Part shown: positions 1 to 64,000 of the stretch, piece by piece
Position numbering within the stretch: the first letter of the stretch is position 1
Layout of the letters: every line of letters starts with the position of its first letter
Assembly: GCF_009711975.1 (NCBI RefSeq)
Contig: NZ_VIKW01000009.1
Location: 62,001-126,000, forward strand
DNA from: Anabaena sp. UHCC 0204
Lineage (GTDB): Bacteria; Cyanobacteriota; Cyanobacteriia; Cyanobacteriales; Nostocaceae
Reading direction: 5' to 3'
Length of the DNA stretch: 64,000 bases
Made by a program: the position numbers and the translations under genes
The notes under the pieces: generated by a model
Database searches by the model: none
Told to the model about the DNA's origin: nothing
What the model saw: only the letters and a program-made list of their open reading frames with translations

Positions 1-191
1 CTTACACCTAGTGTTCCTCCATATCTGAGATAGTTTATCCAGAAATTTGATGAATCAATCAAATTGTTTTTAGAGTTAACATCTGGCAAGACGTGGAAAA
101 TAACAACAGCTAAAACTGAGATTCCTTTAATAATATCCAGAGTCCAAAAGCGCGATGTCTGAAAAACATCAGTTTTAAGATTAGCATTCAT
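1..191 (-). CDS. Acyltransferase family 3 protein, N-terminal part only
   Basis: The reading frame starts at ATG 191-189 and runs off the left edge after 63 codons. About residues 14-35 read RFWTLDIIKGISVLAVVIFH. This matches the first membrane helix of acyltransferase-3 (OafA/YrhL-like) proteins, whose signature is LDxxRG followed by a helix ending in a conserved His. Such integral membrane proteins O-acetylate sugars of surface polysaccharides. The ATG overlaps the last 11 bases of the preceding glycosyltransferase, which suggests the same operon and a role in decorating its polysaccharide. Most of the protein lies outside the window, so the substrate and exact subfamily cannot be seen. Confidence 0.6.
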   Translation of the reverse strand, partial: MNANLKTDVFQTSRFWTLDIIKGISVLAVVIFHVLPDVNSKNNLIDSSNFWINYLRYGGTLGV

Positions 192-1320
192 ATTGTGCCA
201 GCAACTTTACTAAGGTTCTAGCTCGTGCTGGCCAGGTTTGCTGTTCAGCAAATTTTAATTGTTGAGTGCTTTTATAAAATGCCTCTTGAGTGCCGATTAA
301 ATTCAGTTGCTGCTTAATTAAATTAACTGCTGCTTCTGGAGAATGAAACACATTAATCCACTCTGGATAAAGTCGGCATTCTGGAACATCGGTACTGAGC
401 ATGGGACGACCAGTGGCAATACCATCCATGACTTTTGTCGGACAAGCAGCCTGATTAAAGGGATGAGTAATATCATAGGGCATCCAGTTGACTGCAAATG
501 ACCAGTAATACTGAGCGACTTGCTCTTGAGGAACTTTATTAATGTGACGAACATTAGATAATGATAGTACCGCTTCACGATCTGCCATCCAACTTTCTCT
601 ACTCAAACCTCCAGCAAATCCATCCAGCCCCCCTACAAAAATAAAAGTTATGTCTGGACAAGCTTTAGCTACCTGTAACACCAGCTTCCAGTCCACTCGC
701 TCAATGAGATTGCCTATATAACCAACTGTCATTGGTTCAGGTAGTTTTTCTGGCTTAGGATTTAGGTAAGATTCCACTACTCCTAGAGGAAAGTGATGAA
801 TGGCTTCAGCCCGATGCGGATAACGCTGTCGTAAAGCTTCTACTTGGAATTGAGCAATACAAAGAATAATTTTCGCTCTGTTAACTAATTCTGCTTCCTG
901 ACGCAGAATTTGTTCTTTACGTGAGGGTTGATAATAAATATATTCGTCAAGGTTGTAATAGATTAACCGTTCCGATGGAATTTGGCGTACCCACGGTGCT
1001 GAAAATGGATACGGTGCAATAACCCAAGATGTTATTCCAGATTCTTTTTCTAAACTCCGACACCAATGTTTGACTTTCCCGTTCAAGTAGGGCTGAAATA
1101 TATTCCCCAGACTACCAGCATAACCTGGAGGAAGTAATTGCATTGTGCGCTGTAAAAAAAGGGGTTTAGGTGAACTTGGCCACTTTGGTTTCAGACGACG
1201 GTAATTCAGCCAATCATAGGAACGAGTGGCATGGGTAGGAAAATCTTTAGCAAGAGCTTCTGCTAAGGCATATACCCAAGGGGTATTGGCAACGAGGAAT
1301 AAAAAGCTAAGGTTAGCCAT
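181..1320 (-). CDS. Glycosyltransferase, GT4/TuaH-like
   Basis: This 379-residue protein is probably a cytoplasmic GT-B glycosyltransferase of the surface-polysaccharide cluster. The C-terminal half carries the family features: VGYIGNL starting the second Rossmann domain, FVGG, and the nucleotide-sugar region PTKVMDGIATGRPMLSTD, where GT4 enzymes normally have an E-x7-E. Here D and C/D residues replace some of these, as in TuaH-like members. I chose ATG 1320 (MANLSF), not the longer frame from 1386, because the longer one overlaps the upstream gene by 56 bases. From 1320 the gap is 10 bases. The donor and acceptor sugars are unknown. Confidence 0.75.
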   Translation of the reverse strand: MANLSFLFLVANTPWVYALAEALAKDFPTHATRSYDWLNYRRLKPKWPSSPKPLFLQRTMQLLPPGYAGSLGNIFQPYLNGKVKHWCRSLEKESGITSWVIAPYPFSAPWVRQIPSERLIYYNLDEYIYYQPSRKEQILRQEAELVNRAKIILCIAQFQVEALRQRYPHRAEAIHHFPLGVVESYLNPKPEKLPEPMTVGYIGNLIERVDWKLVLQVAKACPDITFIFVGGLDGFAGGLSRESWMADREAVLSLSNVRHINKVPQEQVAQYYWSFAVNWMPYDITHPFNQAACPTKVMDGIATGRPMLSTDVPECRLYPEWINVFHSPEAAVNLIKQQLNLIGTQEAFYKSTQQLKFAEQQTWPARARTLVKLLAQYEC

Positions 1321-1330
1321 ATTGAATATA

Positions 1331-2524
1331 CTATAAGCCCCGAAAATCACGGAGTAAATAACCAAGCTGAGGCGATCGCCCCACAAAATCTCTAATTGCT
1401 GAACGCACGGGGCTGGGTAGGAGTTGAAAGCGACGAACTGGAGATTGATAATTAGTAGGTTGCTGACCTTCTTTGCTCCTGCTAATTGCTGGAAGTGAAT
1501 AAATGTCTTGTATGAGAGTCTCGTAGTGCTTCCACATCACGGTTGCATCAAAATTTGATCGTGCTTGCTCAATTACATTATTCGCAAAAGCCTCATACTC
1601 ATTACAGGCTAGAAGAACTTGGTTAGCCAGAATCTTGATGTCTCCTAATGGTGCAAAAAGTGCAGTCTTATTTGCTGAAACAATCTCCTTTGTGCCTGTT
1701 TCAATATCCCAAGCAACGGGAATACATCCCATACTCATTGCTTCAATTGTTGCCATACCAAATGGTTCGACACGACTGAGCATCAATAGAACTTTGGAGG
1801 ATGCAGCTAGACTAAAAATTACATCACGTTGAACGTGACCATAAATACAAATCTGTTCAAAATTAGGTAATTGCTTAATCTTAGTTTGAAAGCTAGGAGA
1901 TATATTTCCAAACCAATGTAGCTTTCCCATAAATCCATGATTGGAAAGCTCCTTCCATAGTTTCAATGTGTCAAATCCACCTTTTACGGGTTTATCACCT
2001 CCTAAAAAGATCATGTCATCTTTTCGGGATGTAGATTGTTGAAGCTGAGGAAATATACAACCGTTTAAAATAACAGAAAGTTTTTTAGAATTTTTTAGAT
2101 CATCTCTAAATTCACGAGCTACTGTTTCAGAAACAGCGACAATTGCATCTAAATTATTTTCTTCTTTAACTGATACTTGCCAGTAGCGGGAAGCAGTATC
2201 ATGAACAACATAGACACATTTGACTGTAGAAGGTAGATAAGGAATTACAGCATCTGTCTGTTCGCAACCATTCAAAAGTAATACATCTTGAGGGTGATCA
2301 GATAACCACTTTATTAATTCTACAGGGGTTTTTTCTGCTAAACCTTCTAGCCCCAAGGAAGCAACACGGAAAGGAAAATTATTGGTTGCAAGCCTTGATG
2401 TAGGTTTAAGTACAAGTAGTAATGTAGTTTCATAACCTGCTTTTGCAGCTTGCTCACAGCATGATATAGCTACTGAAGCTACTCCTCCACTACGATCATC
2501 AGGAATAAGCCAGCATATTTTCAT
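1331..2524 (-). CDS. Glycosyltransferase family 4
   Basis: This 397-residue GT-B enzyme begins MKICWLIPD with the glycine-rich GGVASVA loop near residue 13, typical of the GT4 N-terminal domain. The second domain shows FLGGDKPVKGG, then WFGN, and the donor-binding signature PFGMATIEAMSMGCIPVAW (residues about 253-271), with the two Glu/Asp positions of the E-x7-E region. It should transfer a sugar from a nucleotide donor during repeat-unit assembly at the inner membrane. It sits 43 bases downstream of the FkbM-type methyltransferase and 10 bases before the next glycosyltransferase, so it is probably co-transcribed with them. The C-terminal ~50 residues are basic and not recognised. Confidence 0.8.
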   Translation of the reverse strand: MKICWLIPDDRSGGVASVAISCCEQAAKAGYETTLLLVLKPTSRLATNNFPFRVASLGLEGLAEKTPVELIKWLSDHPQDVLLLNGCEQTDAVIPYLPSTVKCVYVVHDTASRYWQVSVKEENNLDAIVAVSETVAREFRDDLKNSKKLSVILNGCIFPQLQQSTSRKDDMIFLGGDKPVKGGFDTLKLWKELSNHGFMGKLHWFGNISPSFQTKIKQLPNFEQICIYGHVQRDVIFSLAASSKVLLMLSRVEPFGMATIEAMSMGCIPVAWDIETGTKEIVSANKTALFAPLGDIKILANQVLLACNEYEAFANNVIEQARSNFDATVMWKHYETLIQDIYSLPAISRSKEGQQPTNYQSPVRRFQLLPSPVRSAIRDFVGRSPQLGYLLRDFRGL

Positions 2525-2567
2525 AATTATTTATTTGTGTAAGAAATAATTGTTATTCAATCAGTGT

Positions 2568-3386
2568 TTATTGACACATTGCTAACCAATTGTCTAAAAT
2601 AACTGAATCTATCTGTGAGATATTACTTTCTACTAAAGAGCCATTTTCTATTAGTCTGTAAATAGAATAACCATGATCCAGTAAAATTTGAGTTGGTTTT
2701 TTCGGATCAAGTCCAGCTTTTTTAGCGTTGTTTGGACAAACTTCATAATAAATGAGGTTCACTCTTTTCTCTCGTAGTAGTTCTATTGCTCCTGAAAATA
2801 CTAGTTCTTCATAACCTTCTACATCAACTTTTAAAAAAGAAATATTTTCTATAGAATGTTTTTTAGCATAAGTATCAAGAGTTATACAGGGCAAATTAAT
2901 TATATGGTTTCCTTGCTCAGAAATGCTATTTGTACCTCGGTAAGTCGGATCTGCATTAAAAGCAATTTCACCATCATGATCTGCAACTACTATATTTTGG
3001 AGTAGGACATTATTACATTTATTCAATTCAGTATTTTTTTTCAAAGACGAAAATGTTGAGGGATTTGGCTCAAAGGAATGAACTTTTCTTGAGAGAAAGC
3101 GTTTAGCTAATATGAGCGATACAACTCCTAAATTTGCACCTACATCTATCAAGTCACCATTTGTTAGGCTATAGTGATTCAAAAAATCCCTCTCTGCATC
3201 ACTAACAAAATGTTTACAGGAATGAAATTCGCTAAAACCACTTAGTCCTGCAATACGAATATCATCGGGAAGTAACCTGATTGCTTCTCCTTTGTTTTGC
3301 CATTTACTTACTTGGTACTCATAGTAATCACTAAATAATTTAGGATTTTGGAGTAGGGTTAAACCATTTCTAATAAATTTCATCAT
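2568..3386 (-). CDS. FkbM family methyltransferase
   Basis: This 272-residue class I SAM-dependent methyltransferase belongs to the FkbM type. The SAM-binding motif I is GDLIDVGANLGVVSL (residues about 95-110). It is followed by the acidic SFEPNPSTFSSLKKN strand typical of FkbM (VxAFEPxP), and by FLKVDVEGYE (motif IV region), which is the FkbM hallmark. FkbM-like enzymes in polysaccharide clusters usually O-methylate sugars. The start is ATG 3386, but ATG 3383 is equally possible (MMKF). The neighbours on both sides are glycosyltransferases on the same strand, so methylation of the exported glycan is the best inference. Confidence 0.85.
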   Translation of the reverse strand: MMKFIRNGLTLLQNPKLFSDYYEYQVSKWQNKGEAIRLLPDDIRIAGLSGFSEFHSCKHFVSDAERDFLNHYSLTNGDLIDVGANLGVVSLILAKRFLSRKVHSFEPNPSTFSSLKKNTELNKCNNVLLQNIVVADHDGEIAFNADPTYRGTNSISEQGNHIINLPCITLDTYAKKHSIENISFLKVDVEGYEELVFSGAIELLREKRVNLIYYEVCPNNAKKAGLDPKKPTQILLDHGYSIYRLIENGSLVESNISQIDSVILDNWLAMCQ

Positions 3387-3444
3387 ATTTATACTTAAGT
3401 GATGTTAAGAGTTTAATCTTAAACAAGATTACTAGCAATTGGTT

Positions 3445-4545
3445 TTAATTAATTACAGCAGTCCAAGCTTGATGAGCAGATTGCATATCAAAGCCAGAAA
3501 AGTATCTGGCACGAATTTTTTCACCATCTATAGAACCATTTGCTATCTTTTCTAGAGCAATGGTGAGTGCTTGATTCAGTTGCTCTGGATGATCAGGTGA
3601 AACTAACAAACCAATCTCTGGATATCCCTCATATAAGTCAGGAATTCCCCCTACTTTTGCTGCTACACAAAAGCGTCCAGCTTGCATCAATTCTAACAGT
3701 GTAAAGCAGGGACCACCTTCAAATCGGGAAGGATACACAAATAAATGGCAATTTGCCATGATCTTAGGCAAGTCTTGGCGATGATCGTAAGCACCATGAA
3801 AAATAACTTGTTGTTTAATTCCTAATTTCAGTGCTAATTCTTCTAGTGTCGTCTGGTCTGGACCGCGACCGTAGAGGTGTAGTTCTACTGGCTTGCCATT
3901 TTTAAATAAGGTGGCGATCGCCTGGAGAAGAGTATCAAGATTCTTTTGTTTTATTTCTAATCTGCCCAAAAATCCGATTTTCCAGGGTGGACTGGAAGGT
4001 AAAGAAACTATTTGGGGAAACAGTAATAAGTTGTGATACGGCACAACATGAACTTTACCAGTGTAACCGTATACCTGTTTAAACTGGTCAACAGTACATT
4101 GCGAAACAGAAATAACAGCATCTGTTTCAGCCACAGCCTCACATAATTTTTGTCCATGAGGTGGAAGTGGAGGAAAAAATTCGGGAGCTAATGCCCAACT
4201 AACCGCAAGTTTGGCTTGATGGCGATGCACTAGACGAACCATTCTCAGATATAGACTAGGCAAAGGCCAACGAACGCAAAATACCCAATCTTCAGGTTTT
4301 AGTTGAGTACTTAACCAGGTTAGCATCAGGTGTTGTCTTACTAGCCAGCGATCGCCGAATATTCTTTTTTGCCGATATATATTTATACCCTTATCTACTA
4401 AATCATCTACTAAAGGACATCTTTCTAACTCTGCTACCACCACCCGAAAAGGTATATTTTCACTATGTAAATGCAGTGCAAGAGTATGTAGATAAGTTTC
4501 TATACCACCAGCACGATACAAAACATCAGAATAGAGGAAAATCAT
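3445..4545 (-). CDS. Glycosyltransferase family 4
   Basis: This 366-residue GT-B glycosyltransferase has GGIETYLHTLALHL near the N-terminus, the usual GT4 acceptor-side loop. It also has IGFLGRLEIKQKNLDTLLQA opening the second domain, LYGRGPD, and the classic FVYPSRFEGGPCFTLLELMQAG donor-binding segment with Glu residues eight apart. The product is expected in the cytoplasm or at the inner face of the membrane, adding one sugar of the repeat unit. The gap to the next gene on its 5' side is only 6 bases. Low-complexity or foreign features are not obvious, and a HIP1 octamer lies inside the gene near 3915. Confidence 0.85.
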   Translation of the reverse strand: MIFLYSDVLYRAGGIETYLHTLALHLHSENIPFRVVVAELERCPLVDDLVDKGINIYRQKRIFGDRWLVRQHLMLTWLSTQLKPEDWVFCVRWPLPSLYLRMVRLVHRHQAKLAVSWALAPEFFPPLPPHGQKLCEAVAETDAVISVSQCTVDQFKQVYGYTGKVHVVPYHNLLLFPQIVSLPSSPPWKIGFLGRLEIKQKNLDTLLQAIATLFKNGKPVELHLYGRGPDQTTLEELALKLGIKQQVIFHGAYDHRQDLPKIMANCHLFVYPSRFEGGPCFTLLELMQAGRFCVAAKVGGIPDLYEGYPEIGLLVSPDHPEQLNQALTIALEKIANGSIDGEKIRARYFSGFDMQSAHQAWTAVIN

Positions 4546-4551
4546 ATATTT

Positions 4552-5247
4552 CTACCTATCAGGTTTTTGAGCTTCCAAGTATTGAGACATTTCCGGTGGA
4601 TGATTAAATCTATCAGCATGGGAATCTAGGTAACCAAGTTTAGATTCTGGGTCTTTATAAATAGACCGCCTTAATTGAATGAATCCCGCTTCCTGGCAGT
4701 AAAAATCGAGCATATCCTGAGTGTATAAATAGCAATGCCCATGACCGTAGAAAATTTGGTTAATTTCATCACAAGCATCAGTAGCAGTAGATATTAAAAC
4801 TCTCTGGGCAAACCAATTCAAATCAGGAGTTGTCAAACGTATAAAACCTCCTGGTTTAAGAATTCGCCAGCATTCCTTCAACAACTGACAACCCAACCTA
4901 ATATCAAGGTGTTCAATAACTTCTTCACAAAAAATTGCATCAATTGAACAGTCCGCAAAAGGTAGCTGTTTCGAGATATCTACGTAAGCATCTGATCTTG
5001 GACTAATGTCTACTGTTAGGCATCCTGCCAGACAGTTACTTCCCCCTCCTAAATTAATAATGCGGTGTTCGGTAACTGTTTCCCATCTATGGATATATTG
5101 CTGAGTTATTACCGGTGCTACTAACTTCCAAAAAACCTGATTCTGTCGTCCTAAGTAGCTACAGACTGCATGAGCTAACCCATACTTCCGTTTATAGACG
5201 AAAAACTTACTGATTAGGCTAGATGATTGTTCAGATGTAAATGACAT
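4552..5247 (-). CDS. Class I SAM-dependent methyltransferase (type 11)
   Basis: The chosen start is ATG 5247 (MSFTSEQ), giving 231 residues. A frame from 5301 would overlap the upstream gene by 28 bases and adds an unconserved-looking tail. Motif I is a glycine-rich NLGGGSN followed by VDISPRSD. Further on are FCEEVIEHL (a common type 11 motif after the acidic loop) and ILKPGGFIRLTTPD, the post-strand-5 motif of Methyltransf_11 enzymes. It probably modifies a sugar or lipid intermediate of the polysaccharide pathway. The substrate cannot be told from sequence. It is part of a run of four methyltransferase-like genes on the minus strand. Confidence 0.8.
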   Translation of the reverse strand: MSFTSEQSSSLISKFFVYKRKYGLAHAVCSYLGRQNQVFWKLVAPVITQQYIHRWETVTEHRIINLGGGSNCLAGCLTVDISPRSDAYVDISKQLPFADCSIDAIFCEEVIEHLDIRLGCQLLKECWRILKPGGFIRLTTPDLNWFAQRVLISTATDACDEINQIFYGHGHCYLYTQDMLDFYCQEAGFIQLRRSIYKDPESKLGYLDSHADRFNHPPEMSQYLEAQKPDR

Positions 5248-5273
5248 ATATATAATATTAGATGATGCTACTA

Positions 5274-6020
5274 TTAGCCTCGCAGATAATCTGTGTTCCA
5301 AGGATTAACTTCGGTAGAACGAACTTTTTGTTGAATTGCACTTTCATAGATATGTTTTTTTTCTCCTGCCCAGGCTGGGGAGTAAATAGCTACATCTGAA
5401 CCAGTAATATGAGCAATAGGTAATTTTTCAGATAACTCTTTTAAATACTCAGGAACACCGTTTTTTCCATCAAAATAACCCCAGTTAGCATAATCATGCC
5501 AAACAATAAAACCATTTTGTGAAACCAAGGGTAACACAAGTTCAGTGTCATTTTTAACTCCTGAATATGAATGATCTGCATCAATAAAAATCAGATCGTA
5601 TGAATCTTTAGAGTCCTGCTGAAACATTTCTGTATTGGTTTCTCCTACTCGCCTCTCGATTATTGAAGCGTAGGGAGTATTTAAATATGCTTCGCCATGT
5701 TCTGGATAACGATCAACTGTAACAATTTTCGCATCAGGTGAAATATGCTGCGCCATGTAAAGAGCCGTGTAACCTCTGAAACTACCAACTTCCATCAGTT
5801 TTTTAGGTTGGGTGCAAACAATTACTTTTAGGAGCATTACAATATCTGCTAAAGGGGTAGACCAAGCTCCACAAGGTAATTGATTTAAGGTGACTGGTTG
5901 GTCATTAAAGTTTGGAAATAATCCCTGAAGAGAAATATCAGGTAAAACCAGTCTTTGTTTAAGAAAATGACAAAGAGTGCGATCAGCGAAGGGGCGATAG
6001 TAGAAGAAGTTTTTTAACAT
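5274..6020 (-). CDS. O-methyltransferase-like protein (Methyltransf_24 type)
   Basis: This 248-residue predicted class I methyltransferase has the SAM loop KLMEVGSFRGYTALYMA at residues about 75-92. An acidic strand, KIVTVDRYPE, follows. Then comes LIFIDADHSYSGVKND, the metal/SAM region typical of CmcI- and catechol-O-methyltransferase-like proteins, ending in GFIVWHDY. The last motif (WHDY) is common in Methyltransf_24 members found in glycan clusters. It lies 16 bases downstream of the next methyltransferase and 26 bases before the one that follows, consistent with one transcript. The N-terminal 60 residues are not recognised. The substrate is probably a sugar hydroxyl, by context only. Confidence 0.75.
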   Translation of the reverse strand: MLKNFFYYRPFADRTLCHFLKQRLVLPDISLQGLFPNFNDQPVTLNQLPCGAWSTPLADIVMLLKVIVCTQPKKLMEVGSFRGYTALYMAQHISPDAKIVTVDRYPEHGEAYLNTPYASIIERRVGETNTEMFQQDSKDSYDLIFIDADHSYSGVKNDTELVLPLVSQNGFIVWHDYANWGYFDGKNGVPEYLKELSEKLPIAHITGSDVAIYSPAWAGEKKHIYESAIQQKVRSTEVNPWNTDYLRG

Positions 6021-6036
6021 GAGTACTAAAATTTAT

Positions 6037-6882
6037 TTAAACAAAATCCATAGTTGATTGATGATTATTTGGCAAGGCTAAAATCCAAGGAGTAGAGAAG
6101 GGTCTTCTCTCATTCATCCATTCATATTTTTTTGCTTTAGATGCTAAGTCAAAAACTGTATAGTCTTCTAAAGTTCTAGTTTCAGGCTCGATTTTAAAGA
6201 CTTTGTGTGTGTTTTCAATTTGAGGTATTTTCGTTAATAGTTCATAAGAAGGATGAACCTCTATAAGTAAAATAGTATTCACCAGCAACTGCAAAATTTG
6301 TTCTGTAAAGAGGGTATTTTCATATCCCTCAATGTCACACAAGATGAAATCTGGACTTTCTGCTTTTAATTGTGAGTAAAATTCAGGATAATCACAATTT
6401 CCTAAAACAGTAACTCTTTCAGAAAGATTGTTAATACGAAGATTCAATTCCAGTATTCTGCGTGATTCATCGGATGATTCATATGCAATTATACTTGATT
6501 CTTGACAAATTCTTCCTAAGCCACATACATAATAACCTTCCGCTGCTCCTATTATTACAATATTCTTTAACTTATTGTTAGCTTTTGTTAAATAATTCCA
6601 AAATCCTTCAAGTTCTTTTTCATAAGTTCCAAGAAAAAAATAAGGAGCGAAATTCCAAGAAGTTTTAGGGCTAAAACGTGTACCAATAAAAGATCCAGCC
6701 AAAACTCCTTTATAAAAACAATTGGGATGCAGAACATAAAAAAGAAAGGGAAAGCTTACTATCTGTCTGTAGTAATTTCGCAAATCATTAATAAATTTCT
6801 CTGAAGGCAGTATCCAAGAAATATAGTTAATTTTTTTTAATGTTCTAAAATGTGATCTTACTAGATTTACCAACATACTCAT
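6037..6882 (-). CDS. FkbM-like methyltransferase
   Basis: This is a 281-residue protein. The start ATG 6882 is supported by a strong GGGAGG ribosome-binding site six bases upstream and by an ATGA overlap with the stop of the ABC ATPase gene, indicating translational coupling. A degenerate SAM loop NIVIIGAAEGYYVCGLGR is followed by IIAYESSDESRRILELN and later FILCDIEGYE. The last is equivalent to the FkbM VDVEGxE motif. The loop has AAEG in place of the usual GANxG, so the SAM pocket may be altered. The coupling to the exporter ATPase places it firmly in the polysaccharide operon. The substrate is unknown. Confidence 0.65.
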   Translation of the reverse strand: MSMLVNLVRSHFRTLKKINYISWILPSEKFINDLRNYYRQIVSFPFLFYVLHPNCFYKGVLAGSFIGTRFSPKTSWNFAPYFFLGTYEKELEGFWNYLTKANNKLKNIVIIGAAEGYYVCGLGRICQESSIIAYESSDESRRILELNLRINNLSERVTVLGNCDYPEFYSQLKAESPDFILCDIEGYENTLFTEQILQLLVNTILLIEVHPSYELLTKIPQIENTHKVFKIEPETRTLEDYTVFDLASKAKKYEWMNERRPFSTPWILALPNNHQSTMDFV

Positions 6883-8111
6883 GATATAACCTCCCATTTA
6901 TGCTTTGGAAAAACATCACCAAAACGAGACTCGTATGCCCATGTTCCATCTAATCTTTGTGGCATTACTTCAAATTTAATTATATATTGAGCTTCCTCAA
7001 TAATGCGAATAGCAGGCTCAGTGACTGCTACATCAACGAAATATTCTCCAGGAGCAAAGCAGCAAAAATCAATAAAAAAATTAATTTTTATTTTGCTCTT
7101 ACGAGTTAGTTCAAATCCATCATGAGGATTTGTGGAAAACAAAGAAATTAATCTTCCAGAATGATTTTTAATACTTAAGTTAATAGCAAGTGTGATATCA
7201 GGCAAATTATCTAAAATTATAGTTATCAAGAGCGGATCACCAAAAAAAACATAGTTTTTGCTTAAGGCATCTTTACTACTTAATTCAACTTCTTTGATGT
7301 ATTGATATCTTAAGTCTGTTTTTTTGTTCAAATCTTGGTTTTTGAGATAATCCTTGATTGCGAAATCAATAGAATTGAAAACAACAGCTTTTCCTGATGA
7401 CATAAGGATGCCACTAGAGCAGATTTCTTTTGTTAAACCTAACTGATGGCTTACCAAAATAACAGTTCTGCCTGTCCGACTAACATCCTGCATTTTACCC
7501 AAACATTTTTTTTGGAACTCAGCATCACCCACTGCCAGCACTTCATCAACTAATAAAATATCGGTTTGTAAATGCGCCGCCACCGCAAACGCCAACCGCA
7601 CATACATCCCCGAAGAATACCGCTTTACTGGCGTATCTAAAAACTTCTCCACCTCTGCAAAAGCCACAATCTCATCAAACTTCCGCTTAATCTCTTCCTT
7701 ACCCATTCCCAGAATAGCGCCATTGAGAAATATATTCTCTCTCCCCGTCAACTCTGGATGAAACCCCGTACCCACTTCCAATAAACTGGCAACCCTACCC
7801 TTAATCTTAATACTTCCAGTAGTTGGTTCAGTAATACGGCTTAAAATCTTCAACAGTGTTGATTTTCCTGCACCATTGCGGCCAATAATCCCAACTCTGT
7901 CACCTTGCTTAATATCAAAGGATACATCCTTTAAAGCCCAAAACTCTTCTGAGGTAGGATTTTCAAATTTGGTTTGAGGATTAATTAAACTACCAAGAGA
8001 CTTAACTTTATTAGTAATTACATCTCGCAGTGCTGTGTAGCGTTCCTGCTGTTGATGTCCAATAATATATTTTTTGCTCAGATTCTCAACACGAATAACT
8101 GTATCAGACAT
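6879..8111 (-). CDS. Polysaccharide ABC exporter ATP-binding protein (Wzt/TagH-like)
   Basis: This 410-residue protein is the ATPase of an ABC-2 polysaccharide exporter. The nucleotide-binding domain (residues ~1-250) has Walker A GRNGAGKSTLLK, the signature YSSGMYVRLAFA, Walker B ILLVDEVLAVGD and the switch His in VSHQ. The remaining ~150 residues form a predicted beta-rich domain like the Wzt C-terminal domain, which in some systems reads a terminal modification of the glycan before export. The four methyltransferase-like genes downstream would suit such a capping mechanism (inference). Its permease partner is at 11438-12274, about 3.3 kb upstream in the same orientation, separated by an accessory block. 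Confidence 0.9.
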   Translation of the reverse strand: MSDTVIRVENLSKKYIIGHQQQERYTALRDVITNKVKSLGSLINPQTKFENPTSEEFWALKDVSFDIKQGDRVGIIGRNGAGKSTLLKILSRITEPTTGSIKIKGRVASLLEVGTGFHPELTGRENIFLNGAILGMGKEEIKRKFDEIVAFAEVEKFLDTPVKRYSSGMYVRLAFAVAAHLQTDILLVDEVLAVGDAEFQKKCLGKMQDVSRTGRTVILVSHQLGLTKEICSSGILMSSGKAVVFNSIDFAIKDYLKNQDLNKKTDLRYQYIKEVELSSKDALSKNYVFFGDPLLITIILDNLPDITLAINLSIKNHSGRLISLFSTNPHDGFELTRKSKIKINFFIDFCCFAPGEYFVDVAVTEPAIRIIEEAQYIIKFEVMPQRLDGTWAYESRFGDVFPKHKWEVIS

Positions 8112-8133
8112 AGTTTCTTATTAATATTCTTTA

Positions 8134-8589
8134 TTATGATGGCAACCATTCAGGATTAAGAATTTCTGTTAAAGAATAAGGACAATTTTCAGGGAATATT
8201 GTTGGAGATAGTTCAGATTTACGAATTGCATTATTTCTAGCTTTGATGTAAATTTTATCCAGAACTTTCTCACAATGATTATAAAGAACTTTTGACTCCA
8301 ATAACAAATCTAATTCAGACCTGAAATTATCAATTTCTTCAATCCATCCTTTAGCACAATAGGACTTCTCAGTTTCCCAATATTGATAAAGAAGTAAGTG
8401 TTTAATAAGTTGCCTTAAATAACTTTCTACCTTATGCCTTTGTTCGTTTCCCAATGCAGTGATTTCCTCAATTAAATGTTCCCAGTCAATATTTTCTAAA
8501 TCCCGATTTTGCAGTTGGTTAAGGGTAATCTCTAACCACTCAGGATAATCTTGTTCATAAATCTCGTAATTTGCTTGTGTAGGTTGCAT
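8134..8589 (-). CDS. DUF29 family protein
   Basis: This 151-residue protein is of the DUF29 type, a family of unknown function that is abundant in cyanobacteria. The hallmarks are YEQDYPEWLE near the N-terminus, then LENIDWEHLIEEITALGNEQRH, and LRQLIKHLLLYQYW, followed by a C-terminal FPENCPYS segment. It is one of three members in this 3.3-kb block (others at 10365 and 10923). They share the same order of motifs but only moderate identity, so they look like old paralogues and not recent duplicates. It starts 22 bases from the ABC ATPase gene. No function is assigned. Confidence 0.85.
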   Translation of the reverse strand: MQPTQANYEIYEQDYPEWLEITLNQLQNRDLENIDWEHLIEEITALGNEQRHKVESYLRQLIKHLLLYQYWETEKSYCAKGWIEEIDNFRSELDLLLESKVLYNHCEKVLDKIYIKARNNAIRKSELSPTIFPENCPYSLTEILNPEWLPS

Positions 8590-8640
8590 TTTACTTACTC
8601 AGCTACAGTTTAAATATTGATGTTTGGTTGACAGCAATCT

Positions 8641-9483
8641 CTATAAATTAATTCCCTGTTCTGCTATTAACCGTCTTAATTTAGCTAATTCTGCTTCAGC
8701 TAAATCAGCCCGTTGCTTTTCTTGTTCAGCCCGTTGTTTCTCTTGTTCAGCCCGTTGTTTCTCTTGTTCAGCCCGTTGCTTTTCTTGTTCAGCCCGTTCT
8801 TTTTCTCTTTCTTCTAGAGTAGGCAACCAGTTATTATCTTTATCATACCAACGTAACCATTGTCTGGTTAATCCTTGATATTCTCCTTCCCATAACCCTA
8901 AACCTAATTCAGCTTCTTCTAGCCATACCCCTAATCCATTAATAGATAGCAGTTGATAACGGTTCATTACCAAACCAAAACAGTGAAACTCGTCAGTATA
9001 ACGGTTATAGACAAAATAATAGGGGATTCTCAGAATTTGCTCATATACTGTCCATTTATTAGGAGGTTGATTAACTTCCCGTAAATTTCTCCCTAAATCT
9101 TCCTTTTCTGTTCCTGGAGATATTAGTTCTACCACAACAAAGGGATATGTTCCTTCATACCAAGTCACATAACTTAATCTCAGTTCTGTTTCTTCATAAA
9201 AACGGGATACCCCTAATACTGCAAACCAATCTGGTCTTTTATGCCATTGCGTATGCTTGGTATCATAGTATAAGTTTAAGTCGCTGGCTGTGAATACATT
9301 ATCTTCTGCATAAGAAGGTGGACGAAAGGTGCTACGCAATAATTCTGGTTGTAGAAGGTGAAATTCGTCTGGCAAACCTGGTTCCTCTGGATCTTCGCTA
9401 GGTAAATCATACATCGTCGGCAATGTTTGTTGAGGAGGTAATGGTTCATAGCTAGGTTTGCTATACACATCGCTTTGATACAT
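8641..9483 (-). CDS. Uma2/DUF820-type nuclease-fold protein with repeated coiled-coil tail
   Basis: This 280-residue protein has a Uma2 (DUF820) domain at residues ~60-215. The restriction-endonuclease-like core can be traced in RPDWFAVLGV (acidic residue) and FVVVELISPGTE (E-x-S in place of the usual ExK, as in most Uma2 proteins). Activity is unproven for the family. The tail, ~225-275, is a charged coiled coil with four perfect EKQRAEQ-type heptads encoded by 21-base repeats. A GGAGA ribosome-binding site precedes ATG 9483, and only two bases separate it from the stop of an epimerase remnant. Uma2 genes are highly multiplied in cyanobacteria. The role is unknown. Confidence 0.85.
   Translation of the reverse strand: MYQSDVYSKPSYEPLPPQQTLPTMYDLPSEDPEEPGLPDEFHLLQPELLRSTFRPPSYAEDNVFTASDLNLYYDTKHTQWHKRPDWFAVLGVSRFYEETELRLSYVTWYEGTYPFVVVELISPGTEKEDLGRNLREVNQPPNKWTVYEQILRIPYYFVYNRYTDEFHCFGLVMNRYQLLSINGLGVWLEEAELGLGLWEGEYQGLTRQWLRWYDKDNNWLPTLEEREKERAEQEKQRAEQEKQRAEQEKQRAEQEKQRADLAEAELAKLRRLIAEQGINL
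8706..8810 (-). repeat. 21-bp tandem repeat inside the Uma2-like gene
   Basis: Four 21-base units (8706-8789) differ at only two positions, and a fifth degenerate unit reaches 8810. Each encodes one EKQRAEQ heptad, so copy-number change keeps the frame and only lengthens the coiled coil. Confidence 0.9.
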
Positions 9484-9485
9484 TA

Positions 9486-9671
9486 TTAATTATCTCCTGT
9501 ATTTAATCGCGGTTGCCAAGATTCAACTATCTGTTTAATTGTCTCTTCTAAGGAAATTGTAATATCCCAGTGAGGATAATGCTCACGCATTTTTGTTAAG
9601 TCGGAATAATAGTAAATATAATCACCAATGCTATTTTCTGATACGTAATCTAAATTGAAACCTATACACAA
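9486..9671 (-). pseudogene. C-terminal fragment of an NAD-dependent sugar epimerase
   Basis: About 60 codons are open, ending at TAA 9488-9486. The frame matches the C-terminus of CDP-paratose 2-epimerase/RfbE-like SDR proteins: SENSIGDYIYYYSDLTKMRE, then HYPHWDITISLEE. In the family this region is followed by the end of the protein, as here. The Rossmann domain and catalytic YxxxK part are absent. Upstream of the fragment the sequence becomes the dispersed palindromic element at 9676-9808, which probably replaced or truncated the 5' part. The in-frame ATG at 9671 is likely fortuitous. It suggests that the exported glycan once needed another sugar-modifying enzyme. Confidence 0.7.
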
Positions 9672-9675
9672 AGCG

Positions 9676-9808
9676 ATTATAAATCGCGGCTACACAGACA
9701 AAACCCACCTTCGTGGGTTCAGAAGCCTTGATTTTTCATTATTCCACGTTCACGTAGCGTTCCGTAGGAATAGGTGGACTTCGCTTGTGTAGTAGCGTGC
9801 CTCTTTCA
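9676..9808. mobile_element. MITE-like palindromic element
   Basis: The left part holds the palindrome GCGATTATAAATCGC, then CTACACAGAC and a hairpin AACCCACCTTCGTGGGTT. The right part has AGGTGGACTTCGCTTGTGTAG, whose reverse complement matches the left CTACACA...CCACCT segment at 16 of 21 positions. This looks like a nonautonomous element with degenerate terminal inverted repeats. A related copy of the left half lies at 29953-30007. The rest of the gap to 9926 contains only short palindromic and GC-rich repeat debris; I see no gene in it. Confidence 0.55.
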
Positions 9809-9926
9809 GAGGAACTTCGTTAACGCGCCAGCGTGCCGTAGGCTCTATTATATTCGCCGATTCGCTGAAAAATTTTCAAACATCCTCTGAATGGGTGCAG
9901 ACCCTGCGCCCCTACCTCCTGTTGTA

Positions 9927-10352
9927 TCAACTGTCGTAAATTAAACTCATAGCTTTAACTTTAATTTCTTCTTCATCAATTTTTTGTGTTAGTTCATTAT
10001 CTGTGTATATACCCTCAAAAGCTTCCAGTGCTGCTTTTTTAATGGCAGTATCAAAAGCATCAGTTAAAATTTCTTGTAACTCTTCTTCATTAGCATAAAA
10101 ACCACCAGATTTTTTCCGCTTATTAACTTTCTTGATTTCTTTGCTGCTATTATAAATCGAAAATTCCCAAGAACGAGTGCTACGTTTTTCTGCTTCTTGT
10201 TTAATTAAGTGTAGTAATAAAATTACTGCATAACTATAAATCTTAGCTAATTTATCTTCCCTGGACATTTCTTCAAGCTGACTGACAATTTCTAAGGCTT
10301 GATCATATTCTTGCTTTTCAATTAATTGACGTAATAGTAATAATTCTTCCAT
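9927..10352 (-). CDS. Conserved cyanobacterial hypothetical protein
   Basis: This is a 141-residue, mainly helical, charged protein. It begins MEELLLLRQLIEKQEYDQAL, contains AVILLLHLIKQEAEKRSTRS (which looks like a conserved helix), and has a basic VNKRKKSGGFY segment followed by an acidic C-terminal half. I recognise the overall layout from cyanobacterial proteins often found near DUF29 genes, but cannot name a characterised family. It is possibly a distant DUF29 relative. The stop-to-start gap to the DUF29 gene on its 5' side is 12 bases, so the two are probably co-transcribed. No signal peptide or membrane segment is evident. Function unknown. Confidence 0.6.
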   Translation of the reverse strand: MEELLLLRQLIEKQEYDQALEIVSQLEEMSREDKLAKIYSYAVILLLHLIKQEAEKRSTRSWEFSIYNSSKEIKKVNKRKKSGGFYANEEELQEILTDAFDTAIKKAALEAFEGIYTDNELTQKIDEEEIKVKAMSLIYDS

Positions 10353-10364
10353 ATCATGAGCGGT

Positions 10365-10868
10365 TTACTTAATTTCATCAGGTAGCCAATTTTCATCTAA
10401 AGCTTGTTCATCCGTAAAGAATGGTTCTAAAGGAAAAATTAGCGGTTCAAGTCCAGTTTTAACAATAGCAATGTCTCTAGCATCTTGATAAATTTCTGCA
10501 ACTATTTCTAAAAAGAAAGATTTGAGACTAGGATTTCTTTTGAGTAGTTTTTTGATTTGTTTCCTTTGTTCTATAATTGTACCTTTCCATCCTCGACTAT
10601 TATAGTCTCTCTCTTGCTGCCAATAAGCTAGTTTTAGTAGATGCTCAAATAAAACAAGTAATCGGCTTTCTAATTGATGCTTTTGCTCGTTCCCCAAGTC
10701 TTTTAATTCTTCTAATAAATTTTCCCAGTCTAGAGAATTTAAATCTCGATTATGGATACTATCAATAGTATTTTGTACCCATTGATAGTAATCTTGATTG
10801 TATAATATATTTAATTGATTGTGTGGTTTTTTTACTGGGTGATTCATGATGTCTGAATCTTTATTCAT
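10365..10868 (-). CDS. DUF29 family protein
   Basis: This 167-residue DUF29 member shows LYNQDYYQWVQNT, RDLNSLDWENLLEELKDLG, NEQKHQLESRLLVLFEHLLK and a C-terminal IFPLEPF. The order is the same as in the neighbours at 8134 and 10923. Compared with them it has a longer N-terminal lead (about 20 residues before the YxQDY motif), and an internal ATG would remove part of that. The family is widespread and amplified in cyanobacteria, but no biochemical role is established to my knowledge. It sits 12 bases before the 141-residue hypothetical gene. Confidence 0.85.
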   Translation of the reverse strand: MNKDSDIMNHPVKKPHNQLNILYNQDYYQWVQNTIDSIHNRDLNSLDWENLLEELKDLGNEQKHQLESRLLVLFEHLLKLAYWQQERDYNSRGWKGTIIEQRKQIKKLLKRNPSLKSFFLEIVAEIYQDARDIAIVKTGLEPLIFPLEPFFTDEQALDENWLPDEIK

Positions 10869-10922
10869 AAAATTTTAACTCTCACTAAATATATTTTAAC
10901 TATTTGGATGATACATGATTGA

Positions 10923-11399
10923 TTAGCTCCGGGCGATCATCGCTCTCTCAAAATCTTCTGTAGTATTGCATAAGAATTCAGGATTTAATATCTCTTCTAT
11001 ATTGTAAGCACAAGTCTCAGGGAATGTAGACAAATTGAAGTTTGTTTCTGCTGATGCTTCTCTTCTCGAATTACGGTAAGCTTTGGGTAAAATATCAGGA
11101 ATATATTGTTTTAAACTAGGTTTTTCATTAAGTAAATCCTGTAAATCATCTCGCTGGTTAGCAATAGTAGTAAACCAACTGATAGAACGTTTGGGAGATT
11201 GATATTGCCATTTTAGCAAATGAGTTAATAAAACTGTTAAACGATTTTTTAACTCATTTTTTTCACTAATTCCCATAACATCTAATTCTTCTGCCAGATT
11301 TTCCCAATCTAATGCTGTGACATCTCGACTAGCTAAGGCAGATTTTTGTTGAGTTAACCAAGCCATGAAATCCTGTTCATAGAGAGATGATTTAGACAT
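10923..11399 (-). CDS. DUF29 family protein
   Basis: This 158-residue DUF29 protein has the most typical motifs of the three: SLYEQDFMAWLTQQ at the N-terminus, TALDWENLAEELDVMG, and LTVLLTHLLKWQYQ, then FPETCAYNIEEILNPEF near the C-terminus. It begins 39 bases after the exporter permease stop, so it is the first gene of the accessory block in the direction of transcription. It may be read through from the gmd-permease operon. I see no terminator in the short gap. Function unknown. Confidence 0.9.
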   Translation of the reverse strand: MSKSSLYEQDFMAWLTQQKSALASRDVTALDWENLAEELDVMGISEKNELKNRLTVLLTHLLKWQYQSPKRSISWFTTIANQRDDLQDLLNEKPSLKQYIPDILPKAYRNSRREASAETNFNLSTFPETCAYNIEEILNPEFLCNTTEDFERAMIARS

Positions 11400-11437
11400 A
11401 AAAAGCTACTGATATAGTTACTTTTCTATTTTATCAA

Positions 11438-12274
11438 CTAAATCACATCGGCAAATGTCCGTTCCATCTTGCGGAAATACCAAATCCCACTCACTAATAG
11501 TAAAACTACTAACACCATCGAAAGAATAAAACCTGGTAAATATAACTGAGAATCTCCACCCAAAATCGCCCAGCGGAAACCATCTATTACCCCTACCATG
11601 GGATTTAATGAGTAGAGAAACCGCCATTTTTCAGGAACAATACTACTACTAAATCCTACGGGTGAGATATATAAACCAAACTGGACAATAAATGGCACAA
11701 TAAACCGAAAATCTCGATATTGGACATTTAAAGAAGCTAACCACAAACCCGCACCCATGGAAGCAGCAAAAGCGACACCAACAAATAAGGGTAAAGTGAA
11801 AATCCGCCAACTAGGAACAAAGTTATACCATGCCATCAGAGCTAATAAAATGATCCCAGAAATCATAAAGTCTACAAAGCTAACTACTACGGCACTGGTA
11901 GGGACTACCAATCGAGGAAAATAGACTTTTGATAGTAAATTGGCATTACTAATTAAACTATTACTACACTCAGAAAGGGAATTAGAAAAGAACTGCCAAG
12001 GTAACATGGCGGAAAATACGAGAATTGGATAGGGCGCACCTTCTGAAGGTAATTTTGCTAATTGTCCAAAGACAACGGAAAATACTACCATTGTCAAAAA
12101 AGGACGAATTAGCGCCCAAACAATACCAATAGCAGTTTGTTTATATCTAACTAATATATCTCGCCAAGCTAGGAAGTAAAATAATTCCCGATAACGCCAA
12201 AGGTCTTGCCAATATTGCTTTTCTGTGCGTCCTGCTTCAATGATTAACTCTGGCTGGGAAGTGGTTTCTTTCAT
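11438..12274 (-). CDS. Polysaccharide ABC exporter permease (Wzm-like, ABC-2 type)
   Basis: This 278-residue inner-membrane permease of the ABC-2 family has six predicted hydrophobic segments. The family pattern RDILVRYKQTAIGIVWALI appears near residue 35, with conserved VFGQLAKLPSEGAPYP after helix 1 and the late YSLNPMVGVIDGFRWAIL loop, typical of Wzm/TagG/KpsM-like permeases. It overlaps the gmd stop by four bases (ATGA), so it is translationally coupled to the GDP-mannose 4,6-dehydratase gene. Its likely ATPase is the Wzt-like protein at 6879-8111. Together they would export an undecaprenyl-linked or lipid-linked glycan assembled in the cytoplasm. Confidence 0.9.
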   Translation of the reverse strand: MKETTSQPELIIEAGRTEKQYWQDLWRYRELFYFLAWRDILVRYKQTAIGIVWALIRPFLTMVVFSVVFGQLAKLPSEGAPYPILVFSAMLPWQFFSNSLSECSNSLISNANLLSKVYFPRLVVPTSAVVVSFVDFMISGIILLALMAWYNFVPSWRIFTLPLFVGVAFAASMGAGLWLASLNVQYRDFRFIVPFIVQFGLYISPVGFSSSIVPEKWRFLYSLNPMVGVIDGFRWAILGGDSQLYLPGFILSMVLVVLLLVSGIWYFRKMERTFADVI

Positions 12275-13236
12275 GATTCTGATTTGGACAACCTCGCTTT
12301 TACCATCATTTTCACGACATCCTGCATTTTATATTTAGCTTCCCAACCTAGCTGTTTCTTAGCTTTACTGGGATTACCTTTACCCATTGCCAAATCTGTA
12401 GGTCTGAACAGGCTACTATCAACAACTAGATGATCACGCGACTCTAAATTTACAGATGCAAATGCGGCTGCTACAAAGTCTTCTAAGGAAGTGCTTTGTC
12501 CTGTGGCAATCACATAATCATCGGGCTGTTCCTGTTGCAACATTAAATACATTGCTTCCACATATTCTGCTGCCCAGCCCCAGTCCCGCTGAATTGACAT
12601 ATTACCTAAATATAATTTTTCATAACTACCTTGAGCAATACGACAGGCGGTAGCAATAATTTTTTGAGTCACAAATCTTTCGGGACGCAGGGGAGATTCA
12701 TGATTAAATAAAATTCCTGAACAGGCAAATAAACCGTAAGCTTCTCGATAATTAGCTACTTCCCAAAAAGCAGCGGCTTTAGCTACAGCATAAGGACTTC
12801 TAGGACGGAATGGAGTGGTTTCTACTGCTGCGACATTGCCAGTATCACCAAAGCATTCACTAGATCCGGCATTGTAAACTTTAATCTGAGCGCCGAGAAA
12901 GCGAATGGCTTCTAATAGGTTGAGTGTCCCTGTAGCGATACTTTCTAATGTTTCGACAGGTTGTTCAAAAGACAAACCTACTGAAGTTTGTCCTGCTAAA
13001 TTATAGATTTCGTCTGGTTGGATTTTTGTGAGGATCTGTAAGACGCTGCGGAAGTCTGTTAAGGACATTGACTCTAGCTTTACTTGGTCTTTGATACCTA
13101 AATAAACCAAATTTCGGAAAGAGGACATTTGAGCATCTCTGGAAGTTCCACAGACTGTATAGCCTTGATTGAGCAGTAACTGTGCCAGATAAGCTCCATC
13201 TTGTCCTGATATGCCACAAATAAGAGCTTTTTTCAT
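12271..13236 (-). CDS. gmd: GDP-mannose 4,6-dehydratase
   Basis: This 321-residue extended-SDR enzyme converts GDP-mannose to GDP-4-dehydro-6-deoxy-mannose, the precursor of GDP-fucose, GDP-rhamnose and related sugars. The NAD(P)-binding loop is CGISGQDGAYLAQLL (residues ~7-21), with the GMD-specific TSR just after. The active-site region is YNAGSSECFG, then SPYAVAKAA (YxxxK). NHESPLRPERFVTQKI is a strong GMD marker. The start codon lies one base after the stop of the upstream hypothetical gene, and the stop overlaps the permease start, so three genes are tightly coupled. The sugar made here is probably part of the exported glycan. Confidence 0.93.
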   Translation of the reverse strand: MKKALICGISGQDGAYLAQLLLNQGYTVCGTSRDAQMSSFRNLVYLGIKDQVKLESMSLTDFRSVLQILTKIQPDEIYNLAGQTSVGLSFEQPVETLESIATGTLNLLEAIRFLGAQIKVYNAGSSECFGDTGNVAAVETTPFRPRSPYAVAKAAAFWEVANYREAYGLFACSGILFNHESPLRPERFVTQKIIATACRIAQGSYEKLYLGNMSIQRDWGWAAEYVEAMYLMLQQEQPDDYVIATGQSTSLEDFVAAAFASVNLESRDHLVVDSSLFRPTDLAMGKGNPSKAKKQLGWEAKYKMQDVVKMMVKARLSKSES

Positions 13237-13237
13237 G

Positions 13238-13663
13238 TCAATTCATTACCCAGAAATCCTTAACACTGTTACCTCCCAACATCCGAGATTGCCTATAGGT
13301 AAACTCTCCTACAGAGGGATTACGATGGGGATGAATCACACCTGTGGCTTGTTGCCAGATTTCTGCGGGGGCAAGAGATAATTTATATATGGATTCATGT
13401 TTATGTACATGATACCATTTTGTTTCTTGGCATTCTTCACACCAAAATGCTTCTAACCATTCACCCTGTAAAGAAACTGTGGTTTTAGCTGCTACTAAAA
13501 GCATCGCTTCTCTTCTGGCTATACCTCGTTCTTGTAATTGTCCGGCTTGTTCGGTAAATAGTCCATATTTTTGGCTAACACTATCCATATAGCAGTTATG
13601 GATGGGACAGTGGATAGCTCTGCGCTTAGAACGTTTTCGATTTCGATCACACCTTCTCTGCAC
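13238..13663 (-). CDS. Conserved cyanobacterial protein with a CxxH...CxxC-like metal site
   Basis: This 141-residue protein has a very basic start (RRCDRNRKRSKRR). It then has HCPIHNCYM and, about 55 residues later, FWCEECQETKWYHVHKH. The Cys/His spacing looks like a small zinc ribbon split across the protein. I recognise it only as a conserved hypothetical of cyanobacteria. It ends one base before the gmd start codon, so translation of the two is likely coupled and it may act in regulating or assisting GDP-sugar or polysaccharide synthesis (inference). The basic N-terminus could bind nucleic acid. Confidence 0.6.
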   Translation of the reverse strand: MQRRCDRNRKRSKRRAIHCPIHNCYMDSVSQKYGLFTEQAGQLQERGIARREAMLLVAAKTTVSLQGEWLEAFWCEECQETKWYHVHKHESIYKLSLAPAEIWQQATGVIHPHRNPSVGEFTYRQSRMLGGNSVKDFWVMN

Positions 13664-13851
13664 TTTGGCCTCCTGATCAGTAACTAAACAACAGATCGAA
13701 AGAAGGTTGCATTGGAGGGACTGAGATCAAAAAGACCATCAAAGCCCAACTCCTTGTTCAACTCCTAAATTTATGAAATTTTTTAAATTTAATAGTCTTA
13801 AATACCTGGGTATGTTATCACACTCTTTTTGGATTAGCGGAGAGTGAGACT

Positions 13852-15267
13852 TTACATCATAGACTTTTCTAGCACCTGGAGATACTGTTTGGCTATGATT
13901 TCTGGGGTAAAATTAGACTGTAAGTATTCACGTGATGAGTTACCCATTTTTTCTGCAAGTTGGCGATCGCTCTTTAACTTACGAATAAATGCAGCTAAAG
14001 CATCACTATCTCCATTGTCAATAGTAGTACCAAATTTGCCATCTGTTATTAATTGGCGCAAGTAGGAATCTTTTGGACAAATAGCTGCTATTGGTCTTCC
14101 AGCAGCTAAAGCTGGGTAAAGTTTACTAGGAGCAACTAAACTTTCTAGACCTACTTCTACGCTAACTAATGACAAATCACAAGCTGTCAGGGAATAAGGT
14201 AACACACTCTTGTCTTGATAGGGAAGAAAGAGAAAGTTTTTGAGTCCTAAACGAGTCACCTCTTGAATAAAGCTTTCACGTTTGGGACCACCACCAATAC
14301 AAACAAACTGAATGGGTTCATTTTGTAATTGTTTAGCAGTAGCGAGAATGGTGTCCATATCATGACACCTACCCATATTACCGGAATAAAGAACCGTAAA
14401 TTTGTTAACTAAATTATATTCTTTGGCAAACCAGTTATGTTCTTTCGCTATTGGTACGATTAAATCAGGATCTCCCCAACTATGAATCACGGAAATCTTA
14501 TCCGCTACTTCTGGACAGATTGATATGACTCGCTCTTTCATGGCCGGACTTAAAACTATAATCCCCTTAGATTTTTGCCAAATCTTCCGGTTGATTTGCC
14601 GCCAAAATTTTGCTAACCAGTGGTTTTTGGAAACTACTCCCAGAGCGATCGCAATATCTGGATACAGATCATAAATTAAACATACGTAAGGGAATCTTAA
14701 CAACAAATGTGCGAAATATCCTGCTATTGATAAAAAAGGTGGAGCTGAGGTTAATAAAAATACATTATCTTTCCGGGCATTTTTGATCATGTGCAGAAAA
14801 GCCCGCAATGTAAACAAAATCCCATTGATGGCCTTACCACGAATCCTGCCAGACCAAACTTGAGTAGATCGGGATCTTTGGACGCGAATATCACCCACTT
14901 GCTCTAATGCTGGTGCTTTAGCGGTAGTAAATGCGTATCCTGGTTGTCCTGTGAACACCTTAATGCTAACTCCTTGTTTCTCTAGCTCTGTGACTAGTTC
15001 TTCAATTAGCTGTCCTGTAGCAGCATAGTCTGGAGGAAAAAACTCTGTAATTATCGACACATTAACCAGGTTATGATACCATGTATCCTTAACTTCCGAG
15101 GACTCGACTGGTGCTACTGAATGTAAAGGTGGTGCTGTGGAGTTCTTTCCTTTGTACATTATTGGAGGTTTGCTACTAGTTACGTCCGGATCACATTTCC
15201 TTGAAGATTGATTTTTGTGGATTGTCGAATAAGAATTATATTTTTTCTGCCATTCACTTATTGCCAT
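13852..15267 (-). CDS. Glycosyltransferase, WcaI-like GT4
   Basis: This 471-residue protein has a GT-B fold from about residue 70 on. NVSIITEFFPPDYAATGQLI begins the N-terminal domain, and FTGQPGY follows. The second domain has VLYSGNMGRCHDMDTIL, FVCIGGGPKR, FLPYQDKS and LVAPSKLYPALAAGRPI, the donor site typical of WcaI/colanic-acid-type enzymes. The first ~68 residues are polar and unlike the family, so the true start may be ATG near residue 37 or later. The gene stands alone, 188 bases from the gmd-linked operon and divergent from the Wzc-like gene. Confidence 0.85.
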   Translation of the reverse strand: MAISEWQKKYNSYSTIHKNQSSRKCDPDVTSSKPPIMYKGKNSTAPPLHSVAPVESSEVKDTWYHNLVNVSIITEFFPPDYAATGQLIEELVTELEKQGVSIKVFTGQPGYAFTTAKAPALEQVGDIRVQRSRSTQVWSGRIRGKAINGILFTLRAFLHMIKNARKDNVFLLTSAPPFLSIAGYFAHLLLRFPYVCLIYDLYPDIAIALGVVSKNHWLAKFWRQINRKIWQKSKGIIVLSPAMKERVISICPEVADKISVIHSWGDPDLIVPIAKEHNWFAKEYNLVNKFTVLYSGNMGRCHDMDTILATAKQLQNEPIQFVCIGGGPKRESFIQEVTRLGLKNFLFLPYQDKSVLPYSLTACDLSLVSVEVGLESLVAPSKLYPALAAGRPIAAICPKDSYLRQLITDGKFGTTIDNGDSDALAAFIRKLKSDRQLAEKMGNSSREYLQSNFTPEIIAKQYLQVLEKSMM

Positions 15268-16062
15268 GAGCCATACAGTTCCATTGATAATATTTACTAC
15301 AGATATACAGGTAAATCATGACTCCTTGATTACAAAAATTGTTTCTGTACAATAGCTTTTGTTACATCTTCGGTATCTTGTTATCAGTCACCCCTTCTTT
15401 AAATGACAACAGAGGAAATACTAGTTCCGGAAAAAAATAAGATACATTCCCAAAAATACTTTTCTATAACTTACGTATTGACCATAGGCATTGACAGAAG
15501 GAATGAATAAAGGATATGTTTGATATTTGAATCTACTAAGTAAGGTTATAGTTTTTCACACTGATCATGAGATTTATATCTATGCCCAGGATAGTTATCC
15601 ACAGCTAAAAATGGCTTGATTTCGTTATTCTATTACAATCCCTAGTTAATTTGTACACTATTCAACCCCTATTTGTATTCCTTTCATAGTTTTAAAGTTA
15701 GGATCGAGGATTAGTTATTTCCACCTTCAAATAGGCTGAAATATGACCGGATAACTGGGAATAATAGCAATGAAACAACGTATATGCCTTGCTCATAAGA
15801 AAAATGAGTGGATCACAAAAATGGTTTCAACTCCTTTTTGAAGGAATACAACTTAATTTTCATCTAACTCCTGACAAATGTCCATAAACTTGTTATACAT
15901 ATAGCAGAAATAAAGCGCTTATGAAAAAACACCCCCCTGGATTGTTACATTTCCCATCTAAACAATACAGGTTGCTAAAAAATAAGGTTTCACAAAGATT
16001 ATAGATGTAATTGTTGCAATTTAACTTTATTTGATAATTACTCAATTTTAGAGGCATCCATC
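15268..16062. other. Long divergent intergenic region of the polysaccharide locus
   Basis: This 795-base gap lies between the minus-strand WcaI-like gene and the plus-strand wzc-like gene. It must hold the promoters of both. I see AT-rich DNA with no convincing RNA gene. A 23-codon frame at 15770 lacks a ribosome-binding site. A GAGG ribosome-binding site precedes ATG 16063. Confidence 0.5.
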
Positions 16063-18270
16063 ATGGAGAATCATTCTGCGATCACCTCAAGTTTCCGTAA
16101 AAAGGGACATTCTGAACATCAGTCTTCAAATATGCCAGTTTTTTCAGCATTTGAAGAAACATCTGATAGTGGTGACTTGCGGCAAATACTGGAAACACTG
16201 AAACGCAGATCGCTAGTAATAGCAGGAATATCTATTGTTGTCAACGGTGGAGTTACTTACTCTACGCTCACACAAGAACCAATATATCAAGGTAATTTTC
16301 AACTACTCGTTGAATCTGTTAATGAAGATAGCAGCTTAGGGAAAGTAAGCTTACTAGACTCTAATATTGCTAAACCCAGTTTAGACTATGAGAGTCAAAT
16401 TCAGGTTCTTAAAAGTCCAGAATTGCTGCAAGGTGTTATTAAGCAACTACAAGAATCATATCCGGAAATTACTTATGGTTCTCTCCTACAGGATTTAACT
16501 ATCCGTCGTTTCGGTGCAACAAAAGTAATCGAAGTCAGCTATAAAAGTCATGACACACAAAAAATTAAAGTTGTATTAGATGCAATTTCTCAATTCTATT
16601 TAAACTACAGCCTAGATAAACGCCAAACTAAGCTACGTCAAGGGGTTCAGTTTGCTGACAAACAGCTACCTAATATTCAAAATCGGGTAGCACAGTTGCA
16701 AAAAGAAATGCAAATCTTCCGGCAAAGATATAATTTTATTAGTCCAGAAAGCCAATCTGAAACCATTTCTGGGCAAATTCAATCTCTGACACAACAACGA
16801 CTAGCTGTCAATCAACAACTAGCCGCTGCTAGAGCTAATTATATGAGTCTACAGAGACAGGAAGGACAATTAGCAATCCTCAATAATGCTCCTCTGTATC
16901 AACAATTAATCGCCCAGCAGCGTCAATTAGATACCCAAATATCTGGAGAATTAGCTCGATTTCAACCAGAAAACCCAGTTATCCAAACTTTAGAAGAAAA
17001 AAGAAATAACCTCTTACCTATCATTCAAAGCGAGGCTAGACGGGCTTTAACTATTAAAGCGGCTGAAGCTACAACTTTACTTCAAAGAATAGAGGTAGAT
17101 AGTCAACAACTAATCCAAGCAGAACAACAACTCCAAAGAAAATTAGAACAATTACCAGTCCTATCTAGGCAATATACGGATATCCAGCGGAATTTACAAC
17201 TAGCAAATGAAAGTTTAAATCGGTTTTTAACTAATCGGGAACAACTACAAATAGAAGTAGCACAAACAGAACTACCTTGGGAATTAATTCAAGCACCTAT
17301 GCAACCAGAATCTCCCATATCACCAAATATACAACGGAGTTTATTATTAGGATTTGTGGCTAGTTCTCTACTGGGTGTTGGTGCTGCGCTGATTCTAGAA
17401 AAAATTGATAATACTTACCAAACAGTAGAGAGCATTCAAGAAAAGATCAAATTGCCGTTATTAGGGACTCTTCCTTTTGATAAAAGTATATCTCATCATC
17501 CATCCCGGCATCTTGCAAATAGTGTGAGCGAGCAAGAAGTAGTATCTGAAGATACGGCTCAAGGGATAGGTAGATTTTCTAATATGTTCAGTAATTCATC
17601 TTCACAACCTAGATACTATGGTTACGGTGCATTTTGGGAATCTTTACAAGTTTTGTATGGAAATATTCAACTTCTCAATTCAGATAAACCAATTCGCTCT
17701 TTAATTATTTCTTCAGCGATGTCTGGAGATGGTAAAAGTACAGTAGCATTTAACCTGGCTCAAATAGCAACATCAATGGGGAAACGAGTTCTCTTGGTAG
17801 ATGCTGATTTGCGTTGCTCCCAGGTTCATACACTATCAGGATTAAATAATTTGTGGGGATTAAGTAATTTAATCTCTTCCAATATGGATATGGAGCAGGT
17901 AATTCAAGAAATGCCAGCCATGAAGAATTTATCGGTGATTACGGCAGGACCAATCCCACCTGATCCGGCTAGGTTATTATCATCAGATAAAATGAAGCAA
18001 TTGATGGACTATTTCCATCACAATTTTGATTTAGTAATTTATGATGCGCCCCCAATGTTGGGATTAGTAGATGTGAGACTCTTAGCTCCTTATACTGATG
18101 GTTTAATGCTAGTTGTAAGGATTGGGAAAACAGATAAATCAGCACTGACACAAGTTCAGGATAATTTCAAGGTTGCTCCTATCAATTTACTAGGTGTGGT
18201 TATCAACGGGGATAAAAAGAAGTTGCAAGGTTATAATTACTATTACAGTGATTACAATAAACGTGGTTAA
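16063..18270 (+). CDS. Wzc-like chain-length regulator / bacterial tyrosine autokinase
   Basis: This 735-residue inner-membrane protein combines a Wzz chain-length domain with a BY-kinase. Membrane helix 1 is at ~50-67 and helix 2 at ~425-445, with a long periplasmic coiled coil between. The cytoplasmic kinase has Walker A SSAMSGDGKSTVAF (~550), Walker A' VLLVDADLR (~577) and Walker B LVIYDAPPM (~657). The C-terminus GYNYYYSDYNKRG is a tyrosine cluster, the usual autophosphorylation site. Such proteins control polymer length and export in Wzx/Wzy pathways. Here it neighbours an ABC-type exporter, and no wzy or wzx is in the window. A GAGG ribosome-binding site precedes the ATG. Confidence 0.92.
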   Translation: MENHSAITSSFRKKGHSEHQSSNMPVFSAFEETSDSGDLRQILETLKRRSLVIAGISIVVNGGVTYSTLTQEPIYQGNFQLLVESVNEDSSLGKVSLLDSNIAKPSLDYESQIQVLKSPELLQGVIKQLQESYPEITYGSLLQDLTIRRFGATKVIEVSYKSHDTQKIKVVLDAISQFYLNYSLDKRQTKLRQGVQFADKQLPNIQNRVAQLQKEMQIFRQRYNFISPESQSETISGQIQSLTQQRLAVNQQLAAARANYMSLQRQEGQLAILNNAPLYQQLIAQQRQLDTQISGELARFQPENPVIQTLEEKRNNLLPIIQSEARRALTIKAAEATTLLQRIEVDSQQLIQAEQQLQRKLEQLPVLSRQYTDIQRNLQLANESLNRFLTNREQLQIEVAQTELPWELIQAPMQPESPISPNIQRSLLLGFVASSLLGVGAALILEKIDNTYQTVESIQEKIKLPLLGTLPFDKSISHHPSRHLANSVSEQEVVSEDTAQGIGRFSNMFSNSSSQPRYYGYGAFWESLQVLYGNIQLLNSDKPIRSLIISSAMSGDGKSTVAFNLAQIATSMGKRVLLVDADLRCSQVHTLSGLNNLWGLSNLISSNMDMEQVIQEMPAMKNLSVITAGPIPPDPARLLSSDKMKQLMDYFHHNFDLVIYDAPPMLGLVDVRLLAPYTDGLMLVVRIGKTDKSALTQVQDNFKVAPINLLGVVINGDKKKLQGYNYYYSDYNKRG

Positions 18271-18332
18271 GAACCTATTTCTAATCAGGAAGATTAGGTA
18301 AGTTCTAGAAATCATTCATCCTCTTTGATTAG

Positions 18333-19601
18333 TTATCGGGGACTAAGTTTGGTTGGCTTTACTAGCTGACGACGCAAATTATCCAACGCTGCATTTGCAC
18401 TGACATAACGAATTAAAGAACGACCCCGAATCGATCCAAATTTATGTTCAAAACTGGTTACTTCATCTCCTGGACCTGCTAAACCGATATACACTAAACC
18501 CACAGGTTTAGTATCTGTTCCCCCTGTGGGTCCAGCAATTCCTGTAATACTTAATCCCCAGGTAGTTGAGAGTTGATTTTTCACACCTCTAGCCATTTGT
18601 TCGGCTATAGTGGTACTCACTGCACCAAATTTTTCTAAATCCTCTGGGTTAACTCCTAATAATTTAACTTTGACAGAATTATCGTAGGAAATCACTCCTC
18701 CCCAAAAATAATCTGAACTACCAGAAATTTCCGTTAACATTTGTCCTAGTTCTCCCCCAGTGCAAGATTCTGCGACTGATAGGGTTTCTCTCGACTCTCG
18801 CAACAGTTTACCGACTACGGAAGCTAGATTTTCATCATCAGCACCGTAATAATCTAAACCGGCAATTTCTATCAGTTGTTTCTGAATGGGTGCAATTAAA
18901 GCCTCTGCTGTTGTTGCGTCAGTAGCTTTAGCTGAAACTCGCAATCTGACTTCTCCCTTCCCTGCATAGGGGGCTACTGTGGGATTAGTTAAGTCAAAAT
19001 AAGGGGCTACTTTTTCTGCTAAAGCTGATTCTCCAATTCCCCAAAATCTTAAACTGCGGCTATAAATAATTTCTTTTCCCCAACCTTGACTTTTGAGAAA
19101 TGGTACGGCTGTTTGGGTCCACATTCGATACATTTCGCTAGGAACGCCCGGAAAGGTAAAAATAGTTAATCCAGTGCGGGGTTGCCAAATTATCCCCGGT
19201 GCTGTTCCGGTGGGGTTGGGTAAAATGTCTGCTCCTTGGGGAATTAAGGCTTGTTTGCGATTATTGGCAGACATTACTCGTCCCCGTTGGGCAAATTTCT
19301 GGGCTATATCTTCAACAATATCGGCTCGTTCTACCAAAGGAACACCAAAAAAATCAGCAATGGTTTCACAGGTGAGATCATCGGGTGTTGGTCCTAAACC
19401 ACCTGTAAAAATAAGAATTTTTACCCTAGAAGCAGCAATTTCTATAACTTCTTTGAGCCTCTCTGGATTATCTCCGACTACGGTTTGATAATAGTGGGGA
19501 ATGCCTAACTGCGCTAACTGTTGGGCTAGATATTGGGCGTTGCTGTTGAGGATATCTCCCAGCAGCATTTCTGTACCAACACAAATAATTTCTGCACTCA
19601 T
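18333..19601 (-). CDS. cinA: CinA family protein (putative NMN amidohydrolase / ADP-ribose pyrophosphatase)
   Basis: This 422-residue protein has two domains. Residues 1-~170 are the MoaB/MogA-like (COG1058) domain, with AEIICVGTEMLLGDILNSNA at the start and FTGGLGPTPDDLT. Residues ~260-415 are the CinA C-terminal domain, with SVAESCTGGELGQMLTE, FWGGVISYDN and SITGIAGPTGGT. CinA recycles pyridine nucleotides by deamidating NMN, and in some bacteria the gene is competence-linked. The length is as expected for the family. It is convergent with the wzc-like gene, 62 bases apart, and lies 76 bases downstream of glyA on the same strand. Confidence 0.95.
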   Translation of the reverse strand: MSAEIICVGTEMLLGDILNSNAQYLAQQLAQLGIPHYYQTVVGDNPERLKEVIEIAASRVKILIFTGGLGPTPDDLTCETIADFFGVPLVERADIVEDIAQKFAQRGRVMSANNRKQALIPQGADILPNPTGTAPGIIWQPRTGLTIFTFPGVPSEMYRMWTQTAVPFLKSQGWGKEIIYSRSLRFWGIGESALAEKVAPYFDLTNPTVAPYAGKGEVRLRVSAKATDATTAEALIAPIQKQLIEIAGLDYYGADDENLASVVGKLLRESRETLSVAESCTGGELGQMLTEISGSSDYFWGGVISYDNSVKVKLLGVNPEDLEKFGAVSTTIAEQMARGVKNQLSTTWGLSITGIAGPTGGTDTKPVGLVYIGLAGPGDEVTSFEHKFGSIRGRSLIRYVSANAALDNLRRQLVKPTKLSPR

Positions 19602-19677
19602 GGGGATAGGAAAGAGGGAATAGGGGATATGTTTTGGATTTTAGAATAGTGATCCAAAATCCAAAATCTAAAATTCT

Positions 19678-20961
19678 CTACGCTAGGGCTGGTTGGGGAA
19701 TTTCTAGGTGAGGATATAATGGGAAGCGATCGCACAATGCGGCTACTCTCATTAAACAATCTTTCGTTACTGTATCTGAATCTGGTGAGAGTAAGCGATC
19801 GCTAATAATATTACCAATTTCTGTAAATTCTGCCACGCCTAAACCTCTTGTCGTCATGGCGGGAGAACCTAATCTTAAACCACTGGTAACAAAGGGTGAT
19901 TCAGGATCAAATGGAACTGTATTCTTATTAGCCGTAATATTAACGGTGCTGACTAGCTGATCTCCTTTTTTCCCAGTCATGCCAATGGAGCGCAAATCTA
20001 CTAACATCAAGTGATTATCTGTTCCATTAGATACTAGCTTGAGTCCTCTATTTTGCAGTTGGGTTGCTAAAGCGCGAGCATTTTCAATTACTTGCCCAGA
20101 ATAGGTAGTAAACTCAGGTTTGAGAGCTTCACCAAAAGCCACGGCTTTACCAGCAATGACGTGTTCTAGTGGTCCACCTTGAGTCCCTGGGAAAACTGAT
20201 TTATCGAGCTTTTTACCCAATTCGGCATCACGAGTTAAAATCAAACCACCTCTTGGACCACGTAAGGTTTTATGGGTGGTGGTGGTGACGACATCACAAT
20301 AAGGTAAGGGGTTGGGATGATGACCGGTAGCGACTAAACCAGCAATGTGAGCAATATCTGCAAGTAAGTAAGCGCCAACTTCATCCGCAATGCTGCGGAA
20401 TTTTTCAAAGTCAATAATTCGAGGATAGGCTGAATAACCACAAATTAAGAGTTTAGGCCGTTCTTTAAGGGCTAAATCCCGAATTTGATCATAGTCTAGT
20501 TGTTCGGTTTCTTTGCTTACGCCGTAATGACGGACTTGAAACCATTTACCAGAAACGTTGACTGGTGAACCATGAGTTAGGTGTCCTCCGTGGGACAAGT
20601 CCATACCCATAATTGTGTCCCCTGGTTTCAGCAGAGTCAGGAAGACGGCAAAATTAGCTTGTGCGCCGGAATGGGGTTGGACATTGGCATGAGCCGCGCC
20701 AAATAACTGTTTAGCCCGGTCAATGGCTATTTGTTCAATTTTGTCAACAAATTCGCAACCGCCATAGTAGCGTTTACCTGGTAATCCTTCGGCGTATTTA
20801 TTGGTTAATACTGAACCTTGAGCAGCTAATACAGCAGCAGAGGTAAAGTTTTCACTAGCAATTAGTTCCAAGTGGTCACGTTGACGCTGTAGTTCTTGGT
20901 TAATTAGTTCGTTAATGGCGGGATCTGAGTTTTTTAGGAGGTCTGAGTTAGTTTTGTTCAC
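19678..20961 (-). CDS. glyA: Serine hydroxymethyltransferase
   Basis: This 427-residue PLP enzyme interconverts serine and glycine with tetrahydrofolate, feeding one-carbon metabolism and photorespiratory glycine use. Family motifs are [34 protein letters not shown], and the PLP-lysine segment [16 protein letters not shown]. The length is normal. The start is GTG 20961, preceded by an AAGGA ribosome-binding site. Two HIP1-like sites lie in the 3' part. cinA follows at 76 bases. The sequence is entirely ordinary for the family. Confidence 0.98.
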
Positions 20962-21264
20962 GTTTATAATCCTTATGGAAGTTGACGAAAATGGAGATTG
21001 AGATTAAACCTAGTACCAAAGTTACAAATCAGGCAATTTGTTTATTATAGGAATTTAAGCTGAAAAGCTTTGAGAACCGGGAATGTCATCATATCGGAAT
21101 TTCTCATTTTCATAAAGGTGGTAGTTTGAATTTATGTATTATTTTGTACTGAAATTCACCAAAGTCTAAGATATAGAAGATACAATAAAAGCAGATTAAA
21201 TGGGTAGAATTTTTGCCCAGATCATGAATGTAGGTTGCTATATTTACGACAAGGAGGGATTTAG
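20962..21264. promoter_or_regulatory. glyA / 65-residue-protein divergent promoter region with a short upstream frame
   Basis: This 303-base divergent gap has no riboswitch that I can recognise. A 15-codon frame (21224-21271) starts at ATG and contains the AAGGAGGG ribosome-binding site of the next gene. Its stop TAG overlaps that gene's ATGTTAG start, so translation of the leader could be coupled to it. This may also be chance. Confidence 0.4.
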
Positions 21265-21462
21265 ATGTTAGTCATTGTCATGGACAATCAGATCCTTAGC
21301 CCTGAAAAAGTTTGTCAGTCTTGTTTACTTGCAAACGGCAGCGGCCAACCCCGCTGGGGTGGAGGTAAATTGCGCTGTGGTCAAACAATTAGTAAATTTA
21401 CTGAACAACAGCCTGATCAATATGAGTGTGTAATGGGTTTCCGTGTCGCCAATATAGAATAA
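21265..21462 (+). CDS. Small cysteine-containing cyanobacterial protein
   Basis: This 65-residue protein is preceded by an unusually good ribosome-binding site (AAGGAGGG, seven bases before ATG). Three Cys residues are evenly placed: VCQSCLLANGSGQPRWGGG (CxxC), then LRCGQ, and a fourth Cys in YECVMGFR. The CxxC plus two further Cys suggests a small zinc- or iron-binding fold, perhaps a zinc ribbon. I recognise it only as a hypothetical protein conserved in cyanobacteria. It lies 104 bases before the Tic20-like gene on the same strand. Function unknown. Confidence 0.6.
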   Translation: MLVIVMDNQILSPEKVCQSCLLANGSGQPRWGGGKLRCGQTISKFTEQQPDQYECVMGFRVANIE

Positions 21463-21566
21463 TGGTTGTTGAGCGAAGTCGAAATATTGTATTTGCCAGC
21501 AAGGTCAAGCATCTGCGTTATCCTATGCTCAATAGCTGTTGAAATTTAGCCATAGGAGAACACAAA

Positions 21567-22055
21567 ATGTCTTGGCGCGGGTCTACAACTTTTCCTGATC
21601 GAATTCTTGCTTGTTTACCTTATTTACTGCCTTTGATTGAAGGTTTAATGTTCGGGAGCATTTTATTTAACCAGTTTCCCGTATTAAAACTGTTGTTTTT
21701 ACCCCTGTTTCCTTTGCAACAAATCTACAGAAGCATACCATATGCGGGATTAATAATTTTCTTTGCTTTATGGTTGTTGGTAGTTAGAAACGAAAAAATT
21801 AGTCACTTTATTCGTTTCAACACTATGCAAGCAATTATTTTGGATATAGTCATATTCCTGTGCGTGATCTTAGTACAAATTTTAGCTCAGATGTCACAAG
21901 TTATTCCTGGTGTTAATTTTGCGTTAGAAACCTTTGCTAATACCATCTTTTTAGGAATAGTAGCAGCAGTTGTTTATTCGGTTGCTCAGTCATTAATGGG
22001 GAAGTATGCAGAAATTCCAGCAATTTCCGATGCAGTGCATATGCAGGTACGTTAG
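21567..22055 (+). CDS. Tic20 family protein (Ycf60-like)
   Basis: This 162-residue integral membrane protein has four predicted helices. The family pattern is visible as FPDRILACLPYLLPLIEG at the N-terminus, then FALWLLVVRNEKISHFIRFNTMQ (the conserved HFxRFNxxQA loop), and a last helix before the polar end. Plant Tic20 is a protein-import channel component of the inner chloroplast envelope. The cyanobacterial homologues are plasma- or thylakoid-membrane proteins of unsettled function. A GGAGA ribosome-binding site precedes the ATG. It is convergent with the FAH-family gene, with only three bases between stops. Confidence 0.88.
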   Translation: MSWRGSTTFPDRILACLPYLLPLIEGLMFGSILFNQFPVLKLLFLPLFPLQQIYRSIPYAGLIIFFALWLLVVRNEKISHFIRFNTMQAIILDIVIFLCVILVQILAQMSQVIPGVNFALETFANTIFLGIVAAVVYSVAQSLMGKYAEIPAISDAVHMQVR

Positions 22056-22058
22056 GAG

Positions 22059-22832
22059 CTAACGAGCAATTACATTGTTTTCTAGGCGACCGATACCTTC
22101 GATTTCTATGCGGATGCGATCGCCTATGTGTAAAGCCCCTACCCCCATAGGTGTACCAGTTAACACTATATCCCCAGGTAATAGAGTCATCACTTGACTG
22201 ATGTAAGACACTAAAAAATCTGGGGAAAATACCATCTGATCAATACAGGTAGATTGGACTGGATGAGGATTGTCATTCAAAAATGTCTGTAATCTCGCTC
22301 CTGGGTTTAATTCTCGGACAATCCAAGGACCAAGGGGACAAAAAGTATCAAAACCTTTGGCTCTTGTCCATTGGGGGTCTTTTTTCTGTAAATCTCTGGC
22401 GGTGACATCATTAGCAATGGTGTAACCCCAAATTTTACTTTGGGCTGCGGCTGGGGTACAGTCACAAGTGCGATCGCCAATCACTAAGGCTAATTCTCCT
22501 TCATAGTCTACTTTTTGAGATTGGTGAGGATACTTAATTTCTCTACCTGAAGCAATTACAGATGTCGGCGGTTTGAAAAAAATTAATGGTTCAGCCGGTA
22601 GTGGTGTTCCCATTTCGGCTGCATGATCAGCATAATTTTTCCCTACCGCGACAATTTTTGAAGGCGCACAGGGAGCTAGAATTGTGTAACGGTTAGGTTC
22701 TAGGGTTAAATCTGTCGGTTGACCATCTAACCAAGGTGGAGCGTCTAGCACTTCCACATTTTGGGAAAGCTGGAGCAACCCATAGTAAATCTTCCCTTCT
22801 TGACTTTGAACTCGCACATATCGCTGCGCCAT
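22059..22832 (-). CDS. Fumarylacetoacetate hydrolase family protein
   Basis: This ~257-residue protein is of the FAH/FAHD1 type (COG0179). It is probably a Mg2+-dependent hydrolase or decarboxylase of 2-oxo-acids; the exact substrate is not determinable. Motifs are IVAVGKNYADHAAEMG, the metal-site segment VDYEGELALVIG (with the acidic ligands), and VLTGTPMGVGAL near the end. The first possible start is TTG 22844. I prefer ATG 22832 (MAQRYVRV) because the AAGGA ribosome-binding site lies too close to the TTG. It shares a convergent junction with the Tic20-like gene and a divergent gap with rpsF. Confidence 0.88.
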   Translation of the reverse strand: MAQRYVRVQSQEGKIYYGLLQLSQNVEVLDAPPWLDGQPTDLTLEPNRYTILAPCAPSKIVAVGKNYADHAAEMGTPLPAEPLIFFKPPTSVIASGREIKYPHQSQKVDYEGELALVIGDRTCDCTPAAAQSKIWGYTIANDVTARDLQKKDPQWTRAKGFDTFCPLGPWIVRELNPGARLQTFLNDNPHPVQSTCIDQMVFSPDFLVSYISQVMTLLPGDIVLTGTPMGVGALHIGDRIRIEIEGIGRLENNVIAR

Positions 22833-23126
22833 AACTTGAATCAATATCCTTAAATATGCTTTCTTTGAGCAGAATTTGGTTAATGATTTTCATCGAAAAC
22901 TGGTAAGATTATAAGATAAATGCTGAAAACCTTATGACTTTAATCTAGAAATCAAGTCTAGCCGTCAGACAAATACTGCTGAAAATTGTGTTAATGTGGG
23001 ATTGCTAAAAAAATGTCAAAATTCCTTGTTGCTTGAACTGTTGATCAATAAAAGTATCGCTGACAGCAATATTTGTATGAATTAACACTTCTTCAGCCAT
23101 TTTGTCCATAAGGTGAATTAAAGAAT

Positions 23127-23453
23127 ATGACCACAGTTTACGAAACCATGTATATTCTCCGTCCTGATTTGGGAGATGAACAGGTAGAACAAGCGATCGC
23201 TAAATACGAAAACTTAATCCGCGAAAACGGTGCTGAGAATATTGAAATCCAAAATCGTGGCAAGCGTCGTCTAGCTTATGAAATTAAAAAGCATCGTGAT
23301 GGTATTTATGTTCAACTCAACTACACAGGACCAGGAACTGTAATTGCTATCATGGAACGTGCAATGCGACTAAGCGAAGAAGTTATTCGCTATATGACAA
23401 TCAAGCAAGAAATTCCTAAAGAAAAACCAGAAGAAGAAGCTGTAGCGGTTTAA
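23127..23453 (+). CDS. rpsF: 30S ribosomal protein S6
   Basis: This 108-residue small-subunit ribosomal protein begins [20 protein letters not shown] and contains [20 protein letters not shown], both diagnostic of bS6. The acidic C-terminal tail ([10 protein letters not shown]) is typical. It binds near the 16S rRNA platform together with S18, whose gene is not next to it here. A probable terminator follows at 23505-23533, so it seems to be transcribed alone. One HIP1 octamer lies inside the gene. Confidence 0.98.
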
Positions 23454-23504
23454 TCGCCACATTTACCTCGCGCCCCTTGGAAATCTCTTGAGTGATCTTT
23501 AAAG

Positions 23505-23533
23505 TCCCCATCTTCATCACAGTAAGGTGGGGA
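23505..23533 (+). terminator. Probable rpsF terminator hairpin
   Basis: A ten-pair stem (TCCCC-A-T-CTT with AAG-G-T-GGGGA, one T-G wobble) has a nine-base loop. It is followed by AAAATTTTAAT, a weak U-rich tract. Confidence 0.6.
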
Positions 23534-23559
23534 AAATTTTAATAAATTTGCTCAGTATG

Positions 23560-23838
23560 TGATATAATCGGCGCAAGTCAAAAATCAAGTATAACTAAAC
23601 AACGTAAAAACTTAATTTGATTGGTTAAGTACGTCGTCTCACCTAACGGTGTTGCAGTTTAATAAAGCTAGATTTCAATCGGACTTACTACTAAACAAAA
23701 ACTAATATGATACGGTAGGGCATACCGGAATTCACGCTTGGGGAGAAGATACCTCTACCTTGGTTGGAGCAATCCTGTCAAAGCAAGTAACCTTAATAAA
23801 CCAAGAATCTTAGGGTCCAAAAACTCTGAGAGTGTCAA
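23560..23838 (+). ncRNA. omegaRNA-like right end of a TnpB-type insertion sequence, without tnpB
   Basis: This gap between rpsF and the coiled-coil gene looks like the transcribed 3' end of cyanobacterial IS605/IS607-type elements as I remember them. In order there are GTCGTCTCACCTAACGG (23633), GTTGCAGTTT (23651), GATACGGTAGGGCATACC (23709), GATACCTCTACCTTGGTTGG (23749), GCAATCCTG, and the end ACCAAGAATC-hairpin-AGTGTCAA (23838). The terminal hairpin has eight pairs (23808-23815 with 23824-23831, two wobbles). A TATAAT box is at 23563. No transposase or tnpB frame is nearby, only rpsF upstream. In intact elements this RNA guides TnpB, and the guide would begin at 23839. The assignment rests on pattern memory, not a search. 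Confidence 0.5.
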
Positions 23839-23865
23839 TATCGCAGTTATATATAAGAGCTTTAA

Positions 23866-24432
23866 GTGACTGTGAGCCAATCTGATATACCAAACATCCA
23901 AGAACTGTCTACCGAAATATCTCAGTTGCAACAAGAGTTGCAATTGCGAGATCAATTAGTGCAGCAGTTATCACAAGAACTATTTCGGCTAGTCAAGGGT
24001 AATACTAACTTTACCCCGCCCAAATCTGAGCCAGAGATAGATTTGAGTCAATTGCAAGCTTTAAGAGATCAACTCCAAGCTGTTGAACAGCAGGTGACGT
24101 TCTACCAAGAGCAAATTACGAATCGTGATACTGAAATTTACCAACTACGACAGTCAGTACAGGAGCTAACTGATCGGAGTAGAATGTTAGAACAAGTAGT
24201 ACAGGAATTACCCCAAATTTACCGTCGTAAGTTTGAGGAACGCATGACACCAGTGCGAGATAAGGTAGCAATGTTACAGCGAGAAAATCGCCAATTGCAA
24301 GCCGAGTTGCAAAGCGTGAGTTATCGTCTAGCACTCAAAAACCGCTACACCAATCATGGTGGTATTGATTTACCTACTTTTCCTCGTTCAGAAGTTACAC
24401 CAAATAATCTGTCTACTCCACAAAATGCCTAA
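23866..24432 (+). CDS. Coiled-coil protein of unknown function
   Basis: This 188-residue protein starts at GTG 23866 (a second GTG at 23872 is possible). Almost the whole chain is predicted coiled coil rich in Gln, Glu and Leu. There are heptad stretches at residues ~10-45 (IQELSTEISQLQQELQLRDQ), ~60-120 and ~130-160, broken by a Pro-containing KGNTNFTPPKSEPE linker. The C-terminal 25 residues are polar and probably disordered. I see no membrane segment or catalytic motif. It begins only 27 bases after the putative insertion-sequence right end at 23838. A second such element follows 88 bases after its stop. The function is unknown; a structural or scaffold role is a guess. Confidence 0.6.
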   Translation: MTVSQSDIPNIQELSTEISQLQQELQLRDQLVQQLSQELFRLVKGNTNFTPPKSEPEIDLSQLQALRDQLQAVEQQVTFYQEQITNRDTEIYQLRQSVQELTDRSRMLEQVVQELPQIYRRKFEERMTPVRDKVAMLQRENRQLQAELQSVSYRLALKNRYTNHGGIDLPTFPRSEVTPNNLSTPQNA

Positions 24433-24520
24433 AATTTGTGAGTGTATTTGATTTCAATCAAAACTTCTATTCCGCAGAGCCTGTCTTTTTTCAGGTACTG
24501 CGGATTTTAGCTTAACAGCA

Positions 24521-24817
24521 AGAAGCCCCACGTCTCACTCTTAGGAGCGTGGGACGAATGAACATTTTCTGATTCTTCTAATTTATGATAGAATTCAATC
24601 GAATAGGTGTAGTCCAATTAAATGCTGAAAAGCAGCCTATTTAAATAGAAACCAATTGTTTTAAAAGAACTAAAGAACCGTGGGACACACGGTCTTAAAG
24701 CTCAGTCAATGTCTTCAAAGAAGAGTCGCTGAGAAGCCCACACTCCCCTTCGGGTGAGTGTGTGGAGTATGTCACGTATTTGTCAATAACCCCACCCTGC
24801 TTCGTTGAGGATGGGGG
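24521..24817 (+). mobile_element. Insertion-sequence remnant with palindromic ends (second omegaRNA-like element)
   Basis: The segment opens with a hairpin (CCCACG 24527-24532 with CGTGGG 24548-24553, inner CTC/GAG). It contains ACCGTGGGACACACGGT (24678) and CTTAAAGCTCAGTCAATG, and closes with GAAGCCCACACTCCCCTTCG...GAGTGTGTGGAGTATGTCAC (stem 24739-24745 with 24756-24762, end 24775). A further hairpin, 24790-24798 with 24808-24816, follows. Subterminal hairpins and the GTATGTCAC end resemble right ends of TnpB-carrying IS200/IS605 elements. No tnpA or tnpB frame remains. The rest of the 24433-24850 gap shows no gene. Confidence 0.5.
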
Positions 24818-24850
24818 ATCTCCCGAAAAAAAGATGAAAAATTTGACAAA

Positions 24851-25204
24851 TTAGCTTGCTAATAATAGCTGCTGATTTTCAACAGAAGTAGAAATATCTT
24901 CGTAATTTGGGAAAATTTCAAATACTGAATCTAGTTGAGTAAGTTCCAAAATCAATTTAACAGGAGCTTTAACGTTACAAAGTACCAATCGACAACCACT
25001 TTGACGTGCTGATGTGAGTCCTTTTACCAGGGGGACTAATCCAGAACTATCCATGAAATCTACTTCTCCTAAATCTATAACCCAGAGTTGGTGATGCTGA
25101 GGTTTTATTTCAGCCATCTGTTCGCTCAAGGCCGTACCACCCTCTAAGTCTATGCTGCCTTGGGGTTTAAACAAAATCACTTGGCGTTCTTGTGTAAGAG
25201 TCAT
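24851..25204 (-). CDS. STAS-domain protein (anti-sigma factor antagonist-like)
   Basis: With ATG 25204 (MTLTQERQ) this is a 117-residue single STAS domain. A longer frame from 25261 adds an unlikely hydrophobic lead. The phosphorylatable-serine region is LGEVDFMDSSGLVPLVKGL, matching the DSSGL motif of SpoIIAA/RsbV-type antagonists, where the first or second Ser is phosphorylated by a switch kinase. LVLCNVKAPVKLILELTQLD is the usual following segment. Such proteins take part in partner-switching control; the partner is not in the window. It stands alone, divergent from the DedA gene. Confidence 0.88.
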   Translation of the reverse strand: MTLTQERQVILFKPQGSIDLEGGTALSEQMAEIKPQHHQLWVIDLGEVDFMDSSGLVPLVKGLTSARQSGCRLVLCNVKAPVKLILELTQLDSVFEIFPNYEDISTSVENQQLLLAS

Positions 25205-25579
25205 AAATTTAACTAAGTATTGAAAGATTCGAGAAAAAACCGATACTAATACTGTCCACACTTCAACAATCTATTTACAGTTTAACCTGATCTAAAAGGT
25301 TTGACCGTAATTTAGTTGAAACAATTGTCTACAGTAGCTATACCGTATAATTTTTGATTAATATTTTCAGTATATACACAATCTTTCAGTAAATTCGGTA
25401 TCAAATTTATCTTTTATAAATTTCTGATCGGTTTACAAGTGATTGATAAATTATTCATAAGCTAATTTTTTGACGATTTTACAATCAAAATTCAAAACCG
25501 CAATAAATTCTTTGACACTCCCAGCCAAGACAAGCGAAGATATGTAAAAGGTAAAATTTTGTAAACTCGGTGGTGCTGG
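25205..25579. other. Divergent intergenic region (STAS / DedA)
   Basis: This 375-base AT-rich gap must contain promoters for both flanking genes. I see no hairpin, repeat array or short gene that I can support. Confidence 0.4.
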
Positions 25580-26209
25580 ATGTCTTTTGAGCTAATTTCA
25601 CTAGAAAACATCCAAGAAATTGCTCATAATTATGGTTATTTGGCAATTTTTTTAGGAATCTTGCTAGAGAATTTGGGCATTCCTCTACCTGGTGAAACCG
25701 TGACTATTGTTGGTGGTTTCCTCGCTGGTAGTAATGAACTAAATTATTGGTTGGTTCTCGGTGACGCTGTTGGTGGTGCTGTAATTGGTGGTAATTGCGG
25801 CTATTGGATTGGTCGAGTAGGTGGTTGGCCTTTCTTGCTTCAAGCTGGGAAGATTTTCCGCATCTCGGAAGTACGACTGTTGAGTATTAAAGAACAATTT
25901 ACTGAAAACGCTGCTAAAGCTGTCTTTTTTGGTCGCTTTTTTGCCTTGTTGCGAATTTTTGCTGCACCACTTGCTGGGATAGCGGAAATGCCGTTTGGCA
26001 AATTCTTGATTTATAACTTAGCTGGGGCGACAGTATGGGCCAGTGTGATGGTGACTTTAGCTTTTTTTGCAGGGAGAATTATTTCTTTAGAACAATTGGT
26101 GACTTGGGTAAGTCAATTTGCGATTTTTGCTTTACTTATCTTAGTTGCTGTGATTGCGATCCCAATTTGGTGGGAGTCTCGTGCAGTTAAGGAGCAAACA
26201 GAAGAGTAG
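25580..26209 (+). CDS. DedA family membrane protein
   Basis: This 209-residue protein is of the DedA/VTT (SNARE-associated) family. The family pattern is clear: GYLAIFLGILLENLGIPLPGE (with the conserved E and PxPGE), GGNCGYWIGRVGG, and the signature FFGRFFALLRIFAAPLAGIA with the conserved Arg residues. There are about five membrane segments and a short cytoplasmic tail. Bacterial DedA proteins are implicated in lipid-carrier (undecaprenyl phosphate or PE) flipping and membrane homeostasis; the substrate of this one is unknown. The stop codon is immediately followed by a TAATGGG repeat array. Confidence 0.92.
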   Translation: MSFELISLENIQEIAHNYGYLAIFLGILLENLGIPLPGETVTIVGGFLAGSNELNYWLVLGDAVGGAVIGGNCGYWIGRVGGWPFLLQAGKIFRISEVRLLSIKEQFTENAAKAVFFGRFFALLRIFAAPLAGIAEMPFGKFLIYNLAGATVWASVMVTLAFFAGRIISLEQLVTWVSQFAIFALLILVAVIAIPIWWESRAVKEQTEE

Positions 26210-26210
26210 G

Positions 26211-26289
26211 TAATGGGTAATGGGTAATGGGTAATGGGTAATGGGTAATAAATTATTTCCAATCACCAATCACCAATTACCAATCACCT
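26211..26289. repeat. STRR heptamer arrays (TAATGGG and CAATCACC-type)
   Basis: Five perfect TAATGGG units occupy 26211-26245. A second array of CCAATCA/CCAATTA units lies at 26259-26288. It fills the whole gap between the dedA-like and argG stops. Confidence 0.9.
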
Positions 26290-26291
26290 AA

Positions 26292-27491
26292 TTATTTATT
26301 CTGTTGCGCCCAAATACGAGTAGGTAGTCCCCAAACATAGATGAAGCCTTCTGCGGCTTTGTGATCAAATTGATCATCTGCGCCGTAGGTGGCTAAGTCT
26401 GGAGTGTAGAGGGAATTATCACTCCAACGGCCAACTATGGTAGCGTTACCTTTGAATAGTTTTAACCGCACTACACCAGATACTCTCTCTTGTGTTTGTT
26501 GAATAAAGGCATCTAACGCAGCTTTAAGTGGACTGTACCAAAGTCCGTTGTATACGAGTTTGGTGTAAGTTTCTTCAATGCCTCGTTTGTACTGACTGAC
26601 ATCGGCTGTTAAAGTCAGGCTTTCTAAATCACGGTGGGCGTTGATCAGAACTACCATTGCTGGTGATTCGTATATTTCCCGTGATTTGATACCTACTAAG
26701 CGGTTTTCAATCATGTCAATCCGCCCAATACCATGATTTCCGACGATTTGATTGAGTTGTTCAATTAATTCGACAGGGTTTTTGGTTGTACCATTGATGG
26801 TGGTAGGAAGCCCTTTTTGGAAACCAATTTCTAAGTATTCTGGCTCATTAGGAGTGTCAGCGATCGCCTTTGTCATTTCATAGATTTCTTCTGGCGGCTC
26901 ATTGGCTGGATCTTCCAATGTACCAGCTTCAATACTGCGACCAAGTAAGTTTTTATCTATACTGAAAGGAGAGGATTTTTTTACTGGTGTGGGAATCCCA
27001 AATTGCTCACCATAGGCGATAGTTTGCTCCCGACTCATTCCCCATTCTCTAGCTGGTGCAAGGATTTTGAGGTTGGGATTGAGGGCTGTACAGGAAACAT
27101 CGAAGCGTACTTGATCGTTACCTTTACCTGTGCAACCGTGAGCGATCGCATCCGCACCATATTTTGCAGCCGCTTCTACTAAAATCTTAGCAATTAGAGG
27201 GCGAGCTAGGGCTGTTCCTAGAGGATAGCGATTTTCATAGAGCGCATTGGCTTGAATTGCCGGAAAAGCATACTCTCTAACAAAGATATCCTTAACATCC
27301 GCTACTAAGGATTCACTTGCACCCGATTTTAGGGCTTTTTCTCGAACTGGTTCTAATTCATCTCCCTGGCCTAAATCTGCTGCTAGGGTAATTACCTCTT
27401 CTACTCCCCACTCTTTCTTTAAGTAGGGAATGCAAACGGAAGTATCTACTCCACCAGAATATGCCAGAACAACCTTTTTTGCGCGACCCAT
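26292..27491 (-). CDS. argG: Argininosuccinate synthase
   Basis: This 399-residue ATP-dependent ligase joins citrulline and aspartate in arginine synthesis. The P-loop-like [21 protein letters not shown] is at the N-terminus. Later motifs are [14 protein letters not shown] and [14 protein letters not shown], and [20 protein letters not shown] is diagnostic. The chosen start ATG 27491 (MGRAKK) has a GGAG ribosome-binding site; the frame extends to 27503 without support. The 3' end abuts a short-repeat array. A normal housekeeping gene. Confidence 0.98.
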
Positions 27492-27648
27492 TAGTTTCTC
27501 CACTTAGGAAAACAAAGAATGAGTCATTATTATATCTGACTACATCGTGTATATTTTACTGATGCAACAGCGATCCAATTAAAAATTCTTTTATTCAAAA
27601 TTTAAAATCAAGAAACCCTGACTTTGTGGTATTTATCATATTCTGAAT

Positions 27649-28635
27649 ATGGATAATAGTATTTTCAGTAAAACTATGTTTTTTAGTATTGTAATTCCCA
27701 CTTACAATCGCTTACCGATTTTGCAAAAGTGCCTCCGCGCTTTAGAGTTACAGGAATTGAAAGATATAACGCCCATACAAGGTTATGAAGTTGTCTTAGT
27801 GGATGATGGTTCTACCGATGGTACACTAGACTGGTTAGCAGAGCATAAAGATGAGTTCCCTCATTTACGGTGTTTTGAACAGGATCATGCTGGTCCTGCT
27901 GCTGCACGGAATTTAGGGGTGAACAAAGCACTGGGAGACACGATAATTTTTATTGATAGTGATTTAGTAGTGCTGAACAGCTTTCTACAAGCTCATGCAG
28001 ATGCTTTGGTGCAGGGAAAAAAGAAGTTGGAGAGTAATACATCCGATACACCAAAAGAACGTTTTTTTACTTATGGTGCAGTCATTAACACTTGCAATTT
28101 TGAAAATCCGACTGCTGAACCTTATAAAATCACAGATTTTTCCGCTGCTTTCTTTGCTACGGGTAATGTCGCTATTTCCAAACATTGGTTAGAAGCAGCC
28201 GGTTTATTTGATACTGGTTTTCAACTTTATGGTTGGGAAGATTTAGAATTAGGGGTAAGATTAAAAAAATTAGGTTTGAGTTTAATTAAATGTCCTGAAG
28301 CTGTTGGTTATCATTGGCATCCAGCCTTTAGTTTACAACAAATTCCTAAGTTAATTGATCAAGAAATCCAACGGGGACGAATGGGAGTTTTATTTTATCA
28401 AAAACATCCTACTTGGGAAGTGAAAATGATGATTCAAATGACTTGGTTTCATCGTTTATTATGGGGGATTCTTTCTTTAAATGGGGCATTGAATGAAAAA
28501 ACCATGTCTCCTTTTTTGCAATGGTTAATTAATTTAGGGAAACCGCAGTTGGCTTTGGAAATTGCGCGAATTTTCTTAAATTGGTATAATGTAAAAAGTG
28601 TTTATGCTGCTTATAAGGAAATGCAGGATAAATAG
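27649..28635 (+). CDS. Glycosyltransferase family 2
   Basis: This 328-residue GT-A glycosyltransferase has SIVIPTYNRLPILQKCLRAL at the N-terminus, then VVLVDDGSTDGT, AAARNLGVN and IIFIDSDLVV (the DxD-type metal site). Further on, LYGWEDLELGVRLKKLG (ED motif) is the acceptor/catalytic region. The last ~70 residues are amphipathic and may lie against the membrane. It is not near the polysaccharide cluster and has no operon partner. The target could be a glycolipid or a glycan. The first ATG is 27649; ATG 27676 (MFFSIV) is a plausible alternative. Confidence 0.87.
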   Translation: MDNSIFSKTMFFSIVIPTYNRLPILQKCLRALELQELKDITPIQGYEVVLVDDGSTDGTLDWLAEHKDEFPHLRCFEQDHAGPAAARNLGVNKALGDTIIFIDSDLVVLNSFLQAHADALVQGKKKLESNTSDTPKERFFTYGAVINTCNFENPTAEPYKITDFSAAFFATGNVAISKHWLEAAGLFDTGFQLYGWEDLELGVRLKKLGLSLIKCPEAVGYHWHPAFSLQQIPKLIDQEIQRGRMGVLFYQKHPTWEVKMMIQMTWFHRLLWGILSLNGALNEKTMSPFLQWLINLGKPQLALEIARIFLNWYNVKSVYAAYKEMQDK

Positions 28636-29103
28636 GGCTTGCTGATAGTGTGGTGTAAGCCATGTAATTGACAATGCTTAATAACCCAAGTTGCTAGTAC
28701 CGCAGGGCGGAATTAAAAATTAAAAATTAAAAATTAAAAAAGCAGATGACACAAGCTTTTTGAGAATTCTTAATGGTTGGTTTACTTACGCCGTTATGTA
28801 CTAGTCATCTAGTTAAGGCTGATGATTGGTGATTGGTAATTAGTGATAAAATATTAGTCTTGATCCTGTACTTCGACTATGGCTACGCCAAGCAGGCGAT
28901 CGCTCAGTAACCTCCTGATTCTGACAATTTATCTAACTCGAACTTTACGTTAATAGAAATCTTCTTGTTAATGGTTGTAAGTCATTTCCTAATAATAGGA
29001 GATTGATATTTTCAGGAGATGTGTATTATCTTATTTATTAGCCAGTTGTCAGTTGTCAGTTGTAAATTCTTACTCTGACTTCTGACTCCTGACTTATAAA
29101 CTA
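28636..29103. repeat. Repeat-rich intergenic region
   Basis: This 468-base gap between the GT2 gene and the bacterioferritin-like gene holds four AATTAAA units (28711-28738), GATTGGT-type units near 28823, a HIP1 octamer at 28899, CAGTTGT units at 29043-29063 and TCTGACT-type units near 29077. I see no gene in it. Confidence 0.75.
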
Positions 29104-29538
29104 TTAGCTAAAATCACGTAACATTTTTTTGAGTTCGAGATTGTGCATCTCTTCTTGTCCAATCATGCCACGAGCGAATTCTTCTAGGTAAATACTGGCG
29201 TTAGTGACAGTTTCTAGAAGACTTTTGTACATATCCAAAGCGTTCTTTTCATGGGATAAACTTTCTTGCAAGATGTCCTTGACATTATGTTTAAAAGTTT
29301 CTTCCATTGGGGCAATTCTCAAAGTAGGATGTCCCTCTAAACCAGTGAGAATTTCTCCTACTTGTTGAGCATGAAGTAAAGATTCTGTGGCTTGCGCTTT
29401 GAAGAATGCCACAATGGGGATACGATTGGGACCTGTCACCATTAAGGAATAATGGGTGTAGCGAACTACCCCTGCTAGTTCAAATTCCATAATGGCGTTG
29501 AGGATGTCAATGGTCTTTTTGTGATCGAGTTCTTGCAT
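29104..29538 (-). CDS. Bacterioferritin-like protein
   Basis: This 144-residue four-helix ferritin-like protein probably stores or handles iron. Helix 1 carries MEFELAGVVRYTHYS (Glu20). Helix 2 has ATESLLHAQQVGEIL, and helix 4 has GQEEMHNLELKKML with E129-x2-H132. In canonical bacterioferritin the helix-2 ligands are spaced E-x2-H, but here they are E52-x3-H56, so one ferroxidase ligand may be displaced. Cyanobacteria often carry two Bfr-type subunits with complementary heme and ferroxidase sites, and this could be one of such a pair. A single gene, divergent from the repeat-rich region 29539-30045. Confidence 0.8.
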   Translation of the reverse strand: MQELDHKKTIDILNAIMEFELAGVVRYTHYSLMVTGPNRIPIVAFFKAQATESLLHAQQVGEILTGLEGHPTLRIAPMEETFKHNVKDILQESLSHEKNALDMYKSLLETVTNASIYLEEFARGMIGQEEMHNLELKKMLRDFS

Positions 29539-29718
29539 TAGTTGTTAAGTTCAGCAAAATTACAAATAGAGAGTATTTAGCTACCAATTATGAGTGAGAA
29601 GTTATACTTTTTTCAGGTTTTGAAAAACAAAACTATTCTCACTCTTAGTTTTTAACTATTTTCTCTCTTATTCACCATTTTAAACTTCTTATTCTGTACT
29701 TCCAATGGTGTGAAAATA

Positions 29719-29820
29719 CTAACTTTGTGCTTTAGTGTTAGTTTTTCCTAGCACTTTTTGAGTATTTTCCTCTATGGTTTTCACCAACTTGGTAACATCT
29801 TCAGGATTTTCCTGCGCCAT
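29719..29820 (-). CDS. Possible small protein or 3' remnant of a gene
   Basis: A 33-codon frame (ATG 29820-29818, stop TAG 29721-29719) reads MAQENPEDVTKLVKTIEENT and ends NTKAQS. The composition is that of a soluble helical protein and the frame stays open upstream through the left arm of the inverted repeat at 29845, so it may be the broken 3' end of a longer gene. I do not recognise the family. Support is weak: there is a distant AAAGG and no other signal. Confidence 0.25.
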   Translation of the reverse strand: MAQENPEDVTKLVKTIEENTQKVLGKTNTKAQS

Positions 29821-29844
29821 TTGGCTAGAAATACCTTTATATAG

Positions 29845-29935
29845 CAATACTATTGCCAAAACCCTGAAAACCTATTGATATCGTCACGATTTTATTGGGT
29901 TTCATACCTATTTAGGAAAATTGGCAATAGTATTG
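29845..29935. repeat. 91-bp element bounded by a perfect 15-bp inverted repeat
   Basis: CAATACTATTGCCAA (29845-29859) and its exact complement (29921-29935) enclose 61 bases. It could be a MITE-like insertion or a large hairpin. Confidence 0.65.
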
Positions 29936-29952
29936 TAACATATAAGACAATC

Positions 29953-30007
29953 ACTATGACGATTAGAAATCGCACCTACATAGACAAAACCCGCCTGCGC
30001 GGGTTAT
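29953..30007. repeat. Dispersed palindromic repeat, related to 9676
   Basis: ACGATTAGAAATCGC, CCTACATAGACAAAACCCGCC and a hairpin AACCCGCCTGCGCGGGTT line up with the left half of the element at 9676-9722, allowing about eight changes over 47 bases. Changes in the hairpin are compensatory (CAC/GTG against CGC/GCG), so the structure is conserved. Confidence 0.65.
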
Positions 30008-30045
30008 TTTATATAAATATCAAACAAATTGCATTTACGAATGAT

Positions 30046-30582
30046 ATGGATAATTATCAACTGATAACCATAGGAATTTCTCTATACAAAGAAAATAAAT
30101 ATAGTGAAGCTATTGATTGTTTTAACCAAATTATTGCTCAAGACCAAAATTCTTCTACAGCTTATCACTATCGAGGTTTAATTTGCAGGAAACAAAGAGA
30201 TGATCAAGGTGCAATTACTGATTTACAAAAAGCTGATACACTTGTAGCTGATCAAGAATATACAAATATCTGTCAAAAAATTCAGAATTTAATTGGAAAA
30301 GATTATTCGCATTCTTCTAATAATAAAAATAATGATAATGATGAATTTTATCATATTGAATATGAAGGTACTTGGCACTTAGAACAAGAAATATATGATT
30401 TAATATCATCCGAATTAAATAAATTTGAAAATTTCCTTTCTAGCCGATTAGAAACTATTGAGTTATTGCGAAAAAAGCGGGGTGAAAATTCTCAGTTCAA
30501 TCAGGAAAAATTAGAAAGTAAAAACTTACCTATATATAATTCTTACCAAAGCTTCAGATTCCTAATTTCTTCAAGCAGTTAG
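30046..30582 (+). CDS. TPR-repeat protein
   Basis: With ATG 30046 this is a 178-residue protein. The N-terminal ~70 residues form about two tetratricopeptide repeats: LITIGISLYKENKYSEAIDC, FNQIIAQDQNSSTAYHYRG, then the second unit beginning LICRKQRDDQGAITDLQKA. The middle is a low-complexity Asn/Asp stretch (SSNNKNNDNDE) and the end is polar with no recognised domain. TPRs mediate protein contacts, and the partner is unknown. The open frame extends to 29875, but that part is made of palindromic repeats and should not count. No clear ribosome-binding site precedes the ATG. Confidence 0.65.
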   Translation: MDNYQLITIGISLYKENKYSEAIDCFNQIIAQDQNSSTAYHYRGLICRKQRDDQGAITDLQKADTLVADQEYTNICQKIQNLIGKDYSHSSNNKNNDNDEFYHIEYEGTWHLEQEIYDLISSELNKFENFLSSRLETIELLRKKRGENSQFNQEKLESKNLPIYNSYQSFRFLISSSS

Positions 30583-30807
30583 AATTATGAGATTATGTCA
30601 TAAAGATTTATAAATGTTAACGATTGAAAAAATAAATATATAATTTGATGTATTTTTTATTATAAATAAAACCTAAAAAAAAGCCAAAAACATCTGCCAA
30701 TAAGGCATTGTAAAAAGAGGTAAATTTTAGTTTGCTATTAATTTTGTTAGTCGTTATATTGCTTAAATTAGTCTGCAAAAAAAACACATTAAAAAATACA
30801 GGGTCTC

Positions 30808-31731
30808 ATGCACATACCAGATGGATTTGTTTCAGTACCAGTAGCAGCAGTTACCAGTTTAGCTAGTGCAGCCGCTTTATTTGTTTCTTTTGAGCGATCG
30901 CAAACAGCTTTTGGCATTCGTCGCGCTCCCCTACTAGGGTTAACCACCGCCTTTATTTTTGCAGCCCAAATGATTAATTTTCCCGTAGCTGGAGGCACTA
31001 GCGGACACTTATGCGGCGGTGCATTAGCGGCGATTATTTTAGGTAGTCCTTGGGCGGGAATGTTATGTATAGCAACAGTTTTAATTATTCAAGCAGTGCT
31101 ATTTGCTGATGGTGGTATTACTGCCTTGGGTGCAAATATTTTAAATCTGGGAGTAATTGGTGTTTGGGTAGCTTGGGGATTAACCCAAACCTTACAAAGA
31201 CTACTTGGTGGTTCTAAAGGACGTTTACCCCTAGCAGCCGGAATTGCTGCTGGTGTGAGTGTAGTTGTCGCGGCGATCGCTTGTGCCATTGAACTAGCCC
31301 TTTCAGGAACAGCACCAGCTAACCTGGTTTTACCCACCATGGCAGGTGTACATATTTTAATTGGTGTTGGTGAAGGATTGATTACTGGGGGTGTATTGAC
31401 TTATTTAGCCACAGCCCGTCCAGATTTGTTACCAGGTGAAGAAGAAAAATTTAAAGGCTGGTTAGTACCTGTTGTGAGTATTATTCTTGTAGCGGGTGTG
31501 TTGTCCCTATTTGCTTCCGCTTGGCCTGATGGGTTGGAAAGAGTCGCAGAAAACATGGGTTTTATTAACTTAGCTGAAGAAGTCAGAATAGAAGTACCCA
31601 CGCCCTTTGCTGATTACAGTATTCAAGGTTTGGAACAAATAGGTACGAGTATTGCGGGTTTGATAGGTGCTACAGCTTGCTTTGGTGTAGCCTTTGGAAT
31701 TGCCAAAGTGATGAAACCGAAAAATGCTTAA
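30808..31731 (+). CDS. Cobalt/nickel ECF transporter substrate-binding subunit (CbiM-CbiN fusion)
   Basis: This 307-residue membrane protein begins MHIPDGF, the metal-binding N-terminus (Met1-His2) of CbiM/NikM, which must be free, so this start is firm. AGGTSGHLCGGALAAIILG and HILIGVGEGLITGG are CbiM motifs. The C-terminal third (WPDGLERVAENMGF, then a last helix) is a fused CbiN/NikN-like PDGLE domain. It captures Co2+ or Ni2+ in the cytoplasmic membrane. It overlaps the next gene by eight bases. I see no cobalamin riboswitch in the 225 bases upstream, so metal-dependent control, if any, may use a protein. Confidence 0.92.
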   Translation: MHIPDGFVSVPVAAVTSLASAAALFVSFERSQTAFGIRRAPLLGLTTAFIFAAQMINFPVAGGTSGHLCGGALAAIILGSPWAGMLCIATVLIIQAVLFADGGITALGANILNLGVIGVWVAWGLTQTLQRLLGGSKGRLPLAAGIAAGVSVVVAAIACAIELALSGTAPANLVLPTMAGVHILIGVGEGLITGGVLTYLATARPDLLPGEEEKFKGWLVPVVSIILVAGVLSLFASAWPDGLERVAENMGFINLAEEVRIEVPTPFADYSIQGLEQIGTSIAGLIGATACFGVAFGIAKVMKPKNA

Positions 31732-32383
31732 AATTTCCTTGCCATTACGCTTGCAATTATCGCTCATTATTGTGATTGGGGCGGCTTTTTTAAAGCATTA
31801 TAGTTGGTCTAATTTGCTTGTGTATGGAGCGATCGCCCTTTTGTGGGTGGGCATTTTAAAAGTCCCCATTCGCAAATTAGGGGGTTTACTGGGTGCAGAA
31901 TTCATTTTTCTCTCCTTGGTAGCTTTACCTTTGGGATGGGAAAAGGCTAGTTTTTTGCTCGTGCGATCGCTAATCTGTTTAATTACCATGAACAGTTTTT
32001 TATTAACCTTACCCCCCCACAGTTTAGGCATTGCCCTGAAAAACTTACCACTACCTGCACCATTAAAGGAAAACCTGATTTTGGCAGGACAATATTTAGA
32101 AATTTTGCTCTCAGAAGTCACCCGGATGCAGCGCAGCGCCCAATTACGTGGTTTAAACGGAACAACAGGATGGTTACGCTATGCCAGTGCCTCAATGATT
32201 GGGGCTTTGTATCTCCGCACCTTAGATAGAGCCGAAAGAGTTTACGCTGCCATGATCACTCGTGGATATAACGGACAATTACCCATAGATTCCACCCTGA
32301 AACCGAAAGAACGCTTTATCTTGTTAATAGCTGGGGTGACAGCTACTTGTTTAACCCTAAGTTCCTACCTTACTGTTATTTGA
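31724..32383 (+). CDS. ECF transporter transmembrane protein (CbiQ/EcfT)
   Basis: This 219-residue membrane subunit couples the ATPase to the substrate-specific CbiM part. The N-terminal half is very hydrophobic. The C-terminal cytoplasmic helices contain RMQRSAQLRGL and a second basic motif YAAMITRGYNG, the two Arg-containing coupling signatures (A-R-G type) of EcfT/CbiQ. The start overlaps cbiM by eight bases and the ATPase gene follows after 10 bases, so the three form one operon. Specificity (Co or Ni) is not visible here. Confidence 0.9.
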   Translation: MLKISLPLRLQLSLIIVIGAAFLKHYSWSNLLVYGAIALLWVGILKVPIRKLGGLLGAEFIFLSLVALPLGWEKASFLLVRSLICLITMNSFLLTLPPHSLGIALKNLPLPAPLKENLILAGQYLEILLSEVTRMQRSAQLRGLNGTTGWLRYASASMIGALYLRTLDRAERVYAAMITRGYNGQLPIDSTLKPKERFILLIAGVTATCLTLSSYLTVI

Positions 32384-32393
32384 GTGGTGAATC

Positions 32394-33158
32394 TTGACAT
32401 CCTTAATTTCTAAACCCCAAATTGCTATCTCTCAACCGCATACTAATGTAGTTGAGGTACAAAATCTGGTGTATGCCTATTCGCACCAGCAACCTGTATT
32501 GCAAGAAATTTCTTTCACCTTGAGAACAGGCGATCGCGTGGCTTTAATGGGCGCTACTGGTTCAGGAAAAAGCACTTTACTAGAAAACCTGATCGGTTTA
32601 AAACAAGCCCAAAGTGGCAAAGTCTGGATTAATGGTATACCCATCTCACCAAATACCCTGCCGCAAATTAGGCAACAAATTGGTTTTAGCTTTCAAGACG
32701 CTAACGACCAATTATTTATGCCCACAATCCTCGAAGATATTACCTTTGGTCCTCTTAACTATGGTGTCTCATCCATAGCTGCCAAAGAAAAAGCCCATCA
32801 ACTATTAGCTGACTTTGGACTAGAAGCCTACGCCCACCGTTCCGCTCATGAACTTTCTGGAGGACAAAGACGTTTAGCCGCCCTCGCCGCCGTTTTAGCC
32901 CTAGATCCAGCAATTCTCATCTTAGACGAACCAACCAACGGACTTGATCCAGCCTGGCGACGACATTTAGCCCAAGTATTATTAAAATTACCCATACAGG
33001 TGATGTTAATAGCCTCTCATGATCTCCATTGGCTAGGAAGAGTTACCCAACGAGCTTTAGTTCTATCTACTGGTAAAATCCAAATAGACGGCGATATTCA
33101 AACACTCTTGCAAGATGGAACAACTTTAGATAGGTTAGGGTTGCCTGTAGATTGGTAA
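32394..33158 (+). CDS. ECF transporter ATP-binding protein (CbiO-like)
   Basis: This 254-residue ABC ATPase starts at TTG 32394, with GGTGA a few bases upstream. Walker A is LMGATGSGKSTLLENLIG, the Q-loop FSFQDANDQLF is typical of CbiO, the signature is ELSGGQRRLAALAAVL and Walker B is ILILDEPTNGLD. ASHDL holds the switch His. It powers uptake of Co2+ or Ni2+ with the two preceding membrane proteins. The order CbiM(N)-CbiQ-CbiO is complete in this operon. An unannotated extra ~20 residues lie before the ABC core. Confidence 0.93.
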   Translation: MTSLISKPQIAISQPHTNVVEVQNLVYAYSHQQPVLQEISFTLRTGDRVALMGATGSGKSTLLENLIGLKQAQSGKVWINGIPISPNTLPQIRQQIGFSFQDANDQLFMPTILEDITFGPLNYGVSSIAAKEKAHQLLADFGLEAYAHRSAHELSGGQRRLAALAAVLALDPAILILDEPTNGLDPAWRRHLAQVLLKLPIQVMLIASHDLHWLGRVTQRALVLSTGKIQIDGDIQTLLQDGTTLDRLGLPVDW

Positions 33159-33239
33159 ACTGAATAAAGACAAAAATTCCTAATTGCATGACAAGAAAGG
33201 AATTTTGGTTAATATGAATGGGATTTTATTGCGCTTGGG

Positions 33240-33722
33240 ATGTTAATGTTGTTTTCCCGTTTTACAGTTATTGCTCCTGTTAGCTTGAGCATTGCTTTAT
33301 TCATTAGTAGTTGCAGCGAGAGTAAAATCTCCCAATGTCAGCGATTAATTACTGTTGTCAATGAGGGTACATCACTGATTGATACAAAAAAAGGTCAGCA
33401 GGTATCAACGAGCTTGCAATTATCTAAAGACCTGAAAAATGTGACCAAATCTATTCAGGAATTAAATTTAAAAGACCCCGAACTCAAAGAATTTGAACTC
33501 AGTTTTATCAAAATTTTTGATAAGCTTAGTGAAGCGATCGCCAAAGCTTCCAAGGCTCTTGGGGACACTAAAACAGCCGAAGCATCATCAGATGGTAGGA
33601 TAAAAATTGAAAAAGCTAGAAAAGAAATTGATTCTGCACTAACTACCGCAGCTAAAACTGCTGGCAAGGAATCAGATGCTTTAGGGGTTAAGTTAAATAG
33701 CTATTGCAGCCAGCCTCAATAG
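33240..33722 (+). CDS. Predicted lipoprotein of unknown function
   Basis: This 160-residue protein has a lipoprotein signal peptide: hydrophobic residues ~9-21 and a lipobox ISSC with Cys25. The mature part is helical and charged: KKGQQVSTSLQLSKDLKNVT, then ELKEFELSFIKIFDKLSEAI, and ends with a Cys (SYCSQPQ) that could pair with the Cys at CQR near the N-terminus. I recognise it only as a conserved cyanobacterial hypothetical. It is probably anchored in the periplasm. A convergent gene lies beyond a hairpin terminator at 33733-33762. ATG 33246 is an alternative start. Confidence 0.65.
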   Translation: MLMLFSRFTVIAPVSLSIALFISSCSESKISQCQRLITVVNEGTSLIDTKKGQQVSTSLQLSKDLKNVTKSIQELNLKDPELKEFELSFIKIFDKLSEAIAKASKALGDTKTAEASSDGRIKIEKARKEIDSALTTAAKTAGKESDALGVKLNSYCSQPQ

Positions 33723-33732
33723 CCAAATATAT

Positions 33733-33762
33733 TGTAGAGACGTTCCCTAGCACGTCTCTACA
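33733..33762. terminator. Bidirectional hairpin between convergent genes
   Basis: TGTAGAGACGT (33733-33743) pairs perfectly with ACGTCTCTACA (33752-33762) around an eight-base loop. The same type of GTAGAGACG palindrome is a common dispersed repeat in Nostocales, so it may be a repeat serving as a terminator. Confidence 0.65.
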
Positions 33763-33782
33763 TTGTTTTCAACCCATGTTTA

Positions 33783-35060
33783 TTATCGAGAAGCAACTTG
33801 TGGATCTGCCCAAATTCCGGATCTTTCACCAAAAGTTACAGGTTGATCTCCCTCGGCTGAAATATCTACAGTCCTACCATCATTAGCCACTTGTACTAAA
33901 GGCCAATTTTCTTCACCTAGTTCACCAGCACGGAATAATACACTATTGGGCTGCTTTTTACTCCAGCCTAACAATATTGATATTTTTTCGTGATCATCTG
34001 GCGATTCTACAGGATGAACTACATTGATATTATCTTGTTGACGATTCCAAATTACAGCCTCGTCTGTAGCATCTGCTGTATTGAAAATCGCTACAAATTT
34101 ACGTGCTAGGAAGCGATCGCCTTTTTCAGACCAGCTAACAGGCACGAATACCCCAATTTTACCATTATTATCAACTTCTTCCGCTAAACTTGCCTGTTTA
34201 TTTAATAGGGGATCAATTACCATACCCGTTGATGTCATCACCCGTAGCTTTTTAGTTTGTCTATCTTCCATAAACAACACACTATTAACGCGGCTATTGT
34301 GCATTTCTGGTTTAACTTCCATTTGCACTCGGCTATACATCGCATATCTACCATCAGGAGAAATTACGGGGATACTGCGATAGTAGCGGACACCAGAAAC
34401 ACCTTGGCCACCAACCGTTTCCTGTGTTGCCATAATCCATTGCCAAGGGATGGGATGGGGACTACCTATAGGATCTACTTGTGTTATTTCTGACTCGTTT
34501 TGCTGTTCAGTTACAGTTATTTCTTTGTTTCTATTCTGTGATGATTCATTTCTACCAGGTGTAACTTTGACTGTTGCCAATACTGTAGATAAAGAACTCT
34601 CATTAATTGCCGTCTTTAATTCATCTTGTTCTTTCGCGGTTTTTAATCTTTGGATCAAATCCACTTGATGATCCGATTTTTGTTGTTGATATTGTGCAGT
34701 ATCAACTGATGATGCAGCTTTAATAAAAACATGATTCTCTACAATTGGAGGATTCTCTACTTCTGCCCCTAAAACCACCTGATTAGCTGGTAAAGATTGT
34801 ATTCCCTCACCAATAGAGATTTTTCCAGTTTGAGAGTTAACTTCAGCAAATTGTAAATTCAGTTTGCCACTAGTAGCACTTTCTGCCAGATTTGTATTGA
34901 ATGTTCCATTTCCCGCACTAACATTTGCTACTTCGGATTGTTTGGCTAAAGTAGCATGAATAGACTTTCCCGCGAAGGGTGAAATGACGATAATAATGGC
35001 AATGTACTTGAGAAATGGTTGAACACGAAACCATCCTGACACCAAAAGGGGTTTAAGCAT
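33783..35060 (-). CDS. Secreted or membrane-anchored hypothetical protein
   Basis: This 425-residue protein has a hydrophobic N-terminal segment (residues ~14-32, FLKYIAIIIVISPFAG) that is a signal peptide or anchor. A Ser/Asn/Gln-rich linker reaches about residue 205. The folded C-terminal half, from IPWQWIMATQETVGGQG, contains IPVISPDGRYAMYSRVQ, a TolB/WD-like SPDGR strand. Further strands are VPVSWSEKGDRFLARKFVA and ISILLGWSKKQPNSVLFR, so a beta-propeller-like fold is plausible. I recognise it as a conserved cyanobacterial hypothetical only. It is a single gene with an 883-base upstream gap. Confidence 0.6.
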   Translation of the reverse strand: MLKPLLVSGWFRVQPFLKYIAIIIVISPFAGKSIHATLAKQSEVANVSAGNGTFNTNLAESATSGKLNLQFAEVNSQTGKISIGEGIQSLPANQVVLGAEVENPPIVENHVFIKAASSVDTAQYQQQKSDHQVDLIQRLKTAKEQDELKTAINESSLSTVLATVKVTPGRNESSQNRNKEITVTEQQNESEITQVDPIGSPHPIPWQWIMATQETVGGQGVSGVRYYRSIPVISPDGRYAMYSRVQMEVKPEMHNSRVNSVLFMEDRQTKKLRVMTSTGMVIDPLLNKQASLAEEVDNNGKIGVFVPVSWSEKGDRFLARKFVAIFNTADATDEAVIWNRQQDNINVVHPVESPDDHEKISILLGWSKKQPNSVLFRAGELGEENWPLVQVANDGRTVDISAEGDQPVTFGERSGIWADPQVASR

Positions 35061-35943
35061 GATGAGACTCTCTAGGGGGGCAGTTGCTAAGTGCGGGCAG
35101 TATTTATACGGGAATGGAAAAAGCTATGACTATATGTATACCAATAAACCAAAAGCTTTTACGAGATAATTTATTCAAATTTTGCAATTGCTTTACAAAA
35201 GTTTTAGTGTCACCGTTCACACCTTCATAATCTTTACTTAATGTAGATAAGTCCGTTATTTAACTTAACAGTTAGTTACATCTGTTAATAAATACCATCA
35301 TTCATGCTGTACTAAAGTATACTTGTACCCAAAACTAATTTTGAATATAGATATGTCTATGACAAGCATAATTGAGTTTTTACTGGACTAAAATTAGTAG
35401 CCAATACTTCGAGAATCTATTGAAAGTAACCGTAGCTTAACTTAACTAAAAACAGGTTTCTCCGTTTTGAGTTAACTGTCACAGCACAGACTTGATCCAA
35501 ATAAAATTTATCTGCTTTTGGCAAGTTGAGACTAACTGATGCACAATCAATAATAAACATTAATCCGCCCAAAATCACAAAATGCAAACCACATTCATAA
35601 AACCGCGATTAAGCAAACGCAGTCTATTTGGACTTGGGTATTTATCAAATAGTTTTGATTTAGTAACGGGGCTAATAACTAACTGAAAAACACAGCTAGA
35701 CACCAAAAACCAGCAAGTAGGAGATGCAACGAGCGATCGCTTAACATATTGCCCAAAAACTCAGGCAATTTTTGCGAAACCAATAGTAAACACTATACCA
35801 TGAAACCGTTCAAATTCATGTCCTGTCACTAAAAACGCTAAACATAATTCTATTAATAATTAAGTTTAGGAAGTTGTCAGTGATGGAGAACACACTTACC
35901 ATTGATTAATGACTCAACACTCGTAATTAATGATTAACAACTA
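35061..35943. other. Long intergenic region upstream of fmt
   Basis: This 883-base gap between divergently read genes has AT-rich sequence, one HIP1 octamer (about 35734) and several short runs of related TTAACTTAAC-type sequence. I see no open frame of interest, no tRNA-like fold and no clear hairpin with a T-run. It may hold an unrecognised small RNA, which I cannot support. Confidence 0.4.
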
Positions 35944-36945
35944 ATGAAAATAGTATTTTTTGGTACTCCTGACTTTGCCGTTCCTACATTACAAAAACTC
36001 TTGGACAATAAGGATTTCCAGGTAATGGCAGTTGTCACCCAACCAGACAAACGTCGGGAGCGTGGCAATAAATTAACACCTTCACCAGTTAAAGCTTTAG
36101 CTACAGACTATCATATCCCAGTATGGCAACCTGAGAGGGTAAAAAAAGATGTTGAAACCTTAACACAACTCAAGCAGATAGAAGCAGATGTATTTGTCGT
36201 TGTTGCTTATGGGCAAATTTTGTCTAAGAAGATGTTAGATATGCCAAAGCTGGGATGTGTTAATGTTCATGGTTCTATTTTACCTCAGTATCGCGGGGCT
36301 GCTCCAATTCAGTGGTCTATATGTAACGGAGAAAAAGAAACGGGGATCACAACTATGCTCATGGATAAAGGCATGGATACAGGTGATATGCTGCTTAAAG
36401 CCATTACACCAATTGCATTACTAGATAATGCTCAGGTTTTAGCGGAAAAGTTATCTATTATTGGTGCAGATTTACTCATAGAAACTTTATACAAACTAGA
36501 AAATCAGGAAATTCCACCTATTCCCCAAGATCATAGCGCAGCCACTTACGCATCTTTGATTCAAAAGCCAGACTATAACTTGAATTGGGAACAAAGTGCT
36601 ATCCAATTACATAATCAAATTCGCGGATTTTATCCTAACTGTACGGCAACTTTTCGCAACCAACCATTAAAAATAACTGCTACTGTTCCCCTATATCCTG
36701 AGTATATTCACGAGTTACCAGAACAACTACAAGAGAAAATAAACAAAATACCTGATCTATCAAGCATATCAGGTCAAGTCGGAGCAGTGGTTAATATTAT
36801 CAAAGGATTAGGAGCAATTGTACAAACGGGGTCAGGTTTATTATTGCTGCGAGAAGTGCAACTAACAGGTAAACGTCCCCAGTCAGGATGGGATTTTGTC
36901 AATGGTACTCGGTTACAAGTTGGTGAGGTAATGGGTAATGGGTAA
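35944..36945 (+). CDS. fmt: Methionyl-tRNA formyltransferase
   Basis: This 333-residue enzyme formylates initiator Met-tRNA. The N-terminal domain shows [17 protein letters not shown] and [15 protein letters not shown], and the catalytic region is [30 protein letters not shown] is also typical. The C-terminal domain ends [15 protein letters not shown]. The last four residues (MGNG) and the stop codon are encoded by a TAATGGG-type repeat array, so the 3' end has been rewritten by the repeat. Start ATG 35944 follows a repeat-like TTAATGATTAAC stretch with no strong ribosome-binding site. Confidence 0.97.
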
Positions 36946-37140
36946 TGGGTGATTGGTGATTGGTCAGTTGTCCGTTGTCAGTTGTCCGTTGTCCGTTGTC
37001 CGTTGTCCGTTGTCCGTTGTCCGTTGTCCGTTGTCCGTTGTCCGTTGTCAGTTGTCAGTTGTCAGTTGTCCGTTGTCCGTTGTCCGTGGGAAAAACCTTA
37101 TCCCTGCCCCTCTGCCCCTCTGCCCCTCTGCCCCTCTACT
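36932..37140. repeat. Composite STRR array between fmt and the DUF6464 gene
   Basis: TAATGGG units come first and reach into fmt. They are followed by GTGATTG units, then about 17 heptamers alternating CAGTTGT and CCGTTGT (36965-37083), and last four CTGCCCCT octamers (37104-37135). Long plus-strand frames across it are artefacts of the repeats. Confidence 0.9.
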
Positions 37141-37143
37141 CCC

Positions 37144-37500
37144 CTATCCCTGACTTTCATAGAAACGGCAAGATTTACACGGTCCTTCTGGGTTAACAGC
37201 ACAACGAATAATTTCTGAAAGAGCATTAAAGTTACAGGTAGCATCACCTATAATCCAACGTCCCTCAACTAAACTTTTTTCTTCCGGTCTTTTCGCTTTT
37301 TGGACGTAGATAGCGATATTGTGTAAACGATAATGTCCTGCTTTCAACTGATACCTATGACAACGTTCTAAAACTGCATAGGTTTGTCCTTCAATATCAA
37401 TATAGTTACCCGGTTGAGGTGTCCAATCAAACTGTAATTTACCAAGAGACTGATGGGAACTTGTCAAAATTACCTCAGTTGGTAAACAATCTATCTCCAT
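37144..37500 (-). CDS. DUF6464 family protein
   Basis: This 118-residue cyanobacterial protein has LPTEVILTSSHQSLG at the start, then YIDIEGQTYAVLERCHRYQL and a Cys-rich end: CNFNALSEIIRCAVNPEGPC followed by KSCRFYE. The C-x10-C-x8-C-x2-C arrangement suggests a small metal-binding site. The family has no known function; I place it in DUF6464 with moderate confidence. Its stop codon lies directly at the edge of the repeat array that also reaches into fmt. The 447 bases upstream separate it from the divergent psaC gene. Confidence 0.7.
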   Translation of the reverse strand: MEIDCLPTEVILTSSHQSLGKLQFDWTPQPGNYIDIEGQTYAVLERCHRYQLKAGHYRLHNIAIYVQKAKRPEEKSLVEGRWIIGDATCNFNALSEIIRCAVNPEGPCKSCRFYESQG

Positions 37501-38193
<693 letters not shown>

Positions 38194-38220
38194 GAATTCC
38201 TAAATTCTTGGTGCTTTTGG

Positions 38221-38279
38221 TGCTGAGGAGTGAGAACAGAAGAAACTTTTAGATTCTTCCCTCGTTCCTCAGCATTTTT
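38221..38279 (+). terminator. Strong psaC terminator
   Basis: TGCTGAGGAGTGAG (38221-38234) pairs with CTCGTTCCTCAGCA (38261-38274), 14 pairs including two G-T, followed by TTTTT (38275-38279). Confidence 0.85.
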
Positions 38280-38280
38280 G

Positions 38281-38385
38281 TTGTCAGTTGTAAGTTGTTA
38301 ATGACCAATTACCAATTACCAATTACCAATTACCAACCCTTCGGCTACGCTCAGGGCAAGTCACCAATTACCAATCACCAATTTG
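38281..38385. repeat. STRR and dispersed repeat upstream of glmS
   Basis: ACCAATT heptamers (38304-38335) are followed by the dispersed CTTCGGCTACGCTCAGGGCA segment and more ACCAATT/ACCAATC units. Confidence 0.85.
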
Positions 38386-38470
38386 CTTTTATTTGCTAAA
38401 GTGGCTGATCTATTCCAGCAACTATACTTAAAATTTAATCATCCTTCCTTTGATTGGAGTGGTTTAAGCA

Positions 38471-40366
38471 ATGTGCGGAATCGTTGGATATATAGGCACT
38501 CAGGCAGCGACAGATATTTTACTAGCTGGACTAGAAAAATTAGAATATAGAGGTTACGACTCGGCGGGAATTGCCACTATTTTGGAAGGTGACGTTCATT
38601 GTGTACGGGCTAAGGGTAAATTACTCAACCTGCGTTCTAAACTTGAACAAATCGAAAATCCTGCCCAAATTGGGATTGGTCACACTCGCTGGGCAACTCA
38701 TGGTAAACCAGAAGAACATAATGCCCATCCTCATCTAGATACGGCGTTGCGGGTAGCAGTTGTACAGAATGGCATTATTGAAAATTACCGCGAGTTAAGG
38801 GAACGTCTCAAGGCGCTAGGACATGAATTTCGCTCAGAAACAGATACAGAAGTCATTCCCCATTTGATTGCTGAGTGTTTAAAACATACTCCTGAAAATT
38901 CCCTTTCCCCTTCGGTGTTTTTAGACGCGGTGAGGGAAGCGGTAAGTAAGTTAGAAGGGGCTTATGCGATCGCTGCTATTTCCGCAGATTATCCCGATGA
39001 ATTGATTGTAGTTCGCCAACAAGCGCCTTTAGTTATTGGCTTCGGACAAGGTGAGTTTTTCTGTGCTTCTGATACGCCAGCGATCGTTCCCTATACACGG
39101 GCTGTATTGTCCCTAGAGAATGGTGAAATTGCTCGTTTGACTCCTTTAGGGGTGGAAGTCTATAACTTCGCTGGACATCGCTTGAAAAAGTATCCTCGCA
39201 CCCTGAACTGGAATCCCATTATGGTGGAAAAACAGGGTTTCAAACATTTTATGCTCAAAGAAATCTATGAGCAACCGGGAGTAGTGCGGGATTGTTTAGA
39301 GGCTTATTTTGCAACAGAAGAGAATGCCCAAATAACTGATAAATCACCTGTAAAATTGGGTTTACCAACAGATTTTTACGCAGATTTAGAACAAGTTCAA
39401 ATTGTCGCTTGTGGTACAAGTTGGCACGCTGCATTGGTGGGTAAATACTTATTAGAACAATTGGCGGGAATTCCTACTCAGGTACAGTATGCTTCAGAAT
39501 TTCGTTATGCACCATCACCGCTAACTGCTAATACTCTGACTATTGGGGTCACTCAATCTGGAGAAACTGCTGATACTTTAGCGGCTTTGTCTATGGAAAA
39601 GGAACGCCGTCAAGGTAAAGAAGCTAAGTATCAAGCGCGACTTTTGGGAATTACTAACCGCCCCGAAAGCAGTTTAGGTAATATGGTGGCAAATATTATC
39701 AATACTCATGGGGGAATTGAAATTGGTGTCGCAGCCACGAAAACTTTTGTGGCGCAATTGATGGCGTTTTATGCTTTGGCGTTAGATTTAGCCTATCGTC
39801 GTCAGATGATTACTTCTCAAAGATTTGAGGAAATTCTCACAGGTTTACGGGAACTACCAGGAGAAATTGAAGCAATTTTAGAAACTCAAGAACGTTATAT
39901 TGAACATTTGGTACATGACTTTACAGAAACAAAAGATTTTATCTTTATTGGTAGAGGAATTAATTTTCCCATTGCGTTAGAAGGGGCTTTGAAATTAAAA
40001 GAAATTAGTTATATTCATGCGGAAGGTTATCCAGCGGGGGAAATGAAACATGGACCAATTGCGTTGTTAGATGCAAAAGTTCCGGTGGTAGCGATCGCTG
40101 TTCCTGGTACTGTATATGAAAAGGTGATTTCTAATGCTCAGGAAGCAAAAGCCAGAGATTCCCGGTTAATTGGTGTGACTTCTGTTAAAGATGGTGAAGC
40201 GGCGGAAATCTTTAATGATTTGATTCCTGTTTCGCAAGTTGAGGAAATTCTTTCACCTATTCTCACAGTTATACCGTTGCAATTGTTAGCTTATCATATT
40301 GCCGCCCGGCGCGGTTTAGATGTAGATCAGCCCAGGAATTTAGCCAAGTCAGTGACAGTTGAATAA
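38471..40366 (+). CDS. glmS: Glutamine-fructose-6-phosphate aminotransferase (isomerizing)
   Basis: This 631-residue enzyme makes glucosamine-6-phosphate for peptidoglycan and glycan synthesis. The N-terminal class II glutaminase domain starts MCGIVGYIG, with Cys2 (Cys1 after Met removal) catalytic, and has RGYDSAGIA and GIGHTRWATHG. Two SIS domains follow, with CGTSWHAALVGKY and GVTQSGETADTLAAL. The end IAARRGLDVDQPRNLAKSVT is conserved and closes with the expected TVE. The length is normal for cyanobacteria. A strong terminator follows at 40439-40483, and there is a HIP1 octamer within the gene. Confidence 0.98.
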   Translation: MCGIVGYIGTQAATDILLAGLEKLEYRGYDSAGIATILEGDVHCVRAKGKLLNLRSKLEQIENPAQIGIGHTRWATHGKPEEHNAHPHLDTALRVAVVQNGIIENYRELRERLKALGHEFRSETDTEVIPHLIAECLKHTPENSLSPSVFLDAVREAVSKLEGAYAIAAISADYPDELIVVRQQAPLVIGFGQGEFFCASDTPAIVPYTRAVLSLENGEIARLTPLGVEVYNFAGHRLKKYPRTLNWNPIMVEKQGFKHFMLKEIYEQPGVVRDCLEAYFATEENAQITDKSPVKLGLPTDFYADLEQVQIVACGTSWHAALVGKYLLEQLAGIPTQVQYASEFRYAPSPLTANTLTIGVTQSGETADTLAALSMEKERRQGKEAKYQARLLGITNRPESSLGNMVANIINTHGGIEIGVAATKTFVAQLMAFYALALDLAYRRQMITSQRFEEILTGLRELPGEIEAILETQERYIEHLVHDFTETKDFIFIGRGINFPIALEGALKLKEISYIHAEGYPAGEMKHGPIALLDAKVPVVAIAVPGTVYEKVISNAQEAKARDSRLIGVTSVKDGEAAEIFNDLIPVSQVEEILSPILTVIPLQLLAYHIAARRGLDVDQPRNLAKSVTVE

Positions 40367-40438
40367 TGAATGTTTTGCTGATTTATCTATTGTGGAGAAA
40401 TAATAAAGTTGGAAAATAGATAAAAAAGTTGTACAATT

Positions 40439-40483
40439 TCTCCTGTGGGTGCATATACTAATCATCCAGAGGAGATTTTTTTT
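40439..40483 (+). terminator. Rho-independent terminator of glmS
   Basis: TCTCCT (40439-40444) pairs with AGGAGA (40470-40475). An inner GGGTG/CATCC pairing extends the stem, and eight T residues follow (40476-40483). Confidence 0.85.
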
Positions 40484-40557
40484 GTATGCAGTATCTTAAA
40501 ATAGGTAAATTTATTCTACTCTACTCTACTTCTAGCAAATTATATAATTAACTAACT

Positions 40558-43500
40558 ATGAGCGCACCATCTAATATTATTCAACTGGTTGAAAGTTTCC
40601 ATCAACAAATAGAAGTATATCTTGCTGGTGGGTTAAATGAAACACAAACTAGAATTCAATTTATTGATCCATTTTTTGAAGCATTAGGATGGGATGTTAG
40701 AAACCAAGAACAAGCTATTAGTCTTTATCAAGAAGTCATTCACGAAGACAGTTTAAAAATCAGTGATGCGAACAAAGCCAAAGCACCTGATTATAGTTTT
40801 CGGATTGGAGGAACTAGAAAGTTTTTTGTTGAAGCTAAAAAACCTGCTATTAACGTTGGAAAAAACATCAGTGCGGCTTTTCAACTGCGACGTTATGGAT
40901 GGTCTGGTAAATTAATTTTGAGTATTTTAACAGATTTTGAGGAATTTTCAGTTTATGATTGTCGGATCATGCCTAATAAAAATGATCCGGCAGTTACCGC
41001 TAGAATTAAGTATTTTCATTATACCGAATATATAGAAAAATGGGATGAAATATATAATATTTTTTCTAAAGAAGCAGTATTAAATGGTGCATTAGAAAAA
41101 TTTGCAGAAACTAAAATCAAATCAGAAATTACTGTTGATCAAGCATTTTTACAAGAAATTGAACTTTGGCGAGAAAATTTAGCAGCAAATCTTGTATGGC
41201 GCAACCCACAAATTCAAGCGAGAGAGTTAAATTTTGCCGTACAGATGACGATTAACAGAATTATCTTTTTACGCATTTGTGAAGATAGAGGAATTGAGCC
41301 TTATCAACAGTTATATACTTTATTAAAGTTTGAAAATATTTATCAAGAATTAGGGCGTTTATTTATTAATGCAGATTATCGTTATAATTCTGGATTATTC
41401 AATTTTCAAAATGAAAAAGGTAGAGAACAACCGGATGATTTTACAATCAATCTACAAATTGATGATAGCATCTTAAAAGAAATTCTCAGAAAACTCTATC
41501 CGCCAGAAAGTCCTTATGAATTTTCTGTAATTCCTGTGGAAATTTTGGGACAAGTTTATGAGCAATTTTTAGGTAAAGTCATTAAAATATCTGCTAGTCG
41601 TCAAGCGGTTATTGAAGATAAACCGGAAGTTAGAAAAGCCGGAGGGGTTTATTATACTCCTAGTTATATTGTTGATTATATAGTTAAACAGACTATTGGT
41701 AAAATTTTGGCAGGTAAAAAACCAGAAAAAATTCAAGAAATTACAATTCTTGATCCTGCTTGTGGTTCAGGTTCATTTTTAATTGTTGCTTATCAATTTT
41801 TACTAGATTGGTATTTACAACAATATTTGCAAAACAAAAAAAAATACAAAGATAAATTCTATCAGATATCTAGCAGTAATTGGCGGTTAACATCTTCGGA
41901 AAGAAAACGCATTCTATTAACTCATATCTATGGTGTGGATATTGATCAACAAGCAGTAGAAACAAGTAAACTATCTTTATTATTGAAAGTTTTAGAAGGT
42001 GAATCTGGGGAAACAATTACTAGACAATTAGAACTTCTCAAAGAACGGGCTTTACCTGATTTAGATCATAATATTCTCTGTGGTAACTCTTTAATAGATG
42101 GAGAATTTTATCAAAATATGCAAATGAATTTATTAGACGAAGATACAGCTTATAGAGTTAATGTTTTTGACTGGGAAGCTAATTTTTCGCAAATCATGAA
42201 ACGTGGGGGATTTGATATCATTATTGGTAATCCTCCTTATATTCGTATTCAAGCATTAAAAGAATGGGCTACTTTGGAAGTAGAATTTTATAAGAAATCT
42301 TATATTTCTGCAAATAAAGGAAATTATGATATTTATGTTGTTTTTGTAGAAAAGGGATTAAAGGTTTTAAAAAAAGATGGGCGTTTAGGTTTTATTTTAC
42401 CGCATAAATTTTTTAATGCTCAATATGGTGAATCTTTGAGGAAAATCATATCTGAAGGTAAAAATTTAGAAAAAATTGTTTATTTTGGAGATCAGCAAGT
42501 TTTTCCAAAAGTATCAACCTATACTTGTTTATTATTTTTATCTAAAAATAAAGGAGCAGAAAAAACTTTTATTCAAGTTAATGATTTATCGAAATGGATG
42601 CTGAATTGTGATACAGAAGAAGAATGGATAATTAATGCAACTGTATCTGGAGAAAATTGGAATTTTAGTAAAACTGAGCATTCAGAATTTTTGCAGAAAT
42701 TTCGACAATATCCGTTTACAACTTTAAGCCAAATAACAGCTAATATTTCTCAAGGAATTAGAACCAGTGCAAATGATATCTACGTTTTAGATTTAATTTC
42801 TCAAGAAGATAATATTTTTCAAGTCTATTCTAAAGCATTGAATGAGGTAGTACAAATAGAATCTACTTTAATTTCTCGTTTTTTACAAGGAAGGGAAATT
42901 AAACCATATCAATTGTTATATTCAAATAAAGTATTAATTATTCCCTATGAATCAACTAATGGAAATATTAATCTGATCAAAGAAGATAAATTGCAGATTC
43001 AATTTCCTTTAACCTTTGAATATTTAACTAGAAATAAACAATTTTTAGAAAATCGAGAAAAAGGTAAAATGATTGGTTCAAAATGGTATGCTTACATTTA
43101 TCCCAAAAATTTAGAATTAATGCAGCAACCTAAAATATTAGTACCAGATATTGCAAATCAATCTTCTTTTGGTTGGGATGAACAAGGAGATTATGCTTTT
43201 ACAAGTGGTTATGGAATCATCCTTAAAGATCCTGTTCAAGAATCAATTAAATATGTTCTAGGGTTACTGAATAGTAAATTATTAGATTTTTATTTAAAAA
43301 AGATTAGTACAATTATGCGCGGAGGGTTTTTCCGCTATTTCACTCAGTTTATTGAACAATTACCAATTAGATTAATTGATTTTTCTAATTCAAAGGAAAA
43401 AAATCTTCATTATCGAGTAGTTCAACTAGTAGAACAAATGCTAAATCTTCATCAAAGATTGAAGGAAGCACAAACACCTCCAGCGAAAAAAATGATTCAA

Positions 43501-43596
43501 CAACAAATTACAGCTACAGATAGACAAATCAATCAATTAGTCTATGAACTCTATGAATTAACTGATGAAGAGATTGATATTGTGGAGAATAGCTAA
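40558..43596 (+). CDS. Type IIG restriction-modification enzyme (Eco57I-like, N6-adenine methylase)
   Basis: This 1012-residue single-chain enzyme has an N-terminal PD-(D/E)xK nuclease domain. PDYSFRIGG provides Asp78, and KFFVEAKKP provides Glu92-x-Lys94. The gamma-type N6-adenine methylase follows, with motif I ILDPACGSGSFLIVAY (~398-413) and motif IV IIIGNPPYIR (~555-564). The C-terminal ~300 residues resemble a TaqI/Eco57I-type recognition domain. No separate specificity or nuclease gene is beside it. The gene is distinctly more AT-rich than glmS and folC around it, and I saw no HIP1 octamer in its 3 kb, which suggests horizontal gain. The target sequence cannot be predicted. Confidence 0.9.
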   Translation: MSAPSNIIQLVESFHQQIEVYLAGGLNETQTRIQFIDPFFEALGWDVRNQEQAISLYQEVIHEDSLKISDANKAKAPDYSFRIGGTRKFFVEAKKPAINVGKNISAAFQLRRYGWSGKLILSILTDFEEFSVYDCRIMPNKNDPAVTARIKYFHYTEYIEKWDEIYNIFSKEAVLNGALEKFAETKIKSEITVDQAFLQEIELWRENLAANLVWRNPQIQARELNFAVQMTINRIIFLRICEDRGIEPYQQLYTLLKFENIYQELGRLFINADYRYNSGLFNFQNEKGREQPDDFTINLQIDDSILKEILRKLYPPESPYEFSVIPVEILGQVYEQFLGKVIKISASRQAVIEDKPEVRKAGGVYYTPSYIVDYIVKQTIGKILAGKKPEKIQEITILDPACGSGSFLIVAYQFLLDWYLQQYLQNKKKYKDKFYQISSSNWRLTSSERKRILLTHIYGVDIDQQAVETSKLSLLLKVLEGESGETITRQLELLKERALPDLDHNILCGNSLIDGEFYQNMQMNLLDEDTAYRVNVFDWEANFSQIMKRGGFDIIIGNPPYIRIQALKEWATLEVEFYKKSYISANKGNYDIYVVFVEKGLKVLKKDGRLGFILPHKFFNAQYGESLRKIISEGKNLEKIVYFGDQQVFPKVSTYTCLLFLSKNKGAEKTFIQVNDLSKWMLNCDTEEEWIINATVSGENWNFSKTEHSEFLQKFRQYPFTTLSQITANISQGIRTSANDIYVLDLISQEDNIFQVYSKALNEVVQIESTLISRFLQGREIKPYQLLYSNKVLIIPYESTNGNINLIKEDKLQIQFPLTFEYLTRNKQFLENREKGKMIGSKWYAYIYPKNLELMQQPKILVPDIANQSSFGWDEQGDYAFTSGYGIILKDPVQESIKYVLGLLNSKLLDFYLKKISTIMRGGFFRYFTQFIEQLPIRLIDFSNSKEKNLHYRVVQLVEQMLNLHQRLKEAQTPPAKKMIQQQITATDRQINQLVYELYELTDEEIDIVENS

Positions 43597-43619
43597 CATG
43601 ATGTTTGAAAAATCCTGAG

Positions 43620-44888
43620 TTATGCTTCAAAATCTTTGAAAACAACCTCTAAAAAATGACCAATTAAATATAAAGAACCGCATAATACAACTTGATTATC
43701 TGTGGGAATAAAAGCAGCATCTAGGGCGGAAAATACATCTGAATAGGTGTTACAAAGTTGTAAATCTGGACAAATTGATTTTGCTAACTTTGCTAATTCT
43801 TCTAAATCTGCTGAATTGCTATCGGGTACTGGCACTAAATATAATTGATCTCCTGGTTTGAGAAGTTCCTGAAAAATCTCAGTATGATCTTTAGTAGCCA
43901 GCATTCCCATTACCCAAGTTATATTTTGGGTGTTGAGTGTATCTACATAATCACGCAAAACTGTGGCTGAGGCTGGGTTGTGTGCGCCGTCAATGAGTAG
44001 TTTATGGTTGTTCCAAGTTATCCATTGCATTCTGCCTGGCCACTTGGTTTTACCCATTCCTTGAATAATAGCTTGTTCGGAAATTTGCCAATTTTGTTTT
44101 TGCAATATTTCCAAAGCTGCTAATGCTAAAGCTGAATTATGTAGTTGGATTTGTCCTTGTAATGCTAAGGGATATTTTATGATTCCTAGACTTTCGATTT
44201 TTTGATATTCTGCCCAATTTTGATTAATTTGACGGGATGGTTGTGGGGTAAAAATTGGGCATTCTAATTCTAGGATACGCGATCGCACAACTTCTTGAGC
44301 ATCTGCTGGTAATGAACCTACTACCACAGGACATCCCGGTTTGAGAATTCCGGCTTTTTCTCTGGCAATATGGGCTACAGTTGGTCCTAGTTGTTGCCAA
44401 TGTTCTCGACTGATAGAAGTGATGACTGTTACTAAAGGATGATCACAGACGTTAGTTGCATCTAAACGCCCTCCTAATCCTACTTCAATCACGGCAATAT
44501 CAACTTGTTGCTGGGCAAAATATAACCAAGCCGCAGCGGTAATGACTTCAAATTGAGTGGGTGATTCTGCTTCTGGGTTAATAGCTGCTTGAATTTGCAG
44601 TATTAATTCACACAGTTTATGACTATCAATGGGTTGTTCATTAATACAGATTCGTTCTGTCCAATCAACCAAATGGGGAGAGGTGTAGCGTCCTGTTCTA
44701 TAACCAGCCTCAGTAAGTACCGCAGATAGGTAAGCACAAACAGAACCTTTACCATTAGTACCAGCTACATGAATAATCGGCACTTGGTGATGGGGATTTC
44801 CCAACTTTGCCAATAAGTTGACAATGCGGGATAATCCCAAATTTACACCAAAATGCTGAAAAGGCTGGAGTAGGGAATTGACGTTCAT
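43620..44888 (-). CDS. folC: Folylpolyglutamate synthase / dihydrofolate synthase
   Basis: This 422-residue Mur-ligase-type enzyme adds glutamate to folates. The P-loop is IIHVAGTNGKGSVCAYLSAVL. The SPHLVDWTERICIN loop, the GGRLDATNV signature, and the linker LIDGAHNPAS are all diagnostic for FolC. The start ATG 44888 (MNVNSLLQPF) is chosen; a longer frame to 44996 exists, but its 36 extra residues (NYQLPITNYQ type) are the translation of a CCAATCACC repeat array and cannot be protein. It lies 128 bases downstream of psbY on the same strand. Confidence 0.95.
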   Translation of the reverse strand: MNVNSLLQPFQHFGVNLGLSRIVNLLAKLGNPHHQVPIIHVAGTNGKGSVCAYLSAVLTEAGYRTGRYTSPHLVDWTERICINEQPIDSHKLCELILQIQAAINPEAESPTQFEVITAAAWLYFAQQQVDIAVIEVGLGGRLDATNVCDHPLVTVITSISREHWQQLGPTVAHIAREKAGILKPGCPVVVGSLPADAQEVVRSRILELECPIFTPQPSRQINQNWAEYQKIESLGIIKYPLALQGQIQLHNSALALAALEILQKQNWQISEQAIIQGMGKTKWPGRMQWITWNNHKLLIDGAHNPASATVLRDYVDTLNTQNITWVMGMLATKDHTEIFQELLKPGDQLYLVPVPDSNSADLEELAKLAKSICPDLQLCNTYSDVFSALDAAFIPTDNQVVLCGSLYLIGHFLEVVFKDFEA

Positions 44889-45011
44889 GGGTGATTGGTG
44901 ATTGGTGATTGGTGATTGGTAATTGGTAATTGGTAATTGGTAATTTTTCCCTTCTTCCCTTCTTCCCTTCTTTCCTTCTTCCCTGTCACCTGTCACCTGT
45001 CACCTGTCACC
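44889..45011. repeat. STRR arrays between psbY and folC
   Basis: GATTGGT/AATTGGT heptamers (44891-44943), CTTCCCTT-type units (to ~44984) and CACCTGT heptamers (44988-45011) sit next to each other. Confidence 0.9.
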
Positions 45012-45016
45012 TAAAA

Positions 45017-45142
45017 TTACGCTTCTCTGCTCAAAAAGTTTTGCACTTGTCTGATAGCAGCAGCGCCGATATTGAAAGCAGCCCAACCAGCAGCGATCGC
45101 TACAGGTGCTAGAACAATTACTACACGGTTATCAATGTCCAT
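45017..45142 (-). CDS. psbY: Photosystem II protein PsbY
   Basis: This 41-residue gene lies between folC and the gamma-carbonic-anhydrase-like gene. The ATG (45142) follows a good GAGAGGG ribosome-binding site. The protein starts [20 protein letters not shown] and ends [12 protein letters not shown], with one membrane helix (residues ~6-30). This is the standard cyanobacterial PsbY, a small single-helix subunit near cytochrome b559 at the edge of photosystem II. The last codons lie six bases from a CACCTGT repeat array. A HIP1 octamer falls in the middle of the coding sequence. Confidence 0.93.
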
Positions 45143-45282
45143 ATCTAGAAACCCTCTCTAAATTAAAAAATCTTAAGTTTTGTCGTTTCAATCCAAAATT
45201 ACTTCAATTAGTAATTGTCACTCAATTTTTATTGTGATCTCAAGTAGGGAATTTTTTCAAGCTTCTATGTAAAGATTAATTA

Positions 45283-45342
45283 AATGTCAGTTGTCAGTGG
45301 TCAGTTGTTAGTAGTTCGTTGTCAATTGTCCATTGTCAATTG
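45283..45342. repeat. STRR-type repeats upstream of psbY
   Basis: TGTCAGT, TGTCAAT and TGTCCAT-type heptamers, partly degenerate, end at the stop of the gamma-carbonic-anhydrase-like gene. Confidence 0.8.
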
Positions 45343-45912
45343 TCAATTATTCATTGCATGAAGCAGGGCTAATTGATAGTATTTTTCGGCGTGTTCGATG
45401 AGTTCGGCGATTTCGGTGTTTGTGAGTTGACGGACTACTTTACCGGGAACACCCATGACTAGAGAACCGGGGGGTACATTTTTGGTGACTACTGCACCTG
45501 CACCGATAATGCTTCCTGTACCGATTCTTACGCCGTTTAAGATGATTGCACCAATACCGATTAAACTACCACGTTCAACGTGAGCAGAATGGACTACAGC
45601 ACGATGTCCGATAGTGACATGATCTTCTAAGATTGTGGGAAGACCAGGATCACCATGTAGAATTGCTCCATCTTGAATATTTGTGCATTCGCCAACTTCA
45701 ATCCGTTCTACATCACCTCTAACCACAGATCCATACCAAACGCTGGATCTGGCTGCTATATTGACAGAACCAATGATTACGGCATTGGCTGCCACAAAAG
45801 CAGCTTGAGAAAATATGGCTTTGCCACGCCAGCTATCGGAAAATTTCGAGTCAGAAGAGATAGACACGATAGAATATGGATATGGTACCCAGGAACACTG
45901 GAGAAACTCCAA
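45343..45912 (-). CDS. Gamma-carbonic-anhydrase-like hexapeptide-repeat protein
   Basis: This 189-residue left-handed beta-helix protein is of the gamma-CA/YrdA/PaaY group. Hexapeptide repeats run from ~residue 35 to 155. The three His expected to bind metal are present: GAILHGDPG, then TIGHRAVVHSAHV with two. SSVWYGSVVRGDVERIEVGE is also typical. Whether it hydrates CO2 is uncertain, since many relatives are inactive; it could also act as an acyl-group enzyme. The first ~25 residues are not family-like, so the true start may be later, but no better ATG is in view. It diverges from the TIGR02652 gene. Confidence 0.85.
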   Translation of the reverse strand: MEFLQCSWVPYPYSIVSISSDSKFSDSWRGKAIFSQAAFVAANAVIIGSVNIAARSSVWYGSVVRGDVERIEVGECTNIQDGAILHGDPGLPTILEDHVTIGHRAVVHSAHVERGSLIGIGAIILNGVRIGTGSIIGAGAVVTKNVPPGSLVMGVPGKVVRQLTNTEIAELIEHAEKYYQLALLHAMNN

Positions 45913-46105
45913 CCTTTAGGGCTGGTTGCAAAACCAGAATATCACAACGTTGGCCTGCTTTGGTAACAGCAGTTGTGAGACTTATTCCATGGCACTTTCT
46001 CCATTTTTGTGGATCACGGAGCAAGTTATCTAAAGTAGTGGAGTAGAAGTGTAAAGTTAAACCTACTGGTGCTGGTGAAAACAAAACTATGTTTGTACAC
46101 ACTTC

Positions 46106-46618
46106 ATGATAAATCCAGGCTTGCAGTACCCGATATTTGGCCCTGAAATACAGTGTCCTCACTGTCGCCAAACTATTTCCGCATTAACGCTGACGGATAC
46201 TTATCTATGTCCCCGTCATGGCGCATTTGAAGCTGAACCCAAAACTGGTGAGTTAGTTCATTTACAGTCTGGTCGTCATTGGCGCAGATGGGATGGTGAA
46301 TGGTATCGTCAACATACTCACCCTGATGGGATTCGGTTTGAAATTCATGAGGCTTTGGATAAGCTTTATACCCAAGGCTATCGCGCTACTAAGGTAATCA
46401 TTGCCCAACGTTATCAAGACTTGATGAGTGGTTATTTGGAACGTAGTACACCTTGGCGTTCTGGACAAGGGGAAGCTACGGGGGCGCGATTATATGGTTT
46501 ACCAGTAGAGTTTAGTCCTGATCCGATCGCAGAACCTTGTTGGGATGTGATTAACTTTGATTTGGATAAGGAACTTGGTGTACCAGTGCGTTACCCATAT
46601 TTCCGGTTGTTTGAGTAA
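46106..46618 (+). CDS. TIGR02652 family conserved cyanobacterial protein
   Basis: This 170-residue protein has an N-terminal metal site IQCPHCRQTISALTLTDTYL followed by CPRHGAFEAEP, a CxxC...CxxH zinc-ribbon pattern. The second half is rich in aromatic and charged residues: SGRHWRRWDGEWYRQH, then GYRATKVIIAQRYQDLMSGY. I place it in TIGR02652, a family of unknown function restricted to cyanobacteria, from memory of this layout. It is short and soluble and has no operon partner. The start MINPGLQYP fits, although no clear ribosome-binding site is seen. Confidence 0.75.
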   Translation: MINPGLQYPIFGPEIQCPHCRQTISALTLTDTYLCPRHGAFEAEPKTGELVHLQSGRHWRRWDGEWYRQHTHPDGIRFEIHEALDKLYTQGYRATKVIIAQRYQDLMSGYLERSTPWRSGQGEATGARLYGLPVEFSPDPIAEPCWDVINFDLDKELGVPVRYPYFRLFE

Positions 46619-46674
46619 TAGCAGTAGTCAGTGGTCGGTGGTCAGTGGTAAGAAAGAACTAACAACTGACAACT

Positions 46675-46747
46675 GTACGGGCGAAGCATTCGGGCGACTA
46701 ATTATCAATTTTTGTCCAAGGTTATTTTCCGAATGCTTCGCCCCTAC
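46675..46747. mobile_element. 73-bp palindromic MITE-like element
   Basis: GTACGGGCGAAGCATTCGG (46675-46693) and its complement with one mismatch (46729-46747) enclose 35 bases. GGGCGAAGCATTCGG is a common dispersed repeat end in Nostocales. It is flanked on both sides by AACAACTGACAA repeats. Confidence 0.7.
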
Positions 46748-46770
46748 GACAATCAACAACTGACAAGATT

Positions 46771-47199
46771 ATGCACCATGCTTCGATTCGGACGGCAAAT
46801 ATCCATCTAGCGATCGCTTTTTATGAGCAGCTAGGGTTCACGGTGAGCGATCGCTTCACTACCGGTTATACTCTAGCTTGCTGGATGGAAGGGTTAGGTG
46901 GGAGAATTGAACTCATCCAAATTCCCCAACCCCAACCTGCCCCAGATGCTTTTGATGATGAACATTATGTAGGCTACTATCATCTTTCTTTTGATGTGAC
47001 TCAGATCACACCAGATTTGCCTACCTGGTTAGAAAGTTTAAGAACACGGTTGGCTGTAGTAGAAAGTTTACCTCCTCTAAAGATTCTTTTAGAACCCACA
47101 CAGCAGCAAATTGGCGATAACATCTTAGAAGTCACGTTTATCGCTGATTTTGACGGTTTACCTCTGGAATTTATACGGTTTTTAAAGAAATCGGCTTGA
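46771..47199 (+). CDS. VOC (glyoxalase/dioxygenase) superfamily protein
   Basis: This 142-residue protein is made of two beta-alpha-beta-beta-beta units of the vicinal-oxygen-chelate fold. The first opens MHHASIRTANIHLAIAFYEQ with a typical metal His2/His3 position, and the first repeat ends IELIQIPQP with Glu. The second has YYHLSFDV (His) and closes FDGLPLEFIRF (Glu). The four metal ligands H-E-H-E are therefore traceable. It could be a lyase, dioxygenase or isomerase; the substrate is unknown. Two HIP1-type sites lie in the 5' part. It stands alone. Confidence 0.85.
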   Translation: MHHASIRTANIHLAIAFYEQLGFTVSDRFTTGYTLACWMEGLGGRIELIQIPQPQPAPDAFDDEHYVGYYHLSFDVTQITPDLPTWLESLRTRLAVVESLPPLKILLEPTQQQIGDNILEVTFIADFDGLPLEFIRFLKKSA

Positions 47200-47345
47200 A
47201 CTTACTATTAATGCCTTTTGACTGATATAATATCTTTCCTTTTCAGGTACATTTTTAGTTTCAGTGAGGTGCAGAAACATTTGCCCTATTTTTCTAGTCA
47301 AACAGTATATGTAACTTAAATTACATATATCTATTCGCCAAAGAT

Positions 47346-50201
47346 ATGTCTTTTTTCTCGATTGCACAACGACATCGCGTTTCTTTAATCATCTTGAGTG
47401 TCTGGATAATAGCGGCTTTTGTGTTAAATCATGATGCTGCTTTTAGCCTAGAAGGGGCAGGTTATCCAACCAGTCCCGACAACTCCAACTCGGAAAAATC
47501 TCAGAAAACACTAGTTGCTAAGGAAACACCAAATCTCGCCATTACAGCAAATGTGCGGAAAACCGTCTTAGCTAATGGCTTAACTGTTCTTACCAAAGAA
47601 GTACATAATGCCCCTGTGGTGACTGTACAAGTATGGTACAAATTTGGTTCAGGTCAAGAAGCACCTGGAGTCAATGGGATTGCTCATCAATTAGAACACA
47701 TGATGTTTAAAGGGACTAGCGATCGCCCCATTCAATTTGGGCGGTTATTTAGTGCTTTAGGCAGCGATTCTAATGCTTTTACCAGTTATGACCAAACAGC
47801 CTATTACAACACTGCGGAACGGGATAAACTCACCGCTCTGTTGACATTAGAAGCTGATAGAATGAAAAACTCGCTGATTGATCCTCAAGAATTAATAAGT
47901 GAGAAGCGGGTAGTTATTTCGGAATTACAAGGTTACGAAAATAGTCCAGAATATCGGCTAAATCGGGCTGTGATGATGTCCACTTTTCCCAATCACCCCT
48001 ATAGATTACCAATTGGTGGCACTAAGGCTGATGTAGAAAAATTCACAGTTGAGCAAGTACGGGAATATTACCAAAAATTCTACAGTCCGGAGAATGCTGT
48101 CTTGGTAATTGCGGGAGATTTTGACACTGCACCAACTTTAAAAAATGTGGAAAATGTGTTTGGTAAAATCCCCAAACGCCAATATTCACCCCATAATCTG
48201 ATTACTCCATCACCTTCTCCTAAACCTGCACCTGCCGTCAAATTGCAAGAACCAGGGGGAAATCCTCTACTACAAATAATTTACCCACTTCCCCAGATTA
48301 ATCAACCAGATATTCCCGCTTTGGAAATCATGGATTATATCTTAACTGCGGGTAAAAATTCCTACTTGCATCAGGAGTTGGTAGAATCGGGTTTAGCTAG
48401 TAAGATTTATGGAAGTGTTGCGAGTTTACGGGCAGGTGGCTGGTATGAAATATTAGTTACTGGTGTAGGAAATCAGGATTTAAGTAAACTTGATGCAGCG
48501 GTAATAAAGGCGTTAACAAAACTTGCTAAAGTCGGTGTGACAACAGAGCAAGTAGAACGAGCAAAAACCCAATTAACAGCCGCAGTTATTTTAAATAACC
48601 GTGATATTACCAGTCAAGCCATGCAATTGGGTAATGATCAAATCACGACCGATAATTACCAATATACAGAACGCCACTTAGTAGATATTCGTAAAGTCCA
48701 AACGGCTGATGTGATCAATGTGATCAATAAATATCTACAAACAGAAGCGCGGACAGTCGGATTTTTTGAACCCACAAAACAAACAGAAACAACCCGTGTT
48801 TCGACTTCGCTCAACAACCAGAGTTTATCTTATTCAACACCAATAGAAGATAATTCTGTTGTTGATATTGCTGTAGTCTCCGCAGAGGTAAAGAAATATT
48901 TACCACCTCTAGATAGATTACCCAAAACTAGAGAAAAAGAAATTCCCCAACAGTTACAATTGGCTAATGGGTTACGAATACTATTGTTACCTGATAGAAC
49001 TACACCAACAGTCACTTTAAGCGGACATATCAAAGCCGGAACAGAATTTGAGTCAGATGATCAAGGAGGAATAGCGTCTTTGGTGGCGAAAAATCTCATG
49101 AATGGGACAAAAACCAAAAATATGCGGACAATTGCTCAAGAATTAGATGCAAAAGGCGCAAATTTGGGATTTGAAACCTATCGTGAAGGTGTACGGATTC
49201 AAGGAAGTAGTTTAGCAGTAGATTTACCAGTTTTGCTGGGAACATTAACAGACGTAATCAGAAATAGTACATTCCCCGTTAAAGAGTTGGAACTCTCCCG
49301 TCAACAGGCTTTAACTTCCTTAGATTCAGAGTTAGATGATCCTGATAAAGTCGCAAGTCGCGTTTTTGTTCAGGCCATTTATCCCAAAAAACATCCATTA
49401 CATACCTTTCCGACTGCGAAAAGTATTCAACAAATTAAACATCAAGACGTGATTGCTTTTAAAAGCCAACATTATCGTCCTGATACCACAGTTTTAGCAC
49501 TTGTAGGGGATTTTGATGTGAATCAAGTGCGATCGCTCATGCAAGCACAATTGGGAGATTGGCAAGTTAAAGGCAAACCACCAACGGTAAAATATCCCAA
49601 TGTCAGGATGCCAAAAAACGTAGTCAATGTTAATCCTGTCGTCTCTGGTAAACCCCAAGCGATTACTTATATGGGTTATGCCGGGATTAACCGTCAAGAT
49701 AGACGATTTTATGCGGCCATGATTTTGAATCAAATTTTAGGAGGAGATACCTTATCGAGTAGACTAGGGGCAGAAGTGCGCGATCGCCAAGGACTAACCT
49801 ACGGAATTTATAGCAATTTCCTGACAGGTAAGAATGTGGGAACATTTTTGATTGAAATGCAAACCAGTCCAGAAGACGCACGGAAAGCAATTTCCAGCAC
49901 CCGCAACCTCCTTAAACAAGTTCATCAACAAGGTGTGACATCACAGGAAGTGGAAACAGCTAAACGTAATTTAATCAGTAATTACAATATTTCTTTAGCC
50001 AATCCCGAACAGTTAAGCCAGAGAATAGTCATGAATGAAGTTTATGGTTTAAATCAGGTAGAATTGCGATCGTTTATCAGCAAAATAGAGCAAGTCAACC
50101 TCAATCAAGTTAATCAAGCCGCCCGTGAATTACTTCACCCTGATAAAATAGTTGTAGTTACAGCCGGTCCACCAATACTTGCCCATAAAAAGATGAAATA
50201 A
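47346..50201 (+). CDS. M16 family zinc metallopeptidase (two-domain)
   Basis: This 951-residue protein has a signal peptide or anchor (hydrophobic ~12-30) and two M16 halves. The first has the zinc motif HQLEHMMFKG (HxxEH, about residues 114-118) and a downstream Glu in LLTLEADRMKN. The second half (from ~525) lacks HxxEH and is the inactive partner, as usual for the fused type. It is expected to act in the periplasm, degrading peptides. The linker between the halves encodes VSTSLNNQ from a 21-base dispersed repeat that also occurs at 21464. Confidence 0.92.
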   Translation: MSFFSIAQRHRVSLIILSVWIIAAFVLNHDAAFSLEGAGYPTSPDNSNSEKSQKTLVAKETPNLAITANVRKTVLANGLTVLTKEVHNAPVVTVQVWYKFGSGQEAPGVNGIAHQLEHMMFKGTSDRPIQFGRLFSALGSDSNAFTSYDQTAYYNTAERDKLTALLTLEADRMKNSLIDPQELISEKRVVISELQGYENSPEYRLNRAVMMSTFPNHPYRLPIGGTKADVEKFTVEQVREYYQKFYSPENAVLVIAGDFDTAPTLKNVENVFGKIPKRQYSPHNLITPSPSPKPAPAVKLQEPGGNPLLQIIYPLPQINQPDIPALEIMDYILTAGKNSYLHQELVESGLASKIYGSVASLRAGGWYEILVTGVGNQDLSKLDAAVIKALTKLAKVGVTTEQVERAKTQLTAAVILNNRDITSQAMQLGNDQITTDNYQYTERHLVDIRKVQTADVINVINKYLQTEARTVGFFEPTKQTETTRVSTSLNNQSLSYSTPIEDNSVVDIAVVSAEVKKYLPPLDRLPKTREKEIPQQLQLANGLRILLLPDRTTPTVTLSGHIKAGTEFESDDQGGIASLVAKNLMNGTKTKNMRTIAQELDAKGANLGFETYREGVRIQGSSLAVDLPVLLGTLTDVIRNSTFPVKELELSRQQALTSLDSELDDPDKVASRVFVQAIYPKKHPLHTFPTAKSIQQIKHQDVIAFKSQHYRPDTTVLALVGDFDVNQVRSLMQAQLGDWQVKGKPPTVKYPNVRMPKNVVNVNPVVSGKPQAITYMGYAGINRQDRRFYAAMILNQILGGDTLSSRLGAEVRDRQGLTYGIYSNFLTGKNVGTFLIEMQTSPEDARKAISSTRNLLKQVHQQGVTSQEVETAKRNLISNYNISLANPEQLSQRIVMNEVYGLNQVELRSFISKIEQVNLNQVNQAARELLHPDKIVVVTAGPPILAHKKMK

Positions 50202-50220
50202 AAGCCATTAATTCATCCGC

Positions 50221-50252
50221 TCTTATCTGCGTTCATCTGCGTTCATCTGCGG
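50221..50252. repeat. Short tandem GTTCATCTGC repeat
   Basis: Two perfect ten-base units follow a partial one (TTATCTGC) and precede CGGTTAATC, in the gap after the M16 gene. Confidence 0.7.
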
Positions 50253-50348
50253 TTAATCATTCTTAAAATCTTATCCTGTGCAGCTTCATCTTAATTTGGT
50301 ATTAATCAGGAATAATAGGAATAGGTGTAATTGACAATTATCTATTCA

Positions 50349-50801
50349 ATGATGACTAACTTTTTGACTTGCATATTCTCCCTGCTAATGAGTCTGGTAA
50401 TCATGGGTGCATCTCCAGCAACAGCCGAGAATTTATCGAACAATCTACTAAAACAACCACCTATAGAAATTACGGTCAGCTTGGGTAATGCTGCCAATGA
50501 ATTGAAATTTGAGCCAAATCAGTTAGAATTTATCTCAGGTAAACGCTACAATCTCAACTTAAATAATCCCAGCCCACAAAAACATTACTTTACAGCAAAA
50601 GACTTTGCGGATGCTATTTGGACACAAAAAGTCGAAGCCGGCAACGTAGAAATTAAAGGTGCTATTCACGAATTAGAACTTAAACCAGGTGCAAAAGCAG
50701 AATGGGTATTTATCCCCCTCAAACCTGGTAAATATGCTTTACGATGTACTATACCTGGACACGCAGAAGCTGGTATGAGAGGAGAGATTCTGATTAAGTG
50801 A
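50349..50801 (+). CDS. Cupredoxin (plastocyanin/azurin-like copper protein)
   Basis: This ~150-residue exported protein has a signal peptide of about 25 residues ending ASPATA-E. The copper site is complete: His in SPQKHYF, then CTIPGHAEAGM with Cys, His and Met ligands (C-x4-H-x4-M, as in plastocyanin-like proteins). The frame is open from TTG 50331; I chose ATG 50349 over that TTG, though an AGGTG just before the TTG leaves some doubt. It is probably periplasmic or thylakoid-lumenal and moves electrons or binds copper. It is not classical PetE, whose order of motifs is shorter at the front. Confidence 0.85.
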   Translation: MMTNFLTCIFSLLMSLVIMGASPATAENLSNNLLKQPPIEITVSLGNAANELKFEPNQLEFISGKRYNLNLNNPSPQKHYFTAKDFADAIWTQKVEAGNVEIKGAIHELELKPGAKAEWVFIPLKPGKYALRCTIPGHAEAGMRGEILIK

Positions 50802-50965
50802 TCAAATCGGAATCAGGATATACAAGATAACTTTTTAACCTGTCACCGGCTATTTGTGTTTCTCTAAAAACGCAAAATACGTTAACTTAAAATATAGATA
50901 TTTTTCGCAATAAATCTCAACAACGTTACACATAATCGGTCAAGCGCCGCTAATTCCTAAATTTC

Positions 50966-51796
50966 ATGATGAACATTTTCACCAACTTGCTTTCTCAACC
51001 AGCCCAGCCAAAACCAGAAAAACGACAACGCCGGGGGATTGAAATTAAATCAGCCCGTGAAATCGAAATTATGCGGCAATCAGCAAAGATTGTGGCAACT
51101 GTCCTCAAGGAAATTTCGGAAATAGTTCAGCCAGGAATGACGACGGCTGATTTAGATGCTTATGCCGAAAAACGCATCCGAGAAATGGACGCAACACCTA
51201 GTTTTAAAGGATATCACGGTTTCCCAGCCTCCATTTGTTCCAGCATTAACAATGAAGTTGTGCATGGAATTCCTAGCCCTAAAAAAGTAATTCGGGCAGG
51301 AGATGTTTTAAAAGTTGATACAGGAGCTTTTTATCAAGGTTTTCATGGTGATTCCTGTATTACTATCGCTGTGGGTAGTGTGACAAGTGAGGCCGCGAGA
51401 CTGATTAAAATAGCTGAAGAATCTTTATATAAAGGCATTGAACAGGTAAAAGCTGGTGTCCACCTCAAGGAAATAGCAGGTGCAATTGAAGACCATGTAA
51501 AAGCCAATGGGTTTACAGTGGTGGAACAATTTACTGGTCATGGTGTAGGTAGAAATTTACACGAAGAACCGGCAGTTTTTAACTATCGGACTCGTGATAT
51601 CCCCAATGTAAAATTACGTTCAGGAATGACTTTAGCAATTGAACCAATTTTAAATGCTGGTTCTAAAAATACCAGAATTTTAGCTGATAGATGGACTGCG
51701 GTAACAGTTGATAATGCTTTATCTGCTCAGTTTGAGCATACTGTATTAGTGACAGATAGTGGTTATGAAATTCTCACTGATAGAACGCATCTATAA
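50966..51796 (+). CDS. map: Methionine aminopeptidase, type I
   Basis: This 276-residue cytosolic enzyme removes the initiator methionine. It has a short N-terminal extension rich in Pro/Lys/Gln before [12 protein letters not shown]. Catalytic and metal residues can be followed: [20 protein letters not shown] (His), [14 protein letters not shown] (two Asp), [12 protein letters not shown] (His and Glu), and the last Glu in FEHTVLV. All ligands are present. The second ATG (50969) could also start it. The 3' end is followed within a few bases by a long repeat array. Confidence 0.96.
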
Positions 51797-52108
51797 CAAT
51801 TGACAATTGACAATTGACAATTGACAACGAAGAACGAAGAACTAACAACTAACAACTAACAATTGACAATTGACAATTGACAACGAAGAACAAAGAACAA
51901 AGAACAAAGAACAAAGAACAAAGAACAAAGAACAAAGAACAAAGAACAAAGAACAAAGAACAAAGAACAAAGAACAAAGAACAAAGAACAAAGAACAAAG
52001 AACAAAGAACAAAGAACAAAGAACAAAGAACAAAGAACAAAGAACAAAGAACTAACAACTGACAACTGACAACTGACCACTAACAATTGACAACTGACAA
52101 CTGACTAA
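51797..52108. repeat. STRR region with 23 perfect GAACAAA heptamers
   Basis: Positions 51888-52048 consist of exactly 23 uninterrupted GAACAAA units followed by GAAC. They are flanked by CAATTGA (51797-51880) and CTGACAA-type units (52056-52100). Frames in all directions across it translate to KNKEQRT or LFFVLCS repeats and are artefacts. Confidence 0.95.
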
Positions 52109-52666
52109 TTACATTGTTAGTTGCGACCAAGTTTTTTGACCAACTATACCATCTGTTGATAAACGCCGACGATTTTGAAAAGCTTTGACAGCAGTTTCGG
52201 TAATTGGTCCAAAAACACCATCAATAGTGATTCCATAACCATTAGAAACTAAAAGTTTTTGTAAAACTCTCACCGATGTACCTGAACTACCAAAAGCAAT
52301 CAGGGGCAAAGGTCTGGCTTGAATTCTGGAATATCTGGTTGACAACTGAACACCCTTTCTAGTGGTCATAGGAATATTACCGGCATCAGCTAATTCAAAA
52401 GAATGGGTTGACATCTGTTTTTTGGCAATTTGCTCAAAAATTTGGTTTCGTCGAAATGAGAGAACAGAAAGATGAGTTGGGGAAGTTTCACTTATGTCTA
52501 TAAATTCAGGTGGTGTAATTTGATCATAAGCAACTAACTTATTTAATTGACGATTTGCTAACTGGGCAACATTTTCTAATTTAAAAAGTTCCTGTTGGGG
52601 AAAATGGGGTATATTTAGTTGTTTTGGACTAAATACACCCATCATCAGCAGTCCGATTTCAGTCAT
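52109..52666 (-). CDS. Peptidoglycan-binding domain protein
   Basis: This 185-residue protein carries at the C-terminus (residues ~125-185) one peptidoglycan-binding (PG_binding_1) domain: GSSGTSVRVLQKLLVSNGYG, then TIDGVFGPITETAVKAFQ and VGQKTWSQL. The first 120 residues have no recognised domain and no obvious signal peptide, although it would need export to reach the wall. Such proteins are often cell-wall hydrolases or their helpers, but no catalytic domain is visible. The 3' end lies close to the GAACAAA array. Confidence 0.85.
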   Translation of the reverse strand: MTEIGLLMMGVFSPKQLNIPHFPQQELFKLENVAQLANRQLNKLVAYDQITPPEFIDISETSPTHLSVLSFRRNQIFEQIAKKQMSTHSFELADAGNIPMTTRKGVQLSTRYSRIQARPLPLIAFGSSGTSVRVLQKLLVSNGYGITIDGVFGPITETAVKAFQNRRRLSTDGIVGQKTWSQLTM

Positions 52667-53280
52667 TGTATTTTATAGCCATTCTGTTGATTCGTGATAG
52701 CTTACAAAACAAGGGAACAGGGAACAGGGAATAGATAAGAAACGCTCATTTGGACCAGTTTAAAGCTCAGTCAAAAAAAGATGTTTTTAAAAGATGCGTA
52801 GCGTGGCGTAAGTCATAGTGTTCCCTGTTCCCTCTGAATGAAAAACAATCACTATTTTGAAATATTAAAAAATAACGTAGTTTATACCAACTTTTGATAT
52901 GACAACACACTATTAAGATGGGCAAAATGTCCATCCCACATGATATTCAGTCAATCTGATTATGCACAGTAGATGTGTTTTAGCTTACTGCTAACTAGCC
53001 AGTGGGTTAATGACAAGTAAAGATACTAAAAAAATCTATAGGTTGATATCAAAAGAATGATCTAATTTGAGACTATAAGAATTATTAATTATATTCATCT
53101 GTCTTAAGGGAGTTCAAATTATTAAAAAAATATTCAATAGACATCAGATAATAAATCATGTAAATCTGAGAAAGAAAAGGGTAAAGGTTTTTTCTTGCAC
53201 TTTTTCCCTTTCCCCTTTAACCGACAAGTATTGCATTCAAAACTGTTCCCGGTTGTATCAACCAGGTGAGATACAATTAA
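52667..53280. other. Intergenic region with inverted STRR arms
   Basis: This 614-base gap has AGGGAACAGGGAAC (52712-52725) and its exact complement (52820-52833), which enclose about 95 bases. The rest is AT-rich. Near 53177-53220 a purine-rich GGGTAAAGG and a CCCTTTCCCCTTT run face each other. I see no gene. Confidence 0.55.
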
Positions 53281-54402
53281 TTAACCCATAGCATTGCCAA
53301 CTGGGTGGAAGTAGAAGGCAAAACCCAAGACAGTATAAGCTGCTAAGAGTAATGTCCCCTCTAACCAATTAGATTTACCATCAGAACTAATGCTATTAGC
53401 GATTAAAACTGAGACAGCAACAGCTACTAATTCAAAAGGGTTAAAATCTAAATCCATTGGTTGTCCAATTACCCAGCCAGCAATAACTAAAACTGGGGCA
53501 ACAAATAAGGCAATTTGCATACTTGAACCCACAGCGACAGACATGGCCAGATCCATTTTATTTTTCATGGCTACGGTGACTGCGGTGGCGTGTTCAGCAG
53601 CGTTACCGATAATGGGAACTACAATTACCCCGGTAAATAATGCGCTTAAACCTAGTTTAGATGTAGCCACTTCCAAAGAATCAACTAGCAATTCTGATTC
53701 AAAGGCAACGAACAGGGTACAAACTAAAAGTACACCACTCCACAACCAAACATTTGGTGTTTCATGGGAGACTTCTTCTACATCTGTTGTTTCTGTTGCT
53801 TCTGCTGTATCTACGATCTCTGCTACACCAACTTCATACAAATAGGCATGAGTTTTCATAGAAAATAGCAGTGTTAAGCCATAAACCAGAATTAAGACTA
53901 TAGCCACAGCTAGGGAAAGATTCTGCACGGTTGTTTCGCTAATACCAATGGAGGTATAGTTCATAGCCGTTGGTAACAAAATGGCAATTACTGCCAAGTT
54001 CATGGAAGAAGCATTTACCCGCGCTACGACTGACTCAAATGTTTGTTCTTTATAACGGATTCCGCCTAATAACATGGATAAACCCATGACTAGGAGTAAG
54101 TTACTGATAATTGATCCAGTAATACTAGCTTTGACAACCTCAATTAAGCCTGCATTCAGGGCAACTAAGGCAATAATCAATTCTGTAGCATTGCCAAAAG
54201 TCGCGTTTAAAAATCCGCCCAGGATTGGACCGACAACTACGGCTATTTCTTCGGTAGCTGTACCCATCCAAGCTGCTAAGGGCAGTATGGCTAATCCAGC
54301 AGTAATAAAAACTATCAAGTCTCCCCATTCTAAAAAATGGGCTGCGAGAGATATGGGTATAAACAGCAGCAGAACTGTGAAAATAATGTTCTTGATTGAC
54401 AT
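53281..54402 (-). CDS. cax: Calcium/proton exchanger (CaCA family, Cax)
   Basis: With ATG 54402 (MSIKNIIFTV, AAAGG ribosome-binding site) the protein has 373 residues and about eleven membrane helices. The frame from 54489 adds a non-membrane lead that looks spurious. The two ion-binding c-motifs are present: FGNATELIIALVALNAG and GNAAEHATAVTVAM, the GNA(T/A)E signatures of Ca2+/H+ exchangers. An acidic cytoplasmic loop (EATETTDVEEV) separates the two halves. It pumps Ca2+ out of the cytoplasm using the proton gradient. A long intergenic gap lies downstream. Confidence 0.93.
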   Translation of the reverse strand: MSIKNIIFTVLLLFIPISLAAHFLEWGDLIVFITAGLAILPLAAWMGTATEEIAVVVGPILGGFLNATFGNATELIIALVALNAGLIEVVKASITGSIISNLLLVMGLSMLLGGIRYKEQTFESVVARVNASSMNLAVIAILLPTAMNYTSIGISETTVQNLSLAVAIVLILVYGLTLLFSMKTHAYLYEVGVAEIVDTAEATETTDVEEVSHETPNVWLWSGVLLVCTLFVAFESELLVDSLEVATSKLGLSALFTGVIVVPIIGNAAEHATAVTVAMKNKMDLAMSVAVGSSMQIALFVAPVLVIAGWVIGQPMDLDFNPFELVAVAVSVLIANSISSDGKSNWLEGTLLLAAYTVLGFAFYFHPVGNAMG

Positions 54403-54650
54403 TTTTACCTTTAGTTCAGGGGATTTTGCACAGATGCCTAAAAAATCATGTGCATTTGAATACCTATCATATCTGTAAGGGATTGTCATTGGGTGGTTAA
54501 TTTAACTTATCGAGAAATATTATGTAGTGACAAAATTTAGTTTTGTTTCATAGGTGTTATTTATCACTGATTTTGTGAGAGAACAATTGTAGAAAGGTAG
54601 ATATAGCAAGAATCTTCTTCAAAATTGCACATTTATTTGGATAACAATAT

Positions 54651-57308
54651 ATGACTTCTGCTGCGGAAATACCAAGTAGTTCTGGCTCAATATTACCGTT
54701 TGATGAAGAGTCTAAATACAGTCCTGAACATGATCCCCTCAAAACTGCTCAGGGTATTTATGTCACAGTTCATGGTCATTTTTATCAACCCCCTAGAGAA
54801 AATCCTTATCTTGATGCAATTGAACGTCAGCCTAGTGCTGCTCCTTTTCATGACTGGAATGAGCGTATTCACTGGGAATGCTATCGTCCTAATGCCTTTG
54901 CACGGGTCTTAAATGACAAAGGCGAGGTTGTGAAAATTGTTAATAATTATGAATACATGAGCTTTAATATCGGTCCAACACTGATGTCGTGGTTGGAACG
55001 CTATGATGTAGAGCTTTATCAGCGGATTTTGGAGGCTGATGCTAAAAGCTGCGATCGCCTAAATGGTCATGGAAATGCGATCGCTCAAGTCTATAATCAC
55101 ATTATTCTACCCCTAGCCAATGAACGCGATAAATATACCCAAATTCGCTGGGGTAAAGAAGATTTCCGTTCTCGTTTTGGTCGTGATCCTGAAGGAATGT
55201 GGTTGGCAGAAACAGCGGTAGATTATGCCACTCTAGAAGCATTAGTAGCCGAAGGAATTAAGTTTATCATTTTAGCTCCATCTCAAGCCCAGCGTTGTCG
55301 TCCTCTCTCCACAGAGGATCATTCCGATAGTCAATGGCATGAGGTAGGGGGTAATCAGATTGATCCAACTCGTCCTTATCGCTGTTATTTAGATAGCAAA
55401 GAGTCGGCAAAAAAATCAACTCCCTATATTGATATCTTTTTCTATGATGGTCCGATTTCCAGGGATATGGGTTTTAGTGATGTTGTCTACAATTCTCATC
55501 ATTTTGCGGGCAGAATTGGGGCAGCTATTCGCGGGGATCATCGTCAGTCACAATTAATTTCTGTGGCTACAGATGGGGAAACCTTTGGACATCACAAAAA
55601 GGGAACAGAAAAGACTTTAGCTTATGCCTTTATTGGTGAGTTTCCTCGTCATGGTTGGACTGTGACTAACTTCGCCCACTATTTAAGTTTAAATACTCCT
55701 TCTTGGGAAGTAAAATTAAAATCAGTTACAGCGTGGAGTTGCGCTCATGGTGTTGATAGATGGCAAGATGATTGCGGTTGCGGTGGTGAAGGAGGTGTGT
55801 GGCATCAAAAATGGCGGCGGCCGTTACGAAATGCTTTAAATTGGCTGCGGGATCAGTTAACTGAGGTGTATGAGGAATATGGCAGTTTATTATTTCGTGA
55901 TCCTTGGCAAGCTAGGGACGAATATATTCAAGTCATGGGCGATCGCTCTACTACTAATATTAGCCGTTTTTTATCCCGCCACCAAACTCGCAAACTCCAA
56001 GCTGCTGAACAGGTAGAAGCTTTACGCTTGTTAGAAATGCAGCGTCACTCTTTACTCATGTTTACCAGTTGCGGCTGGTTTTTTGAAGAAATTTCCCGCC
56101 CAGAAGGAACACAAATTTTACGCTATGCTTCCCGTGCTTTAGAATTAGCAGGAGATGTGGCAGGTGTGCAGTTAGAGAAGGCCTTTATTAAGCGCCTGAG
56201 TTTAGCTCCTAGTAATGTGGACGAATTTAAACATGGTGCAGAAATATATCGTCAATTGGTACTAACTGCTCAAATTGGCTTTAAGCAAGTTGCCACCCAT
56301 TACGCCATTACTTCTCTATTTAATCATCACAAAAATTCGCCCCCAGAGCAACAGACAGATAAAAACAAACATCCTCATGGTCATCATCAGCGTGTTTATT
56401 GCTATGCTGCCAATGAGCTAGATTACCATAAGCAAAGCATGGGTCCGTTAACCATGGCAATTGGGCATTTGCAGTTAGTGTCAGATATTACTTGGGAAAG
56501 TGAACATTTAATATTTGCCGTTTTGCATTTGGGTGGTTGGGATTTTCACTGCTGTATTCAACAGTTTGCTGGACGACGTAACTATAGCCAAATTAAAGAT
56601 AAGCTGTTTGCAGCTTTACAACAGGCTAGTGTGGCTCATATTATTTTGGTGATGACTCAAATGTTTGGCGGTGAAGCCTTTAATTTACAGACTTTATTTG
56701 CGGAAGAACGTCATCGAATTATGCGACTTTTGAGCCAAGAAACACTGACAAGATTAGACCAAATATATACTCAAGTATATCGGGATAATTACAGTGTGAT
56801 TATGGCTTTTCATCGAGATGGGTTAGAAGTTCCACGAGAATTGCAAGCAGCCGCGGAGATTGCTTTAGGACATCGTTGTATGACAACATTGCGATCGCTA
56901 GAACAAGATATTAGTGAACCGCAATTAAGCTGGAATCATATTGTCGAATTAGAGGCGATCGCTACTGAAGCCAAACATCTGCGTTGTCAATTAAATATCC
57001 TGGAAGGCAATCAAATCTTAGAACAATTGATAGACCGTTTATTGTGGCAACTCTTGTATGATGGCAATGGTAATCTGAATGCAGATATCCAATGTTTAGA
57101 ACGATTGATTGATGTTGGGTATGAATTACATCTTGGCATCAGTTTAAACCATTCCCAAGAACTTTATTTAAGTTGCTTACATAGTCAAATCTTGCCAAGA
57201 ATTACCAGTATTGACAGTGAAGCCGAAACTATTCAATGTCGTCAATTATTGAAGTTAGGCGAAAAATTAGCTGTTGATGTTAGTCAATTTATTAACAAAT
57301 TGGCTTAA
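54651..57308 (+). CDS. GH57-type glycoside hydrolase with DUF3536
   Basis: This 885-residue cytosolic enzyme belongs to a GH57 group common in cyanobacteria. The N-terminal GH57 domain has VTVHGHFYQPPRENPYLD, EGMWLAETAVDYATLEAL (the region of the nucleophile) and ATDGETFGHHKKGTEKTL (acid/base region). The C-terminal DUF3536 domain (from ~575) contains MAIGHLQLVSDITWESEHLI. GH57 members act on alpha-glucans; the substrate may be glycogen, but this subgroup is not well characterised. It is transcribed away from cax. Two HIP1-like sites are present. A palindrome lies just after the stop. Confidence 0.88.
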   Translation: MTSAAEIPSSSGSILPFDEESKYSPEHDPLKTAQGIYVTVHGHFYQPPRENPYLDAIERQPSAAPFHDWNERIHWECYRPNAFARVLNDKGEVVKIVNNYEYMSFNIGPTLMSWLERYDVELYQRILEADAKSCDRLNGHGNAIAQVYNHIILPLANERDKYTQIRWGKEDFRSRFGRDPEGMWLAETAVDYATLEALVAEGIKFIILAPSQAQRCRPLSTEDHSDSQWHEVGGNQIDPTRPYRCYLDSKESAKKSTPYIDIFFYDGPISRDMGFSDVVYNSHHFAGRIGAAIRGDHRQSQLISVATDGETFGHHKKGTEKTLAYAFIGEFPRHGWTVTNFAHYLSLNTPSWEVKLKSVTAWSCAHGVDRWQDDCGCGGEGGVWHQKWRRPLRNALNWLRDQLTEVYEEYGSLLFRDPWQARDEYIQVMGDRSTTNISRFLSRHQTRKLQAAEQVEALRLLEMQRHSLLMFTSCGWFFEEISRPEGTQILRYASRALELAGDVAGVQLEKAFIKRLSLAPSNVDEFKHGAEIYRQLVLTAQIGFKQVATHYAITSLFNHHKNSPPEQQTDKNKHPHGHHQRVYCYAANELDYHKQSMGPLTMAIGHLQLVSDITWESEHLIFAVLHLGGWDFHCCIQQFAGRRNYSQIKDKLFAALQQASVAHIILVMTQMFGGEAFNLQTLFAEERHRIMRLLSQETLTRLDQIYTQVYRDNYSVIMAFHRDGLEVPRELQAAAEIALGHRCMTTLRSLEQDISEPQLSWNHIVELEAIATEAKHLRCQLNILEGNQILEQLIDRLLWQLLYDGNGNLNADIQCLERLIDVGYELHLGISLNHSQELYLSCLHSQILPRITSIDSEAETIQCRQLLKLGEKLAVDVSQFINKLA

Positions 57309-57316
57309 ATTGTGAC

Positions 57317-57333
57317 GGTGGGCAATGCCCACC
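57317..57333. terminator. Palindrome between convergent genes
   Basis: GGTGGGC-AAT-GCCCACC forms a perfect seven-pair hairpin with a three-base loop, 9 bases after the GH57 stop. It is a common cyanobacterial dispersed palindrome and may serve as a weak terminator for both genes. Confidence 0.5.
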
Positions 57334-57346
57334 ATGATCTTACAGT

Positions 57347-57589
57347 TTAATCTTGGGAACGGTCACAGTGGTAGGGATACAGCCACTCACATCGAAAGAG
57401 TCCATAAGTATGTTTTTCCAGCAAACTCCCAGCATGATACTTTTGGGAAATATTAATACCAGCTTTGGTTTTTACCTCATAAAGCCAAGGAAAAGAAGCG
57501 ATCAAAACAGCCATAACACCAAAGAGATATAAAGAAAAAGTTACAGCTTTAGGGAATTTACGGGACTGAATCTTGAGTTTTTTGGGCAT
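57347..57589 (-). CDS. Small membrane protein of unknown function
   Basis: With ATG 57589 (MPKKLKIQSR) this is an 80-residue protein with one membrane helix (~residues 17-36, AVTFSLYLFGVMAVLIASF). It has a basic N-terminal segment and a C-terminal part with two Cys (LFRCEWLYPYHCDRSQD) that would lie outside. The frame opens at 57613, but the first eight residues look unlike a start. I recognise it only as a conserved-looking hypothetical. It sits 30 bases downstream of the regulator-kinase gene on the same strand, so it may be co-transcribed with the sensory pair. Confidence 0.55.
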   Translation of the reverse strand: MPKKLKIQSRKFPKAVTFSLYLFGVMAVLIASFPWLYEVKTKAGINISQKYHAGSLLEKHTYGLFRCEWLYPYHCDRSQD

Positions 57590-57619
57590 AGAAATGATAA
57601 ACTCAAAATCCATTCTAGC

Positions 57620-58909
57620 CTAAAAATTTTGTGTTAACGGGATTTTCGCTAGAAATTCTGAGCCTCCTTCAGGACAACTATAATAAGTCAAAGTACCTTT
57701 GTAAATTTCTGTAATAATTTGGTAACTCGTAAATAAACCGAGTCCTACTCCTTTTCCCACTAATTTAGTAGTAAAAAATGGCTCAAATAAATGCTCTTGA
57801 TACTCTTCTAAAATTCCTATCCCATTATCTTTGACACTAATCATTATTTGATTTTCTTCTATCAATTTTGTAGTAATCCAAATTGTCGGTTCAAAGAAAC
57901 TATCCATCATAGAAATTAAATCTGAATCAAATGAATCAATCGCATTTTGAAGAAGATTGAGTAATACCTGATTAAATAGATTTGCATGACCCATCAACAT
58001 TGGTATATCTTCATAGTTTTTGCGAACTGAAATTAGTGAAGATTTATCTTTTAATGTAATTTGATCACCTAGTGTGATGAGAACACTATCTATGTTATCA
58101 CAAACATTAAATCGTTTAATTCCTGATTGATTCAGACGAGAAAAAATGTGCATTGCACAAACAACTGAATTAATTCTTTCTGCACCCGTGCGGATAGAAT
58201 ACATAATTCTTGTAAAATCTTGAATCAGGAAGTCTAGATCAATTTCGTTAGTTAAATTGCTAATTTCTAAAGTTGCTTCTGGAAATGCTTGTTGATAAAG
58301 TTGAACTAAATTAATCAACGTTTGAGTATAGTCAAATGCTGGATTAAGATTACCAAGAATAAAACTCAAAGGATTGTTAATTTCATGGGAAATTCCGGCT
58401 GTAATTCGGCTGGCATTAACTAGCTTTTCTTTTTGAATTAGTTCATATTGAGTATTTTGTAATTTTACAATCGTATTTTGCAGTTGCTCATTTTTAATTT
58501 TTAATTCATTTTGTAAGTTTTGGACTGTTAATTGATTTTGCACTCTTAACAGGACTTCTTCTAGATGGAAAGGTTTGGTAATATAGTCAATACCTCCAGC
58601 TTGAAAGGCTTGAATTTTATCATTAATATCATTGCCAGCACTTAAGAAAATAATAGGGATTGAACTAGTTTTGCTATCAGTTTTCAAAATTTTACATACT
58701 TCATATCCTCCCATTGTTGGCATATTAATATCTAGGAGAATTAAATCTGGTGGCAGGGTTTTGACTGCCATTAATGCTGCTTGTCCACTGATTGCTTTCC
58801 GAATCTGATAATTTTGTTTTGATAAAAAATCAGATAAGAAGCGAATGTTTTCAAGTTTGTCATCAACAATGAGGATATCTGCTAAAAATGCTCTATCTTG
58901 TATATTCAT
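57620..58909 (-). CDS. Response regulator-histidine kinase fusion
   Basis: This 429-residue soluble protein has an N-terminal receiver domain (residues ~11-125): ILIVDDKLENI, phospho-acceptor Asp60 in LILLDINMPTMGGYE, and Lys in YITKPF. A coiled-coil linker follows, then the kinase core: His175 in AGISHEINNPLSFILGN, the N-box LLNLLQNAIDSF, ISVKDNGIGI and GVGLGLF. No input domain is seen, so the receiver is probably the input. It lies 48 bases downstream of the large hybrid kinase and may receive phosphate from it. The pair is likely one operon. Confidence 0.9.
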   Translation of the reverse strand: MNIQDRAFLADILIVDDKLENIRFLSDFLSKQNYQIRKAISGQAALMAVKTLPPDLILLDINMPTMGGYEVCKILKTDSKTSSIPIIFLSAGNDINDKIQAFQAGGIDYITKPFHLEEVLLRVQNQLTVQNLQNELKIKNEQLQNTIVKLQNTQYELIQKEKLVNASRITAGISHEINNPLSFILGNLNPAFDYTQTLINLVQLYQQAFPEATLEISNLTNEIDLDFLIQDFTRIMYSIRTGAERINSVVCAMHIFSRLNQSGIKRFNVCDNIDSVLITLGDQITLKDKSSLISVRKNYEDIPMLMGHANLFNQVLLNLLQNAIDSFDSDLISMMDSFFEPTIWITTKLIEENQIMISVKDNGIGILEEYQEHLFEPFFTTKLVGKGVGLGLFTSYQIITEIYKGTLTYYSCPEGGSEFLAKIPLTQNF

Positions 58910-58957
58910 ATTAGGAATTTTATGTTTGACTTGTTTAAAATAAGTATGGGTACACCA

Positions 58958-61900
58958 TTAATTATACATATTATTTTTCCACTGCCTTTCTGTTGGTTTA
59001 ATGAGGATCATGAGTTGATCAAATTGATAGCTTTCAATTAATCGAGTTAAATTTATAATCAACTCAGTTTGCTCAGATGGGATTTGAGAAATTAAATGAA
59101 TACATTGGTAATCATTTCCTTGGGCGGCAGCGGAGTATAATTGATCAATCCATTCAATGGGCATGATATCCAAATCGGCTCTATCAAGAGTTTTCTTGGC
59201 TGTATAAGCTGCTAAGTTTAAGGTATTTGTAGTATCTGAATTTGATTGGTGGGAATATTCTACTTGTAGATGCTTGACTAGGGCTTCGAGAATTTCTTCC
59301 CAACGAAATGGTTTACTGACGAAATCATCACAACCGGCATCTAAGCTTTCTTGACGTTGTTCTGTAAAGGCACTTGCCGTAATCGCAATAATTTTGGTGG
59401 GGGTAATTACTTGGTTAGATATTAATTTTTCCCTGAGCCTAATTTGCGAAGTCGCTGCATAACCATCGAGGATTGGCATATGCATATCCATAAAGATGAG
59501 TTGGGGTTGCCATTGTTCCCAAAGGGCGATCGCTTCTTCTCCATTTTCCGCTTCTTGCACTTCAAAACCGAGATTTTTTAAGATTTTGCTCAATAGTAAT
59601 CTATTCGCTATATTGTCTTCCACAACTAAAATACGATATTCCTGCCCAGGAGTAATAGTGGTTGTTCCTTGTATGGACAATGGACTGGCAATGGGGACGA
59701 ATTCTGCTAATTTAGCCTGAATGGCAAATTTAAAACAACTACCTTGATTTAGTTGACTATGAACAGTAATTTCACCCCCCATTAATTCCACAAACTTCTG
59801 ACTAATCCGTAAACCTAAACCTGTTCCTTCTTTGGATTTTTGACCGGCTTTTGTTTGTTGAAATGCTTGAAATAAATTACCAATTTCTGCTGCTGCGATA
59901 CCAGATCCAGTATCTTCAATTTCAAAACTTAGGTTTTGTTGTGTTGAAGTAAATGGTTGTTCGTTCGTGTTTTTAATTCGCAGATGTATATGGCCTTGGT
60001 CAGTAAATTTGATGGCATTGCCTAATAAATTAATCAATACCTGACGGAGTTTATTTTCATCGGTTTTAATATATTGAGGTACAGTAATATCGTATTCAAA
60101 AATCAGTTGTAAGCCTTTAGATTGTCCTTTCATTTGAAACATAGCTTCAAGACTGGAAAGTAACTTATACAGATCAAAATCTGTTTCATAAAGAGTGATT
60201 CTTCCAGCTTCAATTTTAGACATTTCCAGGACATCATTAATTAATGCCAGCAAATGTTCACCACTATGGTTAATGATTTCGATATATTTTTGATACTCAA
60301 CAGTTAGAGATTGATCTTGCTGCATCAACTGAGTAAAGCCGAGAATGGCATTGAGAGGAGTACGCAATTCATGGCTCATATTGGCTAAAAATTCGCTTTT
60401 AGCCCGGTTAGCAGCGTCGGCGGCTTCTTTGGCTATTTTGAGTTCATCTGCCTGTTGCTGGGTTTGGGCAAATAGTTCTGCCTGTTGTACGGCAACTCCC
60501 AATTGATTACCTATTTGGGTGACAATTCCTACTTCTGCTGTTTGCCATTCTCGATGACTACCATTTTGATAAACTGCTAATAAGCCCCAGAGTTTTTGAC
60601 CACAGAAAATGGGGCTAATGATGTAGGCTCGTGCTTGTAAATTTTCTAAAAGTTGAAGATAGCAGGAATCGAATCCGGCTTTGTAGATGTCATTAACACA
60701 GCAATGGCTATTTTTTTGGCGATAAACACCACCTTGGTTATTTTGTAAATAGGTATCGCGGATGGATACGTCTGTACTGCTAAGTTGAGTAGTAATACAA
60801 TCGGATTGAGCGACGGCACATTGGGTGAGTAGGGGATCATCTGCCCGGAGAGGAAGTAAGGCCTGCCAAGGCTCGGAAACAGACTCGGACACGAATTCAC
60901 CGCTCCAGTCTGGGTTAAAGCGGTAAATTAGAACGCGATCGCATTCAACAGTTTGCCGTAGTTCAGTTGTAGTGATATTGAAAATAGATTTGAGGTTGAG
61001 GGTTTGACGCATTCGCAGAATTACGTCATTAATGGCCTTTTCTCTTTCTGCCATGACTCTCATCGCAGTTTCGGCAATTGTTCGTTCCCTAACTTCGACT
61101 TCTAAGGCGTTATTGGCGGCTACAAGTTCCGCAGTGCGTTCCTCCACCCGGAATTCTAGTTGTTGATAAGCTTGGTGTTTCTCTTCCTCTGCCCATTTGC
61201 GTTGTAATTCCGTAGCAGCCCTGGCAGCAAAGACACTCAACAGGGCTTTGGTGCGTTCGTCTGTAAAAAAGGGTTTGGTATCAATAATACAAAGGTTGCC
61301 AATTAACCTTTGATTTATATCTAACAATGACACCCCTGCATAGCTTTGTGCCTCTATTTGTTTCAATAATGAAGCCTGGGGAAAAATTTGTTGTAAATCA
61401 CTTACATAAGAACACAGGACTTTACTCTCAAATACCACTTGGCAAGGAGTACCTTCCAATTCATATTCAATGTTTTCTGCTAGATGATTGCCAGCCCATA
61501 GCGCCAGGGTATGTAGCTTTTCTAATGAATTATCAACAACCTCCGACACCATGACATAGGCAACATCCAGAGCGGTGGCTAGATTTTGGACTAGAGCCGG
61601 AAAAAAATCATCTCCAGTCACAGAAGCTGTACTACTAACAATGGTTTGCAGGGTTTCTTCGGTGCGTTTTCGTTCTGCTATTTGGATTTCTAATTCTCGG
61701 TTGATGATTTGGAGTTGTTCAGGTGTTTGCAATGCCAAAAATTGTGGTAAAAGTTCTATTAGTTGTAAAGCAGTATAACAAGAAACTATGGCTGTCATGG
61801 CTTTTTCTATACCTGTCAACCAGTAATCTGGATGCCACAGTGTCCATATTTCCAATAGATGCCCCGTACCACAAAGGATAATGAAAGCACCAAACAGGAC

Positions 61901-62104
61901 AAAGACATTGGAGAAGGGAACATCACTCCGCTTACTGACAAAATAGATCAGCATTGTGGGAATGGAGAAATAAGCGATCGCAATTAGTGCATCACTAAGT
62001 ATGTGTAAACCTACTAGAGGACTTTGCCAAAGATAGCAATGCCCGTGCGGTATATAGAAATTAGCCGCTAGAAGATTTGGAAATAATGTCAATATAGTTT
62101 CCAT
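58958..62104 (-). CDS. Hybrid histidine kinase with ETR1-like ethylene-binding domain and GAF domains
   Basis: This 1048-residue membrane sensor has three helices (residues ~31-115) that match the plant ETR1 ethylene-binding domain. [20 protein letters not shown] carries Asp38 and Tyr45, and [20 protein letters not shown] carries Cys78 and His82, the equivalents of ETR1 Asp25, Tyr32, Cys65 and His69. Then come GAF1 (~155-300), a coiled coil, and GAF2 (~365-545), where a Cys481-Tyr482 pair sits in the place of the Cys-His of bilin-binding GAFs. The HisKA has His578 in [10 protein letters not shown]; the ATPase domain follows, then a receiver with Asp873. The C-terminal ~100 residues are not recognised. 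It resembles Synechocystis Etr1 but adds a receiver. Confidence 0.9.
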
Positions 62105-62465
62105 AATTTAACCTTGTTGACCTAAAACCACCAGTTATGCTAACCAGTGGCATTCAGTGATAATTAGGATTAGTAACTTTATTTATTAGTATAAATCCTG
62201 AATCTTAACTAGGTTAAATTTTGACACTTTAATAATAATTAAGGCTTGCTGAAAAAAAGTCTTTTCGTTGCTAGGAATCAGGAGATAGGAGCGCAGTCCC
62301 TGCACCCATTCACCGCAGAAGAATTATAAAAAGATCAGGATAGTCTTGAATCTGGGTTATTAAGCGTTCTTAGTTCTCAATTGTCACAAGGAACTGGTGA
62401 TTGGTGATAATTTTACTTAATTACCCATTACCAATCACCAATTACCCATTACCAACTTAAAATAA
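62105..62465. other. Intergenic region with STRR units
   Basis: This 361-base gap upstream of the hybrid kinase and downstream of PSRP-3 ends with TGATTGG/ACCCATT/ACCAATC-type heptamers (62395-62458). The remainder is AT-rich and must contain the promoter of the kinase operon. I see no gene in it. Confidence 0.6.
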
Positions 62466-62765
62466 TCAGGCGCTACCAGTGAAGGCAACTTCTGGAAATT
62501 TCAACTGCGCTTCTGCCATTGGACGGTTTCTGCCTTCCTCTTGCCAGTAGTTAATCACTTCGGTGGCTTTGTTGAGCAACTCCACGCGATCAACATCTGT
62601 AATCCAGTGTTTGGATTCTAACTCTTTTTTTAGCTCTTCCCAGGCATCATTTCTGGGCCAAAAAAAGTATTTGGTTAAGGGACTAGAGCCTTTACCAACA
62701 ACCTGATCAACTGCTAGGGCGACGTTTTCGTCTAGCCAGAGAATTTTTAAAATGAACTTGGTCAA
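62466..62765 (-). CDS. Probable 30S ribosomal protein PSRP-3 (Ycf65)
   Basis: This 99-residue protein is characteristic of cyanobacteria and plastids: [20 protein letters not shown] at the start, then [20 protein letters not shown], and [18 protein letters not shown]. It is a plastid-specific-ribosomal-protein-3 homologue bound to the 30S subunit. The length is standard. It lies in the minus orientation, 184 bases from the nucleotidyltransferase stop. Likely transcribed alone. Confidence 0.93.
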
Positions 62766-62949
62766 TTACACCTCCGGGGAATATCCGGGTTTTACTTACT
62801 CAGTTTGCGACCCCTCATTTTAACCCAATCTCTGTCCAATTGACCAATGACTATTGATAACTGGAAAATGGGAAATAGGCAACTTAATTCTTTTACTACT
62901 TTTGCTGAATATGTGATATGATTGTTACTATTTATCAAAATTAGTAGCT

Positions 62950-64000
62950 TCACGTTAATTCTATTTGAGAATCATCACCAATTAAAAAGCGTAAGGCTTT
63001 AGGACGGCGGGGTGCAATAGTCAATTCTGCACGTTGTCCAATCAGGCTATCAATAATTCGTTGCTGAATGCCGGTAATTTTAGCACCTTCTAAAATAACG
63101 CTGTGTTCTAAATCTGTTTCTATCAGTGTTGAATGATCAGCAATGCTACTATAGGGTCCGATAAAACAATTTTCTAAATAACAATTATTACCAATCACTA
63201 CAGGTCCACGAATTGTACAGTTAATGATTTTCGATTCAGCCCCAATTTGCACTCTGCCAATAATCTGAGTTTTAGTATCAACATCGCCTAAAATTGATTT
63301 TGTCAAACAGGTATCAAGAATGAGACGGTTAGCTTCTAATAAATCATCTTTTTTACCTGTATCTAACCACCAACCGTCCAGATTACAAGCGACAACTTGC
63401 TGTTGTTGATCTATTAAACATTGGATAGCATCCGTGATTTCTAGTTCACCTCTAGCTGAAGGTTTAATTAGAGAAATCGCATCATGGATCAGGGGTGAAA
63501 AGAAATAAACCCCTACCAATGCTAAGTTTGAAGGGGGTATTTTTGGCTTTTCAATTAACTGTAATACTCTGCCTTTTTCATCAACCTTAGCCACACCAAA
63601 AGCACTAGGATTTGGCACTTCCCGCAAAAGAATCAAGGCTTCGGGCTGCTGTTGAGTAAATTTATCCAAAAATGATTTTAAATCCCCTTGTTGAATCAGG
63701 TTATCTCCCAAATACATAACAAATGGGGAATCTTTTAAAAAAGGACGCGCAACTTGGACTGCATGGGCTAATCCTGCGGGCTGTTCTTGTAAAATATAGG
63801 TGATATTTAGACCGAACTTTTCGCCATTGCCGGTTTTACTTTTGACTTCTGCTCCTGTTTCTGGACTGATAATAATACCAATATCAGTTATCCCCGCAGC
63901 AGCCATTTCTTCAATGCCATACCATAAAATTGGTTTATTAGCAACTGGAACAAGTTGTTTCGCACCTGTATAAGTTAATGGACGTAAACGAGTACCTTTT
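62950..64000 (-). CDS. Glucose-1-phosphate thymidylyltransferase (long form), 5' end outside window
   Basis: The frame is open from the right edge, so the gene begins beyond 64000. The visible part is 349 codons plus one base. Translating to the edge gives GTRLRPLTYTGAKQLVPVAN, the nucleotide-binding end of the GxGTRLRP motif; the first glycines lie outside. Other motifs are EQPAGLAHAVQVA, MYLGDNLIQQG and VGVYFFSP. The C-terminal ~100 residues form a left-handed beta-helix with hexapeptide-like repeats (VVIGNNCYLENCFIGPYSSI). It makes dTDP-glucose for nucleotide-sugar supply; the long form with beta-helix is common in cyanobacteria and archaea. Confidence 0.88.
   Translation of the reverse strand, partial: KGTRLRPLTYTGAKQLVPVANKPILWYGIEEMAAAGITDIGIIISPETGAEVKSKTGNGEKFGLNITYILQEQPAGLAHAVQVARPFLKDSPFVMYLGDNLIQQGDLKSFLDKFTQQQPEALILLREVPNPSAFGVAKVDEKGRVLQLIEKPKIPPSNLALVGVYFFSPLIHDAISLIKPSARGELEITDAIQCLIDQQQQVVACNLDGWWLDTGKKDDLLEANRLILDTCLTKSILGDVDTKTQIIGRVQIGAESKIINCTIRGPVVIGNNCYLENCFIGPYSSIADHSTLIETDLEHSVILEGAKITGIQQRIIDSLIGQRAELTIAPRRPKALRFLIGDDSQIELT

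Follow-up and report, generated by a model that had tools for sequence, protein, structure and literature searches.

A putative tnpB-less IS200/IS605-type element behind rpsF in Anabaena and a predicted RNA junction shared with tnpB genes

Why would the right end of a TnpB-type mobile element stand by itself behind rpsF, with no nuclease or transposase gene at its side? The 280-base gap that follows rpsF in the stretch of Anabaena sp. UHCC 0204 DNA analyzed here (64,000 nucleotides [nt]; the window) contains TATAAT at 23563-23568, GTCGTCTCACC, GATACGGTAGGGCATACC, GATACCTCTACC, GCAATCCTG, a hairpin at 23808-23831, and AGTGTCAA ending at 23838. An earlier note had taken the gap, from 23560 to 23838, for the solo right end of an IS605 or IS607 element, either acting in trans as a guide RNA or decaying; the motifs that it named are all present, at or next to where it had put them. 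The end does stand alone, because the 64-kb window holds no match to TnpB domains or to the Y1 transposase, and the profile matches in this genome all lie elsewhere. The features of the locus are as follows.

23127-23453, + strand: rpsF, the upstream neighbor (open reading frame)
23558-23568, + strand: extended -10 box TGTGATATAAT, candidate promoter of the element (consensus match)
23588-23669, + strand: predicted 5' RNA domain (three-way junction), damaged in the window copy (consensus fold, pair counts, model R1, leave-one-out deviations)
23711-23838, + strand: putative omegaRNA and right end, homologous to the 3' end of tnpB (tnpB match on contig C55 of the same genome; copies in relatives)
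23808-23831, + strand: subterminal hairpin of the right end (sequence; five conserved pairs across 33 aligned copies)
23835-23838, + strand: TCAA, right cleavage site and element boundary (alignment of 36 copies)
23839-23854, + strand: predicted guide, the first 16 nt of the flank (similar native sequence in other genera)
23866-24432, + strand: downstream gene, starting 27 nt past the element (open reading frame)

The right end and its tnpB counterpart

A search of the region against the 83 contigs of its own genome returned five matches: the window itself, one on C1, two on C10, and one on C55. On C55, the match falls at the 3' end of a tnpB gene (positions 2061-3281 of locus L049), where 20 identical bases, followed by 70% identity over 106 positions, are shared with window positions 23711-23839. 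Because this gene ends in homologous sequence, the window motifs do belong to a TnpB right end, and 23711-23838 is, judging from this homology, the right end (putative omegaRNA) of an IS200/IS605-type TnpB element. Looking in this genome for tnpB copies with the same right end, as the earlier note proposed, leads to the homologous one on C55, and similarity to cyanobacterial tnpB right ends, the absence of which the note would have taken as refutation, was found. The product of the C55 gene has both TnpB Pfam domains; inspected by eye, it retains the aspartate, glutamate, and aspartate of the RuvC site, and the gene is preceded by the same kind of left end as the intact tnpB-less copies described below. 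The genome contains 10 TnpB-domain matches in all (9 over the cutoff) and four matches to the Y1 transposase, which are partial or low scoring (40.9 bits for the best, in a 60-amino-acid [aa] frame; 24.7 bits for one in a 214-aa frame and 22.8 bits for one in a 186-aa frame). Across 60 genomes, this one included, 59 have a TnpB match, indicating that a partner of some kind is nearly always present.

At the site of the window copy, other genera have similar native DNA (TATCGCAGTTATAC...) in which the element is absent. This native flank and the sharp right boundary support a guide starting at 23839, as had been proposed; a 20-nt pattern from that position matches its own genome only at itself when up to 3 mismatches are allowed. 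The gene that follows, at 23866-24432, has matches in 53 of 60 genomes (its own included), and a Pfam search of its product returned nothing over the cutoff.

The view of the entire gap as a right end does not hold, since its left half, 23588-23700, is not right-end sequence, and the extent assigned to it also changes: the promoter box from 23558 and the RNA domain from 23588 belong to the element. The Rfam check that the earlier note recommended yielded no matching family, either for the window at the gathering score or for 23540-23880 at E values of up to 10; in four loci of the family (L049, L053, L138, and L002; E up to 1), it returned only a tRNA and a sub-threshold CRISPR repeat, both outside the elements. 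The fold of the 251-nt window RNA is no more stable than those of its shuffled versions (z = -0.18).

Two further observations concern right ends. The omegaRNA motif (columns at about 143 to 157 of alignment A1) has two forms, TACGGTAGGGCATACCGG and TACGGTAGGGATACGGTC, that are interspersed among close copies, a pattern resembling gene conversion with tnpB ends. Separately, a terminator-like hairpin at 23506-23532, after rpsF (CCCCATCTT...AAGGTGGGG), resembles by eye that at the right end of L008, another tnpB element of this genome, and may be a second decayed right end.

A family of small elements without tnpB

The left half is tied to the right end by its recurrence: window segment 23558-23700 occurs jointly with the right end in near full-length copies of relatives, at 72 to 77% identity. 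Intact copies in congeners are about 380 bp long and contain neither a tnpA nor a tnpB gene. Their layout consists of the flanking TTAC, a left hairpin, a TGTGATANNAT promoter-like box, an 85-nt RNA domain, the omegaRNA, and TCAA as the right border. The left end with its hairpin reads CTCAGTCACTTTAGTGCTGAG in many of the intact copies, the TGTGATANNAT-like box lies about 104 bases in, and AGTATAACT lies about 137 bases in, followed by the omegaRNA motif, the right hairpin, and GTGTCAA. The box keeps a nearly constant offset in most related elements, which favors the earlier suggestion that the TATAAT sequence is a candidate promoter.

TTAC is present at the left border of 26 of 36 copies; in the other 10, the left end has been rearranged or otherwise changed, cut, or lost. 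Thirty of the 36 align through to the right end, 29 of them ending in TCAA and one (L020) in CCAA. Subterminal hairpins occur at both ends in intact relatives, and only the right one is recognizable in the window copy. An empty site is available for a copy in congener G011 (L098): G008 has the interrupted sequence in continuous form, and TTAC stands at the junction. Insertion is after TTAC and without target duplication, the left border of the window copy itself not being recognizable. From these ends, the element type is that of an apparent IS200/IS605 element lacking tnpA and tnpB; TTAC and TCAA are also the left and right ends of IS608. The IS605 half of the earlier assignment thus stands, and an origin from IS607 was rejected, as it is contradicted by the TTAC/TCAA ends of the related copies and their IS200/IS605-type hairpins. 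A second, more complete tnpB-less element, with both ends present, occurs elsewhere in the same genome (L002; C1, 15202-15445); its left target is ATAC in place of TTAC.

Matches to the region were found in 33 of the 60 genomes searched (its own included), which, like the five within this genome, is more than a chance resemblance would give, and the family extends to Dolichospermum, Nodularia, Cylindrospermum, Microcoleus, Tychonema, and Lyngbya. Across 84,980 genomes, 36 loci match a 26-base pattern taken from the 5' domain; all are cyanobacterial by title, and Phormidium-like strains are among them. At 30 of these loci, a right end follows 240 to 263 nt after AGTATAACT (up to three substitutions); among the other six, one has a decayed right end (L122), three are cut by the end of the stretch (L128, L150, and L153), and two (L136 and L146) are interrupted like L178, in which the element resumes downstream. 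In Microcoleus, Tychonema, Lyngbya, and relatives, eight loci (L120, L131, L133, L138, L143, L144, L149, and L152) have an orthologous tnpB-less element before the same conserved small gene (MAKRRNLKKEKAQRN...). Conservation among the eight is 0.86 to 0.98 over the first 150 nt of the RNA and 0.73 to 0.84 in the right part, and that of the upstream flank is 0.54 to 0.82. At these eight loci, the element is followed by a second IS605-like hairpin (GAATCCCC...GGGGA.TGTCAA).

A predicted three-way junction inside and outside tnpB

Over the first 85 columns, 28 diverse copies fold into a three-way junction composed of P1 (CUAAAC/GUUUAG), beside a UAA/GAN-like internal loop, then P2, and P3 (ACACC/GGUGU or AUACC/GGUAU). 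Among the 26 distinct sequences, 96.4% of 702 cells pair, as opposed to 26 to 40% when the partner is slid, and the covariation score exceeds those of all 500 shuffles. Only 2 of 27 pairs are changed on both sides in the tnpB-less copies, a number reached by 422 of the 500 shuffles. G-T cells outnumber A-C cells both in these copies (99 versus 10) and in tnpB (107 versus 37), an excess that fits an RNA of the sense strand. A pairing predicted from 33 close copies between the 5' end and the distant omegaRNA loop was dropped because the more diverse copies favor the three-way junction. As modeled, the left half is a separate structured RNA that is also found inside tnpB.

The occurrence in tnpB emerged from a covariance model, R1, that was built only from copies without tnpB and that matches 31 of 386 cyanobacterial genomes at E values of up to 0.001. 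Of 30 R1 loci, 22 were looked at; L169 and L190, displaced by contig ends, were not interpreted. Of the 22 matches, 10 fall within tnpB genes (one a broken gene), and 9 of these 10 are followed by a right end at 472 to 538 nt; another nine belong to tnpB-less elements, the divergent L191 and L179 among them, no right end accompanies the match at L176, and two are unreadable. The divergent element at L191 (genome G234, 1501-1731) also lacks tnpB and has a P2 of unrelated sequence, a fold of the same kind, and a right end 221 nt on. In the C55 gene, the match to a model of the tnpB form (R2, described below) covers nt 730 to 822, at RuvC-II, and the junction starts about 500 nt from the right end. 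The corresponding stretch of tnpB encodes KISRQRKDHAVKLARCV..SND...YEDL, up to and including the GAA codon of the RuvC-II glutamate (recognized by motif).

Since this stretch also encodes protein, pairing was compared with that in sequences whose synonymous codons had been redrawn. The protein motif of this clade fits 28 of 73 distinct tnpB frames, 27 of them nonredundant. These 27 show 85.2% pairing of the structure, compared to 61.7% (standard deviation, 1.5) after redrawing, a value reached in 0 of 500 redraws. The 42 nonredundant tnpB genes of other clades show 34.7% pairing versus 35.8% in the control, with outer P1 also above the null there (0.762 versus 0.681; 5/500). Three of the 27 (L204, L206, and L237) form only one of the six inner P1 pairs. 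A stricter control, in which synonymous codons were permuted within columns for the 20 sequences not found by R1, gave 82.1% versus 75.8% (0/1,000), and under it the outer P1 helix has no support. Both sides are changed in 11 of 26 pairs in tnpB (14 of 500 shuffles reach that number), and double-sided cells amount to 71 versus 25.6 in shuffles (0/500). Part of P2 was fitted by eye on the tnpB sequences, and all of the controls described here ignore relatedness. In 23 of the 27 genes, the aspartate codon (GAT or GAC) has a third base that forms a Watson-Crick pair with that of its partner codon. Applied to the 27 tnpB sequences alone, RNAalifold predicts only P3.

A model of the tnpB form, R2, has matches by score in 88 of the 386 genomes and 49 of 142 genera (E up to 1e-4). 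Run against 13 sources, it matches four (L049, L258, L007, and L204), three of them from its training set; it matches none of the tnpB loci from five plasmids of other phyla (L253 to L257) and none of four tnpB genes from other cyanobacterial clades (L193, L197, L215, and L234). Literature searches in an open-access collection (titles and starts of abstracts, with most subscription papers outside it) turned up nothing on such tnpB-less omegaRNA elements, and no paper there combines tnpB, three-way junction, RNA, and IS605. We regard the tnpB-less family and the RNA within tnpB as new, a novelty that rests on Rfam and on this literature.

Age of the window copy, competing explanations, and known systems

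The congener G013 has a right end at the same junction and before the same gene as the window copy. In nine others (G002, G004, G005, G007, G008, G009, G011, G012, and G014), the core is absent and the promoter segment is kept; among these nine and the window, mean gapless pairwise identity is 0.88 for the 38 nt starting at the box, 0.73 for the preceding 30 nt, and 0.28 to 0.41 between -110 and -30. Because G013 shares the junction, the nine keep the promoter segment, and other genera have native sequence, we take the insertion to predate the divergence of these species; retention of its promoter may have served the gene at 23866. Seven rpsF sites considered as true empty sites were rejected and are read as core-deleted copies, since the loci of other genera lack the promoter segment and have a similar native flank. 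In five congeners (G001, G003, G006, G010, and G015), a right-end remnant, hinted at by the alignment with G013, does not score above shuffles when the right ends of the window and L053 serve as references (that of G013 itself was not used). The gap between rpsF and the downstream gene measures 188, 591, and 628 nt in L067, L071, and L075, and its variability among congeners suggests repeated insertion and loss. At another locus in G013 (L061, 2441-2566), the element is reduced to the promoter-like box and a portion of the RNA domain, directly before an open reading frame with a lipoprotein-like start.

Where at least 95% of the other 27 sequences agree, the window copy deviates at 7 of 114 columns, including 5 of 61 in the 5' domain. 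Twenty-two of the other 27 have fewer deviations than the window, L134 and L024 have as many, and L127 and L133 (8 each) and the decayed L055 (26) have more. Two of the changes affect P1, in one of its pairs, and the internal loop, on its GAN side. The copy is old and probably decaying: with no recognizable left end and a damaged junction, it is probably immobile and losing function. Both alternatives in the earlier note thus find a place, in that the window copy looks decaying in its left end and RNA domain and the intact relatives look like a trans-acting design.

Our preferred reading, which we consider likely, is that the window copy is an old, immobile, tnpB-less IS200/IS605-type element, which amounts to a mobile guide-RNA gene. 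The tnpB-less elements would have arisen from a tnpB element that lost internal sequence and kept both RNA parts, and a Y1 transposase would mobilize them. A resident TnpB, such as that of C55, would use the element RNA with the flank as guide and would cut the empty allele, so that the element is kept. The three-way junction would tune TnpB or RNA maturation, perhaps like the inhibitory mRNA segment of AmaTnpB. The window copy would probably move no longer and be losing its function, and its promoter may serve the downstream gene. A junction and an omegaRNA behind one promoter-like box are what we would expect of a mobile guide-RNA gene that uses TnpB in trans.

The junction is a candidate structural basis for control of TnpB by its own mRNA or, alternatively, for a 5' domain of a long omegaRNA. 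It is a candidate for such control because the match in the C55 gene sits at RuvC-II, and nt 825 to 875 of the AmaTnpB mRNA, which adjoin the RuvC-II site, are reported to reduce DNA cleavage in vitro (Nety et al. 2023, PMC10278001); the same report gives processed omegaRNAs of 79 to 466 nt. The 5' half of the ISDra2 omegaRNA is described as dispensable for cleavage (PMC10097598), and the junction therefore need not be part of the guide. A broader proposal, which we advance as speculation and rate as rather unlikely, is that cyanobacteria harbor RNA-only mobile elements with a single bipartite RNA, consisting of a TnpB-controlling junction (normally located in tnpB, in the RuvC-II codons) and a guide RNA. 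On this view, TnpB would be regulated by a dual-coding RNA, the junction, and would be exploited in trans by elements that parasitize and possibly restrain it.

Several other explanations bear on the same observations. A plain decaying miniature element (MITE), i.e., an internal-deletion remnant with functionless RNA parts, would account for the missing left end of the window copy, its seven deviations, and the nine congeners without a core, but we find it doubtful in view of a layout and a conserved RNA domain that Nostocales share with Microcoleus and relatives, the higher conservation of the RNA domain than of the upstream flank at one orthologous locus in eight Microcoleus-group sequences (0.86 to 0.98 versus 0.54 to 0.82), and the compensatory changes in tnpB. 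That old copies persist as a co-opted promoter and leader driving the downstream gene has a real, though less than even, chance of being correct: nine congeners keep this segment and not the core, the element ends 27 nt before a start codon, a copy precedes the conserved small gene in Microcoleus and relatives, and a left half lies right before an open reading frame in G013. Co-option leaves unexplained, however, the right end, the fixed layout, and the presence of the same domain inside tnpB.

The junction might instead act as single-stranded DNA, given that IS200/IS605 elements transpose as single strands, but in the C55 tnpB element it begins about 500 nt from the right end, and the wobble pairs favor a sense-strand RNA; this seems very improbable. 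We also judge it improbable that the tnpB-less RNA is a decoy whose inhibitory mRNA domain restrains TnpB rather than guiding it. The junction does extend to the RuvC-II glutamate codon, and AmaTnpB mRNA is reported to inhibit cleavage in vitro through a segment adjoining this site (PMC10278001), but the sharp right end and the guide position, needless for a brake, are kept as well.

If they are mobile guide-RNA genes, the tnpB-less elements are candidates for guides that spread without a nuclease. They amount to a natural deletion experiment across many genomes, which points to the omegaRNA end and the junction as the parts of the tnpB transcript that matter. The junction offers a concrete structure with which to test the inhibition that an mRNA is reported to exert on the TnpB it encodes. 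In tool building, recoding the tnpB of this clade would destroy the predicted junction RNA.

The elements resemble IS200/IS605 elements of the IS608 kind (with TnpA Y1 and TnpB) in their TTAC left and TCAA right ends, subterminal hairpins, and a right end doubling as omegaRNA, and differ in having no internal tnpA or tnpB, an additional RNA domain, and their own promoter-like box. With palindrome-associated elements (PATEs), reportedly treated along with TnpB by Meers et al. in 2023, and with IS605-type MITEs, they share small size, hairpin ends, and presumed mobilization in trans, whereas their interior is conserved and structured across families. The MITEs described in Anabaena sp. 90 (147 copies, complete or partial, with lengths of 77 to 541 bp) likewise reside in bloom-forming Nostocales; compared by description only, they are called type II and without similarity to insertion sequence ends in the available text (PMC3542288). 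The inhibitory region of the AmaTnpB mRNA also adjoins the RuvC-II site, a likeness of position alone to a region in another organism, for which the portions of the report at hand describe no conserved structure (PMC10278001). As in the omegaRNA or reRNA of ISDra2 and AmaTnpB (PMC10097598, PMC10278001), the putative guide RNA here corresponds to the 3' end of tnpB, with a right-end hairpin and the flank as guide; unlike those omegaRNAs as described there, it lies behind a separate promoter-like box, without tnpB, and is joined to a three-way junction.
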